From an uncultured Bacteroidota bacterium (GTDB lineage: Bacteria; Bacteroidota; Bacteroidia; Flavobacteriales; Flavobacteriaceae): DNA of 64,000 nt. How positions within the stretch are numbered: the first letter of the stretch is position 1; the number at the start of each line of letters is the position of its first letter. The DNA lies in the NCBI GenBank assembly GCA_902516925.1, contig CABYAF010000002.1:46824-110823 (forward strand), read 5' to 3'. The notes beneath the pieces are model-generated. The model saw only the letters and a list, made by a program, of their open reading frames with translations, searched no databases and had not been told where the DNA came from. Below, piece after piece: positions 1 through 64,000 of this stretch. A program made the translations under genes and the position numbers.

Positions 1-219
1 CTTTATTAGTTGCTTATTTTCAGACTCTTTAGTGTCATTTTTTAGATAAATATTGATTGTAACATTTTCTTTAAAATAATTTTCAATTGAAGAAGAGTTA
101 AGGTAAATAAAACCTATTAACGATAAAGTAAATAATACAACGGTATTTATCAGGAAAATCGAAATTAAATTACTCCTTACCTTACTAACTTCTGAATTGA
201 TTCTTTTTTTAGTTTCCAA
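1..219 (-). CDS. ftsX: FtsX-like cell division permease, N-terminal part (runs off the window start)
   Basis: Reverse-strand reading from a TTG at 219 gives LETKKRINSEVSKVRSNLISIFLINTVVLFTLSLIGFIYLNSSSIENYFKENVTINIYLKND..., an FtsX-like N-terminus with one TM. ftsX next to leuS is a common flavobacterial arrangement. Confidence 0.55.
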   Translation of the reverse strand, partial: METKKRINSEVSKVRSNLISIFLINTVVLFTLSLIGFIYLNSSSIENYFKENVTINIYLKNDTKESENKQLIK

Positions 220-293
220 ACTTTTATAAAAGTAATAAACAAATAATAAATTAATTTTTATGTTAATTAAATTAGTTCTTCCTTTGTATAAAT

Positions 294-3113
294 TTGCTTA
301 AGGTGAGATATAATTTTCTAGAAATAGAAAAGAAATGGCAAGAATTTTGGAAGACTAATGAGACTTATAAAGTTAGTTTTTCTTCAAAGCCTAAATTCTA
401 TGTATTAGATATGTTTCCATATCCATCAGGTGCTGGTCTTCATGTTGGTCACCCCCTTGGTTATATTGCGAGTGATATATATTCAAGATTTAAAAGACAT
501 AAAGGATATAATGTCCTTCATCCTCAAGGATATGATTCATTTGGACTCCCTGCTGAACAATATGCAATAAGAACTGGCCAACATCCAAAAAAGACCACTT
601 CTGATAACATAAATATGTATAGAAACCAACTAGATAGAATTGGTTTCTCTTTTGATTGGTCCAGAGAAATAAGAACCTCTGATCCAAAATATTATAAGTG
701 GACTCAATGGATATTTATTTTAATGTTTAACTCATTTTATTGTTCAAAGGATAAAAAAGCAAAAAGTATAGATAGTCTCATAAGTATTTTTGAGAAGGAT
801 GGTGATAAAAACTTTAAAGAAGATCTTTTTGAGCATGGATACTCATTTACTGGTTCAGAGTGGAAAAACTTTGATGAAAAAATAAAATCAGACATACTCA
901 TGAACTTTAGGCTGGCATACTTGACTGATGGAGATGTAAATTGGTGTGAGGAGCTAGGAACCGTTTTAGCAAATGATGAAATTATAAATGGAGTAAGTGA
1001 AAGGGGAGGGTATCCAGTAACTAAAAGAAAGGTTAAACATTGGTGTTTAAGAATTAGTAAATACTCGGATAGACTTTTAAATGATTTAGATAAAATTGAT
1101 TGGCCAGAGCCACTAAAAGAAATGCAAAGAAATTGGATTGGAAAATCTAAAGGTGTTTCTGTAACTTTTGATGTTGAAAATTCAAATAAAAAAATTGAGG
1201 TTTTTACTACTAGACCAGATACAATTTTTGGAGTTTCTTTCCTTACTATTGCACCGGAATATAAAGAAATATCAGATTTATCGTTGTTAAATCATAAATC
1301 AGAAATTGAGAACTATATTGATGAAGTTTCAAAAAAATCGGAGAGAGAAAGATTGTCTGATGTAAAAACTGTTTCTGGAGTATTTTCCGGTTCTTATGCA
1401 ATTCATCCTTTTACAAGAAAAAAAATACCTATATGGATTTCAGATTATGTTCTTGCCGGTTATGGAACTGGAGCAGTAATGGGAGTGCCTGCTGGAGATC
1501 AAAGGGATTTTGACTTTGCAAAAAAATTTAAAATTGATATTCCAAATATTTTTGAAAATATAGACATCTCAGAAACTGCTTTTTCCGATAAATCAGGTTT
1601 TAAACTTATTAATTCAGAGTTCCTAAATGGATTAGACTATGAAAAATCTTTGGAATTAATAATCAAAGAAATTGAAAACAAAGAAATTGGTAAATCTAAA
1701 ATTCAATTTAAGTTAAGAGATGCTACATTTAGTCGGCAAAGATATTGGGGTGAGCCAATACCTATATATTATAAGAATGGCATTCCATATAATATTGAGA
1801 CAGAATATTTGCCATTAAAGTTACCAGATGTAGACAATTTTCTTCCAACTAAAAATGGAGACTCCCCATTAGGAAATTCATCTTCATGGGCGTGGAATAA
1901 TAAGACAAAAAAAGTTACATCAAATTCTGAAATTAATGATACTGATACTTTTCCTTTAGAATTAAATACTATGCCAGGTTGGGCAGGAAGTTCTTGGTAC
2001 TTCTATAGATATATGGATCCAACAAATGAAAAAGAATTTATTTCTAAAGAATCTCAAAAATATTGGTCAGATATAGATATTTATTTTGGGGGAAGTGAAC
2101 ATGCTACTGGACATTTGCTATATTCAAGATTTTATCAAAAATTTCTTTATGACTTAGAATATTTAAACAAAGATGAATATTCTAAAAAATTAATTAATCA
2201 AGGTATGATTCTTGGGAACTCTGCATTTATATATAGAAAATCAGGATCAAATCAATACATTTCAAGTAATCTTATCTCAAATTATAAAGTTGATAAAGTT
2301 AGAATTGATATAAAGTATATTAAAGGTGATAATCAAGTAAATTATAGTCTTTTAAAATCTGAAGATTCTGACTTTAAAAATTCCACTTTTAAATTAGAAA
2401 ACGATGTTTTCTTTTGTGTAAGGGAACAAGAAAAAATGTCAAAATCTAAGTTTAATGTTGTTAATCCAGATGAAATTTGTGATCAATATGGAGCTGACAC
2501 TTTAAGGATGTATGAAATGTTCCTAGGTCCAATTGAGCAATCAAAACCTTGGGATACTAGAGGGATTTCTGGAGTTTATTCATTTTTGAAAAAGTTTTGG
2601 AGTTTATTTTTTAAAGATGGAATAATTAATGTTTCAGAAGAAGAGCCTTCAAAAGAATCTTTAAAGTCACTTCACAAAACTATAAAAAAAATTACTCAGG
2701 ATATAGAAAAATTAAGTCTTAATACATGTATAAGCTCATTTATGATTTGTGTAAATGAACTTAGTTCAATTGGTTGTAACAATCGAGAGATTCTACAAAA
2801 CTTATTAATTCTTATTTCTCCTTTTGCACCCCATTTCGCTGAAGAGTTATGGAGTCAATTGGGTCACAAAGAGTCTATAGTTAATCAGATATATCCAGAA
2901 TATAATGAAAAGTATTTGGTCGAAACTGAGAAATTATACCCAGTTTCATTTAATGGTAAAACGAGGTTTACTATTAATCTTTCACTAGATCTTAATAAAA
3001 AACAGATTGAAGATGCTGTATTATCATTTGAAAAAACAAAATCTATTTTAAATAACTCAGAACCAAAAAAAGTTATAGTTGTTCCAGGTAAAATTATAAA
3101 TATTGTTTTATGA
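294..3113 (+). CDS. leuS: Leucyl-tRNA synthetase (start is TTG 294 or GTG 303; no ATG available)
   Basis: 939 aa; HIGH-like FPYPSGAGLHVGHPLGY, KMSKSKFN motif, class I LeuRS editing-domain sequence. Confidence 0.97.
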   Translation: MLKVRYNFLEIEKKWQEFWKTNETYKVSFSSKPKFYVLDMFPYPSGAGLHVGHPLGYIASDIYSRFKRHKGYNVLHPQGYDSFGLPAEQYAIRTGQHPKKTTSDNINMYRNQLDRIGFSFDWSREIRTSDPKYYKWTQWIFILMFNSFYCSKDKKAKSIDSLISIFEKDGDKNFKEDLFEHGYSFTGSEWKNFDEKIKSDILMNFRLAYLTDGDVNWCEELGTVLANDEIINGVSERGGYPVTKRKVKHWCLRISKYSDRLLNDLDKIDWPEPLKEMQRNWIGKSKGVSVTFDVENSNKKIEVFTTRPDTIFGVSFLTIAPEYKEISDLSLLNHKSEIENYIDEVSKKSERERLSDVKTVSGVFSGSYAIHPFTRKKIPIWISDYVLAGYGTGAVMGVPAGDQRDFDFAKKFKIDIPNIFENIDISETAFSDKSGFKLINSEFLNGLDYEKSLELIIKEIENKEIGKSKIQFKLRDATFSRQRYWGEPIPIYYKNGIPYNIETEYLPLKLPDVDNFLPTKNGDSPLGNSSSWAWNNKTKKVTSNSEINDTDTFPLELNTMPGWAGSSWYFYRYMDPTNEKEFISKESQKYWSDIDIYFGGSEHATGHLLYSRFYQKFLYDLEYLNKDEYSKKLINQGMILGNSAFIYRKSGSNQYISSNLISNYKVDKVRIDIKYIKGDNQVNYSLLKSEDSDFKNSTFKLENDVFFCVREQEKMSKSKFNVVNPDEICDQYGADTLRMYEMFLGPIEQSKPWDTRGISGVYSFLKKFWSLFFKDGIINVSEEEPSKESLKSLHKTIKKITQDIEKLSLNTCISSFMICVNELSSIGCNNREILQNLLILISPFAPHFAEELWSQLGHKESIVNQIYPEYNEKYLVETEKLYPVSFNGKTRFTINLSLDLNKKQIEDAVLSFEKTKSILNNSEPKKVIVVPGKIINIVL

Positions 3114-3370
3114 TTGATCCAATGTTTGAAATCATCGGTTTATTAGCAGCTTTTCTTACCACTTCAGCATTTATACCACAAGTTTATAAAATCTATAAAG
3201 AAAAAAAAGCAGATGGTATTTCACTAACAATGTATGTAATATTATTTATTGGCGTTTTGCTGTGGCTTATATATGGAATCCTGATAGGGAGCTTATCAAT
3301 AATTATTGCAAATGGAATAACTTCATTACTACAATTAAGTATAATTATATTTAAGTTAAAAAATTCATAA
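3110..3370 (+). CDS. SemiSWEET-family sugar transporter (MtN3/saliva-like)
   Basis: 86 aa, three TM segments; GLLAAFLTTSAFIPQVYKIYKEKKADGISLTMY is typical of SemiSWEETs. Confidence 0.85.
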   Translation: MIDPMFEIIGLLAAFLTTSAFIPQVYKIYKEKKADGISLTMYVILFIGVLLWLIYGILIGSLSIIIANGITSLLQLSIIIFKLKNS

Positions 3371-3415
3371 TATCATTCACTTTTTTACTAGTTTATTTAA
3401 CTTTACAAAAAAAAG

Positions 3416-4117
3416 ATGTTTTATTTCGACCCCATTTACATATTTATTTTTGGTCCAATATTTGCTTTAAGCTTTTTTATTCAAAATCAACTTAAATCAA
3501 AATTTAAAAAGTTTTCAAAAATCAACTTATCTGCTAACCTTTCCGGTAAAGAAATTGCCGAAAGAATGTTGTCTGATCATGGAATTTATGATGTTAAAGT
3601 TATAAGTGTTAAAGGTCAATTATCAGACCATTACAACCCTCAAAAGAAAACCGTTAATCTTAGTGAAAGCGTATATTTTAAAAAAAATGCTGCCTCTGCT
3701 GCTGTTGCTGCTCATGAGTGTGGTCACGCAGTTCAGCATGCTAAAGGATACGAATGGTTAAAAATGAGGTCTATTCTGGTACCAGTTGTAGGTTTTACTT
3801 CTAATATCGGTATTTGGATTTTGTTGGCTGGATTTTTTTTAATGCAATCTTCACCTGTACTAGGACAAAACTTAACCATGTTGGGTATTTTAGGTTTTGC
3901 ATCCGGTACTTTATTTAGTTTAGTTACTCTTCCTGTTGAATTTGATGCTAGTAAAAGAGCAATTTATTGGTTAGAAAGAAAAAGAATTGTTAACCAAAGA
4001 GAATTAAGTCAGTCTAAAGAAGCACTAAATTGGGCAGCTGCTACATATGTAGTTGCAGCTTTAGCCTCGATTGCTAACCTTGTATACCTTTGGATGAGAT
4101 TTGGCAGAAGGAACTAA
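3416..4117 (+). CDS. YugP-like neutral zinc metallopeptidase, membrane
   Basis: AAHECGHAVQHAKGYEWLKMRSILVPV (HExxH) with several TM segments. Confidence 0.9.
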   Translation: MFYFDPIYIFIFGPIFALSFFIQNQLKSKFKKFSKINLSANLSGKEIAERMLSDHGIYDVKVISVKGQLSDHYNPQKKTVNLSESVYFKKNAASAAVAAHECGHAVQHAKGYEWLKMRSILVPVVGFTSNIGIWILLAGFFLMQSSPVLGQNLTMLGILGFASGTLFSLVTLPVEFDASKRAIYWLERKRIVNQRELSQSKEALNWAAATYVVAALASIANLVYLWMRFGRRN

Positions 4118-4848
4118 CCTTTTATATATTTATCTATAGCCATTGCCATAGAGGGAGAAACCTCTGTTGGTGCTTTAATGTCTATTCTAAGATTTTTAGC
4201 CTTAGCTGCTTCTACAGTTGTGTTACCATAGACAGCAATAAGAGTCTTATTCTGAACAAAATCAGGAAAGTTCTTAAACAAAGATTCAATGCCTAATGGA
4301 CTAAAAAAGACAAGTAAATCATAATACACATCCCTTAGATCAGACAAGTCACTAACAACTGTCTTATAAAGTTGAGCTCGCTCCCATGAGATATCAAAAG
4401 AATCTAATGTCTTTATAATATCTGGATTTAAACTACCAGATGTTGGCGCGAGAAACCTCTCTTTATTAAATTTTGTAAATGTTGCCTCAAGATCTTTAAA
4501 GTTATTATTACCAACATATATTTTTCTTTTTCGGTAAACTACGTATTTCTGCAGATAGTATGCAACAGCTTCAGACTGACAAAAATACTTAGTTTGATCA
4601 GGAACTTTAAATCTCATTTCCTCAGTAATTCTAAAGAAGTGATCAACAGAGTTTCTACTTGTTAATATGACATTATGAAATTTTGAGAAGTCGACTCTTT
4701 GAGCTCTTACATCTTTAGCTGTAAGTCCTTCAACATGAATAAATTTTCTGAAATCTATTTTTAATTTATGCTTTCTAATTAACGAGGAATAAGGTGAATT
4801 ATCGTTAGTAGGCTTTGGCTGAGATATTAAAATTGTTTTAATACTCAT
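4114..4848 (-). CDS. hemD: Uroporphyrinogen-III synthase
   Basis: 244 aa; LISQPKP..., VILTSRNSVDHFF, DLLVFFSPLGIESLFKNFPDF, VYGNTTVEAAKAKNL. Confidence 0.85.
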   Translation of the reverse strand: MSIKTILISQPKPTNDNSPYSSLIRKHKLKIDFRKFIHVEGLTAKDVRAQRVDFSKFHNVILTSRNSVDHFFRITEEMRFKVPDQTKYFCQSEAVAYYLQKYVVYRKRKIYVGNNNFKDLEATFTKFNKERFLAPTSGSLNPDIIKTLDSFDISWERAQLYKTVVSDLSDLRDVYYDLLVFFSPLGIESLFKNFPDFVQNKTLIAVYGNTTVEAAKAKNLRIDIKAPTEVSPSMAMAIDKYIKG

Positions 4849-4864
4849 AAAGAAATGTTTAGGT

Positions 4865-5557
4865 TTAAAGATTTGAATATAACCATATCCATGGGGCTAG
4901 TTTGAACGCACAAAGATACAAAATAAAATACATAACCTCTTTAAGATCAAACTTTAAAAAATAACTCAAATAGTTTTTAGTCTGAAAAAAAAAATGCAAT
5001 CCTATAAGTAAAAAAGAAATATTTTTTAGATAAGTAAAATCATAAAAAGAATTTAAATTATATATGATAAAGTTAAACAACATCAATACAGAAATTAAAA
5101 TATTTACAATATAGTTTTTGTAAAATATAAACTTAAGTTTAGAGCTTATAAACATTCCTAAAATATATCTTATAATTAGAAACCTTATTGATAGAGTACC
5201 TAGAATTAGTATATTAAAATTTAATAATCTTAATAATAAGTTATTACTAATTCCATCAAACTTAATAATTCCTTGCGTATACCAGGCCCCAAAATATGTT
5301 ATGATTACTCCATTAATAAGCAAAAAGAAGAATATATAGAAATAATGGAAATAATTAATTACTGAAGTTCCTGTTCCTGAGATGCCAAGATCATCTGAAC
5401 TATATGGTGTTAAAATATTACGAAAATGATACTTTACACTTCTAAATAAATAAACTAATTTTACTCTTTGGAATATTTGAAAAAAATAAAATACTAATAA
5501 TACAACTAGAACAAATAAAGTGGTTAAATTTTGATTTTGAATCATATTGATTTTCAA
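4865..5557 (-). CDS. DUF4271-like multi-TM protein
   Basis: 230 aa multi-TM protein adjacent to hemD, as often seen for DUF4271 in Bacteroidota. Confidence 0.6.
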   Translation of the reverse strand: MKINMIQNQNLTTLFVLVVLLVFYFFQIFQRVKLVYLFRSVKYHFRNILTPYSSDDLGISGTGTSVINYFHYFYIFFFLLINGVIITYFGAWYTQGIIKFDGISNNLLLRLLNFNILILGTLSIRFLIIRYILGMFISSKLKFIFYKNYIVNILISVLMLFNFIIYNLNSFYDFTYLKNISFLLIGLHFFFQTKNYLSYFLKFDLKEVMYFILYLCAFKLAPWIWLYSNL

Positions 5558-5592
5558 ATAAATAACAAAATTATGGAATAACTATTAAATAA

Positions 5593-6324
5593 ATGAAAGA
5601 CAATAGTTTAATCATCATACCGACTTATAATGAAGCTGAAAATATTGAAGCGGTTATCAATAAAATCTTCTCTTTTGATGACAATAATTCTGTACTGGTA
5701 GTTGATGATAATTCACCAGATGGAACATCAAATATTGTAAATAATTTAAAAAAAGATAACGCCAATAATCTCTTTTTGATTATGAGAGATAAGAAAGATG
5801 GTTTAGGTTCAGCATATAAAGAGGGATTTAAATGGGCACTTGAAAAAAAATACTCCTATATTTTTGAGATGGATGCTGATCTCTCTCATGATCCAACTGA
5901 AATAAATAATTTAAAGAGACTTTTAATAAATAAAGAATGTGATGTAGCGATTGGTTCTAGATATCTAGAAGGTGTAAGTGTAGTGAACTGGCCTTTATCT
6001 AGAATTTTTCTTTCATATTTTGCAAATATTTATGTCAGAATTATTACTTCTATGCCAGTTAAAGACTCAACCTCGGGCTTTATTGGTTATTCAAATGAAG
6101 CATTATCTTCATTGAACATTAATAAAATAGAGTTTAATGGATATGCTTTTCAAATAGAAATGAAATTTAAGCTTTGGAAAAAAAATTTCAAGTTAAAGGA
6201 ACACCAAATAATATTTGTTAATAGAGAACATGGAAAGTCTAAAATGAATAAGAACATTATATTTGAAGCAATAATTGGTGTTATTAAATTAAAAGTGGAT
6301 TCAATATTTAAAAAGGATGAATAA
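5593..6324 (+). CDS. Polyprenol monophosphomannose synthase / DPM1-like GT2 glycosyltransferase
   Basis: LIIIPTYNEAENIEAVI, VVDDNSPDGT, EMDADLSHDP, REHGKSKM. Confidence 0.9.
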   Translation: MKDNSLIIIPTYNEAENIEAVINKIFSFDDNNSVLVVDDNSPDGTSNIVNNLKKDNANNLFLIMRDKKDGLGSAYKEGFKWALEKKYSYIFEMDADLSHDPTEINNLKRLLINKECDVAIGSRYLEGVSVVNWPLSRIFLSYFANIYVRIITSMPVKDSTSGFIGYSNEALSSLNINKIEFNGYAFQIEMKFKLWKKNFKLKEHQIIFVNREHGKSKMNKNIIFEAIIGVIKLKVDSIFKKDE

Positions 6325-7654
6325 ACTCATTATTAAGGACATTATAATAATAAATGAAGGTGTAAGATCTGCTAGTGATATATACATTGAAGGTGATTTT
6401 ATCAAAAAAATTGGCATTAATATAAAATTAGATAATGATGTTCAAATTATTGATGGTAAAGGTCATCTAGCTATTCCTGGAATGATTGATGATCAAGTAC
6501 ATTTTAGAGAACCTGGGTTAACTCACAAAGGAGACATAAGATCTGAATCTAAAGCTGCAATTGCTGGTGGTGTAACATCATATTTTGAAATGCCAAATAC
6601 TTTTCCAAATACTACTTCTATTAAAGAGTTTGAAAATAAAATTAAAATCGCATCAAATAATTCATTTGCAAATTATTCGTTTATGCTAGGTGGAACAAAT
6701 GATAATATGAATGAAATAGAAAGAATAGATGAAAGACAAGTTGCTGGAATTAAACTTTTTTTGGGTTCCTCTACTGGAAAGATGTTAATAGACAACAAAA
6801 GCTCTATTGAGAATATATTCAATAGCACATCGTTACCAATATCTGCTCATTGTGAAGATGAACAGACTATAAAGGATAATACGGAACATTATAAAAGTCT
6901 TTATGGTGAAGATATTCCCATATCTGCTCATCCAGAGATTAGAAATGATGAGGCATGTATAAAAAGCTCAAATTTTGCTGTTACTCTAGCAAAAAAAACT
7001 GGTGCAAGATTAAATGTTTTTCATATTTCAACAGCTATTGAACTTGACTTATTTGATGGTAATCTTGACCTAAACGATAAAAAAATAACTTCAGAAGTAT
7101 GTGCCCATCATCTATGGTTTTCAGATGAGGATTATAACAGACTAGGTTCAAAAATTAAATGGAATCCAGCAATAAAATCAAAGGATGACAGAGATGCATT
7201 GTGGAAAGGCATAAAGAATAATAAAATTGATATTATTGCTTCAGATCATGCTCCTCACACTATAGAGGAAAAAAATAATAAATATTTAAATTGTCCATCA
7301 GGGGGACCTATGGTTCAACATACAATTCTATCTCTATTGCAAAACTGTGAAAAATATGGAGTTTCAATTGAAAAAATCGTAGAAAAAATAGCTCATAATC
7401 CAGCAACTATATTTAAGGTGAACAACAGAGGGTTTTTAAGGGAAGGATATTATGCTGATATTGTTTTGATTGATACAAATACTCCAACTGTTGTTACAAA
7501 AGAGTCTTTACTCTATAAGTGTGGTTGGTCACCTTTTGAAGGCCAAAAGTTTGATAACTCTATTTATAAAACAATATTAAATGGGAATGTAGTTTATGAA
7601 GACGGTGTTGTAAATTCTATACCTCAAGGAAAAAAAATAACCTTTAACAGATGA
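6317..7654 (+). CDS. pyrC: Dihydroorotase
   Basis: 445 aa; GMIDDQVHFREPGLTHKGD, SAHCEDEQT, DIIASDHAPH. Confidence 0.93.
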   Translation: MNKLIIKDIIIINEGVRSASDIYIEGDFIKKIGINIKLDNDVQIIDGKGHLAIPGMIDDQVHFREPGLTHKGDIRSESKAAIAGGVTSYFEMPNTFPNTTSIKEFENKIKIASNNSFANYSFMLGGTNDNMNEIERIDERQVAGIKLFLGSSTGKMLIDNKSSIENIFNSTSLPISAHCEDEQTIKDNTEHYKSLYGEDIPISAHPEIRNDEACIKSSNFAVTLAKKTGARLNVFHISTAIELDLFDGNLDLNDKKITSEVCAHHLWFSDEDYNRLGSKIKWNPAIKSKDDRDALWKGIKNNKIDIIASDHAPHTIEEKNNKYLNCPSGGPMVQHTILSLLQNCEKYGVSIEKIVEKIAHNPATIFKVNNRGFLREGYYADIVLIDTNTPTVVTKESLLYKCGWSPFEGQKFDNSIYKTILNGNVVYEDGVVNSIPQGKKITFNR

Positions 7655-7968
7655 AAAGATATTTAATAATACTTATTTTCATATTTGCATGCTCATCCAA
7701 TGCTCCTGAAAATTTAATTAGTGAAGAAAAAATGGAAAGCATTATTTTTGATATTATGATTCTTAATGCATCAAGTGGTTATGACCTAAAAATTGATAAT
7801 AATATGATAAGTGATGAATTAATTTTTAGAAAGCATGATATTGATAGTGTTCAATTTTATGAAAGTGAACTATATTATTCTCGAAATCCAAGAGTTCATT
7901 TTAATATTTATTCAAATGTTAAGAGAAAGATTCAAAAATCAATTGATAGTCTAAAAAACATTAAATAA
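7651..7968 (+). CDS. DUF4296-like small lipoprotein
   Basis: 105 aa; lipobox-like IFIFACSS at the N-terminus; position between pyrC and tyrS. Confidence 0.65.
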   Translation: MKRYLIILIFIFACSSNAPENLISEEKMESIIFDIMILNASSGYDLKIDNNMISDELIFRKHDIDSVQFYESELYYSRNPRVHFNIYSNVKRKIQKSIDSLKNIK

Positions 7969-9260
7969 TGGAAGAATTTATAGATGAACTTAAGTGGAGG
8001 GGTATGTTACATGATGTAATCCCTGGAACTGAAGAATATTTATCTAAAAATAAAACTATTGGATATATAGGATTTGACCCAACATCTGATTCATTACACA
8101 TTGGAAGCCTTGTGCCCATTTTTATTTTAAGGCATTTTCAAAATGCAGGTCATACTCCAGTAGTTCTTCTCGGAGGAGCAACTGGAATGATCGGTGATCC
8201 ATCTGGAAAGTCCGACGAGAGAAATCTTTTAGATAAAAAGATTTTAAAGCATAATGAAAAGAAATTAAAGCTTCAATTTGAAAAATTTCTTGATTTTAAA
8301 TCAAAAAAAAATAACAGAGCTATTCTAGTAAATAATTATGATTGGATGAGTAAATTCTCAATTATTGACTTTTCCAGAGATATTGGAAAGCACATAACTG
8401 TAAACTATATGATGGCGAAAGAATCTGTGAAAAAACGAATCACCAAAGACACGTCACAAGGTATGTCATTTACTGAATTCACTTACCAACTTATTCAAGG
8501 ATATGATTTTCTCCATCTCTATAAGGATATGAATTGTATGCTTCAAATGGGGGGAAGTGATCAGTGGGGAAACATAACTACTGGAACTGAACTTATTAGA
8601 AGGAAGGAAAATAAAAAAGCATATGCAATGACTTGTCCTTTAATAAAAAAATCTGATGGATCTAAGTTTGGAAAGTCTGAAGGTGGAAATATATGGTTAG
8701 ATAAAAACAAAACTTCAGTTTATAAGTTCTATCAATATTGGTTAAATATATCAGATGAAGATGCTTTAAGTTACATTAAGGTATTTACATTCTTATCAAA
8801 AAGTCAGGTTGAGGAATTAATATTAGAACATAATAAAGATAAAGCTAGAAGGTTACTTCAAAATAAAATTGCAGATACAGTTACAGCTATGGTTCATGGG
8901 CAAAAGGATTTAAATAATGCAATTAGTGCTTCAAAAGTTCTTTTTGGAAAATCTAGTAAACAAGATCTTGAGTCTCTTGATGAAAATACTTTTAATGAAA
9001 TCTTTGATGGAGTTCCAAGTAATATTCTGTCTAAGAAAAAATTATCACAAGAAATAGAAATTGAAAATCTTCTTGCATCTGAAACTAATTTTCTAAAGTC
9101 AATTAGTGAGGCAAGAAGGGCACTAAAAGAAAATTCCATTTCAATTAACAAGAAAAAAATCTCTGGAAATATCAAAATCACTAAAGGTGATTTGATAAAT
9201 GGTAAATATATACTTCTACAAAGAGGTAAAAAGAATTACTATTTAGTAATTGTTAATTAA
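7968..9260 (+). CDS. tyrS: Tyrosyl-tRNA synthetase
   Basis: 430 aa; GFDPTSDSLHIGSLVP, QMGGSDQWGNITTG, KFGKSEGG. Confidence 0.97.
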   Translation: MEEFIDELKWRGMLHDVIPGTEEYLSKNKTIGYIGFDPTSDSLHIGSLVPIFILRHFQNAGHTPVVLLGGATGMIGDPSGKSDERNLLDKKILKHNEKKLKLQFEKFLDFKSKKNNRAILVNNYDWMSKFSIIDFSRDIGKHITVNYMMAKESVKKRITKDTSQGMSFTEFTYQLIQGYDFLHLYKDMNCMLQMGGSDQWGNITTGTELIRRKENKKAYAMTCPLIKKSDGSKFGKSEGGNIWLDKNKTSVYKFYQYWLNISDEDALSYIKVFTFLSKSQVEELILEHNKDKARRLLQNKIADTVTAMVHGQKDLNNAISASKVLFGKSSKQDLESLDENTFNEIFDGVPSNILSKKKLSQEIEIENLLASETNFLKSISEARRALKENSISINKKKISGNIKITKGDLINGKYILLQRGKKNYYLVIVN

Positions 9261-9333
9261 TTATTTCTTTAATATTAAATTTTATTTTGATTACAATCAA
9301 TTAGGCATTATTTACTAAATTGACAACATAACT

Positions 9334-10026
9334 ATGAATAATTCTGATATTAAAATACTTTGTGTTGATGATGAGCCAGATATTTTAGAAATTCTAAAAT
9401 ATAATTTATCTAATGAGGGGTATCAGATATCTACAGCTAAAGATGGTAAAATTGCTATTAAAAAGGCAAGGGAAATTGAGCCAAATCTTATCATAATGGA
9501 TATAATGATGCCAAATATGGATGGCATTGAGACATGTGAAATCCTGAGGTCAGATGAAAGTTTTAATAATACTTTAATCATGTTTCTGACTGCTAGAGGT
9601 GAAGATTACTCATATGTTGCAGCTTATGAGGCAGGAGCTGATGATTATGTAACAAAACCAATTAAACCAAAAAGAATAATATCTAAGGTGAAAGGACTTT
9701 TAAGAAGATCAAAAAAATACTCTGAAAAAGAAGTTGGTGAAATTGTATTTGGTAATCTTAAAATTAATAGAGAAAAATATAAAGTATATAAATCTGATGT
9801 ATCAATTAGTTTACCAAGAAAAGAGTTTGAACTTCTTGATTTACTTGCCTCTAAACCTGATAAGGTATTTAAGAGAGAAAAAATCATGGAAAAAGTTTGG
9901 GGAGAACAGGTAGTTGTTGGAGATAGAACTATAGATGTACATATTAGAAAATTAAGAAAGAAAATAGGAGATAAATATTTTAAGACTGTTAAAGGGGTTG
10001 GGTATAAATTTATTGTTGAAGAATGA
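9334..10026 (+). CDS. OmpR/PhoB-family response regulator
   Basis: Receiver domain (CVDDEPDILEILKYNL, MDIMMPNMDG) and winged-helix domain (VGDRTIDVHIRKLRKKIG). Confidence 0.95.
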   Translation: MNNSDIKILCVDDEPDILEILKYNLSNEGYQISTAKDGKIAIKKAREIEPNLIIMDIMMPNMDGIETCEILRSDESFNNTLIMFLTARGEDYSYVAAYEAGADDYVTKPIKPKRIISKVKGLLRRSKKYSEKEVGEIVFGNLKINREKYKVYKSDVSISLPRKEFELLDLLASKPDKVFKREKIMEKVWGEQVVVGDRTIDVHIRKLRKKIGDKYFKTVKGVGYKFIVEE

Positions 10027-10946
10027 ATCTTCCTTTTAAAATTCAACCTAGTCCTCAAGCTTTCAAAGCATCACTCTTAATACATATAATAACTATTATA
10101 CTGTATATCTCATTTTTCGGAAACTTCTCCTTAAGTCATTCAGGATATTTTGCTTTAAGCTTTCTTATTGTTAGTGTAGTGTTGGAAAACTTTTTAATTA
10201 GTTTCAAGAAAAAAGAAGAACAGAGAAGCTCAGAAATTAATGTTTTAAAGGACCAAGAAAATTATCGAAGAGAGTTTTTAGGAAATGTTTCTCATGAGTT
10301 AAAAACACCATTATTTACAATTCAGGGTTATATACTGACACTAATCGAAGGAGCTATGAAAGATAAGAAAGTAAGAAATAAATATTTAAATAGAACAGCA
10401 AAGGGTGTTGATCGAATAATATCTATTGTAAAGGATTTAGATTTAATAACTCAATTTGAATCAGGTATTAAAACAGTAGATAAATCAAATTTTAATATTT
10501 ACGAAATAATAGATAATATTTTTGACTTAATGGAGTTTGAATCAGAAAAAAATAATACAAAGCTCAGGATTAGAAATGAAAAAAATAACTCTGTAATGGT
10601 TTATGCTGATAAAGAGAGAATCACTCAGGTTTTAACTAATCTAGTTGTGAATTCAATTAAATATGGAAAAGAAAATGGATATACCGAAATAGAAGTAGAT
10701 CATCATGATAAAGACAGAATAATAGTCAAGGTAATTGATGATGGAGAGGGAATAGAAGAAGAACATTTGCCTCGTCTATTTGAAAGGTTTTATAGAATTG
10801 ATAAAACTAGATCAAGAAAAAAGGGTGGCTCAGGACTTGGACTATCAATTGTTAAGCATATAATTGAAGCTCATCAAGAACAGATTTTTGTCAAAAGTAA
10901 AGTTGGAGTAGGAACTGAATTCTCTTTTACTCTTTTAAAGCCATAA
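10023..10946 (+). CDS. Sensor histidine kinase, PhoR-like
   Basis: FLGNVSHELKTPLFTIQGY H-box, N/G boxes (VVNSIKYG, DDGEGIEEEHLPRLFERFYR, GGSGLGLSIVKH); overlaps the response regulator by 4 nt. Confidence 0.95.
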   Translation: MNLPFKIQPSPQAFKASLLIHIITIILYISFFGNFSLSHSGYFALSFLIVSVVLENFLISFKKKEEQRSSEINVLKDQENYRREFLGNVSHELKTPLFTIQGYILTLIEGAMKDKKVRNKYLNRTAKGVDRIISIVKDLDLITQFESGIKTVDKSNFNIYEIIDNIFDLMEFESEKNNTKLRIRNEKNNSVMVYADKERITQVLTNLVVNSIKYGKENGYTEIEVDHHDKDRIIVKVIDDGEGIEEEHLPRLFERFYRIDKTRSRKKGGSGLGLSIVKHIIEAHQEQIFVKSKVGVGTEFSFTLLKP

Positions 10947-10969
10947 ATCATGTTTTAGCATTTTTCTAT

Positions 10970-11287
10970 ATGAGTAAAAATGATTTTTTTCAGAGAGTTT
11001 ATGATGTAGTTAGAACCATTCCTTTTGGAAGAGTAACTACATATGGATTAATTGCGAAAAAATTGGGTACTGCATCTAGTGCAAGAACTGTAGGATGGGC
11101 TCTAAATGCTTGCCATAATGATTCATCAATTCCAGCACACAGAGTTGTAAATAGAAATGGGTTATTATCAGGAAAACATCATTTTAAAGGTCTTGATTTA
11201 ATGAAACAGTTACTTGAGAATGAGGGAATTGAGGTTAATGATGATAAAGTTGTTGACTTTAATATTAAACTTTGGAATCCAAAATAA
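10970..11287 (+). CDS. Alkyltransferase-like (ATL) protein, MGMT family without the active-site cysteine
   Basis: 105 aa; GRVTTYGLIAKKLG...ARTVGWALN, then IPAHRVVNRNG where active MGMT has PCHRV. Confidence 0.88.
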   Translation: MSKNDFFQRVYDVVRTIPFGRVTTYGLIAKKLGTASSARTVGWALNACHNDSSIPAHRVVNRNGLLSGKHHFKGLDLMKQLLENEGIEVNDDKVVDFNIKLWNPK

Positions 11288-11325
11288 TTATATAAATTTT
11301 AAGAATTAAATTTATTACTTACACG

Positions 11326-11333
11326 TATATTTG
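11326..11333 (+). promoter_or_regulatory. Putative -7 box TATATTTG upstream of mrp
   Basis: Exact match to the Bacteroidota -7 consensus TAnnTTTG, 15 nt before the ATG. Confidence 0.5.
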
Positions 11334-11348
11334 TAGTGTAAATTACTT

Positions 11349-12521
11349 ATGGATCTAACAAAGCAAAATATAACAAAAACACTTGAAAAAGTTAATATGT
11401 CTGGTTCTAAGGATGACATAGTTTCTTCTGGAATTCTTAAAAATGTTCAAGTATTTGGAGACCAAGTAGACATTGATATTGTTGTATCTAATCCTGCATT
11501 GCAGGCAAGGAAAAAGCTTGAAGTAGATATTATGAAAATTATCCATGATGATATTTATGAAAAAGCAAAAATTAATGTAAACACCAAAGTTGAATCACCA
11601 AAAGTTGATAAAGAAGAAGGAAATGAGATTGATTCTCCACAGCATCCAAAAATATCTTCGCAGGCAAAAAAAATAAAAGGAGTTGATTCGATTATAGCCA
11701 TATCTTCTGCTAAAGGAGGGGTTGGTAAATCGACTGTAACAATTAATTTGGCTGCTGCACTAGCTAAAAAAGGATGTAAAGTAGGAATCCTAGATGCAGA
11801 TATTTATGGACCATCTGTTCCCACAATGATGGATGTTGAGGGCTACATTCCAAAATCAATTAAAATAAATGATCAATCAAAGATAGAACCTGTTGAAAGT
11901 TACAATGTTAAAATTATGTCTATAGGTTTCTTTACAAAACTTGACCAAGCAGTTGTATGGAGAGGACCAATGGCATCAAAAGCTCTTAACCAAATGATTT
12001 TTGATACTAATTGGGGTGAATTAGACTTTCTGTTTTTAGACTTACCTCCTGGTACAGGTGATATCCATCTAAGTTTAGTTCAATCTCTACCAATTACAGG
12101 ATCAATTATTGTAAGCACACCTCAAAATGTAGCATTAGCTGATGCCAGAAGAGGTATCAAAATGTTTCAACAAGAGAGCATTTCTGTTCCAATCTTAGGT
12201 TTAATTGAAAACATGGCATATTTTAAAGCTGACAATTCTGATACAAAACACTACATATTTGGTGAAGCTGGAGTAAAGTATTTGTCAAAAGATTTGAACA
12301 TTAATTTTTTAGGAGAAATACCAATATTTAAGAGTTTAAGAGAGGCCTCTGACTTTGGAAGGCCTGCTTCACTTCAGGAATCTAGTGATGTCTCAAATAT
12401 TTTTGATGATATTTCAAAAAGTATGGTTGAACAATTATTAATAAGAAATAAAGAATTACCACCCACAAAGATTGTTGAAATTACTAACTTAGTGGGATGT
12501 TCTGCAATTAAAAAGCAATGA
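11349..12521 (+). CDS. mrp: Mrp/NBP35-family Fe-S cluster carrier P-loop ATPase
   Basis: SSAKGGVGKSTVTINLAAALAKKG, DADIYGPSVPTMM, DLPPGTGDIHLSL. Confidence 0.93.
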   Translation: MDLTKQNITKTLEKVNMSGSKDDIVSSGILKNVQVFGDQVDIDIVVSNPALQARKKLEVDIMKIIHDDIYEKAKINVNTKVESPKVDKEEGNEIDSPQHPKISSQAKKIKGVDSIIAISSAKGGVGKSTVTINLAAALAKKGCKVGILDADIYGPSVPTMMDVEGYIPKSIKINDQSKIEPVESYNVKIMSIGFFTKLDQAVVWRGPMASKALNQMIFDTNWGELDFLFLDLPPGTGDIHLSLVQSLPITGSIIVSTPQNVALADARRGIKMFQQESISVPILGLIENMAYFKADNSDTKHYIFGEAGVKYLSKDLNINFLGEIPIFKSLREASDFGRPASLQESSDVSNIFDDISKSMVEQLLIRNKELPPTKIVEITNLVGCSAIKKQ

Positions 12522-12760
12522 GCAAGTTAGAAAATAAAATATTAGATGCGCTTGAAGAGATTAGACCGTTTCTTGTTAAAGATGGTGGTGATATTTCCCT
12601 TGAGTCTATAAAAAATTCTACTGTAAATGTTAAATTACACGGTGCTTGTGCTGACTGCAAAGTCAACCAGATGACTCTTAAAAATGGGGTAGAAACTACA
12701 ATTAAAAAATACGCTCCAGAAATCAAAGAAGTTAAATCTGTATTGCCTCTTTCAAGATGA
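12518..12760 (+). CDS. NifU-like C-terminal domain Fe-S scaffold protein
   Basis: 80 aa; IRPFLVKDGGDISLESI, GACADCKVNQMTLKNGVE (CxxC). Confidence 0.92.
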   Translation: MSKLENKILDALEEIRPFLVKDGGDISLESIKNSTVNVKLHGACADCKVNQMTLKNGVETTIKKYAPEIKEVKSVLPLSR

Positions 12761-13809
12761 TAAAAACAGATATTTTGATAATTGGGGGAGGTCCTACTGG
12801 ACTTTTTACTGTTTTTGAAGCAGGTCTTTTAAAAATGAAATGTCATATACTAGACTCTTTAACTCAGCCAGGGGGTCAGTGTATCGAATTATACCCAAAA
12901 AAACCTATCTATGATATTCCAGGTTACCCAGAGATTATAGCTGGAGACTTAATTGAAAACCTTTTAGAACAGATTAAGCCTTTTGCTCCTTCATATACAC
13001 TTGGCGAAACTGCACTAAACCTTGACAAGGATAATGATGGTTCTTTTAAAGTAACTACCGACAAAGGGACTGAAATTTCAGCTAAAATAATTGCAATAGC
13101 AGGTGGACTTGGAACTTTCACTCCAAGAAAACCAAATATCTCAAATATAACTGACTATGAGGATAAAGGAATTCTATACATGATTAAAGATCCAAATGAG
13201 TTCATTGATAAAACAGTCGTTATAGCAGGAGGAGGTGATTCAGCATTGGACTGGACTATTCATCTTTCAAAAATTGCAAAAAAAGTTATACTCATTCATA
13301 GGAGAAATGAATTTAGAGGTGCTAATGACTCTGTTGCCTCAGTTCAAAAATTAAAAGATCTTGGAAAAATTGATGTTATTACTCCTGCTCAGGTATCAAA
13401 ACTTAATGGAAAGAATAAGCTTGAGTCTATTATTGTAGACATGGATGGAAATGAAAATGAAATCGAAACTGACTATTTTATTCCATTGTTTGGTTTAGTC
13501 CCTAAGTTAGGACCAATAAAGGATTGGGGTTTAAACATTGAAAATAATGCGATAAAAGTTAACAATAGTCTTGACTATCAAACAAATATTGATGGTATTT
13601 ATGCTATTGGAGATGTTAATACATATCCTGGCAAGCTTAAATTAATTTTAAGTGGATTTCATGAAGCTGCAGTTATGTGTCATAGTGCATATTCAAAGTT
13701 AAATCCAGATAAGAAAAATTTACTTAAGTATACAACAGTTAGTGGGATTGAAGGTTTTGATGGTTCAAAAAAAGAAGCAAAAAAATCACAGATTAGTAAG
13801 ATTGATTAA
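12757..13809 (+). CDS. Ferredoxin/flavodoxin-NADP+ reductase (thioredoxin reductase-like)
   Basis: IIGGGPTGLFTVFEAG, QPGGQCIELYPKKPIYDIPGYP, VVIAGGGDSALDW, YAIGDVNTYPGKLKLILSGFHEAA. Confidence 0.92.
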   Translation: MIKTDILIIGGGPTGLFTVFEAGLLKMKCHILDSLTQPGGQCIELYPKKPIYDIPGYPEIIAGDLIENLLEQIKPFAPSYTLGETALNLDKDNDGSFKVTTDKGTEISAKIIAIAGGLGTFTPRKPNISNITDYEDKGILYMIKDPNEFIDKTVVIAGGGDSALDWTIHLSKIAKKVILIHRRNEFRGANDSVASVQKLKDLGKIDVITPAQVSKLNGKNKLESIIVDMDGNENEIETDYFIPLFGLVPKLGPIKDWGLNIENNAIKVNNSLDYQTNIDGIYAIGDVNTYPGKLKLILSGFHEAAVMCHSAYSKLNPDKKNLLKYTTVSGIEGFDGSKKEAKKSQISKID

Positions 13810-15266
13810 ATTTTATTTATAAAATTGTTGAACGGATCTTTATACTCTATACCATTATTAGTTCTTAATATCGATAACTTATTATAACTCTCAAGACCCC
13901 ATAAAATAAATTCAATAAAGAATAATTTATCATCTTTATTCAATTCAGGAATAAACTTTTCAATTAGTTTTTTTGCATCGTCGACTTGATCAAGTAAATC
14001 CTCATATTCTTTATTTTTGAGATTATCATTTATCACAAGTTGCTTGCTAGAGAACCATTTTAAAATTGAGTCATATGGTGTAATCTCATCAGGTTTAGTC
14101 AATTTTTCAATCTTTGGGAAGTATTTATTAAATATTGATTTTACAGCAGATGAAATTAGATTATAAGATACTTGTTCTGCACCCTCTTCTTCTCCCTCAT
14201 AAACTAGTTCTACTTTTCCATTTATTGAGGAAATGACTGAACTGAAATCAGACATTCTTATTGATGTATTTTCTTCATTATTAATTATCATTCGTCTTTC
14301 AGCAGATGAAACTAAGTTTTGTAAACTAGTTATACTCATTCTTGCACTTACTCCACTTTTTCTATCAACAAGATCACTTTCCCTTGCTTCAAAAGATATT
14401 TGCTCAATTATATCTCTTGCAACTTCTGGAATATGAATTTTTGAGCCTAAATCTGAGTTAATCTTTGATTCTTGTTTAGTAATTTTTTTTGCAACTTCAA
14501 TTGATTCTGGATAATGAGTCAATATTTGAGAGCCAACTCTGTCCTTTAAGGGTGTTACAATTGTTCCTCTATTAGTGTAATCTTCTGGATTTGAAGTAAA
14601 AATAAATTGAATATCCAAAGGTAGTCTGACTTTAAAACCTCGAATTTGAATTTCTTTTTCCTCTAGAATCGAAAAAAGTGAAACTTGAATTCTTGGTTGT
14701 AAATCGGGTAATTCATTAAGTACAAAAATACATCTGTGAGCTCTGGGTATTAATCCAAAGTGAATTACTTCTTCGTTAGAATAGGATAATTTAAGATTTG
14801 TTGCTTTTATTGGATCAATATCACCAATTAAATCAGATACTGTTACATCTGGAGTTGCAAGTTTCTCATAAAATCTTTCATTTCTATGGAGCCAATCGAT
14901 TTGCGTTTTGTCTCCATCAGATTTAATCTTTTCTGTAGAGCTTTTAAAAATTGGTTTGAGTGGATCATCATTAGTTTCTGACCCTTTAATTATTGGGATC
15001 CATTCATCTAAAAGATTTACACAAGTCCTTGCCAGTTTGGTTTTTGCTTGACCCCTAAGACCAAGAAGGTTAATACTATGATTTGAAAGGAATGCTCTTT
15101 CCACACTTGGAATTACAGTCTCTTCATATCCAATTAGATCAGAAAATACATTAACCCCTTTTGAGAGGTTATGCCTTAAATTATCAGTAATCTCCTGATT
15201 CAAGGATTTATAACTGTAGTCTGATGATTTTAATTCACCAATTGTTTTGATTTTAGGTTTGTTCAT
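13806..15266 (-). CDS. MoxR/Mg-chelatase (ChlI)-like AAA+ ATPase
   Basis: 486 aa; Walker A GLRGQAKTK, VLNELPDLQPRIQVSLFSILEE, IFTSNPEDYTNRGTIVTPLKDRVG. Confidence 0.88.
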   Translation of the reverse strand: MNKPKIKTIGELKSSDYSYKSLNQEITDNLRHNLSKGVNVFSDLIGYEETVIPSVERAFLSNHSINLLGLRGQAKTKLARTCVNLLDEWIPIIKGSETNDDPLKPIFKSSTEKIKSDGDKTQIDWLHRNERFYEKLATPDVTVSDLIGDIDPIKATNLKLSYSNEEVIHFGLIPRAHRCIFVLNELPDLQPRIQVSLFSILEEKEIQIRGFKVRLPLDIQFIFTSNPEDYTNRGTIVTPLKDRVGSQILTHYPESIEVAKKITKQESKINSDLGSKIHIPEVARDIIEQISFEARESDLVDRKSGVSARMSITSLQNLVSSAERRMIINNEENTSIRMSDFSSVISSINGKVELVYEGEEEGAEQVSYNLISSAVKSIFNKYFPKIEKLTKPDEITPYDSILKWFSSKQLVINDNLKNKEYEDLLDQVDDAKKLIEKFIPELNKDDKLFFIEFILWGLESYNKLSILRTNNGIEYKDPFNNFINKI

Positions 15267-16369
15267 TATCTTAATTTTTGTCTTCTATTTTTATCATAAT
15301 CTTCAAATACCATTTCACTTAAACCATCTAGACCAGTATAAAAAGCCTTTCCATTATTTACTTCTGAGAATTTTTTTACAAATGTTTGTAAGTAGGGATC
15401 ACTAGCAATCATAAATGTTGTAATAGGTATATTATTTTTTTTTGCAACCCGAGCCCTGTTGTAGCACTGATCAAGAATGAAATTATCAAGACCAGCACTA
15501 TTTTTATAAAATCCATCTTTTGTAAACATACAACTTGGCTTACCATCAGTTATCATAAAGATTTGTTTATTGTTATTCTTTTTTCTTCTTAGAATATCAA
15601 ATGCCAGGTCAAGACCTGCTACAGTATTCGTATGATACGGTCCTACTTTTAAATAGGGTAGGTCTTTAATACTTATTGGTTTTGCTTCATCTCCAAAAGA
15701 TAAAATATCAATAGTGTCTTTTGGAAATTTAGTTTTTATGTATTCAACTAAAGCCATAGCAACTTTTTTTGCTGGAGTAATTCTATCCTCGCCATATAAA
15801 ATCATACTGTGACTAATATCAATCATTAGCACAGTACTCATCTGAGAGTTCTGGTTTGAGTCCCAAACTACAATATCTTCTTTCTTAAGTGTTAAATCGT
15901 CTTCGCCAGATGAGATAATAGCATTTCTTAAACTCTCAGTCAATAATATTCTGTCAAGAGGATCTCCATATTCAAAACCTTTCATATTGAGATTATCATC
16001 AGATCCTGATGAAGAAAACTTTGTCCTATGATTTCCTTTTTTTGTCTTTTTCAGCTTACCAAATAGATGCTTCAGTACATGTTTTCTTAGAAGCCTTTCT
16101 GTCTTGGAGCTAATTTTAGTTTTCTCTTCTCCACTTTGTATTTGTTTAGTAATATATCCTTTATTTAAAAGATCATTAATAAAGTCATCAATGGTATAAT
16201 TCTCATCTGTTAGTTGATATTCTTTATCTAACTCTCTTAGCCAATCAATTGCCTCGTCAAAGTCTCCAGAGGTATGAATAATAAGTTCCTTAAAAATATT
16301 AAATAGCTTCTCGAAGGGAGAAAGATTAGGTTCTTTGTAATTAGTAAACTTAAATGCAGATTTTTTCAA
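15266..16369 (-). CDS. VWA (von Willebrand factor A) domain protein, partner of the adjacent MoxR-like ATPase
   Basis: MIDISHSMILYGEDRITPAKKVAMAL (MIDAS DxSxS), ITDGKPS; overlaps the ATPase start. Confidence 0.9.
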   Translation of the reverse strand: MKKSAFKFTNYKEPNLSPFEKLFNIFKELIIHTSGDFDEAIDWLRELDKEYQLTDENYTIDDFINDLLNKGYITKQIQSGEEKTKISSKTERLLRKHVLKHLFGKLKKTKKGNHRTKFSSSGSDDNLNMKGFEYGDPLDRILLTESLRNAIISSGEDDLTLKKEDIVVWDSNQNSQMSTVLMIDISHSMILYGEDRITPAKKVAMALVEYIKTKFPKDTIDILSFGDEAKPISIKDLPYLKVGPYHTNTVAGLDLAFDILRRKKNNNKQIFMITDGKPSCMFTKDGFYKNSAGLDNFILDQCYNRARVAKKNNIPITTFMIASDPYLQTFVKKFSEVNNGKAFYTGLDGLSEMVFEDYDKNRRQKLR

Positions 16370-16465
16370 TTTATCTAAGAAATTAATTTCAATTCAAATT
16401 AAACAAATAAAATTTATCTTAGGGTTTAACTTTACTATATTTAAATGATTTTTAACAATATTTAA

Positions 16466-17539
16466 ATGATTGAAAAGGATTTTGTCAATATTGATAATTT
16501 CTTGTCCGAAGGAATTGTAAAATGGAATTCACCTAGTAATATTGCATTAGTTAAATATTGGGGAAAAAAAGATAATCAAATACCTCAGAATCCATCAATT
16601 AGTTTTACTCTGTCTAAGTCCTTCACAACAACTTCTGTAGAATTTAAACCTAAAAAAAATAAAGTCAATTCTATTGTTTTTGAATTTGATGGTATTAAAG
16701 ATCACGAGTTTGGTCAAAAAATTAAATTATTCATTAGTGACATTGAAAAATATTTTAGCTTTTTAAAAAATCATGATATTAATATAAAATCAGAAAATAA
16801 TTTTCCTCATAGTAGTGGGATTGCCTCATCTGCATCATCAATGTCTGCATTAGCATCATGTTTAGTTGATATTGAAAAGTTAAATTCCAATAAACAAGAT
16901 GATTCATATTATTTAAAAAAGAAATCATTTATAGCTAGGCTTGGTTCTGGAAGTGCATCTAGAAGTATAGAGGGGCCAGTCTCTATTTGGGGTGAATCAA
17001 ATTCTTATCCTGGAAGTTCCAATTTATTTGCAATTAACATCTCAGAAGATATTGATCAGATATTCCAAGAATATCAAAACACAATTCTTGTAATTGATCC
17101 AGGAGTTAAGAAAATATCAAGTTCGATTGGACATAAGTTAATGAATCAAAATCCATTTTCGAAAATAAGGTTCAGTGAGGCAAAAAAAAATATTGCTAGA
17201 CTTAAAGATGTTTTTAAGTCTGGACATTTAGATGAGTTTATAAACATAACAGAGTCAGAGGCTTTAATGATTCACTCTTTGATGTTATCATCAAGCCCAT
17301 ACTTTATTTTAATGAAACCAAATACTTTAGAAGTTATTCAAAGAATCTTAGAATATAGAAGAGAAACTAAAAATCCAGTTTGTTTTACACTTGATGCTGG
17401 CTCAAATGTTCATCTGCTTTATCCTAATAATATTAAAAGTGAAGTAAAAAAGTTTATTGAAGATGAGTTATTAAAATTCTGTAAATCTAAGATGTGTATA
17501 TACGATAGTCTTGGCAGTGGATCAGCAAAAATTATATAA
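16466..17539 (+). CDS. mvaD: Diphosphomevalonate decarboxylase
   Basis: WNSPSNIALVKYWGKKDNQIPQNPSISFTLS, FPHSSGIASSASSMSALA, LDAGSNVHLLYP. Confidence 0.93.
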   Translation: MIEKDFVNIDNFLSEGIVKWNSPSNIALVKYWGKKDNQIPQNPSISFTLSKSFTTTSVEFKPKKNKVNSIVFEFDGIKDHEFGQKIKLFISDIEKYFSFLKNHDINIKSENNFPHSSGIASSASSMSALASCLVDIEKLNSNKQDDSYYLKKKSFIARLGSGSASRSIEGPVSIWGESNSYPGSSNLFAINISEDIDQIFQEYQNTILVIDPGVKKISSSIGHKLMNQNPFSKIRFSEAKKNIARLKDVFKSGHLDEFINITESEALMIHSLMLSSSPYFILMKPNTLEVIQRILEYRRETKNPVCFTLDAGSNVHLLYPNNIKSEVKKFIEDELLKFCKSKMCIYDSLGSGSAKII

Positions 17540-18423
17540 TGGATAGTATCTCTTTTAACTCAAAAATCCTGTTATTTGGCGAGTATGGTATCATGCATGA
17601 TTCAGATGCTTTATCTATTCCCTTCAAAAAATTTAATGGATTTCTTTCTATATCAGATCTTCTATCAGAAGATCAAAAAATATCAAATAGAAATTTAGAA
17701 TCTTTATATGAGTATATTATTCAAGAAGAGTATCTAAATGATATAATTAACTCAGATAATTTAAAAGAGGAAATTGATTCAGGTCTATATTTTGATAGCA
17801 ATATTCCAATTGGAAGTGGGCTTGGGAGTAGTGGAGCTTTAGTCTCTTCAGTTATATCAAGATATTCTAAATTTAATCTAAAATCATTTTCTAATTCAGA
17901 ATTAAAAAAAATCATGTCATTAGTTGAATCAAAATTTCATGGGAATTCCTCTGGGTTTGATCCTGCTGTATCATACTTTAATAAACCAATGCTATATTCA
18001 AATCAAAAAATAAAACCCATTGACAAAATAGCTTTTAAAGATTTTAAAGTATATATAATAGACAGTCAAATAGTATCATCAACAAAAAAAATGATTAAGA
18101 CATTCGAAGATAAAATGAGTGATAGTGAATTTAGATTTTTCTTTAATAGAAAGTTCATTATTAATAATAATCAATGTATTAATCATTTAACAAACATTTC
18201 TGAATTGTTTAGAGACTCAGTTAAAGAACTATCGAAAGACACATTTAATAATTTTCAGGAAATGATCCCTGAAAAAATAAAACATAAATGGAAAGAAGGG
18301 ATAAAAAATGACTCATATTACATGAAACTTTGTGGTTCAGGAGGAGGAGGTTTCTTTCTAGCATATGATTTTGATAATCAAATAAATTCAAGTTTCTCTG
18401 AATTTAAGTTTTATCAGATATGA
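17539..18423 (+). CDS. GHMP kinase, probable mevalonate kinase
   Basis: KILLFGEYGIMHDSDALSIPF, IPIGSGLGSSGALVSSV, KLCGSGGGGFFLAY; directly follows mvaD. Confidence 0.82.
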   Translation: MDSISFNSKILLFGEYGIMHDSDALSIPFKKFNGFLSISDLLSEDQKISNRNLESLYEYIIQEEYLNDIINSDNLKEEIDSGLYFDSNIPIGSGLGSSGALVSSVISRYSKFNLKSFSNSELKKIMSLVESKFHGNSSGFDPAVSYFNKPMLYSNQKIKPIDKIAFKDFKVYIIDSQIVSSTKKMIKTFEDKMSDSEFRFFFNRKFIINNNQCINHLTNISELFRDSVKELSKDTFNNFQEMIPEKIKHKWKEGIKNDSYYMKLCGSGGGGFFLAYDFDNQINSSFSEFKFYQI

Positions 18424-18911
18424 CCGATATGAGTAAAGTCATAATTTTATTTGGTGTAAGTGGTTGTGGTAAATCTTTAATTGGGAAAAAACTGTCTTTA
18501 GATTTAAAATTCAAATTTATTGAGGGAGATGATTTACACTCAAATGAAAATATTGAAAAAATGAATAATAATATTCCATTAAATGATAATGATAGAGAGA
18601 TATGGATTAAAGATATAAATACTGAGATAAATAGATTAAAGAACGAAAATGTTGTAGTTGCTTGTTCTGCTTTAAAAGAGGCCTACAGACAAGCACTGAT
18701 AAATGGAGTTGATGGAGACATAGATTGGTTCTGTCTTAAGGGAACCTTTGATTTAATAAAGAAGAGACTTGATAGCAGAGAAGATCATTTTTTTAAGTCA
18801 GATTTACTTGATTCTCAGTTTAATATAATTGAATATCCTGATTATTGTAAATTTATTGATATCACTCAAAGGCCTGATATTATTGTTGAAAAAATTAAAT
18901 CTGAACTATAA
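18420..18911 (+). CDS. gntK: Gluconokinase
   Basis: 163 aa; FGVSGCGKSLIGKKLS, EGDDLHSNENIEKMNNNIPLNDNDREIW, ACSALKEAYRQ. Confidence 0.92.
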   Translation: MTDMSKVIILFGVSGCGKSLIGKKLSLDLKFKFIEGDDLHSNENIEKMNNNIPLNDNDREIWIKDINTEINRLKNENVVVACSALKEAYRQALINGVDGDIDWFCLKGTFDLIKKRLDSREDHFFKSDLLDSQFNIIEYPDYCKFIDITQRPDIIVEKIKSEL

Positions 18912-20252
18912 ATGACTGATTTTGGAATAATTGGAGTAGGTAGAATAGGGACAAGTTTGGCAAGAAATATGTCATCAAATGGTATTAAAGTTTCTCTATA
19001 TGATAAAAGCTTTGATACATCTACAGATATTAAAACTCATTATTCAGAATTAGAGTCTTCTTTAATATTTAATGATATAAATAAATTTATCAGCTCTATC
19101 TCATCGCCCAGAAAAGTTTTAGTTCTTGTTCCATATGGTCCCTCATTAGATGAAGTAATTTCTCTTTGTATTAAAAACCTTGATTCAAATGACATATTAA
19201 TTGATGCAGGTAATACTAACCCAACTATGAGTTTTCAAAATCATCAAAAAATTAAATCAAAAAACCTATTATATCTCGGCATGGGTGTATCAGGGGGAGT
19301 TGAAGGAGTTCTTAAAGGCCCTTCAATAATGATAGGGGGAGATTTAAAGGCATTCAAAGAAGTAAAAAATATTTTTTCTAAAATAACATCTAGTACAATC
19401 AATAGCTCAAAAAGTTTTGGATTATTTGGGGATTCTAATCAAGGTCATTTTGTTAAGATGGTTCATAATGGTATAGAATATGTTGAGATGCAACTTATAT
19501 CATCAATATATTACCTTATGATTGAATCTAATAAATACAAATATGATGATATTGCAAAAATTTTTAAAAAATGGAGTAAATCGGATTTGAATAGTTATTT
19601 ACTTGAAATATCGTCTACCAAACTTTTGGAAAAAAGAGATGGTAACTTTTTATTAGATATAATTGATGATAAAGCTGATGATAATGGAACTGGTAGGTGG
19701 ATGTTAAAATACGGAGTTGATCTTGGATGCTCATTGAGTATGCTAAATGCTGCTCTAGATTCAAGGTTTATTTCAAAAAATAATAATGTAAGATTAAAGT
19801 TCAGTAATTCAATAAAAAAAGACATTAGGGAATATAACATCAACATTAACTCATTAGCTAATGCATACAGCTTTTGTAGATTAATAAACTATGTTCAAGC
19901 ATTTTTATTAATTGACTGTGCAAATCAAAATTATGGATGGAATATAAGTATTTCAGAGTCTTTGAATGTTTGGTCAAATGGAAGCATCATAAAATCAAAT
20001 CTAATTAATACTTTATATAAAGATTATTCAGTTGATAATATACTAGATGATAAAAAAATATTCAAGACTCTTAATGAACTTAAGCCTGGACTAGTCGATA
20101 CATTAAATATTTCATTAAAAAATGACGTATCCCTTCCATGTCTTAATGAAGCATTAAGTTATGTAAATCAAATCTCAAGCTTATCTCTTAGTACTAAATT
20201 AATTCAGGCTCAACGAAATTATTTTGGTTCTCATAAAATAAAAATTAATTAA
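18912..20252 (+). CDS. gnd: 6-phosphogluconate dehydrogenase, decarboxylating (divergent)
   Basis: GVGRIGTSLARNMSSNG, LYLGMGVSGGVEGVLKGPSIMIGG, GHFVKMVHNGIEYVEMQLI, GTGRWM. Confidence 0.9.
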   Translation: MTDFGIIGVGRIGTSLARNMSSNGIKVSLYDKSFDTSTDIKTHYSELESSLIFNDINKFISSISSPRKVLVLVPYGPSLDEVISLCIKNLDSNDILIDAGNTNPTMSFQNHQKIKSKNLLYLGMGVSGGVEGVLKGPSIMIGGDLKAFKEVKNIFSKITSSTINSSKSFGLFGDSNQGHFVKMVHNGIEYVEMQLISSIYYLMIESNKYKYDDIAKIFKKWSKSDLNSYLLEISSTKLLEKRDGNFLLDIIDDKADDNGTGRWMLKYGVDLGCSLSMLNAALDSRFISKNNNVRLKFSNSIKKDIREYNININSLANAYSFCRLINYVQAFLLIDCANQNYGWNISISESLNVWSNGSIIKSNLINTLYKDYSVDNILDDKKIFKTLNELKPGLVDTLNISLKNDVSLPCLNEALSYVNQISSLSLSTKLIQAQRNYFGSHKIKIN

Positions 20253-20957
20253 TTATTTTGAAACTATATAGATTGTTGAGGCACCATAAAGTTTTCTTCT
20301 TGTTTCCACTTTTTTAAAACCTGTTTTGTAAAGCATCTCTATAAATTTATTTTTTGGAGGAAAATTTTTTGTAGAATCTAATAAATAAATGTATGCTTTC
20401 GTTTTTCCTGAAAAAATAAAAGCAATTATTGGAATGTATATTCTAGTTATTAGTGTATATAAGAATTTAATTATTGGATTTTCTGGTACTGAAGTTTCAA
20501 GTATTATTAGCTTTCCATCTTTCTTTAGAACTCTATAACTTTCACTCAAGCCTTTATCCAAATTACTAAAGTTTCTGACTCCATATCCAATTGATATAAT
20601 GTCAAAGTGGTTGTCGTTAAAAACTAAATTCTCCGCTTCACAAGTTTTAAGATTTATATTATCAATTTTTAACTCATTAATTTTTTTATGAGCAATTTTA
20701 AGCATATTACCTGATATATCGACTCCCTCAATTTTTGAGCCATTAATTTTGCTTAGGTTAATTGCAATATCTCCTGTTCCAGTTGCAATATCAAGGATTC
20801 TTTTAGGAGATGAAGCTATTGCAATTTCAGCTATTTCTTTTTTCCATTTCGAATGATTTCTGAAAGTCATTAAATCATTCATAAAATCATATTCATTTGA
20901 TATAGATTCAAAAATATTTTTTATACGCACAAAATTTGTGGATTTGCTATTGTTCAT
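20253..20957 (-). CDS. ubiE: Demethylmenaquinone / ubiquinone methyltransferase
   Basis: YDFMNDLMTFRNHSKWKKE, LDIATGTGDIAINLSK, GYGVRNFSNLDKGLSESYRVLK. Confidence 0.94.
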   Translation of the reverse strand: MNNSKSTNFVRIKNIFESISNEYDFMNDLMTFRNHSKWKKEIAEIAIASSPKRILDIATGTGDIAINLSKINGSKIEGVDISGNMLKIAHKKINELKIDNINLKTCEAENLVFNDNHFDIISIGYGVRNFSNLDKGLSESYRVLKKDGKLIILETSVPENPIIKFLYTLITRIYIPIIAFIFSGKTKAYIYLLDSTKNFPPKNKFIEMLYKTGFKKVETRRKLYGASTIYIVSK

Positions 20958-20959
20958 TC

Positions 20960-21721
20960 TTATCTTATTGACTTTATAAATGAATCTATTGAATCTACAC
21001 CATTTTCATGAAGATTTTTGATAAATGCTGATCCAATTATTGCACCTTTTGAATACCCGATAGCGGCATCAAATGTCTCTTTATTTCCAACACCAAAACC
21101 AATAATTCTTGGTGTATCTAAGTTCATTTTCTCAATTCTTTCAAAATAATTAATTTGTTCTGTGCTAAAAGAATCCTTTGAACCAGTAATACTTGATGAA
21201 CTCACCATATAAATAAACCCATTAGATATAGAGTCAATCTTTCTAATTCTTCTATCTGATGTTTGAGGAGCTATTAAAAACATATTATAAAGCTGATTTT
21301 TTTCAAATACTGATTTATAATTTTCTTCATAATAATCAATTGGTAAGTCAGGTATTATTAATCCATCAATTCCAATTTCACTACATTTTTTACAAAAGGC
21401 CTCAACACCATATTGAAGCATAGGATTAAAATACCCCATAATAATTAATGGAATGGAGACTTTATCTCTTATCCTTTTTAATTGATCAAACAGTATATTA
21501 GTATTCATTCCATTTTTAATTGCAATAGTAGAGCTATCTTGAATTGTTGGTCCATCAGCTAGTGGATCACTAAATGGTAGGCCGATTTCAACCATATCAA
21601 CACCTGATTCCTGTAACTTAATAATAATATCTTTCGTATCACTTAAATTAGGGTATCCAGCTGTAAAGTATATGGACAATAACTTCCTATCCTCTTCTAA
21701 TTTCTTGTCTATTCTATTCAT
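20960..21721 (-). CDS. trpA: Tryptophan synthase alpha subunit
   Basis: YFTAGYPNLSDT, DMVEIGLPFSDPLADGPTIQ, IIGSAFIK. Confidence 0.97.
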   Translation of the reverse strand: MNRIDKKLEEDRKLLSIYFTAGYPNLSDTKDIIIKLQESGVDMVEIGLPFSDPLADGPTIQDSSTIAIKNGMNTNILFDQLKRIRDKVSIPLIIMGYFNPMLQYGVEAFCKKCSEIGIDGLIIPDLPIDYYEENYKSVFEKNQLYNMFLIAPQTSDRRIRKIDSISNGFIYMVSSSSITGSKDSFSTEQINYFERIEKMNLDTPRIIGFGVGNKETFDAAIGYSKGAIIGSAFIKNLHENGVDSIDSFIKSIR

Positions 21722-22902
21722 TATAAATTAAAATAATCAATGTATGTATTCAAATCCTTATCCCCTCTACCCGAGAAGTTCAAAACTATAATATCATTAG
21801 GTTTAAAATCTAGATATTTAAATGCAGCAAAAGCATGCGCAGTTTCTATTGCAGGTATAATTCCTTCAAGTTTTGAGACCTCAAGTCCTGCAAGCATTGC
21901 ATCACTATCTGTTATTGACATAAATTCTGCTCTTTTGCTTTCAAGTAAATGAGCATGAAGCGGACCTACTCCTGGATAATCAAGACCAGCTGAAATAGAA
22001 TAGGGTTCAACTATTTGTCCATCTTTAGTCTGCATTAATAGTGTTTTACTTCCATGAATAATACCAGTTTTTCCAAGAACTGATGTTGCAGCACTTTTAC
22101 CAGATTTAATACCTTCTCCAGCTGCCTCAACTGAAATAATTTTTACTTTTTCATCTTCTAAATAATGATAATATAAACCAGCAGCATTGCTTCCACCTCC
22201 AATATTAGCTATTAAATAATCAGGATATTCAGTTCCCTCTTTATCACGTAATTGAGACTTTATCTCTTCCGAAACTACAGATTGAAACTTAGCAACCATA
22301 TCAGGATAAGGATGTGGACCTACTACTGAACCAATTATGTAGTGAGTTGTTATAGGATTATTAATCCAATCCCTAATTGCTTCATTAGTCGCGTCTTTTA
22401 GTGTTTTGCTACCTGACTCAGCTGCAACTATTGATGCTCCTAACATTTTCATTCTAGCAACATTTGGAGCTTGTCTTTTGATATCAATTGCACCCATATA
22501 TATTACACACTCAATTCCTGCTAATGCACAAACTGTTGCAGTCGCTACTCCATGTTGACCAGCGCCTGTTTCAGCAATAATTCTTTTTTTTCCTAATCTT
22601 TTAGCGAGTAAAATTTGACCAACCGTGTTGTTTATTTTGTGTGCTCCAGTATGACACAAATCTTCTCTTTTGAAATAAATTTTACATTTATATTTCTCTG
22701 ACATTCTTTCAGCAAAATATAGTGGAGTAGGCCTTCCTACATAATCCTTTAAAAGATTATTATAATCCTTTTGAAAATTAGAATCATTAATAATCTCATT
22801 GTAATTTTTTTCTAATTCGTCTAGATTTGGAAATAGCATTTCAGGTACAAAAGCACCTCCGTAATTTCCATAAAATCCTTTTTTATCTACTGTATATTTC
22901 AT
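21721..22902 (-). CDS. trpB: Tryptophan synthase beta subunit
   Basis: GNYGGAFVPEMLFPNL, REDLCHTGAHKINNTVGQ, ANIGGGSNAAGLYYHYL. Confidence 0.98.
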   Translation of the reverse strand: MKYTVDKKGFYGNYGGAFVPEMLFPNLDELEKNYNEIINDSNFQKDYNNLLKDYVGRPTPLYFAERMSEKYKCKIYFKREDLCHTGAHKINNTVGQILLAKRLGKKRIIAETGAGQHGVATATVCALAGIECVIYMGAIDIKRQAPNVARMKMLGASIVAAESGSKTLKDATNEAIRDWINNPITTHYIIGSVVGPHPYPDMVAKFQSVVSEEIKSQLRDKEGTEYPDYLIANIGGGSNAAGLYYHYLEDEKVKIISVEAAGEGIKSGKSAATSVLGKTGIIHGSKTLLMQTKDGQIVEPYSISAGLDYPGVGPLHAHLLESKRAEFMSITDSDAMLAGLEVSKLEGIIPAIETAHAFAAFKYLDFKPNDIIVLNFSGRGDKDLNTYIDYFNL

Positions 22903-23518
22903 TTTTTATTGTTTCTATAAAAGTTTTTAATTCATCAATTTTCTTTAAATAGTTTTTATCCTCAAATTTACTATTAACATCAATACCATATAGAGGAAGA
23001 TCCATTTTAAAAAGCTCAATTAGTGATTCAATTGAATGGAGTCCTATTCCACCACTAATAAAAAATTCTTTTTTTAATTTATATTTTTTTAAATTTTCCC
23101 AATTGAACGATTTCCCTGTTCCACCAGGAAGTTCTGATTTTGAATCAAATAAAAATAAATCACAATAGTTTTCATAATTTTTTAAAACAGAAAAATCAAA
23201 ATCATCATCTATCCTGAAAGATTTAATTACTTGAGTTCCTCTATCTATAATATTTTTACAATACTGAGGAGACTCTTCTCCATGCAATTGAACACATGCT
23301 AAATTATGTTCATTGATTCTATTAAATACATCATCTATTTTAGAGTTAAAAAAAATACCTGTTTTTTTAATTTCTTTTTTTAGTTTTGGACTTGCATCTT
23401 TTAAATATCTGACGGATTTTTCCCAAAAGATATGACCAATATAATCTGGATTTAACTCCGCTACTTTATGGATATTTTTTTCGTTAAATAATCCGCAAAC
23501 TTTAAATTTCATTTTCAA
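22883..23518 (-). CDS. trpF: Phosphoribosylanthranilate isomerase
   Basis: KFKVCGLFNEKNIHKVAELNPDYIGHIF, VQLHGEESPQYC, GGTGKSFNW. Confidence 0.95.
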   Translation of the reverse strand: MKMKFKVCGLFNEKNIHKVAELNPDYIGHIFWEKSVRYLKDASPKLKKEIKKTGIFFNSKIDDVFNRINEHNLACVQLHGEESPQYCKNIIDRGTQVIKSFRIDDDFDFSVLKNYENYCDLFLFDSKSELPGGTGKSFNWENLKKYKLKKEFFISGGIGLHSIESLIELFKMDLPLYGIDVNSKFEDKNYLKKIDELKTFIETIKNEIYSR

Positions 23519-24293
23519 CCTTTTTTATAAAATTATAAGCTGAAATCATAGGATCGCTAGTTTTCATAAAATTTTCACCTATTAAAAATCCCTGATAACC
23601 AATTTCTCTAAGTCTTAATATTGATTCAACTTTGCTAATGCCACTTTCAGATATCTTAACAAATTGATCAGGAATTTTATCAAAGAGTTTTTCACTGTTC
23701 ATTATGTCAACTTCTAAAGTGTCAAGATCTCTATTATTGACTCCAATTATGTCAATATCATCACTTGATATTTTTTTCAATTCATCAAAAGAATGAATCT
23801 CAACTAATACCTCCAGATCTAAACTCTTTGCTAACGAACTTAATCTTGATATTTCTTCTGATTTCAGAATTGATGCAATAAGTAATATTGCATCAGATCC
23901 AATGGATTTTGCTTCAATTACTTGATATTCACTGACTATAAATTCTTTTCTAAGAATTGGTATATCCAAAATTTCTCTTGTTTCAATTATGTCACTAATG
24001 TCTCCATCAAAATATTTTTTGTTAGTTAAGATCGATACCCCAACAGCTCCCGCATTTTGGTATCCTTTGATAACATCTATAATACTTGTTTCATAATTAA
24101 TATTATTATTTGACGGTGATTTTCTTTTAAACTCACAAATTATTCCACTTGGACTATTTAAGATTGAATTTTTTAAAGAAATACATTGTCTTGAGAATAA
24201 ACTTCTTTTTTCTAGTAATGATACTGGAATTTTAGAGGATAAATTCTTTAACTCAATTTTTTTATCTTCAACAATCTTATCTAAAATTTTCAT
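23502..24293 (-). CDS. trpC: Indole-3-glycerol phosphate synthase
   Basis: ICEFKRKSPSNNNIN, GAVGVSILTNKKYFDG, ILRKEFIVSEYQ, IGVNNRDLDTLEVD. Confidence 0.97.
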   Translation of the reverse strand: MKILDKIVEDKKIELKNLSSKIPVSLLEKRSLFSRQCISLKNSILNSPSGIICEFKRKSPSNNNINYETSIIDVIKGYQNAGAVGVSILTNKKYFDGDISDIIETREILDIPILRKEFIVSEYQVIEAKSIGSDAILLIASILKSEEISRLSSLAKSLDLEVLVEIHSFDELKKISSDDIDIIGVNNRDLDTLEVDIMNSEKLFDKIPDQFVKISESGISKVESILRLREIGYQGFLIGENFMKTSDPMISAYNFIKKVENEI

Positions 24294-25297
24294 TTCATTA
24301 TCTCTTTTAATTTATTGAACGAATCTATTGCTTTACCAGATTTTAATGATTCTTTTGCAGCTTCAAATCCTTCTGAAATACTAATATTTTTTGAAGTTGA
24401 AATAGCAACACCTGCATTAGCGCATACAACATTATTTTGGCTTTCTGACCCAGTACCATTTAGAACATTCATAAATATTTTAGAGGATGAGGGGATATCA
24501 ACTCCACCTATGATTTCATCTGGTTTTATATTCTCTAGTCCAAATTCCTTTGATGAATAATTTTTTTCAGAGCTATTAGAATATATTTTTGTATCGTTTG
24601 TTAGTGAAATTTCATCATATCCATCCAATGAGTATATAATACTATATTTTTTATCAGTTTTTTGAAGTAGGTAATTATAAATTCTTGCTAGCTCTAGATT
24701 AAAAACACCAACAATTTGTTTCTTAGGCATTGAAGGGTTTACTAATGGACCTAGCATATTGAAGAAAGTTTTCATACCAAGCTCTTTTCTGATTGGTGCA
24801 ACATTTTTCATTGCAGGATGAAATAAGGGTGCATGAAGAAAACATATTCCAGATTTATCAATTGCTTTTTTTAAAACTTCATAATCATTAGTAAACTTTA
24901 TACCTAGGGATTCCAATACATTACTTGAGCCACATCCAGAGGAAACACCATAATTTCCATGTTTTGCGACCTTACATCCAGACCCAGCAGTCACAAAAGA
25001 AGCCAAAGTTGAAATATTAAAAGTATCCTTTCCGTCTCCTCCGGTTCCACATAAATCAATTGTATCAAATTCTTTTAAATCAACTTTTATACAAAGTTCA
25101 ATTAAGGCATCTTTAAAACCCTTGAGTTCTTGTAGAGTTATATTTCTCATCATATAAACTGTGAGAAAAGATGATATCTGGCTATTATTTAGCTCACCAT
25201 TAGAAATCTTAATTAGAATATCTCTTGATTCAACCTCACTCAGGGTTTTATATTTAATCAATCTATTTAGAATTTCCTTCATAGTGTTTTTGTCCAA
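24290..25297 (-). CDS. trpD: Anthranilate phosphoribosyltransferase
   Basis: DLCGTGGDGKDTFNISTLASFV, KHGNYGVSSGCGSSNVLE, GMKTFFNMLGPLVNP. Confidence 0.97.
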   Translation of the reverse strand: MDKNTMKEILNRLIKYKTLSEVESRDILIKISNGELNNSQISSFLTVYMMRNITLQELKGFKDALIELCIKVDLKEFDTIDLCGTGGDGKDTFNISTLASFVTAGSGCKVAKHGNYGVSSGCGSSNVLESLGIKFTNDYEVLKKAIDKSGICFLHAPLFHPAMKNVAPIRKELGMKTFFNMLGPLVNPSMPKKQIVGVFNLELARIYNYLLQKTDKKYSIIYSLDGYDEISLTNDTKIYSNSSEKNYSSKEFGLENIKPDEIIGGVDIPSSSKIFMNVLNGTGSESQNNVVCANAGVAISTSKNISISEGFEAAKESLKSGKAIDSFNKLKEIMK

Positions 25298-25845
25298 TTT
25301 TTAATTATGGTCTTTCCGTATGGAGTCAAAATTGACTCTGGATGAAACTGTACACCACGAACAGCATAGTTAATATGTCTCAATGACATAACTTGATTGT
25401 TTTCATCCTCAGATGTTATTAAAAGTTCTTCTGGTAATGGTTTTTTCACAATCCAAGAATGGTACCTTCCTACTTCAATGGATTCTGGAATATTATTAAA
25501 AATTTCATCATTTTTTTTACAATTAATTTTAGTTGCAACACCATGATAAACTTCTTCCATATTTTCAATCTTTCCACCAAAAACTTCAACAATAGCTTGC
25601 TGACCAAGGCAAACTCCTAATATATTTTTATATTTAAAATACTTTTTAATTACTTCTTTAGTCATTCCAGCTTCGTCAGGAATGCCTGGGCCTGGAGAAA
25701 TTAATATTCCATCATATTCTTTAATTTCATTTATATCGAACATATCATTTCTCTTGGTTACTACTTTACACCCCAGCTCCTCTAGATAGTGAGACAGATT
25801 ATAAGTAAATGAGTCATAATTATCTATTAAAAATATTTTTTTCAT
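25279..25845 (-). CDS. trpG: Anthranilate synthase component II (glutamine amidotransferase)
   Basis: IDNYDSFTYNLSHYLEELG, LISPGPGIPDEAG, GVCLGQQAIVEVFGG, VQFHPESILTPYG. Confidence 0.97.
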   Translation of the reverse strand: MKKIFLIDNYDSFTYNLSHYLEELGCKVVTKRNDMFDINEIKEYDGILISPGPGIPDEAGMTKEVIKKYFKYKNILGVCLGQQAIVEVFGGKIENMEEVYHGVATKINCKKNDEIFNNIPESIEVGRYHSWIVKKPLPEELLITSEDENNQVMSLRHINYAVRGVQFHPESILTPYGKTIIKNWTKTL

Positions 25846-27245
25846 TTTATGTTTTCAGCATTTTTTAGAGCATGATCTAATGCTCCTAATTTATTATACA
25901 CTTCTTGAAGTTCATCTTGAGGCTTAGATTTTATGACTATACCAGCTCCTGCTTGATAGCTTAGTTCATTATTTTTACTAAAAAAAGATCTAATGATAAT
26001 TGCATGGTTAAAATTTCCTTTGAAGTCCATATATCCAATGGCTCCACCATAAAAATTTCTATTTATTTTTTCATACTTTTCAATTAATGTTAAAGCTTTG
26101 TGTTTTGGAGCTCCTGAAAGTGTTCCTGCTGGAAATGTATCCATTACAACTTGAAAAATTTTGGATGTATCTTTTAAATTGGCAGTAACCTTTGACACTA
26201 AATGAATTACATGAGAGAAAAATTGAATTTCTCTGTTTTTCTCAACTTTTACATCACTACCATTTCTACTTAAGTCATTTCTTGCTAGATCTACCAACAT
26301 TATATGCTCAGAGTTTTCTTTTGGGTCCACAGACAATTCCTTTGCTCTTTCTTCATCTCTCTTGTCATCACCAGATCTTTTAAATGTTCCAGCAATTGGA
26401 TGAATTTCTGCTTTTCCATTATTAATTATTATCTGAGCCTCAGGGGAGCTGCCAAAAATCTTAAAATTTCCATAATCAAAGAAAAATAAATAGGGTGAGG
26501 GGTTAATAGACCTTAAAGATCTGTATACATTGAACTCATCACCCTCAAATTTTTGATTAAACCTTCTTGACAAGACAAGCTGAAAGACATCACCTCTTTT
26601 GCAATGCTCTTTTGCTTTTGCTACATATTCTAAAAATTCTTCATCACTAATATTAGATGTTTTTTCACCTATATTTTTATAATTAAATGTTGAATAGCTC
26701 TTAGAATTAATTATATCATCAACTTCTTTTATATTATTTGAATCATCATGAGAATTACAAAAAATATGTGCTTCATGATTAAATAGACTAATTGCAATTA
26801 TATTTTGGTAAAATCCATAATAAATATCAGGAATATCAAAATCACTTTTTTTAGAGCTAAAATTGATATCCTCTTGATATTTAACTGATTCATGTGACAT
26901 GTAACCAAACAATCCATTTGTAATAAACTTTGAATTAGTCTTCTCAGTATCAAAACTGTCTAAGTAGTTGTTTAAGTAATATGTAATACTTTTATCAGCA
27001 TCCATATTGATAGTATCAACTTTACATCCAGGTAGTTTTTGATTTAAAACATGATCTTTAACCTCAAACAATCCAGTTTGATTAAAACATATAAATGAAT
27101 AATTATTACCTGCTTGCATATAATCACTACTTTCCAAGAGTATACTATTTGGAAACCTATCTCTAATCTTGAGGTAAACTTCAACAGGAGTTATAGTATC
27201 AGCTATAATTTTTTTAGAATATGTATTTATTTTTATTGTTTTCAT
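25842..27245 (-). CDS. trpE: Anthranilate synthase component I
   Basis: 467 aa chorismate-binding enzyme; GDVFQLVLSRRF, HPIAGTFKRSGDDKRDEE, GAGIVIKSKPQDE; first gene of trpEGDCFBA. Confidence 0.96.
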   Translation of the reverse strand: MKTIKINTYSKKIIADTITPVEVYLKIRDRFPNSILLESSDYMQAGNNYSFICFNQTGLFEVKDHVLNQKLPGCKVDTINMDADKSITYYLNNYLDSFDTEKTNSKFITNGLFGYMSHESVKYQEDINFSSKKSDFDIPDIYYGFYQNIIAISLFNHEAHIFCNSHDDSNNIKEVDDIINSKSYSTFNYKNIGEKTSNISDEEFLEYVAKAKEHCKRGDVFQLVLSRRFNQKFEGDEFNVYRSLRSINPSPYLFFFDYGNFKIFGSSPEAQIIINNGKAEIHPIAGTFKRSGDDKRDEERAKELSVDPKENSEHIMLVDLARNDLSRNGSDVKVEKNREIQFFSHVIHLVSKVTANLKDTSKIFQVVMDTFPAGTLSGAPKHKALTLIEKYEKINRNFYGGAIGYMDFKGNFNHAIIIRSFFSKNNELSYQAGAGIVIKSKPQDELQEVYNKLGALDHALKNAENIK

Positions 27246-27248
27246 AGC

Positions 27249-27276
27249 AAAAAAAAAGCCTGTCGTGAGACAAGCT
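27249..27276 (-). terminator. Intrinsic terminator / trp attenuator hairpin
   Basis: Minus strand AGCTTGTC-TCAC-GACAGGCT followed by TTTTTTTTT: 8-bp stem with one GU, 4-nt loop, 9 T, ending 3 nt before the trpE ATG. Confidence 0.9.
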
Positions 27277-27304
27277 ATTATACAACAGTTTTATTCACGA
27301 TTAA

Positions 27305-27349
27305 TCAGATTTCGTAATTCCACCACCAGTATTTTTTAATTAATTTCAT
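27305..27349 (-). CDS. trpL: trp operon leader peptide MKLIKKYWWWNYEI*
   Basis: Minus-strand ATGAAATTAATTAAAAAATACTGGTGGTGGAATTACGAAATCTGA: three tandem TGG codons in 14, located between an upstream ORF stop and an attenuator hairpin before trpE. Confidence 0.9.
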   Translation of the reverse strand: MKLIKKYWWWNYEI

Positions 27350-27576
27350 TAGGCAAATATAAAATAAAAACAAAATAAACCTAAAGAAACAAAACCTATA
27401 ATTATAAATATTGCAGTAGATATGAGTTTTAGATGCTTTTTTGTACCCTCAGCCATGTCCATAGTTTCAAGCTGAGGCTCATTAACATCCTTCAGTTCAT
27501 TTATAGATAGAAAAGTTGCTGCAACAACTGCACCAGTACAAACTAAACCCATTATAAAAATAAAAGTATCTCCCAT
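27349..27576 (-). CDS. Small two-TM protein of unknown function
   Basis: 75 aa; two hydrophobic segments; stop codon overlaps the trpL ATG (TAATG). Confidence 0.65.
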   Translation of the reverse strand: MGDTFIFIMGLVCTGAVVAATFLSINELKDVNEPQLETMDMAEGTKKHLKLISTAIFIIIGFVSLGLFCFYFIFA

Positions 27577-27577
27577 T

Positions 27578-27772
27578 TTATTTGTTTAACATCTGTTTAA
27601 AGTAACAACCAAAAGAAAGAATTGAGGGAACCCATAACCCAACAAATAGTCCTTCATCTTTATAACCATAAAACCATAAAGAAACTGATAAGACAAAAGA
27701 GATAAATGCAGCACCAATTAAAAAGATATCAGATTTTTGAAAATATTTCATAGATAGTATATTTAAGCCCAA
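27578..27772 (-). CDS. Small two-TM protein of unknown function
   Basis: 64 aa; MKYFQKSDIFLIGAAFISFVLSVSLWFYGYKDEGLFVGLWVPSILSFG; 1 nt upstream of the next ORF. Confidence 0.6.
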   Translation of the reverse strand: MGLNILSMKYFQKSDIFLIGAAFISFVLSVSLWFYGYKDEGLFVGLWVPSILSFGCYFKQMLNK

Positions 27773-27860
27773 AATACATAATTAGAATTACATTAAAAAA
27801 AGTATAACTCAAGTTTTTTTTAAAATACTATTTGATTTTCTTATTTTACCAAAAAAAAAC

Positions 27861-28169
27861 ATGATAAATGTAACTTCAGATGAACTGATAGAGAGATTAA
27901 AAAAAGATAAAAATTCTTATTTATTGGATGTTAGAACAGCTGATGAATTTGAAGATTCACACATTCCTGATTCTAAGCTTCTAAATATTAGAGATCCTCA
28001 ATTATTTATGGATGGTATCCAAAAGTTAGATAAAACCAAAAACTATTATGTTTATTGTCACTCTGGAGTAAGAAGTGTTCAGGCATGTCAGATAATGAAT
28101 TCTTTTGGATTTGAAAATCTTTATAATTTATTAGGTGGAATTTCTGAATGGACTGGTTCAAAAAAATAA
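27861..28169 (+). CDS. Single-domain rhodanese-like protein
   Basis: LLDVRTADEFEDSHIPDSKLLNI, YVYCHSGVRSVQACQIM (active-site Cys loop CHSGVRS). Confidence 0.93.
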   Translation: MINVTSDELIERLKKDKNSYLLDVRTADEFEDSHIPDSKLLNIRDPQLFMDGIQKLDKTKNYYVYCHSGVRSVQACQIMNSFGFENLYNLLGGISEWTGSKK

Positions 28170-28261
28170 ATTAATTAAGCATTTTTTTTATTTATCAATT
28201 ATTACTCATCTCCTGGGATTTATTTTATATTTGAATCTTATAAAAGATTTTGATAGAAACT

Positions 28262-29758
28262 ATGGCTTTACAAGAAAAATTAGGAATAGATGAGAGAATT
28301 AATGAAGCATTTCAACCCATATCTAATTTCTGGGAGGGACTAATCCTTCATGAATTTTTTGGAACAGGTATACCAACAATAATTTTCTTATTAGTTGGTG
28401 GAGCTGCATTCTTTACTCTTTACTTTGGATTTATTAATATTCGTGGATTTGGACTCTCCTTAAGGACAGTCATGGGAAGATATGATGGATTAGACGAAAA
28501 AAGGATGGGAAGTGGAGAGGTTAGTCACTTTCAGGCTCTGGCTACAGCAGTATCTGGTACTGTTGGTAATGGTAATATTGCCGGAGTCGCAATGGCAATT
28601 GCTATTGGTGGACCTGGTGCAACTTTCTGGATGATTTTGTGTGGACTACTTGGTATGTCATCAAAATTTGTTGAATGTACACTTGGAGTAAAATATAGAG
28701 ATGTTGGAGAGGATGGAACAGTTTATGGGGGACCCATGTATTACCTTTCAAAGGGATTAAAAGAGAGAGGTTTTGAAAAGTTTGGTAAAGTATTAGCAGT
28801 AATATTTGCAATTTTATGTATTGGTGCCTCATTTGGAGGTGGAAATGCAGCCCAGTCAAATCAAGCTGCACTTCAGATGGTTGATTTATTTGGTCTTACA
28901 GGTGGATCAGCAAGAACTATTGTTGGTGTTATAATGATGATTGTGGTTGGAATTATAATAATCGGTGGTATAAAAAGAATTGCATCTGTAACGGAAAAAA
29001 TAGTTCCTTTTATGGCAGGAATGTATGTCCTTGCATGTCTTTACATCATTTTTTCAAATCTATCATTTGTAGATGATGCATTTGCTATGATAATAAATGG
29101 CGCATTTGCTCCAACTGCTGCAGTAGGAGGTTTTATTGGAGTTCTAATCCAGGGATTTAGAAGAGGTGCCTTTTCAAATGAGGCAGGAGCTGGTTCTGCA
29201 TCAATTGCTCACTCTGCGGTTATAACTAGTTATCCTGCGTCTGAAGGATTAGTTGCTTTACTTGAACCATTTATTGATACTGTTGTAATATGTACTTTGA
29301 CTGCTCTTGTTATTATAATTTTTAATGGAGATAATACTTTATTTACTTATGGTAATTTAGTTGAAGGATCATCTGCTGTAATGGTTGGTGGCCAACAACT
29401 TGAAGGTGCAGGTCTTACATCTGCAGCATTTGCAGAATATATTTCCTTTTCAGGACCTTTCCTTGCTATAGCAGTTGTATTATTTGCTCTATCAACAATG
29501 ATCTCATGGTCATATTACGGTCTTCAATCTTGGATGTATGTTTTTGGAAAAGGTAAAATATCAGATCTTACTTATAAGTTACTCTTTTTGGTATTTATTG
29601 TTATCGGAGCAGCAGGTGATATGTCTTCAGTATGGGCGTTTTCAGATGCTATGATTCTAGCTCTTGTTTTTCCTAATATGATAGGATTATTTATTTTGTT
29701 TCCAAAAGTTAAAGAGGAGCTTTCTAAATATATTAATGCAATTAATAGCAGAAATTAA
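28262..29758 (+). CDS. Alanine/glycine:cation symporter (AGCS family)
   Basis: GSGEVSHFQALATAVSGTVGNGNIAGVAMAIAIGGPGATFWM, RGAFSNEAGAGSASIAHS; ATG at 28262 preferred over TTG 28250. Confidence 0.94.
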   Translation: MALQEKLGIDERINEAFQPISNFWEGLILHEFFGTGIPTIIFLLVGGAAFFTLYFGFINIRGFGLSLRTVMGRYDGLDEKRMGSGEVSHFQALATAVSGTVGNGNIAGVAMAIAIGGPGATFWMILCGLLGMSSKFVECTLGVKYRDVGEDGTVYGGPMYYLSKGLKERGFEKFGKVLAVIFAILCIGASFGGGNAAQSNQAALQMVDLFGLTGGSARTIVGVIMMIVVGIIIIGGIKRIASVTEKIVPFMAGMYVLACLYIIFSNLSFVDDAFAMIINGAFAPTAAVGGFIGVLIQGFRRGAFSNEAGAGSASIAHSAVITSYPASEGLVALLEPFIDTVVICTLTALVIIIFNGDNTLFTYGNLVEGSSAVMVGGQQLEGAGLTSAAFAEYISFSGPFLAIAVVLFALSTMISWSYYGLQSWMYVFGKGKISDLTYKLLFLVFIVIGAAGDMSSVWAFSDAMILALVFPNMIGLFILFPKVKEELSKYINAINSRN

Positions 29759-29781
29759 TAAGCTTATTAAATACAATTATT

Positions 29782-29789
29782 TATATTTG
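29782..29789 (+). promoter_or_regulatory. Putative -7 box TATATTTG for rpsU
   Basis: TAnnTTTG match in the 50-nt gap upstream of rpsU. Confidence 0.5.
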
Positions 29790-29810
29790 CGTTCGAAAAA
29801 CGAATTTTAG

Positions 29811-30005
29811 ATGTTAATTATACCAATTAAAGATGGCGAGAATATTGACAAAGCTCTAAAAAGATTCAAGCGTAAGTTTGATAAAACAGGAGTTATGAGA
29901 TCTCTTAGAGATAGAAAACAGTTTGTTAAGCCATCTATTGTCCACAGAACTAAGATCAAAAAAGCTCAATATATACAGAGGCTTAAGGATCAAGAAAATC
30001 TATAA
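29811..30005 (+). CDS. rpsU: 30S ribosomal protein S21
   Basis: 64 aa; basic; KALKRFKRKFDKTGVMRSLRDRKQFVKPS. Confidence 0.96.
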   Translation: MLIIPIKDGENIDKALKRFKRKFDKTGVMRSLRDRKQFVKPSIVHRTKIKKAQYIQRLKDQENL

Positions 30006-30049
30006 TATCCCTCACTTTTTTTTCGATAACATTGTACCTTAGATGCGAA

Positions 30050-30937
30050 ATGTTAATTGAAAAATTTATTGATTATCTAAAAATAGAAAAAAACTATTCT
30101 TCAAATACTCTATCCGCGTATGAGAAAGACTTAATAGAATTTAAATATTTTATTAATGAAAACATTGAAAAATATCCTATTGAACATGCTGAATATAAAG
30201 ATATTAGATTATGGATAGTTGAATTAGTTAATAAAAACTTATCTAATAGATCAATAAATAGAAAGGTTTCTAGTTTAAAATCATTTTATAAGTTCTTGGT
30301 TAAGACAAATACAATAAGTTCTTCTCCTCTTCTAGCTCATAGCCCTTTGAAACAATCAAAAAAGATTCAGGTCCCTTTTTCTAAGGAAGAAATAAATTCC
30401 TTATTAGATAGTGATTCCTTTAAAGGTGATTACAGAGGAGTGCTGCAGAAAACGATTATTACATTCTTTTATTTTACAGGAGTTAGGAGAATAGAACTTA
30501 TCAATCTTAAAGAATCTGATATTAATATGGATTCCTCAACTATCAGAATTATGGGAAAAAGGAGTAAGGAGAGGGTTATTCCAATGTTACCTAAATTAAA
30601 GAAATCAATTAAAGATTATCTCAATTTAAGATTAAAAGAATTTAATAATAAAACTCTTGAATATCTGTTTGTTTCAAAATCTTGTAGTCAACTTTCCGAA
30701 AAATATGTTTACAGAACAGTCAATGAATATTTTAAGTTGGTTTCTCCTAAAGTTAAAAAGGCTCCACACGTATTAAGACATAGCTTCGCAACTCATTTAA
30801 TTAATGAAGGTGCAGACATAAATTCAGTAAAAGAATTATTAGGTCATTCAAGTTTATCAGCAACACAAGTCTATAGTCATACAAGTATGGAAAGAATAAA
30901 AGAAGTCTTTAAAAACTCACATCCTAGAGCAAAATAA
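30050..30937 (+). CDS. xerC: Tyrosine recombinase XerC-like
   Basis: YFTGVRRIELINLKESDI, APHVLRHSFATHLINEGADINSVKELLGHSSLSATQVYSH; rpsU-xerC context; ATG 30050 chosen. Confidence 0.92.
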   Translation: MLIEKFIDYLKIEKNYSSNTLSAYEKDLIEFKYFINENIEKYPIEHAEYKDIRLWIVELVNKNLSNRSINRKVSSLKSFYKFLVKTNTISSSPLLAHSPLKQSKKIQVPFSKEEINSLLDSDSFKGDYRGVLQKTIITFFYFTGVRRIELINLKESDINMDSSTIRIMGKRSKERVIPMLPKLKKSIKDYLNLRLKEFNNKTLEYLFVSKSCSQLSEKYVYRTVNEYFKLVSPKVKKAPHVLRHSFATHLINEGADINSVKELLGHSSLSATQVYSHTSMERIKEVFKNSHPRAK

Positions 30938-31012
30938 TATTTAAAAATTTATTTCTATTTACTTTGTTTGAGCAGAAAAAAGCTTTTATTTTGCACTCAG
31001 TTTTTATAACAA

Positions 31013-31086
31013 GCCGATGTAGCTCAGCTGGCTAGAGCAGCTGATTTGTAATCAGCAGGTCGTGGGTTCGAGTCCCTCCATCGGCT
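31013..31086 (+). tRNA. tRNA-Thr (anticodon TGT)
   Basis: GCCGATG...CATCGGC acceptor pairing; loop TTTGTAA; GGTTCGAGTCC T-arm. Confidence 0.95.
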
Positions 31087-31104
31087 CTTTGAAATTTTGA
31101 AACT

Positions 31105-31186
31105 GGGGAGATACTCAAGCGGTCAACGAGAGCAGTCTGTAAAACTGTTGGCTACGCCTTCGTAGGTTCGAATCCTGCTCTCCCCA
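31105..31186 (+). tRNA. tRNA-Tyr (anticodon GTA)
   Basis: GGGGAGA...TCTCCCC acceptor pairing; loop CTGTAAA; long variable arm. Confidence 0.95.
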
Positions 31187-31195
31187 CATCTTAAT

Positions 31196-31268
31196 GCGGG
31201 AGTAGCTCAGTTGGTAGAGCGTCAGCCTTCCAAGCTGAATGTCGCGAGTTCGACCCTCGTCTCCCGCT
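31196..31268 (+). tRNA. tRNA-Gly (anticodon TCC)
   Basis: GCGGGAG...CTCCCGC acceptor pairing; loop CTTCCAA. Confidence 0.95.
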
Positions 31269-31279
31269 CAACTTTTTCT

Positions 31280-31351
31280 GCCGATATAGCTCAGGGGTAG
31301 AGCGTTTCCTTGGTAAGGAAGAGGTCACGAGTTCAAATCTCGTTATTGGCT
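31280..31351 (+). tRNA. tRNA-Thr (anticodon GGT)
   Basis: GCCGATA...TATTGGC acceptor pairing; loop TTGGTAA. Confidence 0.94.
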
Positions 31352-31354
31352 CAA

Positions 31355-31549
31355 CTATAATGTAGTTTTAAAAATAATTTGGTAGATAAGCAAAAAGGCT
31401 CCAAAGATAGCACCACCAAAGTAGACTATTTTCAAAAGTAGAATGAATTTCTTTCCTAGTATATTCTCTTTTTCCCACCTTCTTACTATTATTATTGCAA
31501 CAATAAAAAGTAATATTGAAAATAATGTACCAAACAAGTCAAAAATCAT
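31355..31549 (-). CDS. Small two-TM protein of unknown function
   Basis: 64 aa; MIFDLFGTLFSILLFIVAIIIVRRWEKENILGKKFILLLKIVYFGGAIFGAFLLIYQII. Confidence 0.55.
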   Translation of the reverse strand: MIFDLFGTLFSILLFIVAIIIVRRWEKENILGKKFILLLKIVYFGGAIFGAFLLIYQIIFKTTL

Positions 31550-31621
31550 AAATTAGTAACTATAAGTATGGCAAATTTAATTTAGAATTTTTTTAGATTG
31601 ACTTCCTTATTTGTTAAAAAA

Positions 31622-31777
31622 ATGAAAAAAAACATCAAGTATATAATTATTTTTTTTGTTGTAATATTTATAGACCTAATTATAAATGCTGGCTTTCTTC
31701 TCTATTCTGGTGGTAGTCACAAATCTCAACTCTCATTTATAGATAAGTTTTTATTAAAATTGATTGACTATTTCTAA
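31622..31777 (+). CDS. Possible 51-aa single-TM protein
   Basis: ATG...TAA reads MKKNIKYIIIFFVVIFIDLIINAGFLLYSGGSHKSQLSFIDKFLLKLIDYF; absent from the ORF track because of length. Confidence 0.4.
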   Translation: MKKNIKYIIIFFVVIFIDLIINAGFLLYSGGSHKSQLSFIDKFLLKLIDYF

Positions 31778-31793
31778 TTTAAATACCTCAAAT

Positions 31794-31824
31794 TTTGATT
31801 TTTATATTTTTTTTATCAATTTAG
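31794..31824 (+). promoter_or_regulatory. Putative promoter of the arg leader/operon: TTTG-N19-CAATTTAG
   Basis: -33-like TTTG (31794-31797), 19-nt spacer, and -7-like CAATTTAG (31817-31824; 4 of 6 fixed positions of TAnnTTTG). Confidence 0.4.
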
Positions 31825-31829
31825 CAATA

Positions 31830-31904
31830 ATGAATATGCTTTTGGAGAAAATTTATAATCGCATTTTTCTCAACCGCCTTACTCTTCGAGGACAGGTTGC
31901 ATAA
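31830..31904 (+). CDS. Candidate arginine-operon leader peptide MNMLLEKIYNRIFLNRLTLRGQVA*
   Basis: 24 codons with three Arg codons, all CGN (CGC, CGC, CGA), ending 62 nt before the first arg gene. Confidence 0.5.
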   Translation: MNMLLEKIYNRIFLNRLTLRGQVA

Positions 31905-31965
31905 TTCCCTATTGATATAACTTCGACAAGAAGTTAACTTATTTAACCAAATAAAATTCAGAAAA

Positions 31966-32487
31966 TTGATAATAGAACTGGCTAACGCCAAACATATAAT
32001 ACATAGTAAATTAATTAGTAAGCTAATAAATGAGTCCGCCAAAAATAGGGGGACAGGAATTGCTAGGAGATCTCCTACATATATAAAGGAAAAAATCTTA
32101 TCCGGAAATTCTGTAATTGCATTAGACATAAATAATTTTGCTGGGTTCTGTTATATTGAGGCATGGGAGCACGGAAAGTATGTTGCTCATTCTGGATTAA
32201 TAGTATCACCAAAATACAGAAATATGGGTATTGGGAAAAATATTAAGAAGAAGGTATTAGAACTCTCATTAAAAAAGTATCCAAAATCAAAGATTTTTGG
32301 AATCACAACCGGAATGCCAGTTATGAAAATAAATTATGAACTTGGATATAGACCTGCTCATTTTACTGAATTAACTGATGATCCAGAATTTTGGAAAGGC
32401 TGTAAAACATGTCAAAACTATGATATTCTTAAAAGAACTGAGTTTTCAATGTGTCTATGTACAGGTATGTTATATGATAAAAAATAA
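31966..32487 (+). CDS. GNAT N-acetyltransferase, likely N-acetylglutamate synthase of the arg operon
   Basis: GLIVSPKYRNMGIGKNIKKKVLELSL, ITTGMPVMKINYELGYRPAHFTEL; first gene of the arg cluster; TTG start. Confidence 0.82.
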   Translation: MIIELANAKHIIHSKLISKLINESAKNRGTGIARRSPTYIKEKILSGNSVIALDINNFAGFCYIEAWEHGKYVAHSGLIVSPKYRNMGIGKNIKKKVLELSLKKYPKSKIFGITTGMPVMKINYELGYRPAHFTELTDDPEFWKGCKTCQNYDILKRTEFSMCLCTGMLYDKK

Positions 32488-32489
32488 TT

Positions 32490-33674
32490 ATGAAAAACAA
32501 AACTATAATTTTAGCTTACAGTGGAGGTCTTGATACTTCATTTTGTTTAAAGAAACTATCAAGTGATGGCTTTGATGTTCATGCTATACTTGTAAATACT
32601 GGGGGCTTTGATAAACAAGAACTAAATAAAATTAAAAAACAAGCAACACAATTAGGTGCTTCAAAATTTGTTTCAATTGATGGAAAGCAACAATTCTACA
32701 ATAAATTAATTAAGTTTTTAATTTTTGGTAATGTTCTTAAGAATAATTCTTATCCTCTTTCAGTTAGTTCTGAAAGAATAATCCAAGCAATTGAAATAAT
32801 AAATTATTCAAAAAAAAACAATATAAATACCATTGCTCATGGATCAACTGGCGCAGGAAATGATCAAGTGAGATTTGATTCAATTTTTCAAATTTTAAAT
32901 CCTCATGTTAAAATAATTACTCCAATTAGGGACAACAATATTTCAAGGAAACAGGAAATATCATACTTAAAAAAAATGGGTGTAAACTTTACATGGAATA
33001 ATTCTAAGTATTCAATAAATAAAGGAATATGGGGTACTACAATTGGTGGTGATGAGACTTTAACTTCTTATAAAGCTCTTCCTAACAAGGCATTTACTAA
33101 AAAATTAATAGAAAGAAGAAAAAAAGTATTAAATGTAAAATTCATAAATGGAGAGATAGTATCAATAAATAATAAAAGGTCCAATCCAATTGATTTAATA
33201 AATTACCTTGAGAAAATATCTAGTCAATATGCTATTGGAAGAGACATACATGTTGGTGATACTATAATTGGAATTAAAGGTAGAGTAGGTTTTGAAGCAG
33301 CTGCAGCAAAAATTATAATTAAGGCTCATGAGCTTTTGGAAAAGCATACAATGTCAAAATGGCAAATTTTTCAAAAAGAATCTATTTCAAAATTATATAG
33401 TATGTTAATTCATGAAGGGCAATACTTTGATCCAGTAATTAAAGATATTGAAGCTTATCTTGAGAAAAGTCAAAGATATGTTACAGGAAATGTTTTTGTG
33501 GAATTAAGTCCATATAATTTTAAATTAAATGGTATTAAATCTAAACATGATTTAATGAATGATAATTCAGGAGTATATGGAGAAGAAAATTTAAACTGGT
33601 CCTCTGATGATATTAAAGGATTTATTAAAATTAATTCAAATTCTTCAAGAATATTTAAACAAATAAATAAATAG
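32490..33674 (+). CDS. argG: Argininosuccinate synthase
   Basis: ILAYSGGLDTSFCLKKL, HGSTGAGNDQVRFD. Confidence 0.95.
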   Translation: MKNKTIILAYSGGLDTSFCLKKLSSDGFDVHAILVNTGGFDKQELNKIKKQATQLGASKFVSIDGKQQFYNKLIKFLIFGNVLKNNSYPLSVSSERIIQAIEIINYSKKNNINTIAHGSTGAGNDQVRFDSIFQILNPHVKIITPIRDNNISRKQEISYLKKMGVNFTWNNSKYSINKGIWGTTIGGDETLTSYKALPNKAFTKKLIERRKKVLNVKFINGEIVSINNKRSNPIDLINYLEKISSQYAIGRDIHVGDTIIGIKGRVGFEAAAAKIIIKAHELLEKHTMSKWQIFQKESISKLYSMLIHEGQYFDPVIKDIEAYLEKSQRYVTGNVFVELSPYNFKLNGIKSKHDLMNDNSGVYGEENLNWSSDDIKGFIKINSNSSRIFKQINK

Positions 33675-33676
33675 TA

Positions 33677-34648
33677 ATGAAAAAAATAGGAATATTAGGA
33701 GGTTCTGGGTTTACAGGTGGTGAGTTAATTAGAATATTATTGAATCATCCAAAATTAAAAATAAAATTTATTTATTCATTATCTCAAAATGGAAAAAATG
33801 TTCATGAAATACATCCAGATTTATTAGGGAAAACAGATATTATTTTTTCTGATCAAATTAGCACAGATATTGATGTACTATTTCTATGTCTTGGACATGG
33901 AAAGTCTAGAATTTTTTTAGATAAATATAATTTTAAAAGTGATACGATTATAATTGATCTTAGTTCAGATTTTAGATTAACTAATAAAAACAAATATAAA
34001 TCAAGAAATTTTCTGTATAGTTTACCAGAGTTTAATAGAGAAAAAATTAAACAAAGTAAATCAATTGCAAATCCTGGATGTTTTGCAACCGCTATTCAAA
34101 TAGGTTTACTCCCATTAATCACTAATAATTTGATAAAAAATGATATTCATGTTAATGCGATAACAGGAAGCACTGGTGCTGGTAGGATTAGTTCAGATAC
34201 AAATAACTTCAACTGGAGGAATAATAATTTATCCATTTATAAACCTTTTAATCACCAACATTTAAATGAGATCTATCAAACATTGAATATTATGGGTAAC
34301 GATTCTAAAATTTATTTTGTTCCATATAGAGGAAACTTTACTAGAGGAATTTTCACTTCAATTTACATGAAATTTGATGATGAGATTGAAAATATCAAGA
34401 GTATCTATAAAGACTTCTATGAAAGTCATCCTTTTACCTTTTTGTCTAAAAATGATATTAACCTAAAAGAGGTAATTAATACTAATAATTGCCATGTGAG
34501 TATAGAATGCCACGAGAGTATAATTCATATAACTACTGTAATAGATAATCTTCTTAAAGGAGCATCTGGTCAAGCAGTACAAAACTTAAATATTATTTTT
34601 GGTTATGAGGAAAGCTTAGGTCTAAATTTTAAAGGTTCAATTTATTAA
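33677..34648 (+). CDS. argC: N-acetyl-gamma-glutamyl-phosphate reductase
   Basis: GILGGSGFTGGELIRILLNHP, NPGCFATAIQIGLLPL, GSTGAGR. Confidence 0.95.
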   Translation: MKKIGILGGSGFTGGELIRILLNHPKLKIKFIYSLSQNGKNVHEIHPDLLGKTDIIFSDQISTDIDVLFLCLGHGKSRIFLDKYNFKSDTIIIDLSSDFRLTNKNKYKSRNFLYSLPEFNREKIKQSKSIANPGCFATAIQIGLLPLITNNLIKNDIHVNAITGSTGAGRISSDTNNFNWRNNNLSIYKPFNHQHLNEIYQTLNIMGNDSKIYFVPYRGNFTRGIFTSIYMKFDDEIENIKSIYKDFYESHPFTFLSKNDINLKEVINTNNCHVSIECHESIIHITTVIDNLLKGASGQAVQNLNIIFGYEESLGLNFKGSIY

Positions 34649-34649
34649 T

Positions 34650-35774
34650 ATGAAAACATTCGACGTTTACAACCAATTCGATGTAGTTCCTGTCAAGGGA
34701 AAAGATGTATATGTTTATGATGAATTTAATAATAGATATTTAGATTTATATGGTGGTCATGCTGTAATTTCTATTGGTCACTCTGAAAAAAAATATGTCA
34801 AGAATATAACTAATCAACTTCAGAATATCGCATTTTATTCAAATGCTGTAAAAAACCCATTACAGGATAAATTATCGCAAGAAATTAACACTCAAGCAGA
34901 TTTAGATAATTATAAGTTATTTATGTGTAACTCTGGTGCTGAGGCTGTTGAAAATGCTCTAAAGCTTTCTTCTTTTTATACAGGAAAGAAGAGAATAATT
35001 GCTTTTAAAAATTCATTTCATGGCAGGACATCAGCAGCTGTTGCAGTAACTGACAATAAATACATTAACTCAGAGCTGAACAAACAACATAATGTTAGTT
35101 TTATTGAATTTAATGATATTAATAAATTAGAGAAAGAGTTGGATAAGGGAGATGTATGTGCAATAATATTTGAATCAATCCAGGGGGTTGGAGGACTAGA
35201 TCAACCAGATGATGACTTTATTAACGGACTGGCATATTATCAAAAAAAATATCAAGTATCTATAATTGCAGATGAGGTTCAATCAGGATTTTGTCGTTCA
35301 GGTCAATTTTTTGCTTTTCAAAAATTTAAGATTCAGCCTGATATAATTACCATTGCAAAAGGAATGGGAAATGGTTTTCCAGTAGGAGGAATTCTTGTAA
35401 ATCCTAATATTCATCCTAAAAAAGGTATCCTTGGGACAACATACGGTGGTAACCACCTAGCATGTGTCGCTTCTTTAAGTGTTCTTGAATTTTTGAAAAA
35501 AAATAATATTAGTAAAAAAGCCTTAGAGCTAGAGAGCTATTTTAAGAATATCGCTTCAAAATTTAATTACATAAAAAAGGTAAAGGGAAGAGGTTTGATG
35601 TTAGGACTTGAATTTGATTTCGATATCTCTGAATTAAGATCAAAGTTAGTATATGACCATAAAATTTTTACGGGTAGCAGTAGTAACAAGAATTTAATAA
35701 GAATATTACCTCCATTGTCAATTAAAAAAAATCATTTTGATATTTTTTTCAATGCACTCAATAAATCACTATGA
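34650..35774 (+). CDS. argD: Acetylornithine (or succinylornithine) aminotransferase
   Basis: FMCNSGAEAVENALKLS, FHGRTSAAVAVT, IIADEVQSGFCRSGQFFAFQ, TIAKGMGNGFPVGG. Confidence 0.93.
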   Translation: MKTFDVYNQFDVVPVKGKDVYVYDEFNNRYLDLYGGHAVISIGHSEKKYVKNITNQLQNIAFYSNAVKNPLQDKLSQEINTQADLDNYKLFMCNSGAEAVENALKLSSFYTGKKRIIAFKNSFHGRTSAAVAVTDNKYINSELNKQHNVSFIEFNDINKLEKELDKGDVCAIIFESIQGVGGLDQPDDDFINGLAYYQKKYQVSIIADEVQSGFCRSGQFFAFQKFKIQPDIITIAKGMGNGFPVGGILVNPNIHPKKGILGTTYGGNHLACVASLSVLEFLKKNNISKKALELESYFKNIASKFNYIKKVKGRGLMLGLEFDFDISELRSKLVYDHKIFTGSSSNKNLIRILPPLSIKKNHFDIFFNALNKSL

Positions 35775-36718
35775 AAAATTTCTATAACCTCAATGATATA
35801 AAAGATATTAATCAATCAATTGACGAAATACTTGATATAAAAAATAATATTGGAAAATATCAAAAGATCTTTGATGATAAAATTATTGGCTTAATTTTCT
35901 TTAACCCTAGTCTAAGAACCAGGATGAGTACATACAAAGCATCAAAAAATCTTGGTTTAGAACCCTTTTTTATAAATATCTCTAATAATACATGGTCTTT
36001 AGAATTTGAAGATGGTAAAATAATGGATTCCTCAAACGTTGAACATATAAAAGATGCTGCTAGGGTAATTTCTAATTATTGTGATATTATTGGTGTCAGA
36101 TCTTTCCCGTTATTAAAAAGTAAAGAAAATGATGCTGAAGATCAAATTATAAAAAGTTTTATTAAATACTCAAATATTCCAGTATTTAACATGGAGAGTT
36201 CAATTGCCCACCCTCTTCAAGCACTTACTGATTTAGTTACAATTAAAGAAAATTCTAAAGTTAAAAAACCAAAAGTATTATTGACATGGGCTCCTCACAT
36301 TAAACCTCTCCCTCATGCAGTGCCTAATTCATTTGTTAGAGCGATGAAGAAAATGAATTTTGATATATCAATTGCTAATCCTAAAGGTTTTGATCTCGAT
36401 CCAACTATTTCCAAAGGATTAAAAATTAATAATGACCAGTTAGATGCTTTCAAAGGTGTTGATTTTGTTTATGCAAAGAACTGGAGTTCTTTTGAAAACT
36501 ATGGTAAGGTAAGTAGTAACTATAATGACTGGATAGTTGATGAAAAAAAGATGGCAAAAACAAATAATGCGAAATTTATGCATTGTCTTCCGATTAGAAG
36601 AAATCTAGTTGCAACTGATAATGTTATTGATAGTGAACAATCACTTATTATTGACCAATCAGAAAATAGAACATATACTGCTCAATATATTATAAAAAAA
36701 CTATTAAAAAATGGATAA
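35771..36718 (+). CDS. N-acetyl/N-succinyl-ornithine carbamoyltransferase
   Basis: FFNPSLRTRMSTYKASKNLG (carbamoyl-P motif), HPLQALTDL, HCLPIRRN; argF'-type family of Bacteroidota; acyl-group specificity not assigned. Confidence 0.88.
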   Translation: MKNFYNLNDIKDINQSIDEILDIKNNIGKYQKIFDDKIIGLIFFNPSLRTRMSTYKASKNLGLEPFFINISNNTWSLEFEDGKIMDSSNVEHIKDAARVISNYCDIIGVRSFPLLKSKENDAEDQIIKSFIKYSNIPVFNMESSIAHPLQALTDLVTIKENSKVKKPKVLLTWAPHIKPLPHAVPNSFVRAMKKMNFDISIANPKGFDLDPTISKGLKINNDQLDAFKGVDFVYAKNWSSFENYGKVSSNYNDWIVDEKKMAKTNNAKFMHCLPIRRNLVATDNVIDSEQSLIIDQSENRTYTAQYIIKKLLKNG

Positions 36719-37484
36719 AATTTTAATTGTAAAGATAGGAGGAAACTTAATTAATAATAGTCATGTTTTAAATAGATTTTTAAAATCTTTTGCTAAAATT
36801 GAAACAAAAAAAATATTAATTCATGGTGGAGGTAATCAAGTTACAAAAATGTGTAAAAAATTAAATGTAGATGTTAAAATTAGAAATGGCAGAAGGATAA
36901 CAAGTATTCAAGATCTTGAGGTTGCTACAATGATTTATGCAGGTAGTTTAAACAAAACTTTAGTAACGAAATTACAATCATTTAATTGTAATTCAATTGG
37001 ATTATCTGGAGCTGACGCTAATTTAATCGAAAGTGTTAAAAGACCTGTAAAGGAAATTGATTATGGTTTAGTTGGAGATATAAAAAAAATAAATTCTATT
37101 TTTTTAAAAAATCTGATAGATCAAAATCTTACTCCTGTTATATGTTCAATTACTCATGATAAAAATGGTCAATTGCTCAATACTAATGCTGATACTATCT
37201 CTTCTGAAATAGCAATTTCACTATCAAAATATTATTCAGTTAATTTAATTTATTCTCATGAAAAAAATGGAGTTCTGTCAAACCAAAATGATGATAATTC
37301 TACATTCGATAAACTAAATGAAAAGGAATTTAATAATTACTTAAAGTTAAAAATTATATCCAATGGAATGATTCCCAAACTAACAAATTCATTTTATGCA
37401 TTGAATAATGGCGTAAAATCAGTTAAGATTGCTGGTCAATCTTTAGATGAAAAAAATATGAAATCAACAACAATAACTAATTAA
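36711..37484 (+). CDS. argB: Acetylglutamate kinase
   Basis: ILIVKIGGNLINN, KILIHGGGNQVTKM, GLSGADANLI, NTNADTISSEIA. Confidence 0.94.
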   Translation: MDKILIVKIGGNLINNSHVLNRFLKSFAKIETKKILIHGGGNQVTKMCKKLNVDVKIRNGRRITSIQDLEVATMIYAGSLNKTLVTKLQSFNCNSIGLSGADANLIESVKRPVKEIDYGLVGDIKKINSIFLKNLIDQNLTPVICSITHDKNGQLLNTNADTISSEIAISLSKYYSVNLIYSHEKNGVLSNQNDDNSTFDKLNEKEFNNYLKLKIISNGMIPKLTNSFYALNNGVKSVKIAGQSLDEKNMKSTTITN

Positions 37485-37485
37485 T

Positions 37486-38544
37486 ATGACTGATAATCAA
37501 TCAAAAGATGCTATTAAGCTTCTCAAGAAAATTATTAAGACTCCTTCTTTCTCAAAAAAAGAGGAAAATGTTGTTAAAATTTTAGAGTCATGGTTTAAAG
37601 AAAACGGAATAAATTATAAAAGACATTTAAATAATTTATGGGCAGAGAATAAGTATTTTAATAAAAAGAAACCTACTATTCTTCTTAACTCTCATCATGA
37701 TACAGTTCAACCCAATAAATCATATACAATCGATCCATTCTATCCAATTGAACAGGATGGAAAGATATTCGGACTAGGAAGTAACGATGCGGGAGGTGCT
37801 CTTGTGTCTCTCCTATACCTTTTTAAGAGCATCTATTTAAGTCAAAAAATGAACTACAATTTTATTATTGCTTGTACAGCTGAGGAGGAAATTGCTGGAG
37901 CTAATGGAATTAAAAGTATTCTAGAAAAATTACCTAAAATTGATTTTGCAATTATTGGAGAGCCTACACTAATGAAGTTATCTATTGCAGAAAGAGGTCT
38001 TATTGTATTTGATGCAAAAATAAAAGGTAAACCAGGACATGCTGCTCACGAAAATAAAGATAATGCTATTGAAAAACTCCCCAAAATACTTAATTGGTTT
38101 AATCAACTAAAATTTGATAGAGTTTCTAAATTATTAGGACCAGTTAAAACAACAGTAACTCAAATAAATGCTGGATTTCAACATAATGTAATACCTTCTG
38201 AAGTTGATATTGTTGTCGATGTAAGAATTAATGAACTCTATGATATTAATGAAATCAATGATTTCTTTGTTACTCAATGTCCATGTCAAATAAAGGCTAG
38301 ATCTTTGAATCTTGGGCCATCATTTATTAGTCCTAATCATAAAATTATAAAGTCTGCAAATTTGCTTGGAATAGAATCTTATGGATCTCCAACATTATCG
38401 GATCAGGCTTTGCTTGATTTTCCATCTGTAAAAATTGGTCCTGGAAATTCAAAAAGATCCCATAGTGCAGATGAATACATATATGTTGATGAACTAGAAG
38501 AGGGGATAGAAGTCTATAAAAATCTATTAAACAAAATAATATAA
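37486..38544 (+). CDS. argE: M20-family acetylornithine deacetylase
   Basis: LLNSHHDTVQP, GLGSNDAGGALVSLL, CTAEEEIAGANG; located in the arg operon. Confidence 0.9.
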   Translation: MTDNQSKDAIKLLKKIIKTPSFSKKEENVVKILESWFKENGINYKRHLNNLWAENKYFNKKKPTILLNSHHDTVQPNKSYTIDPFYPIEQDGKIFGLGSNDAGGALVSLLYLFKSIYLSQKMNYNFIIACTAEEEIAGANGIKSILEKLPKIDFAIIGEPTLMKLSIAERGLIVFDAKIKGKPGHAAHENKDNAIEKLPKILNWFNQLKFDRVSKLLGPVKTTVTQINAGFQHNVIPSEVDIVVDVRINELYDINEINDFFVTQCPCQIKARSLNLGPSFISPNHKIIKSANLLGIESYGSPTLSDQALLDFPSVKIGPGNSKRSHSADEYIYVDELEEGIEVYKNLLNKII

Positions 38545-38545
38545 T

Positions 38546-39826
38546 ATGAAACTGTGGGATAAAAAAAACTCAGGTAATGATAAAATAATTGAATTTACAG
38601 TAGGTAATGATAGGTTAAATGATTTGTATCTAATTAAATATGATATAATAGCTTCAATTTCACATGCAAAAATGTTATACAGATCAAATCTCCTGTCAGA
38701 AATTGAATGTGATAAAATTATAAAAATTCTTAATGAAATGCTGAGCCATGCTGAAGCTGGAAAATTAAAAATTGATAAGGAATTTGAAGATATGCACTCA
38801 AAGATTGAATTTACACTAATAGATAAACTAGGTGATATTGGAAAAAAAATTCACACTGCAAGATCAAGAAATGATCAAGTCCTTGTCTCAATTCAACTCT
38901 ACCTAATAGATGAATTAAATTCTATAAAAAAAGAAGTAAAATCTTTATTTGATTTATTGATTAATCTAGCCAAGAAAAATAAGGATATTATTATGCCTGG
39001 ATATACTCATATGAAAGCTGCAATGCCCTCCTCTTTTGGATTGTGGTTTTCAGCTTACGCTGAAACATTAATTGATGATATTATTAGCCTGAATAGTACA
39101 ATTGAAATAGTAAATCAAAATACACTGGGTAGTGCTGCTGGGTATGGAACATCATTTGACATTGACAGAGATTTTACAACAAAAGATTTAAATTTTAAAA
39201 CATTAAAATATAACTCCCTCGCATGTCAAATTAGTAGAAATAAAATTGAAAAAAACACTTTCGATGCTATAGGAAATATTGCCTTTACAATATCAAAAAT
39301 TTCTATGGATATATGTTTGTATTCTGGAGATGAGTTTCAATTTATTTCATTTCCTGAAAATATTACAACAGGATCTAGTATAATGCCACATAAAAAGAAT
39401 CCTGATGTTTTTGAGATAATAAGAGGAAAATGTAATAGTATTCAAAATCTATCAAATTCAGCATCTTTATCATCAACCAACCTTCCAAGTGGATATCATA
39501 GGGATTTCCAACTAAATAAGGGTAAAATTATTAGTGCAGTTAATGATATAAAAGAATGTATTCAGATTCTATCTTACTGCTTATCTAAAATTAGTGTCAA
39601 TAGAAAAATACTCGAAAACTCAAATTATGAAAATATTTTTAGTGTAGAGTTAATTAATGAGATGGTTTTAAAAGGTATGCCTTTTAGAGATGCATATCTT
39701 GAATTAAAAAGTAAATTAAGCTCAGGTGAAATAAAGTTTCCTAAAACAGTTAACCATTCTCATATTGGTAGTATAGGAAATTTAGCTCTTGATAAAATTG
39801 TTATCAAGATGAAGGATAAGTACTAG
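38546..39826 (+). CDS. argH: Argininosuccinate lyase
   Basis: KKIHTARSRNDQVLVS, MPGYTHMKAAMPSSF, GSSIMPHKKNPDVFEIIRGK. Confidence 0.96.
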   Translation: MKLWDKKNSGNDKIIEFTVGNDRLNDLYLIKYDIIASISHAKMLYRSNLLSEIECDKIIKILNEMLSHAEAGKLKIDKEFEDMHSKIEFTLIDKLGDIGKKIHTARSRNDQVLVSIQLYLIDELNSIKKEVKSLFDLLINLAKKNKDIIMPGYTHMKAAMPSSFGLWFSAYAETLIDDIISLNSTIEIVNQNTLGSAAGYGTSFDIDRDFTTKDLNFKTLKYNSLACQISRNKIEKNTFDAIGNIAFTISKISMDICLYSGDEFQFISFPENITTGSSIMPHKKNPDVFEIIRGKCNSIQNLSNSASLSSTNLPSGYHRDFQLNKGKIISAVNDIKECIQILSYCLSKISVNRKILENSNYENIFSVELINEMVLKGMPFRDAYLELKSKLSSGEIKFPKTVNHSHIGSIGNLALDKIVIKMKDKY

Positions 39827-39879
39827 ATTTATTTCAGTTTATTAATTAAACTCTATTCATTAGTTAATTTACCTTTTAA

Positions 39880-39887
39880 TATATTTG
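39880..39887 (+). promoter_or_regulatory. TATATTTG -7 box 4 nt before the ATG of the MFS gene
   Basis: Exact TAnnTTTG; spacer GTTA then ATG. Confidence 0.55.
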
Positions 39888-39891
39888 GTTA

Positions 39892-41205
39892 ATGAGTAAA
39901 TTAACAAAGTGGTCTTTAACAGCTGCTCTGGCAGGCTTCCTTTTTGGATTTGACACTGTTGTAATCTCTGGCGCAGATCAAAGACTTCAAGATCTCTGGA
40001 ATTCCTCAGATATTTTTCATGGTTCAGTTGTAATGGCAATGGCTTTATGGGGAACAGTTTTTGGAGCAATATTTGGAGGAATTCCAACTAGAAAGTTTGG
40101 AAGAAAAACTACTTTAATTTGGATTGGAATATTCTATTCAATTTCAGCAATTGGCTCAGCTTTTGCAAATGATCCAATAACTTTTGCAATATTCAGATTT
40201 TTAGGTGGAGTAGGTGTTGGTGTTTCAGGTATTGCAGCCCCAGCATACATCTCAGAGATTGCACCTGCTAAAAATAGAGGAAAACTTGTTGGACTTTACC
40301 AATTTAATTTAGTAACCGGTATACTTGTTGCATTTTTATCAAATTATCTCCTTAGTGGAATAGGTGAAAATGACTGGAGATATATGATTGGTATAGAAGC
40401 TATTCCAGCTATTCTATATACTTTACTTGTATTTACTATTCCAAAAAGTCCAAGATGGCTTTATCTTAATAATCAAAAGGATAAAGCTGAAAAAATAATA
40501 AGGGACGTTTATTCAAAAAATGATGCAGATGAATTAATTATTGAAATAACTAGAGATAGTGAATTGAGTGTTGAATCAGAATCAATCTTTCAAAAAAAAT
40601 ACAGTTTTATTCTTACTCTTGCCTTTTTAGTTGCAGCTTTTAATCAATTTTCTGGAATTAATGCATTCCTGTACTACGCTCCAAGGATTTTTGAGGAAGG
40701 AGGGCTTGGTCAAAATGCTGCATTATTAAATAGTGTTGGAATTGGTCTAACTAATCTAATCTTTACATTTATTGGTATTAATTTAATTGATAAACTAGGA
40801 AGAAAAGTCCTTATGTATATAGGCTCAATTGGGTATATAATATCACTTACTTTAATAAGTCTTTCATTTATTTTGGAATGGGATGGAATAGCACTTCCTG
40901 TTTTTTTATTTTTATTTATTGCATCGCATGCAATTGGACAAGGAGCTATAATTTGGGTATACATTTCAGAAATTTTTCCAAACCACATTAGGAGTTATGG
41001 TCAGTCATTTGGTATTTCAACTCACTGGGTTTTAGCTGCCATCATACCATCATTTGTACCTTTCTTATTTGGTTGGATTGGCCCAGGGATTGTATTTGCA
41101 TTTTTTGCTTTTATGATGGTTTTACAATTATTATTTACTCATTTTGTAATGCCAGAGACAAAGGGTGTATCATTGGAAGAATTAAGTAAAAAATTAACTA
41201 TTTAG
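39892..41205 (+). CDS. Sugar porter family MFS transporter
   Basis: FLFGFDTVVISGADQRLQ, GRKTTLIWIGIFY, PKSPRWLYLNNQKDKA, PETKGVSLEEL. Confidence 0.94.
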   Translation: MSKLTKWSLTAALAGFLFGFDTVVISGADQRLQDLWNSSDIFHGSVVMAMALWGTVFGAIFGGIPTRKFGRKTTLIWIGIFYSISAIGSAFANDPITFAIFRFLGGVGVGVSGIAAPAYISEIAPAKNRGKLVGLYQFNLVTGILVAFLSNYLLSGIGENDWRYMIGIEAIPAILYTLLVFTIPKSPRWLYLNNQKDKAEKIIRDVYSKNDADELIIEITRDSELSVESESIFQKKYSFILTLAFLVAAFNQFSGINAFLYYAPRIFEEGGLGQNAALLNSVGIGLTNLIFTFIGINLIDKLGRKVLMYIGSIGYIISLTLISLSFILEWDGIALPVFLFLFIASHAIGQGAIIWVYISEIFPNHIRSYGQSFGISTHWVLAAIIPSFVPFLFGWIGPGIVFAFFAFMMVLQLLFTHFVMPETKGVSLEELSKKLTI

Positions 41206-41223
41206 TTATATCTTTAAAATTAA

Positions 41224-42492
41224 ATGAAATCCTTCAAGTTTACTATTTTAGTCAGCGTACTACCTTATTTTTTATTTGGTCAAATCGATTATGCAAGTCC
41301 TGAAGACGAAGGTTTTTCAAGTAATAAAATCGATAAAGTTTCACAAATTTCTGAAAGGCTTGTAGATGAAAATAAAGTCTCAAATATTACAACTATTATT
41401 AATCGAAATGGTAAAATAGTTTATTTCAAATCTTTTGGAAAAAGAGGTTTTAATTCTGACGTGGCAATTAAGAAGAATGACCTTTACAGGATATATTCTA
41501 TGACAAAACCGATTGTATCACTAGCCATAATGCAGCTTTATGAAAGAGAACTTTTTAAACTTGATGATCCTGTTGAGAAATTTATACCAGAGTTTTCTAA
41601 AATAAAGGTTTTAACAGATGAAGGTGAGCTAGAGAGTCCAAAAGTAAAGATGACAATTAAAAATCTTTTAAATCATACGGCTGGTTTATCTTATGGATGG
41701 ACATATCATCCAGTTGATCAAAAATACTATTATGCGGGTATATATGATTCAAAAGGTAATGATGATTTTATTCGCAGAGTTTCTAATTTACCCTTGAGAT
41801 TCTCTCCAGGCGAGGAATTCTACTATTCAATTGCAACTGATGTATTAGGGGTTTTGGTTGAAAGAATTTCAGGTGAACCCCTTGATCAGTATTTGAAAAA
41901 ATATATTTTTGATCCTCTAGGTATGGTAGATACTTTTTTTAAAGTACCAGTCAATAAAAGAGATAGATTTATACCAAATTATTCCTACAATAGTAAAATT
42001 AAAAAGGCCGAAAAGCTGGAAAATGAATATTTTTCAAATAAACCTAGTAGTCGTAGTTATTATAATCCTGAATTTTTATCAGGTGGGGGAGGTTTAGTTT
42101 CTACTGCTGAAGATTTTATGATTTTTGCAGAATCACTTAGAAACGATGGAGAACTTAATGGTGTAAGAATAATAAATAAAGAGACATTAAATTTAATGAC
42201 TAAAAATCAACTGCCAAACGGAGTTGAATTTACTGGCTCATCTGGAGAGCCTCAGAACTGGTATGGAGATTCAATAAAATTTGGTTTAGGATTTGGAATT
42301 ATTAATGATCCAGAATATTTAAGGTCTTCAGGCAGTGTAGGAGAATACTTTTGGTCAGGTGCAGCAGGTACTTTTTTTTGGATTGATCCAGAGAAAGAAA
42401 TCATCGTTGTTACGCTTATTCAATTGATGAATAATCCATACCCTATAAGGCAACAGATTAAAGAGGCAGTATATCAGTCTTTAATTGAGTAA
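41224..42492 (+). CDS. Serine hydrolase, class C beta-lactamase/esterase-like, secreted
   Basis: N-terminal signal-like segment; YSMTKPIVSLAIMQLYE (SxxK), YYSIATDVLG (YxS/N). Confidence 0.92.
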   Translation: MKSFKFTILVSVLPYFLFGQIDYASPEDEGFSSNKIDKVSQISERLVDENKVSNITTIINRNGKIVYFKSFGKRGFNSDVAIKKNDLYRIYSMTKPIVSLAIMQLYERELFKLDDPVEKFIPEFSKIKVLTDEGELESPKVKMTIKNLLNHTAGLSYGWTYHPVDQKYYYAGIYDSKGNDDFIRRVSNLPLRFSPGEEFYYSIATDVLGVLVERISGEPLDQYLKKYIFDPLGMVDTFFKVPVNKRDRFIPNYSYNSKIKKAEKLENEYFSNKPSSRSYYNPEFLSGGGGLVSTAEDFMIFAESLRNDGELNGVRIINKETLNLMTKNQLPNGVEFTGSSGEPQNWYGDSIKFGLGFGIINDPEYLRSSGSVGEYFWSGAAGTFFWIDPEKEIIVVTLIQLMNNPYPIRQQIKEAVYQSLIE

Positions 42493-42499
42493 TATTTAA

Positions 42500-44188
42500 T
42501 TACCAAAACATTGCATATAGGAATGCTGTGATAACTAAAACACTAAATGCCCCAATATTAAATGTCTTATTTGTTGCAAATAATTTTTTTGTAAGATTTA
42601 TCCCTTTTGGATCATCTTGGTTTCCATCCAAATAACTTATAAGTGCTATTATAGCAAGAGTAGCAATACACGTATAACCCATTTGATGCATAAATGGTAA
42701 TTCAACAAAAATTGAAGCATCACTCCACCCTTTAGGTGCTACTTTAAAGTACATAGCCATAGGTATTGATAATATAGCTCCCCAAATAGCACCATTATTA
42801 GTAGCCTTTTTATAAAATAGCCCCATTAAAAATACTGCTAAGATTCCGGGACTTACAACTCCAGTATATTCTTGAATAAAAATAAATACTTGTCCAAGAC
42901 TTCCTAACTGAGGTGCAATTATTATTGCAATAATTAAAGCTACAACTGCAGTAATCCTTCCAACTGATACCATTTTTGCATCAGAGGCATTTTTATTGAA
43001 ATGAGACTTATATATATCCATTGTAAAAATCGTAGATGTAGAGTTTAACATCGAAGCTAATGAAGAAACAATTGCAGCAGCAAGTGCAGCAAGAATTAAA
43101 CCTTTTACACCAACTGGAATAAAGTTTTTAATTAACCAAGGTGCAGCGTTATCATTTGCAAAATTTCCTGCAGCACCTATAAAGCCTGGGTCAACAGATG
43201 CAGTTGTAAGCATCCCAGAGTCATCTATATTCATTACATATGCTATAATACCTGGTAAAACAACAATAACTGGGATTATTAACTTTAGAGAAGCTGCAAA
43301 AACAATACCTTTTTGACCTTCGGCAAGACTTTTTGCTGCTAATGTTCTTTGAATTATATACTGATTAAACCCCCAATAATATAGATTTGCTACCCACATA
43401 CCTCCAATTAATACTGCAAGTCCTGGTAAATCCCACCATGCGTCACCACCATTTGGTTTTATAATTTCTCCTTGAGACAATATCATTGAAAATCTTTCAG
43501 GTGCTTTTTCATAGACATACTTCATCCCGTCTATAAAGCTTCCAGAATCTGTTACATTAGCAAGAGCAAAATATGTCATTAAAAGACCTCCAAAGATTAA
43601 AATAACTACTTGAATGACATCTGTCCAAGCTACAGATGCTAAACCTCCCCATAGTGAGTATGCAGCAGCAAATAATCCGAGTCCAATAATACTATTTAAC
43701 AGAATAGACCCGTCACCAACACCAATAATAGTGTCAAGAGCTTTTCCTCCTAGAAATAACACAGTTGTTAAATTTACGAAAACAAAAAGTGCAATCCAGA
43801 AAATAGCCAGTATTGTTTTTAAATTAGTACTATATCGTTTCTCAATAAATTCTGGGATTGTATAAAGACCTTTTTCAATAAAAATAGGAAGGAAATATTT
43901 ACCTACAACTAAAAGTGTAATTGCTGCCATCCACTCATATGATGCAATGGCTAGACCAAGAGCAAATCCTGATCCTGACATACCGATAAATTGTTCAGCA
44001 GAAATATTTGCTGCAATTAAGGAGGCTCCTACTGCCCACCATGGAAGAGATTTACTTGCTAGAAAATAATCTTCAGCATTTTTTTGTTTACCTTTTTTAT
44101 CTCGTGAGACCCATAAACCTATTCCTAATATAGTTAAAGCATAAAGCCCAAAGATGAGATAATCTAATAATTCAAAAGTCTCACTCAT
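42500..44188 (-). CDS. Sodium:solute symporter (SSS family, SGLT-like)
   Basis: 562 aa multi-TM; LASKSLPWWAVGASLIAANISAEQFIGMSGSGFALG, GMWVANLYYWGFNQYIIQRTLAAKSLAEGQKG. Confidence 0.94.
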   Translation of the reverse strand: MSETFELLDYLIFGLYALTILGIGLWVSRDKKGKQKNAEDYFLASKSLPWWAVGASLIAANISAEQFIGMSGSGFALGLAIASYEWMAAITLLVVGKYFLPIFIEKGLYTIPEFIEKRYSTNLKTILAIFWIALFVFVNLTTVLFLGGKALDTIIGVGDGSILLNSIIGLGLFAAAYSLWGGLASVAWTDVIQVVILIFGGLLMTYFALANVTDSGSFIDGMKYVYEKAPERFSMILSQGEIIKPNGGDAWWDLPGLAVLIGGMWVANLYYWGFNQYIIQRTLAAKSLAEGQKGIVFAASLKLIIPVIVVLPGIIAYVMNIDDSGMLTTASVDPGFIGAAGNFANDNAAPWLIKNFIPVGVKGLILAALAAAIVSSLASMLNSTSTIFTMDIYKSHFNKNASDAKMVSVGRITAVVALIIAIIIAPQLGSLGQVFIFIQEYTGVVSPGILAVFLMGLFYKKATNNGAIWGAILSIPMAMYFKVAPKGWSDASIFVELPFMHQMGYTCIATLAIIALISYLDGNQDDPKGINLTKKLFATNKTFNIGAFSVLVITAFLYAMFW

Positions 44189-44293
44189 TTGGTTAAAAGT
44201 TTAAATTGAAAAAGTTTTGTTGATTTTGTTTAGTTCTTGTATAAAATTAGAATTTTTGTTTAATTTAAAAAATTATAGTTCAACAGTTTATCT

Positions 44294-44413
44294 GTGAATC
44301 AGAAAAAACAAAAAAATAGTATAGTTATAAAAGTTGCAAAAAGAATTTTAATTAGTTTCTTTATTGTTATTATTATGGTGGTATCGTTTTTTTATCTATT
44401 AGGATTATTATAA
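44294..44413 (+). CDS. Possible 39-aa single-TM peptide (GTG start)
   Basis: VNQKKQKNSIVIKVAKRILISFFIVIIMVVSFFYLLGLL*; below the ORF-track length cut-off. Confidence 0.3.
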   Translation: MNQKKQKNSIVIKVAKRILISFFIVIIMVVSFFYLLGLL

Positions 44414-44435
44414 AAATAAATTTAAACAATCAAAA

Positions 44436-44747
44436 ATGAATATTAAAGAATTAAATTCAAATGAAATAATGCCAGGTTTCCATGGAAGGATAATCCATGG
44501 CTCTGAATTTACATGGGTGTATTGGGAGATTGATAAGGGGGCTAGCCTTCCAGAGCATAATCATGTAAATGAACAATTAATGCACGTTATTGAGGGTGAA
44601 TTTGAATTCACAATAGATGGTAAAAAGAATATTTGTAGTAAGGGATCTACATTTCTTATACCATCAAATGTCCCTCATTCTGGAAGAGCGATTAGTAAGT
44701 GTATATTAATGGATGTTTTTAGTCCAAAAAGAGATGACTTTGTATGA
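44436..44747 (+). CDS. Cupin domain protein
   Basis: KGASLPEHNHVNEQLMHVIEGEFEFTIDG, IPSNVPHSGRA. Confidence 0.9.
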   Translation: MNIKELNSNEIMPGFHGRIIHGSEFTWVYWEIDKGASLPEHNHVNEQLMHVIEGEFEFTIDGKKNICSKGSTFLIPSNVPHSGRAISKCILMDVFSPKRDDFV

Positions 44748-45523
44748 AAATTGATTTAACAGGAAAAAATGCTTTAATAGGAGGAAGTAGTAAAGGGATT
44801 GGACTAGGTATTGCAACTGAACTTGCAAACTCTGGAGCAAGTGTTTGTCTTATGGCAAGAAATGAAACTAAACTAAAAGAAATTGTTGACCAACTTCCCA
44901 ACACTGAAAATCATAGTTATTTAGTTGTGGATTTTTCAAAATTTGAAGAGTATAAAATTAAAATTGAAGAATATATTAAAAATAATCAAGTAGATATATT
45001 AGTAAATAATACGCAGGGTCCTTCAGCTGGAAATTCATTATCAAAAAATATTGATTCTTATCAAGAAGCATTTGATTTATTATTTAAAAGTGTTGTACAT
45101 ACTTCGTCATTAGTTATTCCACATATGCAAAAAAATAAATGGGGTAGAATAATTAATGTCACCTCGGTATCTGTTAAGGAACCTCTTAACTATCTTGTTC
45201 TATCAAACAGTATAAGGTCTGCAGTAGTTGCTTGGGCAAAAAGCTTATCAGTTGATGTAGGGAAAGATGGAATCACTATTAACTCAATTTTAACTGGATA
45301 TTTTGATACTGAGAGAATTAAAGAATTAAATAAAGAGAAATCAAAGTCTTTAAATATATCTGAGAACGAAGTCCTAGAAAAGATGAAGTCTTTAGTTCCA
45401 ATAAATAGACTTGGAAAACCTGAGGAATACGGATATCTTGTGTCTTTTCTTAGTTCTGATAAAGCATCTTATATTAATGGAGCTTCAATTCCGATAGATG
45501 GGGGGCTTCTTAAATCATATTAA
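44744..45523 (+). CDS. SDR-family oxidoreductase (FabG-like)
   Basis: ALIGGSSKGIGLGIATELANSGASVCLMAR, NNTQGPSAG, SIPIDGGLLKSY; overlaps the cupin stop. Confidence 0.9.
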   Translation: MKIDLTGKNALIGGSSKGIGLGIATELANSGASVCLMARNETKLKEIVDQLPNTENHSYLVVDFSKFEEYKIKIEEYIKNNQVDILVNNTQGPSAGNSLSKNIDSYQEAFDLLFKSVVHTSSLVIPHMQKNKWGRIINVTSVSVKEPLNYLVLSNSIRSAVVAWAKSLSVDVGKDGITINSILTGYFDTERIKELNKEKSKSLNISENEVLEKMKSLVPINRLGKPEEYGYLVSFLSSDKASYINGASIPIDGGLLKSY

Positions 45524-46317
45524 ATATCCTCATACCTACCAGGGGCTAATAATCCGCTTACTAAACCAAAAACAGAATGTGGTATAATTTTTAATAAGAG
45601 CACGATTATTTTCCATGTTTTAGTTGGGACAGATACTTTTTTACTCTTTAACATTGCATCCACACCTTCCTTAGCAATTCTTTTTGCACTTTTCTTTAAA
45701 AAACTTGGTACACTGTCCATTTCTTCTTGGACACCACTTGCTGTGTGAAAGTTAGTAACTGTATATCCCGGACAAACTGCAGTTGAAGTTATCCCATATT
45801 TGTTATAAAAATTTAAGGATTCGCTAAATCTGTTCATAAAAGTCTTTACTGGACCATAAAGGGATTGAAGAGATGAAGCTGGAGCAAATGCAGCTACCGA
45901 AGAGACAATCATTATCTTCCCACCACCATTTGATATCATATCATTAATATACTTTTTTGTAAGCGCAATAACAGAAGTTCCTAGAACTCTTAAACATTTC
46001 TCTTCATCTTCCATCGAATTAATATGGAATGCATTTGGTAATGCATATCCAGCATTATTGATTAGAATTTCAATGTTATACTGTTTTTGACTAGTAAACT
46101 GATAAATTTCCTCAGGGGAATTAATTAAAGTCAGATCAGAAGAAAAGTAATCACATTTAATATTATACTCTTTGGTTAATTCTTTAGAGGTTTTACTTAA
46201 GTTTCCTTTTGTTCTTGCAACTAATATTAAATTATATCCTCTTCTAGCAAGATCTCTAGAAATCTCTAGACCTATTCCTGATGTAGCACCTGTAACTAAG
46301 GCATAAGAATTTTTCAT
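45520..46317 (-). CDS. SDR-family oxidoreductase
   Basis: ALVTGATSGIGLEISRDLARRGYNLILVAR, LINNAGYALP, YGPVKTFMNRFSESL. Confidence 0.92.
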   Translation of the reverse strand: MKNSYALVTGATSGIGLEISRDLARRGYNLILVARTKGNLSKTSKELTKEYNIKCDYFSSDLTLINSPEEIYQFTSQKQYNIEILINNAGYALPNAFHINSMEDEEKCLRVLGTSVIALTKKYINDMISNGGGKIMIVSSVAAFAPASSLQSLYGPVKTFMNRFSESLNFYNKYGITSTAVCPGYTVTNFHTASGVQEEMDSVPSFLKKSAKRIAKEGVDAMLKSKKVSVPTKTWKIIVLLLKIIPHSVFGLVSGLLAPGRYEDI

Positions 46318-46322
46318 AGAAG

Positions 46323-46330
46323 CAAATCTA
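46323..46330 (-). promoter_or_regulatory. TAGATTTG -7 box 5 nt before the ATG of the SDR gene
   Basis: Exact TAnnTTTG on the minus strand; spacer CTTCT then ATG. Confidence 0.5.
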
Positions 46331-46357
46331 ACTAATTAGTTTAAATTTACGCTCGAA

Positions 46358-47386
46358 ATGAAAATTGATATTAGAAATTTATCTGAAGATCAAATAATTG
46401 ATTTTTTTAAAGAAAAAGGTTTTGATTCATATAGAGGTAGACAAGTCTATGAGTGGATATGGAAAAAATCCTCTCATTCTTTTGACGAAATGACTAATCT
46501 ATCAAAAGATCTTAGACTCATGTTAGACACTCATTTTGTAATCAATCATATTGAAGTTGATAAGATTCAAAAAAGTTCAGATGGAACTATTAAAAATGCA
46601 GTAAAGCTTTTTGATGATTACACTGTAGAATCAGTTTTAATTCCAACAGAGGATAGAACTACTGCATGTGTTTCCTCTCAGGTTGGATGTAGTCTTGATT
46701 GCAATTTTTGTGCTACTGCAAAATTAAAAAGAATGAGAAACCTTAATCCTGATGAAATATACGACCAGGTTGTAACAATAAATAATCAGAGTTTAAAGTA
46801 TTTCAATAGATCTCTTTCAAATATTGTATTTATGGGAATGGGTGAACCTCTTATGAATTATAATAATCTCATAAAATCAATAGAAAAAATATCATCTGAT
46901 AAAGGACTTAACATTTCTCAAAAGAGAATTGTAGTTTCTACTTCTGGTATTCCAAAAATGATAAAAAAGTTAGCTGATGAAGATCTTAGAGTTAATTTGG
47001 CTCTTTCTCTGCATTCAGCCATTGAAGAAACTAGAAATCTCATAATGCCATTCTCTAAAAAGTTTTCATTAGAAGAGATCAAAGACTCTCTAACATATTG
47101 GTATGCTAAGACCAAAAGAAAGGTGACCTTTGAATATATAGTCTGGAAAGATATTAATGATAGTATTGAGCATATTTCAGCATTAATTAAATACTGTAAA
47201 TCAATTCCATCCAAAGTAAATCTAATAGAGTATAACTCAATAGGTGATGAAAATTTTAAATCAGCTAGTGAAAACATGATTAATCTCTACAAAGACCTTC
47301 TTGAAAAGAATAAAATTACTGTTACTGTAAGAAGATCTAGAGGAAAAGATATAGATGCAGCTTGTGGTCAACTTGCAAATAAGTAG
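46358..47386 (+). CDS. rlmN: 23S rRNA (A2503)/tRNA methyltransferase, radical SAM
   Basis: SSQVGCSLDCNFCATAKLKRMRNL (CxxxCxxC), MGMGEPLMNYNN, VRRSRGKDIDAACGQL. Confidence 0.96.
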   Translation: MKIDIRNLSEDQIIDFFKEKGFDSYRGRQVYEWIWKKSSHSFDEMTNLSKDLRLMLDTHFVINHIEVDKIQKSSDGTIKNAVKLFDDYTVESVLIPTEDRTTACVSSQVGCSLDCNFCATAKLKRMRNLNPDEIYDQVVTINNQSLKYFNRSLSNIVFMGMGEPLMNYNNLIKSIEKISSDKGLNISQKRIVVSTSGIPKMIKKLADEDLRVNLALSLHSAIEETRNLIMPFSKKFSLEEIKDSLTYWYAKTKRKVTFEYIVWKDINDSIEHISALIKYCKSIPSKVNLIEYNSIGDENFKSASENMINLYKDLLEKNKITVTVRRSRGKDIDAACGQLANK

Positions 47387-47389
47387 ATG

Positions 47390-48961
47390 TTATTTTTTCT
47401 TACTCCTTGAGGCAAGGATTAATGCATTATATGCATTTACTAATTTTCCAGACTTTGAATAATCTTTAAAATGCTTTTTTTCTCCAAGATTTTCAATTTT
47501 TAAGTCTATATCTATTCCAGATTCTAAAATAATTTCTTTAACCTTTTTAGCGGACAACTTTGGAAAGTATGAGAATATTAGTGAAGCTATACCAGCTACT
47601 ACAGGGGAGGCCATTGATGTTCCACTTTGAGATTTATATTTATTGCTAGGCATTGAAGAATAAATGTCAACTCCAGGAGCAAAGATATCTACATTAATTT
47701 TTCCATAATTTGAAAAGTATGCCGTGAAATTCTCATTTAAATTAATACTTGATGCGCCAACTTTTATAAAGGTGTCTGAAAACTCATCTTTGTTAAAAAA
47801 TTGATCATTGGGATAATTATCATTAGATAGTGAATCAAGATCTTTAGATTCATTGCCAGCAGCAGCAATAACTAAAACATTATTTTCAGACGCATACCTA
47901 ATTGCGTCAATTACCCATTCAGGGTTTGATGAAAAATACTTACCAAAACTTCCATTTATGACTTTTGCCCCGTTATCTACAGCATATCTAATTGCTCTAG
48001 CTACATCTTTATCATATTCATCTCCATTTGGTATTGCTCTTAAAGCCATGATTTCAACTAGATTATTTATTCCCTTATTTCCACTCTTATTCTCTCTATC
48101 TCCAGATATTATACCTGATACATGAGTGGAATGAGATTCACTATCTTTTATGTTATTAATATTGGGGTCTCCATAATTAGTATCATTAAGATCGTATATA
48201 TCATCATTAGTTGTCCTTCCATTAAAGTCAATATTAAAATGATAATTAATGAAGTCATTATACTGTTCAATCCCTTCATTTAAGTACTCTTTTGTATATC
48301 CATAAGAGTCAAAATCTATATAGATATTTTTAGCACGAATTAATTTTTTACCTTCATTTTTAATATTATTAACATCTTCAACACTAAATTTATCATCATT
48401 TAGATATTTTGATAAAAGTTCTTTCGATTCTTCAAGAATTTGAATGTAATAATTCAGAATATTTAATTGTTCATTAGACTTTTTAATTTCTTTTTTGATT
48501 TCCTCCTCTACTAGGTCATATTTTCTGTTATTAATTTTTTTGTCTCTAAGTATTCTTGTCATATCTCTGGTTTCATTATATGCAGATCCTAAATAATTCC
48601 AACCGTTTATATCATCTATATATCCATTTTTATCATCATCTTTTCCATTTATTTTTTCATTTTTATTAATCCATATGTTGTTGGATAAACTTTTGTGATC
48701 AATATCTAAACCAGTATCAATAACAGCAACGATTACCTTTTTACCTTTTAATCCTTTTAGAAGTTCATTGTGGGCTCTCTCTACACTTGTCCCAGGAATT
48801 GAATCAATTTCAGGATCAAGATTGTGCCAATTATTGAGATTAATTTTTGAAGTAATTGAACTTTTATCATAAGACTTCAGTGATGAATAATCATTTATAA
48901 ACTTTGGTGAAGAGCATGAAATGCCAAATATAAATATGGCAAGAAAAAATAATTTTTTCAT
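47390..48961 (-). CDS. S8 family serine peptidase (subtilase), predicted lipoprotein, large insertion between Asp and His
   Basis: Lipobox FGISCSS; VIAVIDTGLDIDH, SESHSTHVSGIISG, SGTSMASPVVAGIASL. Confidence 0.94.
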   Translation of the reverse strand: MKKLFFLAIFIFGISCSSPKFINDYSSLKSYDKSSITSKINLNNWHNLDPEIDSIPGTSVERAHNELLKGLKGKKVIVAVIDTGLDIDHKSLSNNIWINKNEKINGKDDDKNGYIDDINGWNYLGSAYNETRDMTRILRDKKINNRKYDLVEEEIKKEIKKSNEQLNILNYYIQILEESKELLSKYLNDDKFSVEDVNNIKNEGKKLIRAKNIYIDFDSYGYTKEYLNEGIEQYNDFINYHFNIDFNGRTTNDDIYDLNDTNYGDPNINNIKDSESHSTHVSGIISGDRENKSGNKGINNLVEIMALRAIPNGDEYDKDVARAIRYAVDNGAKVINGSFGKYFSSNPEWVIDAIRYASENNVLVIAAAGNESKDLDSLSNDNYPNDQFFNKDEFSDTFIKVGASSINLNENFTAYFSNYGKINVDIFAPGVDIYSSMPSNKYKSQSGTSMASPVVAGIASLIFSYFPKLSAKKVKEIILESGIDIDLKIENLGEKKHFKDYSKSGKLVNAYNALILASRSKKK

Positions 48962-48962
48962 T

Positions 48963-48992
48963 TATGAATTAATTATGTATGAATTAATTATG
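48963..48992. repeat. Two perfect tandem copies of TATGAATTAATTATG plus an overlapping degenerate third copy
   Basis: Direct reading; copies at 48963-48977 and 48978-48992. Confidence 0.85.
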
Positions 48993-49149
48993 AATTAATA
49001 TGGTTTAATCTTTCCTTTAGTTTATTAAGTTTTAATTTTCTCCACCAAGCTTTATTTTCCTCGTTTTGAGATTCAGCTCTGTGAATTTTTTTATTAAGCT
49101 TGTTTATCTTTTTTTTTAGGAATGATTTATCCATTTTCTTCATAACCAT
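48988..49149 (-). CDS. Possible 53-aa basic coiled-coil protein
   Basis: MVMKKMDKSFLKKKINKLNKKIHRAESQNEENKAWWRKLKLNKLKERLNHINS*; below the track length cut-off; codon usage looks coding. Confidence 0.5.
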   Translation of the reverse strand: MVMKKMDKSFLKKKINKLNKKIHRAESQNEENKAWWRKLKLNKLKERLNHINS

Positions 49150-49173
49150 AAGTTACAAAATTGAATTTAAATT

Positions 49174-49530
49174 TTAACGAGATTTTCTATTGTCAATAAA
49201 ACTTTTGATAAAAACAATCATTGCAATTGCTGATGTAGAAATCATTAAGATAACACGAATCAGACCAAGACCTCCTCTATCCATTACGCCTGGTAGAACT
49301 TGGAATATCAATGCTAAAAGAATTATTAAAGTAAATAATACTATAATGTGTGCAGATAATTTTATTAGTTTCTCATTTGCAAGAGTTAAACCAAGGATAA
49401 ATAGAATTAATCCAAAAGCTCCAGGTATAATTGCAGTAATTGAATTTGTATCAATATAACCCCAAGCTGACATTGAAATAAGAGCGATTGAGTTTATTAA
49501 ATTAAATTTTTGAATATTTTTAATTTTCAT
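49174..49530 (-). CDS. Small multi-TM protein (TMEM14-like topology)
   Basis: 118 aa, four hydrophobic segments; IPGAFGLILFILGLTL. Confidence 0.6.
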   Translation of the reverse strand: MKIKNIQKFNLINSIALISMSAWGYIDTNSITAIIPGAFGLILFILGLTLANEKLIKLSAHIIVLFTLIILLALIFQVLPGVMDRGGLGLIRVILMISTSAIAMIVFIKSFIDNRKSR

Positions 49531-49583
49531 TATTCTTGGCTTTAAGTTTATAAAATGTGTAATTTCTCAATATAACAATTTGA

Positions 49584-49961
49584 TCAATTGAATGATTTTT
49601 TTGAAGAGTATGCAATTATAACACAACTAAGAAGCATAATAGACGCAGGCATAGATTTCATGAGCTCATCTCCAACACTAAAATGCATGTAGACAGCAAC
49701 TATCATCATTAAAGCAATTCCAGATGCTGAAATTAATCTTAATTTTTTAAAATACAGACTTAAAATAAGTAAGATTGCAAGACCTACTTTAACAACTCCA
49801 ATAGCTATAAAGTAATCACTAAGACCGTAAACTTCAAACTCTTCCATTAGACTACTTGCATTTCCTCCCCTATATGATGTTGCTTTACCTGATCTAAATA
49901 GCCAAACGTTAATTACAGTTAGTCCTACTATTATCGACAATATTTTTGATATAATCTTCAT
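49584..49961 (-). CDS. DoxX-like small membrane protein
   Basis: 125 aa, four hydrophobic segments; FIAIGVVKVGLAILLIL. Confidence 0.55.
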   Translation of the reverse strand: MKIISKILSIIVGLTVINVWLFRSGKATSYRGGNASSLMEEFEVYGLSDYFIAIGVVKVGLAILLILSLYFKKLRLISASGIALMMIVAVYMHFSVGDELMKSMPASIMLLSCVIIAYSSKKSFN

Positions 49962-49965
49962 AATT

Positions 49966-50967
49966 TTAAACGTATGAATTTAGTAATAATTTTTTGGATG
50001 CTTTAATTGCTTCAATTGGATCCATTGTAAATGCTTGTGCTTCAACTCCAATAAAACCCGAATATCCAGATTCTTTAACGATTTTAATCATTTTTTTGTA
50101 ATCTATATCCACATCATTACCATTTGAATCAAAACCATGAGTTTTTGCACTAACACCCTTTGCATATTTCATAAGTTTTTTAACTCCATCATACATATCA
50201 AACCTTTCTGCACACGAATCGTAAATAGTAGGTGGTCTATTTGAAGTTTTTTCTGCTCCTTCAGTAAACATTTTATATGATTCCCCATATTTTGTTTCAT
50301 CCTGCCTTATACAAAAGTTTCCAAAATCTGGAAGGGTTCCAACATTGTCGTGATCAATATTTTCTATAACATTTACTAAATAATCTGCATTTGAAGAAAA
50401 TCCTCCGTGATTCTCAACAATAATATTAATATCTAAAGGTTTTGCATATTCGCAAAGCTTATTTAAATTATTTATTGAGTTTTCAGACCAATTAGAAAGA
50501 TTCTGGTCAGAGCCTCTTAAATTTACTCTAACTGAATGACATTTCATTTCACTTGCACAATCAATCCATGTATGATAATCATCATAATTATCAACATAGG
50601 ATCCTAGATCAGGTGCACTATCAATCATTATTAAGACGTTTTCTTGATTGTAATCTTTAGCTCTTTTGTTTAAATCCTTAGCTAATTTTTTTATTCCATT
50701 TAAAGAAGTCTTTTTCTTCTCTCTTAAAAGTCCTCCAGTGTAAGAAATTTGCAAATATTCTAGTCCATCAAAACCAAGTTCATTAGAAATTTTTGCAAAA
50801 TTCATTGGATCAATTTCTCTTGACATTTCAAGTCTAAAAAGAGAAAATTGAGCTAGTGAAATTTTATAAGGAAAAACATATTGATTGTAATATGGATTTA
50901 TTGAACCCATAGATCCTAATCCTAAGGATGAAATAAAAACATTATTTATAAATTTTCTTCTTTTCAA
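49966..50967 (-). CDS. Sugar phosphate isomerase/epimerase (TIM barrel), exported, Tat-like leader
   Basis: MKRRKFINNVFISSLGLGSMG leader; GFDGLEYLQISY, NIIVENHGGFSSN, DFGNFC, GVEAQAF. Confidence 0.85.
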   Translation of the reverse strand: MKRRKFINNVFISSLGLGSMGSINPYYNQYVFPYKISLAQFSLFRLEMSREIDPMNFAKISNELGFDGLEYLQISYTGGLLREKKKTSLNGIKKLAKDLNKRAKDYNQENVLIMIDSAPDLGSYVDNYDDYHTWIDCASEMKCHSVRVNLRGSDQNLSNWSENSINNLNKLCEYAKPLDINIIVENHGGFSSNADYLVNVIENIDHDNVGTLPDFGNFCIRQDETKYGESYKMFTEGAEKTSNRPPTIYDSCAERFDMYDGVKKLMKYAKGVSAKTHGFDSNGNDVDIDYKKMIKIVKESGYSGFIGVEAQAFTMDPIEAIKASKKLLLNSYV

Positions 50968-51063
50968 AGTATTGTATTTACTTATAAACTTAATAAAATT
51001 TATGTTTTTTTCTAAACATCTGAAAAAAAATTACAAATCAGTTATTTTCTGAGAAAAAAATTA

Positions 51064-51071
51064 TAAATTTG
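51064..51071 (+). promoter_or_regulatory. Putative -7 box TAAATTTG for tuf
   Basis: TAnnTTTG match upstream of tuf. Confidence 0.45.
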
Positions 51072-51104
51072 CAGCTCGTAAAAAAAACAAAAAAAAATAC
51101 TGTT

Positions 51105-52292
51105 ATGGCTAAAGAAAATTTTGATAGATCGAAACCCCATTTAAACATTGGTACAATCGGTCACGTTGATCACGGAAAAACTACTCTTACAGCTGCAATT
51201 ACAAAAGTTTTAGCTGACGCTGGATTCTCAGATGCTATAAGTTTTGATCAAATTGATAATGCACCTGAAGAAAAGGAACGTGGTATTACAATTAATACAT
51301 CTCATGTAGAATACCAAACAGCAAACCGTCACTACGCTCATGTAGATTGTCCTGGTCACGCTGATTATGTAAAAAACATGGTTACTGGTGCTGCTCAAAT
51401 GGATGGTGCTATATTAGTTGTTGCTGCAACTGATGGGCCAATGCCACAGACAAGGGAGCACATATTATTAGGAAGACAAGTAGGTATACCTAGAATTGTT
51501 GCTTTTTTAAATAAAGCAGATATGGTAGACGATGCTGAACTTTTAGAATTAGTTGAAATGGAAGTTAGAGACCTTCTCTCCTTTTATGACTATGATGGGG
51601 ATAATACTCCAGTAGTTCTTGGTTCTGCTCTTGGTGCTTTAAACGGTGAACAAAAATGGGTTGACAGTGTTTTAAAACTTATGGAAGGTGTAGATAGCTA
51701 TATTGAGCTTCCGAAAAGAGAAGTTGATAAAGACTTTCTTATGCCTGTAGAAGATGTTTTCTCAATAACTGGTAGAGGAACTGTTGCGACTGGTAGAATT
51801 GAAACTGGTATAGCAAATTCTGGTGATGAAGTAGATATTATTGGTATGGGAGCTGAAAAGCTTAAATCAACAATAACAGGTATAGAGATGTTTAGAAAAA
51901 TACTAGATAAAGGAGAAGCTGGTGATAATGCTGGTATCCTTCTAAGAGGTATTGAAAAAACTGATATTTCAAGAGGTATGGTTATTTGTAAGCCAGGCTC
52001 TGTTACTCCTCATGCTAAATTTAAGGCTGAAGTGTATATCTTGAAAAAAGAAGAAGGTGGTCGTCATACTCCATTCCACAACAATTATCGCCCTCAGTTC
52101 TATGTTAGAACTACAGATGTTACAGGTAATATTGTGCTTCCAAGTGGTGTAGAGATGGTGATGCCGGGTGATAACTTAACTATTGAGGTTGAGTTAATAT
52201 CACCTATTGCGCTAAATGTTGGTCTGAGATTTGCAATTCGTGAAGGTGGTAGAACCGTCGGTGCAGGTCAGGTGACTGAACTTTTAGACTAA
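51105..52292 (+). CDS. tuf: Elongation factor Tu (ATG 51105 rather than 51069)
   Basis: [55 protein letters not shown]. Confidence 0.98.
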
Positions 52293-52314
52293 TAAACAAA
52301 GTTTAATTAACTCT

Positions 52315-52346
52315 AAGGGTGTCTTGCATTATTGCTTGATACCTTT
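52315..52346 (+). terminator. Hairpin between tuf and tRNA-Trp
   Basis: AAGGGTGTC...GATACCTTT, 9 bp with two GU pairs, in the tuf-trnW gap; weak T-tract. Confidence 0.4.
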
Positions 52347-52360
52347 TGTGTAAAATATAA

Positions 52361-52433
52361 ACGGGTTTAGCTCAGTTGGTAGAGCACTGGTCTCCAAAAC
52401 CAGGTGTCGGGAGTTCGAGTCTCTCAACCCGTG
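52361..52433 (+). tRNA. tRNA-Trp (anticodon CCA)
   Basis: ACGGGTT...AACCCGT acceptor pairing; loop CTCCAAA; between tuf and secE as usual for the phylum. Confidence 0.95.
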
Positions 52434-52444
52434 CACAAATAAAG

Positions 52445-52639
52445 ATGATGTCGATTATAAACTTTATAAAGGAATCTGTAACAGAACTGAGGGATAACGT
52501 CAAATGGACACCCCGTTCTGAATTGTTGAACCTATCTGCTTTAGTGATAGTTTTTTCAGTGATTTTCTCATTGGTTATATGGGGCGCTGATTCAGTTCTC
52601 TCTAGAGTAGTTAAACTTTATTTCAATTTAATAGGATAG
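52445..52639 (+). CDS. secE: Preprotein translocase subunit SecE
   Basis: IINFIKESVTELRDNVKWTPRSELLNLSALVIVFSVIFSLVIWGAD; track start at 52376 lies inside the tRNA and is rejected. Confidence 0.93.
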   Translation: MMSIINFIKESVTELRDNVKWTPRSELLNLSALVIVFSVIFSLVIWGADSVLSRVVKLYFNLIG

Positions 52640-53191
52640 ATGGTGGAAGTAGCAGAAAAAAAATGGTATGTAATAAGAGTTGTGACTGGTCAAGAAGTTA
52701 AGATCAAAGACTATATCTTGACTGAAGTTTCTAGAGTTTCTCTTGATAAACAAATTGAAGAAATGCTAGTTCCTACTGAAAAAGTTGTTCAAATTAGAAA
52801 AGGAAAAAAGATTTCAAAGGAAAAAACTTATTTCCCTGGATATATAATGATGAAGGCAGATATTTCTGGAGAAATTTTACATGTTATCAAATCAGTCTCC
52901 AATGTTTTAGGTTTTCTGGGAGAAACTAAAGGAGGCGAACCGATTCCACTTAGACAGTCGGAAGTAAATAGAATGTTAGGAAAAGTTGATGAATTAGCCA
53001 TTTCAGGTGAACAAATTAATATTCCGTTTACTATCGGAGAAAGCGTAAAGGTTATTGACGGTCCTTTTAATGGATTTACTGGTTCAATAGACAATGTTAA
53101 TGAAGAGAAAAGAAAACTTGAGGTGATGGTTAAAATATTTGGTAGAAAAACTCCACTAGAATTAAGTTACATGCAAGTTGAAAAATTATAA
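52640..53191 (+). CDS. nusG: Transcription termination/antitermination protein NusG
   Basis: [48 protein letters not shown]. Confidence 0.97.
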
Positions 53192-53193
53192 TT

Positions 53194-53637
53194 ATGGCAA
53201 AGGAAGTAGATAAAGTATTAAAATTACAAATTAGAGGAGGAGCAGCTAACCCTTCTCCCCCAGTAGGCCCTGCCCTCGGTGCAGCTGGAGTTAATATAAT
53301 GGAATTTTGTAAACAATTTAATTCCAGAAGTCAAGATAAGCCAGGTAAGGTTTTACCTGTTGTTATAAGTGTTTTTAAGGATAAGAGTTTTGATTTTATT
53401 ATTAAGACTCCACCTGCAGCTGTTCAATTATTAGAAGCAGCAAAAAAGAAGAAAGGTTCAGGTGAGCCCAATAGGGAAAAGGTTGCAACAGTCTCATGGG
53501 ACCAGGTAAAAAAAATAGCTGAAGATAAGATGGTTGATTTAAATGCATTTACTGTAGAATCTGCAATGTTAATGGTTGCAGGTACAGCTAGATCAATGGG
53601 TATTATAGTAAATGGAGGAGAACCTCCAATTAAATAA
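53194..53637 (+). CDS. rplK: 50S ribosomal protein L11
   Basis: [33 protein letters not shown]. Confidence 0.98.
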
Positions 53638-53639
53638 TT

Positions 53640-54329
53640 ATGGCAAAATTAACTAAAAATAGAAAGATTTCAATCGAAAAGGTAGACTCTGAAAAGGCTT
53701 ACAGTGTTGAAGAAGCTTCTTCTCTTGTAAAAGAAGTTACTACTACAAAATTTGATTCATCTGTGGACTTGGCTGTTAGACTCGGTGTGGATCCAAAAAA
53801 AGCAAATGAAATGGTTAGAGGAGTTGTATCGCTTCCTCATGGAACTGGTAAATCACTTAAACTTTTAGCACTTGTAACTCCTGACAAAGAAGATGAAGCA
53901 AAAAAAGCCGGAGCTGATCTTGTCGGATTAGACGATTACATTGAAAAGATTAAAAAAGGTTGGGTAGATGTTGATGTTATTGTAACAATGCCAAGTGTTA
54001 TGGGTAAACTTGGTCCGTTAGGTAAAGTTTTAGGTCCTAGAGGTTTAATGCCAAATCCAAAGACGGGAACCGTAACTATGGACATAGCAAAAGCAGTTAC
54101 TGATATTAAAGCAGGTAAGATTGATTTTAAAGTAGATAAAACTGGAATTATTCATGCATCAGTTGGTAAAGTTTCTTTTACCGCTGATAAAATTAAAGAT
54201 AATGCTAATGAGCTTATTAAGACAATCATCAAGCTTAAACCGTCAGGATCTAAGGGTACTTATATTAAAAGTATTTCTATGTCAAGTACAATGAGTCCGG
54301 GTATTGCTATTGAATCAAAATTTGAATAA
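53640..54329 (+). CDS. rplA: 50S ribosomal protein L1
   Basis: [46 protein letters not shown]. Confidence 0.98.
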
Positions 54330-54338
54330 TAATTAAAG

Positions 54339-54968
54339 ATGAACAAAGAAGAAAAAGTTAAAGTTGTAGAAGAGTTAAAAGGCCAACTTGCAAATTACAA
54401 GTCAGTTTATCTGACTGATATAGCTGGTCTTGATTCTGTTCAAACAAGTAAACTTCGAAGAGAGTGTTTTAATTCCAATGTAAAGCTTTCGGTTGTTAAG
54501 AATACATTCCTTATAAGAGCTATGAGTGAATCTGAAAGTGATTTTGGAGAACTTAAAGATTTATTAAAAGGCAATACAACTATAATGCTTTCAGATGTTG
54601 GAAATAGTCCTGCAAAAGTTATTAAAAAATTCAGAAAGGATGGCGATAAGCCTGTATTAAAAGGTGCATTTGTTGATGAGGCAATTTACGTTGGTGATGA
54701 ACATATAGAAGCATTATTTAAATTAAAATCAAAAGAAGAAGTTATTGGAGAGATCATTTCAATTCTTCAATCCCCAGCCAAGAGTATTATTTCTGCATTA
54801 AAATCTAGTAGCGGAAAAATCGCTGGGCTTGTTAAAACACTAAGTGAAATACCTGTAGAGGAGGCAAAAGCTGAAGAGCCAGTTGTAGAGGAGGCAAAAG
54901 CTGAAGATGAAACAAATAATGCAGAGGAACAAACCTCTGGGGATGAATCAAAAGATGAATCTGAATAA
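54339..54968 (+). CDS. rplJ: 50S ribosomal protein L10 with a repetitive acidic tail
   Basis: YKSVYLTDIAGLDSVQTSKLRRECFNSNVKLSVVKNTF; C-terminal VEEAKAEEPVVEEAKAED. Confidence 0.96.
   Translation: MNKEEKVKVVEELKGQLANYKSVYLTDIAGLDSVQTSKLRRECFNSNVKLSVVKNTFLIRAMSESESDFGELKDLLKGNTTIMLSDVGNSPAKVIKKFRKDGDKPVLKGAFVDEAIYVGDEHIEALFKLKSKEEVIGEIISILQSPAKSIISALKSSSGKIAGLVKTLSEIPVEEAKAEEPVVEEAKAEDETNNAEEQTSGDESKDESE
54854..54910 (+). repeat. 30-nt-period direct repeat inside rplJ (10-aa unit)
   Basis: TGTAGAGGAGGCAAAAGCTGAAGA at 54854 and 54884. Confidence 0.85.
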
Positions 54969-55012
54969 AAGTTAAGTAAAATAATAATAATTAATAATTA
55001 AAAACTCTAATA

Positions 55013-55393
55013 ATGGCAGATCTAAAAAAAGTCGCAGAACAGTTAGTTGGTTTAACGGTAAAAGAAGTTAACGAATTGGCTGATATTCTTAAAGATGAAT
55101 ATGGTATCGAACCTGCAGCAGCAGCAGCAGTGGCGGTAGCAGCAGGTCCTGGTGCTGGTGGAGATGAAGCAGCTGAAGCAAAATCAGAATTTGATGTTGT
55201 TTTAAAATCAGCTGGAGGCTCAAAACTTGCAGTAGTTAAATTGGTTAAGGAGTTAACTGGATTAGGGCTTAAAGAAGCTAAAGATCTAGTTGATAATACT
55301 CCTAGTTCAATTAAGGAAGCAGTATCAAAAGACGATGCTGAAGGACTAAAGAAATCACTTGAAGAAGCTGGAGCTGAGGTTGAACTTAAGTAA
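55013..55393 (+). CDS. rplL: 50S ribosomal protein L7/L12
   Basis: [36 protein letters not shown]. Confidence 0.98.
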
Positions 55394-55413
55394 GTTAAAA
55401 TAACTTCATTTTT

Positions 55414-55444
55414 TAGGCTTTTAGAAATTATATCTAAAGGCCTA
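55414..55444 (+). promoter_or_regulatory. Stable hairpin in the rplL-rpoB intergenic region (attenuator or processing site)
   Basis: TAGGCTTTTAGA-AATTATA-TCTAAAGGCCTA: 12-bp stem with one GU, 7-nt loop. Confidence 0.75.
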
Positions 55445-55470
55445 TGCTTGTTTAAATAAAACTCTAAAAT

Positions 55471-58400
55471 ATGACTAAAAATAAATTGAGAACAAATTTT
55501 TCTAACACCAAAACTGTAAATGTTGAAACTGATTTTTTAGATATTCAGATTAAATCATTTCAAGATTTCTTCCAACTCGAGACAAAGTCTGATGAAAGAG
55601 TAGAAGAGGGTTTATTTAACACATTTAAAGAAAACTTTCCTATAACTGATGCAAGGAATCAGTTTGTATTAGAGTTTTTAGATTATTTTGTTGATCCGCC
55701 GAGGTACTCAATGCATGAGTGTATTCAAAGAGGTTTAAGTTATTCTGTTCCTTTAAAAGCAAGGTTAAAGCTTTACTGTACTGATGTTGAACATGAAGAT
55801 TTTGAAACAATAGTACAAGATGTATTCTTAGGGTCTATTCCTTACATGACTCCAAGTGGTACTTTTATTATTAATGGAGCTGAAAGAGTTGTAGTTTCTC
55901 AACTTCACAGATCACCAGGCGTATTTTTTGGACAGTCTTTCCATGCTAATGGAACTAAGCTTTATTCTGCAAGAGTAATACCTTTTAAAGGGTCATGGAT
56001 TGAGTTTGCTACTGATATCAATAGTGTAATGTATGCATACATTGATAGAAAGAAGAAATTGCCTGTCACTACATTATTTAGAGCTATTGGATATCAGGGT
56101 GATAAGGAGATATTGGAAATTTTTGATCTAGCTGAAGAAATTAAGGTAACAAAAGCTGGTTTAAAGAAAGCACTAAATAGAAAATTAGCTGCTAGAGTTC
56201 TAAGAACTTGGCATGAAGATTTCGTTGATGAAGATACTGGAGAAGTTATTTCAATTGAAAGAAATGAAATTATAATTGACAGAGATACTGTTATAGATAA
56301 AGATCATATTGAGCAGATACTAGATGCAGATGTCAAGACTATATTAATTCATAAAGTAGATGCCCAAAATTCAGATTATGCTATTATTTATAATACTCTT
56401 CAAAAGGATCAAACAAACACAGAAAAAGAAGCAGTTGAATATATATATAGGCAACTGAGAAATGCAGAGCCACCTGATGAAGAAACTGCTAGAGGTATAA
56501 TTGATAAATTATTCTTCTCAGATCAAAGATATAATCTTGGAGAAGTAGGAAGATACAGAATGAATAAAAAGTTAAACCTTGATGTTGATATGGAGGAGAG
56601 GACTTTAACAAGATTAGACATCACTACCATTATTAAATACCTTATAGAGTTAATAAATTCTAAAGCAGAAATCGATGATATTGATCACCTTTCAAACAGA
56701 AGGGTTAGAACGGTAGGTGAACAACTTTCATCTCAATTTGGCGTTGGACTTGCTAGAATGGCAAGGACTATTAGAGAAAGAATGAATGTTAGAGATAATG
56801 AAGTCTTTACACCAATTGATCTCATTAATGCCAAAACTTTATCTTCTGTAATTAATACTTTTTTTGGTACTAATCAACTTTCTCAGTTTATGGATCAAAC
56901 AAATCCACTTGCTGAGATTACTCATAAAAGAAGACTTTCTGCTCTTGGTCCTGGAGGATTATCAAGAGAAAGAGCTGGATTTGAGGTAAGAGATGTTCAT
57001 TATACTCATTATGGTAGACTTTGTCCAATTGAAACTCCTGAGGGTCCTAACATTGGTCTTATTTCATCTCTATCTGTTTATGCAAGAGTTAATAACCTCG
57101 GATTTATTGAGACACCATACAGAAAAGTAAAAAACGGAAAGATTGATCTCAAAAACATAACTTATTTATCTGCAGAAGAAGAAGAGAATAATTTAATTGC
57201 TCAAGCTAATATTAACTATGATAATTCGGGAAAAATAAAAGCTGATAAAGTTATTGCAAGAGATCAAGCAGACTTTCCTGTTGTTACACCGGACAATATA
57301 AACTATACAGATGTAGCTCCAAATCAAATTGCATCAATATCTGCCTCATTAATTCCTTTCTTAGAACATGATGATGCTAACCGTGCATTAATGGGGTCAA
57401 ATATGATGCGTCAAGCCGTACCTCTTTTAAAACCAGAGTCTCCAATAGTTGGAACAGGACTTGAGAAATCAGTAGCTACTGATTCAAGAGTACTAATAAA
57501 TGCTGAAAGAGATGGTGTTGTTGATTATGTTGATGCTAATAAAATTATTATTAAATACAAACTCTCAAGTGATGAGAAGTTACTTAGTTTTGATGATGAT
57601 ACTGAAGTTTATGATCTCATTAAATTTCAAAAAACAAATCAAGGTTCATGTATAAATTTAAAACCCATTGTAAGCAAAGGTGATCAAGTATTAAAAGGTC
57701 AAGTACTTTGTGAGGGTTATGCAACCCAAAAAGGTGAACTTGCTCTTGGGAGAAATCTTAAAGTTGCCTTTATGCCTTGGAAAGGTTACAACTTCGAGGA
57801 CGCTATTGTTATATCAGAGAAAGTTGTAAGAGAAGACATCTTTACCTCAATACATATAGACGAATATTCGCTGGATGTAAGAGATACAAAGTTAGGAACT
57901 GAAGAGCTCACTGATGATATTCCAAATGTTAGTGAAGAAGCTACTAAAGAGCTTGATGAAAATGGTATGATTAGAGTAGGAGCTGATGTTACAGCTGGTG
58001 ATATTCTTATTGGTAAAATAACTCCAAAAGGTGAATCAGATCCCACACCAGAAGAAAAATTACTTAGAGCAATATTTGGAGATAAGGCAGGGGATGTTAA
58101 AGATGCCTCATTAAAAGCTCCTCCATCACTTAATGGAATTGTTATTGATAAAAAATTATTTGTTAGATCTTTTAAAGATAAAAGAAGAAGGTCTCAAGAT
58201 AAAGTTGATTTGGAGTTGTTAGAAACTAAATATGATAAGATTCTTGAGGATTTGAGATTAAAGCTTGTTGATAAACTTTCATCAGTTGTCAACGGAAAGA
58301 CTTGTCAAGGAGTATTTAACGATCTTGGTGATGAAGTTCTTATAAAGGGTAAAAAATTCTCTAATAAGATGTTAACAAATGTTGAAGATTACACTCATCT

Positions 58401-59280
58401 TACAAAGGGAGTCTGGACTACATCCGATGATTTAAATGCTACTATATCTTCTATTTTGCACAATTATAGAATTCAAGAAAATGATATTCAAGGTTCTCTT
58501 AGAAGAGAAAAATTTACAATTAGTGTAGGAGATGAACTTCCTCCTGGAATAAAAAAACTTGCTAAGGTATACATTGCAAAGAAAAGAAAACTTAAAGTTG
58601 GTGATAAGATGGCAGGTAGACATGGTAACAAAGGTATTGTTGCAAGAATTGTTAGACAAGAAGATATGCCTTTCCTTGAAGATGGATCGCCAGTAGATAT
58701 TGTTTTAAATCCACTAGGTGTTCCATCTAGGATGAACATTGGTCAAATCTATGAAACTGTTCTTGGTTGGGCAGGAGAGGAACTTGGTAGAAAGTTTTCA
58801 ACACCAATCTTTGATGGAGCTACACTTGATGAAATAAATCAGCTTACCGATGAAGCGGGCGTGCCTAGATTTGGTCACACTTATCTTTATGATGGCGGTA
58901 CTGGAGAGAAATTTGATCAAGCTGCTACTGTAGGAGTGATCTATATGCTAAAACTTGGTCATATGGTTGATGACAAAATGCACTCTAGATCTATTGGTCC
59001 ATATAGTTTAATTACTCAGCAACCTCTTGGAGGTAAGGCTCAGTTTGGTGGCCAAAGATTTGGTGAGATGGAGGTTTGGGCTCTTGAAGCTTATGGAGCA
59101 TCAAGTGCACTTCAGGAAATTTTAACTATAAAATCAGATGATGTTGTAGGTAGGGCAAAAGCTTATGAATCAATTGTAAAAGGTGAAAACCTTCCTGAAG
59201 CTGGGCTCCCAGAATCATTCAATGTATTAATGCATGAATTAAAAGGTCTTGGTTTAGATATTAGGTTAGAAGAAAAATAA
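55471..59280 (+). CDS. rpoB: RNA polymerase beta subunit
   Basis: 1269 aa; [68 protein letters not shown]. Confidence 0.99.
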
Positions 59281-59291
59281 ATTACAAAAAA

Positions 59292-62200
59292 ATGGCAAAA
59301 AACAACGAAGTATTGACACAAAAAAAGTTTAACACGATTTCGATCGGTCTATCATCTCCTGAAGTAATTCTTGGTAATTCCAGAGGAGAGGTTCTTAAAC
59401 CCGAGACAATAAATTACAGAACCCATAAACCTGAAAGAGATGGTTTGTTCTGTGAGAGAATCTTTGGGCCTGTCAAAGATTATGAATGTGCATGTGGTAA
59501 ATATAAAAGAATTAGATATAAAGGTATAGTCTGTGATAGGTGTGGTGTAGAGGTAACAGAAAAGAAAGTAAGAAGAGATAGAGTTGGCCATATTAATTTA
59601 GTAGTACCAGTTGCTCATATCTGGTATTTTAAATCTTTACCAAATAAAATTGGATATCTTTTAGGTCTTCCTTCCAAAAAACTTGATATGATTATCTACT
59701 ATGAAAGATATGTTGTAATTCAACCAGGAGAAGCAAAGAATGCAGAAGGTGAGCCTGTTAACAAGATGGACTTTTTAACAGAAGAAGAATATTTAATAAT
59801 TATGGAATCTCTCCCTGCTGACAATCAGTTTTTAGATGATTCTGATGACAAGAAATTTATTGCTAAGATGGGAGCAGAGTGTCTGATTGAATTGCTGTCC
59901 AGAATTGACTTAGAAGAACTTTCATATGAACTAAGACACAAAGCAAATAATGAAACTTCTAAACAAAGAAAAACAGAAGCCTTAAAAAGACTTCAGGTTG
60001 TGGAATCATTTAGAGAAGGAAATGAAAGAAAAGAAAATCTGCCAGAATGGATGGTAGTTAAGGTAATTCCTGTTATTCCACCAGAATTAAGACCTCTTGT
60101 CCCATTAGATGGAGGAAGGTTTGCTACTTCTGACCTTAATGATCTATACAGAAGAGTAATTATTAGAAATAATAGGCTAAAGAGATTAGTCGAAATTAAG
60201 GCTCCTGAAGTAATATTAAGAAATGAAAAAAGAATGCTTCAAGAGTCTGTAGATTCTTTATTTGATAATACAAGGAAGTCTTCAGCAGTTAAGACAGAAT
60301 CCAATAGGCCATTAAAATCATTATCTGATTCTTTAAAAGGAAAACAAGGACGTTTTAGACAAAACCTTCTTGGAAAGAGAGTGGATTATTCCGCTAGATC
60401 AGTAATTGTTGTTGGTCCAGAGTTAAAATTATACGAGTGTGGTTTGCCAAAAGATATGGCAGCAGAGTTATATAAACCTTTTATAATTAGAAAACTTATT
60501 GAAAGGGGAATAGTTAAAACAGTTAAATCTGCAAAAAAAATTATTGATAGAAGAGAACCTGTTGTGTGGGATATATTAGAGAATGTTTTAAAAGGTCACC
60601 CTGTATTACTTAATAGGGCTCCTACTCTTCACAGGCTTGGGATTCAGGCATTCCAACCAAAACTTATTGAAGGAAAGGCTATTCAATTACACCCATTAAC
60701 ATGTACTGCATTTAATGCTGACTTTGATGGTGATCAAATGGCCGTTCACCTTCCATTAGGTCCAGAAGCTATATTAGAAGCTCAGCTTCTTATGCTTGGT
60801 TCGCATAACATATTGAATCCAGCAAATGGTTCTCCAATTACAGTTCCATCTCAGGATATGGTTTTGGGTCTTTATTATATGACTAAATCCAGAAAGTCCT
60901 CTGAGTCACTTAAACTAACAGGTGAGGGGCTGACTTTCTATTCTCCTGAAGAGGTAAACATGGCATACAATGAAAAAATAGTAGATTTAAATGCCATAAT
61001 TAAATGTAGGATTAAGACAACAAAATCTGATGAGTCATATGAAATTATTGAAACTACTCCAGGTAGAATTTTCTTTAATGAAGTCGTTCCAGAAAGAGCA
61101 GGATTTTTTAATGAAGTTCTTACTAAGAAAAACCTTCGAGAAATTATTGGACAAATTCTACATGTTACATCTGTCCCTGAAACAGCAGAATTCTTAGATA
61201 AAATTAAGGACCTGGGATATTCATTTGCATTTAGAGGTGGATTATCGTTTAGTTTAGGTGATATTATTATACCTGAGCAGAAACAACATCTTATTGACGA
61301 TGCAAATAATCAGGTTGATGGAATTATTGGTAACTATAACATGGGTCTTATCACTAATAACGAAAGATATAATCAGGTTATTGATGTTTGGACATCTGCT
61401 AATGCTACACTTACTGAGCTTGCTATGAAGCAAATTAGCGAGGATCAGCAAGGTTTTAATTCAGTTTATATGATGCTTGACTCAGGAGCTAGAGGGTCAA
61501 AAGAACAAATAAGACAGTTAACTGGGATGAGGGGTTTAATGGCTAAGCCAAAAAAATCTAATGTTGGTGGTGGTGAGATTATTGAAAATCCAATACTGTC
61601 AAACTTTAAGGAAGGTCTCTCTATTTTAGAATACTTCATTTCAACTCACGGTGCGAGGAAGGGGTTAGCCGATACTGCACTAAAAACTGCTGATGCAGGA
61701 TACCTGACTCGAAGATTACATGATGTTTCACAAGATGTTGTTGTTAATGAGTTTGATTGTGGAACCCTTAGAGGAATTGAGGTGACTGCACTCAAAAAAA
61801 ATGAGGAAATTGTCGAGACTCTTGGCGAGAGAATTTTAGGTAGAGTTGCACTAAATGACATAATTGATCCTTCAACTAATGAAGTGATAATTGAAGGTGG
61901 TAAATTAATTGATGAAGACACTGTAAGCGAAATTGAAAATACTCTTATTACATCTGTTGAAGTTAGATCTCCATTAACATGTGAAACTAAAAAGGGAATT
62001 TGTGCTAGTTGCTATGGAAGAAATCTTGCAACTGGTAAGTCTATTCAAATTGGAGAAGCTGTCGGTGTTGTTGCTGCTCAGTCTATCGGTGAGCCAGGAA
62101 CTCAATTAACTCTGAGAACATTCCACGTTGGTGGTGTAGCTGGAAATATTTCTGAGGAGAACTCTTTAATATCAAGATTTGATGGAGTTGCTGAAATTGA

Positions 62201-63590
62201 GGACTTAAAAGTTGTCAAAACTAAAGATAGCGAGGGTAATTCTTCAAATATTGTTATATCTAGAACTACAGAAATTAAGATTTTAGACTCTAAAACAAAA
62301 AATGTTTTAAGTACTAATAACATACCTTATGGTTCATATCTTAATATCAAAAATGGACAAAAGTTATCGAAAGGTGATATAATATGTCAGTGGGATCCTT
62401 TCAATGGTGTTATTGTCTCTGAATTTTCAGGAAAAATTGTTTATGAAAATATTGAAGTTGGTAAAACTTATCAAGTTGAAATTGATGAACAAACTGGATT
62501 CAAAGAGAAAGTTATAACTGATTCAAGAGATAAAAATTTAATTCCTACACTTCTTATTCAAGATAAGAAAGGTGTAACTTTGAGATCATACAACTTACCT
62601 CTTGGTGCTCATATTATGGTTGATGAAGATGAATCAATTGAAAAGGGTAAAATTCTAGTTAAAATTCCAAGAAAATCAGCTAAATCAGGTGATATTACAG
62701 GTGGTTTACCTAGGGTTACTGAATTATTTGAAGCAAGAAACCCTTCTAATCCAGCTGTTGTTTCTGAAATTGATGGTGTTGTATCCTTTGGAAAGATTAA
62801 AAGAGGAAATAGAGAAATCATCGTCGAATCTAAGTTTGGTGATATTAAGAAGTATTTAGTTAAATTATCAAATCAGATTCTTGTTCAAGAAAATGACTTT
62901 ATTAAGGCAGGTATGCCTTTATCGGATGGTGCAATTACCCCTAATGATATTCTAAATATCAAAGGTCCTTCTGCTGTTCAGTCATATCTTGTAAATGAAG
63001 TTCAAGAGGTTTACAGGCTTCAAGGTGTAAAAATTAATGATAAGCATTTTGAAGTTGTAGTTAGACAGATGATGAGAAAAGTTAAGATTATTGAATCTGG
63101 AGATACTTTATTCCTTGAAGATCAACTTACATATAAAGATGATTTTATTGCTCAAAATGACAAATTATATGGTATGAAAGTTGTTGAGGATTCAGGGGAT
63201 AGTGAAAACTTAAAAGTCGGACAACTTGTTTCTGCTAGGAATTTGAGAGACGAAAATTCAATGTTAAAAAGAGATGATAAAAAGCTAGTTGATGCTAGAG
63301 ATGCAAAACCTGCAACAGCTTCAACTCAGCTTCAAGGTATTACAAGAGCTGCACTTCAAACTAAATCATTTATTTCAGCAGCATCTTTCCAGGAAACTAC
63401 AAAAGTGTTAAATGAAGCTGCAGTTAATGGAAAAAATGATATGCTTGAAGGTTTAAAAGAGAATGTGATTGTTGGTCATAAAATTCCTGCAGGAACTGGA
63501 ATGAGAAAATACGACGATATCATTGTTGGTCCTAAAGATGAGTACAATAGCCTACTAATTAACAAAGAGGAGGAAGAGCTAAATTATTAA
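59292..63590 (+). CDS. rpoC: RNA polymerase beta' subunit
   Basis: 1432 aa; [23 protein letters not shown] zinc ribbon, [14 protein letters not shown]. Confidence 0.99.
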
Positions 63591-63599
63591 TTTAACTCA

Positions 63600-64000
63600 A
63601 TGTCAGAGGAAAAGGTAATTCTTGTTGATAAAAATGACAATCAAGTTGGTTTAATGCCAAAGCTTGAAGCTCATGAGAAGGGTATTTTACATAGAGCTTT
63701 TTCAGTTTTTATTTTTAATTCTAAATATGAGCTTTTACTTCAAAAAAGAGCTTCTTCAAAATATCATTCGGGTGGATTATGGACAAATACATGTTGCAGT
63801 CATCCAAGAGAAGGTGAAGATATTTTAGATGCAGCAAATAGAAGACTTGATGAAGAGATGGGTATAAAAACAAGTTTAAGAAAAGTATATGACTTTATTT
63901 ATAAAGCTGAGCTTGATAACCAATTAACTGAGCATGAATTTGATCATGTCTTTTATGGTGTTTGTGATAATGACCCTATATTAAACAAAGATGAAGCTGA
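63600..64000 (+). CDS. idi: Isopentenyl-diphosphate delta-isomerase type I (runs off the window end)
   Basis: ATG 63600: MSEEKVILVDKNDNQVGLMPKLEAHEKGILHRAFSVFIFNSKYELLLQKRASSKYHSGGLWTNTCCSHPREGED (Nudix-fold IDI, TNTCCSHP). Confidence 0.95.
   Translation, partial: MSEEKVILVDKNDNQVGLMPKLEAHEKGILHRAFSVFIFNSKYELLLQKRASSKYHSGGLWTNTCCSHPREGEDILDAANRRLDEEMGIKTSLRKVYDFIYKAELDNQLTEHEFDHVFYGVCDNDPILNKDEA

Follow-up and report, generated by a model that had tools for sequence, protein, structure and literature searches.

The leader of the trp operon studied here very probably acts as a ribosome-mediated transcription attenuator homologous to the Bacteroid-trp leaders (RF01692). In the window, by which we mean the whole 64,000-nt stretch of DNA that was analyzed, taken from a partial assembly (0.99 Mb, 63% complete), a leader ORF and an intrinsic terminator lie directly upstream of the trpEGDCFBA operon, all on the minus strand. 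The leader ORF (27349..27305) has 14 codons, encodes MKLIKKYWWWNYEI* and ends with a TGA stop codon at 27307-27305; its three tandem Trp codons (TGG, 27328-27320) would constitute the sensing site. The terminator (27249..27276) consists of AGCTTGTC-TCAC-GACAGGCT, an 8-bp hairpin with a 4-nt loop at 27276-27257 (about −10.3 kcal/mol), followed by a U-run that extends to 27249. The ATG of trpE (25842..27245), the first gene of the operon, is located at 27245, 3 nt past the end of the U-run. Pfam identified trpG, trpD, trpC, trpF, trpB and trpA downstream (20960..25845), and a ubiE/COQ5-type methyltransferase gene comes next after trpA. These observations confirm the Trp leader and the terminator before trpE, and the sequences and coordinates given in the initial annotation for the leader ORF, the TGG codons, segments 1, 2 and 3 and the terminator were verified. 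The hairpin and U-run of its terminator also stand, although one of the nine T's counted as U9 is stem-paired as well.

The WWW run is unique to the leader ORF among the 858 short ORFs (6-40 aa) of the window. The TGG-run 9-mer TGGTGGTGG has three matches in the window (0.11 expected), of which the leader is the only one within a short ORF, and 16 in the whole genome, so that the 9-mer alone is weak evidence and its context is decisive. A short ATG-started ORF containing Trp-Trp was found upstream of trpE in 66 of the 76 relatives for which 150 nt or more of sequence preceding this gene was available, compared with 0.33% of dinucleotide shuffles. The closest TrpE relatives (93-94% identical) come from uncultured Bacteroidetes/Flavobacteriaceae, and the set reaches Cyclobacteriaceae, Marinoscillum, Runella and Bacteroidales, i.e. 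across Bacteroidota. One congener (L006/L065) has Trp-Trp-Cys (TGG TGG TGT) instead of Trp-Trp-Trp upstream of trpE, and another (L002/L062) has two Trp codons only, which suggests that two Trp codons could be enough. In two genomes from another family of the order, two tandem Trp attenuator leaders precede trpE (L171, G039:C26:75-213 and on; L172, G054:C169:4762-5045); those of L172 read MITINKIWWWQSKL then MINSKLNNWWWPV..., each with its own terminator-like hairpin.

A covariance model, R1, built (alignment A2) from 30 leaders that all come from outside the genus of the window, recovered the leader at 62.4 bits (E 7.7e-11), the next best match in the window scoring 13.7. The leader is also the top match of R1 on its own genome (E 1.2e-9), and R1 matches were detected at 55-68 bits in 20 other congener genomes. 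Ten regions with weaker R1 and RF01692 matches elsewhere in the genomes were inspected for other Trp attenuators, and none of them has a Trp leader: nine are plain gene-end terminators (including G000:C18:10056), and G012:C2:787 lies inside a coding frame.

The single-sequence fold of the window leader is unremarkable and uninformative (z = −0.94), hence support for the structure comes from conservation. Segment 2 (TCGTGA, 27300-27295) and the adjoining AUAA, a potential partner of UUGU in the terminator 5′ arm, occupy 27291..27300 on the minus strand. Segment 3 (TCACGA, 27263..27268, minus strand) comprises the terminator loop together with 2 nt from the 3′ arm; its helix with segment 2 amounts to −8.5 kcal/mol in the window. 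Alignment A1, which comprises 58 Flavobacteriaceae leaders, revealed 93.9% of cells paired and double changes at three of six pairs for 2:3, and 100% of cells paired and double changes at five of eight pairs for the terminator; both covariation scores exceeded those of all 500 shuffles. Matching segment 2/3 pairs from different leaders include TCGTGA/TCACGA, CTGTGAACA/TGTTCGCAG, GCTGAACAG/CTGTTCAGC and ACCGTGAG/CTCACGGT. In a wider set with 35 distinct loops, segment 2 fitted its own loop better than those of others (mean of 13.7 vs 11.0, p = 5e-5 with permuted partners), helix p-values being upper claims of independence and not exact probabilities because the sequences share ancestry. Alignment of the upstream regions of relatives, as suggested in the initial annotation, thus shows both a retained Trp-Trp ORF and compensatory changes in 2:3 and in the terminator.

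Covariation of both helices, together with their thermodynamic competition, indicates that the antiterminator and the terminator are mutually exclusive. The 2:3 helix earlier proposed to exclude the terminator is supported by covariation, but it overlaps no more of the terminator than its loop and 2 nt from the 3′ arm. An extended antiterminator occupying the terminator 5′ arm would account for the exclusion more readily than the 6-bp 2:3 helix by itself. In the window and its congeners, such a fold pairs UCGUGAAUAA with UUGUC-UCACGA around a small CUGUU/AAUAG hairpin, with interior fold z values of about −1.0 in the genus and −1.2 in others. Phylum-wide pairing between the region following segment 2 and the terminator 5′ arm was rejected (permutation p of 0.036 for all arms and 0.36 for distinct arms), and this pairing is a suggestion at the genus level only. 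The second antiterminator put forward initially, CTGTTGT:ACGACAG, is not conserved, being the best helix in just 2 of 18 congeners (the window and its relative L014).

In 54 of 56 leaders, 17-21 nt separate the last Trp codon from segment 2; in 55 of 56, the stop codon is positioned ahead of segment 2 or within it (−10 to +11 nt). In the window, the Trp codons end about 19 nt short of segment 2 and the stop codon is 4 nt before it. With the front edge of the ribosome about 15 nt from the P-site codon, as assumed here, a ribosome at the third Trp codon would leave segment 2 exposed, and a ribosome at the stop codon would cover it. The fixed Trp-to-segment-2 distance is what a ribosome “ruler” would predict. 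In fold simulations with the ribosome placed on the Trp codons and an RNA extending no further than segment 3, 2:3 formed with a probability of 0.95; for a ribosome placed on the stop codon, the probability of the terminator was 0.98. When a stalled ribosome was combined with the full-length RNA, the terminator prevailed at equilibrium (0.72 vs 0.26 for 2:3), which implies that the switch would have to be kinetic, i.e. co-transcriptional.

Three lines of evidence thus support the ribosome-mediated trp attenuator proposed in the initial annotation: the WW/WWW leader is conserved, both 2:3 and the terminator covary, and the Trp-to-segment-2 spacing is fixed. Like other leader-peptide attenuators, it combines a short ORF with tandem Trp codons and a mutually exclusive pair of antiterminator and intrinsic terminator. 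From these features we infer where the ribosome stalls, in which direction the operon responds, which helix wins in the cell and where transcription starts. Transcription would begin at or beside the leader ATG, with the ribosome trailing the polymerase. Under a shortage of charged tRNA-Trp, the ribosome would stall on UGG-UGG-UGG, leaving segment 2 (UCGUGA) free to pair with the emerging segment 3 (UCACGA), while AUAA:UUGU pairing probably also occupies the terminator 5′ arm during antitermination; once the antiterminator is formed, the trp genes would be transcribed. When Trp is plentiful, the ribosome would reach the stop codon and cover segment 2, and the terminator would form just before trpE.

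A variant of this explanation, in which an E. coli-like attenuator has three states and relies on the 1:2 hairpin as main protector and pause signal, appears unlikely. Segment 1 (TTACGA, 27312..27317, minus strand) does pair with TCGTGA over 6 bp with one GU, as first described, and, within the genus, per-sequence 1:2 complementarity modestly exceeds that of shuffles (Fisher p 1.6e-7, for sequences that are not independent). However, 1:2 is a weak helix in the window (−2.5 kcal/mol), is weaker than 2:3 in 54 of 56 leaders and displays no covariation on the leader alignment, partly because segment 1 shifts position, which is not conserved in the family; it can hardly be the strong, conserved element envisaged at first. 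Segment 1 is separated from the last Trp codon by 2 intervening nt, not 3, and leaders outside the genus exhibit no strong position-specific signal for a pause motif after segment 2. Masking of segment 2 by a ribosome at the stop codon is thus a likelier cause of termination under Trp-replete conditions than segment 1. Given the weakness of 1:2, untranslated RNA is predicted to read through, unlike in E. coli.

A predicted −7 box, TATATTTG (27354..27361, minus strand), corresponding to the TAnnTTTG element of the sigma-A of Bacteroidota, falls within the 3′ end of the upstream ORF. In Flavobacterium, this box is found at positions −12 to −5 relative to the transcription start site (PMC9723704, PMC6847099). 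The box-to-ATG spacing is 4 nt in the window; with the G at −5 following the Flavobacterium rule, position +1 would fall on the A of the leader ATG, and the leader ORF is predicted to be leaderless. In 58 of 69 leaders, the 60 nt that precede the leader ATG contain TAnnTTTG (shuffled expectation of about 7), with a spacing of exactly 4 nt in 25 and of 5 nt in 14 (39 of the 58 boxed leaders), and many leaders are accordingly predicted to be leaderless. Another group, close in sequence to Flavobacterium, has a spacing of 15-19 nt. A leaderless start would be unusual for Flavobacterium, leaderless transcripts amounting to 5.5% of mRNAs in F. psychrophilum (PMC9723704). We tentatively entertain, as a generalization that may well fail, a leaderless (ATG at +1 or +2), two-state form of the Bacteroid-trp attenuator for many marine Flavobacteriaceae: as there is no strong 1:2 hairpin, only the ribosome, kept at a constant 17-21 nt between Trp codon and antiterminator, would permit termination, and the untranslated leader would read through.

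The upstream ORF (27576..27349) is small and membrane-protein-like; its last codons contain the box and its TAA stop shares 1 nt with the leader ATG, so that read-in from upstream is possible as well. It is the first of two small ORFs preceding the leader (27349-27772, minus strand; 75 and 64 aa, with hydrophobic stretches), it matches no Pfam family, and most congeners show a similar gene end ahead of trpE. The window also contains a cluster of four tRNA genes at 31013-31351 on the plus strand (RF00005) and a fifth tRNA gene at 52361-52433.

Since the upstream ORF ends exactly where the leader starts, and terminators between transcription units are ordinary, the hairpin could be the terminator of the small membrane-protein genes, or a plain constitutive one, with the WWW ORF being incidental. 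This reading is highly improbable given that WW ORFs precede trpE in most relatives despite different upstream sequences outside the genus, and that 2:3 covariation and a fixed Trp-to-segment-2 spacing would be meaningless for a plain terminator. Sensing of Trp without the ribosome, with this terminator controlled by a TRAP-like RNA-binding protein, a T-box or an aptamer, is even more remote: a terminator/antiterminator pair by itself suits any sensor, but no T-box or riboswitch was found above the Rfam threshold in the window, and the conserved features are Trp codons and a ribosome-scale spacing rather than an aptamer.

The ribosome-mediated attenuator favored here belongs to a kind already known in Bacteroidota. 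The initial annotation considered such architecture to be sparsely documented in this phylum; RF01692 has in fact covered Bacteroid-trp leaders since 2010 (Weinberg et al. 2010, PMC2864571), and hints that leader peptides attenuate amino-acid operons are reported in a transcriptome study of Flavobacterium. The window leader scores 19.9 bits against RF01692, below the gathering cut-off of 49 and with an alignment out of register at the 3′ end. Congeners score 24-36 bits at the corresponding site, and genomes of the same family reach up to 64.5, beside trpE; the cut-off is exceeded in 7 of 60 relatives and by no congeneric leader. As RF01692 leaders do, the window leader occurs in Bacteroidota immediately upstream of trp biosynthesis genes, here trpE, and combines an AUG-started leader with Trp codons (UGGUGGUGG) and a terminator 5′ arm of AAGGCUUGUC. 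Its match to R1, trained outside the genus on leaders that include the RF01692-passing L020 and L021, identifies it as a divergent homologue missed by RF01692. The RF01692 model probably under-calls the family. Its structure line describes one long hairpin in which the Trp codons take part, and goes no further than the terminator 5′ arm; the model lacks the terminator 3′ arm, segment 3 and the 2:3 antiterminator, and the helices analyzed above extend it. Other weak Rfam matches of the leader (RprA, Ysr49, CyaR and others) all fall below their cut-offs, and the aligned parts inspected are mostly the terminator hairpin.

The enterobacterial attenuator (RF00513, Trp_leader; 15.9 bits for the window against a cut-off of 41) resembles the window leader by its short Trp-rich leader ORF, its alternative hairpins and its intrinsic terminator before trpE, whereas the window differs by a weak 1:2, an antiterminator that pairs with the terminator loop and a predicted leaderless start. 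The Trp attenuator trpL of Sinorhizobium meliloti, whose RNA begins with the leader ATG (PMC7298713), belongs to a different phylum, and the likeness lies in the leaderless start, predicted here from the −7 box alone. Our results support this mode of operon control in uncultured marine flavobacteria with small genomes, the leaders of which are uncalled by the curated Rfam model. The covariation-supported antiterminator and terminator and the ribosome-spacing rule, which are absent from the Rfam structure, would aid leader annotation. Compared with known systems, the window copy is an overlooked, divergent member of an established kind; the parts that may be new are an antiterminator supported by covariation, the spacing rule, and a two-state form with a predicted leaderless start.
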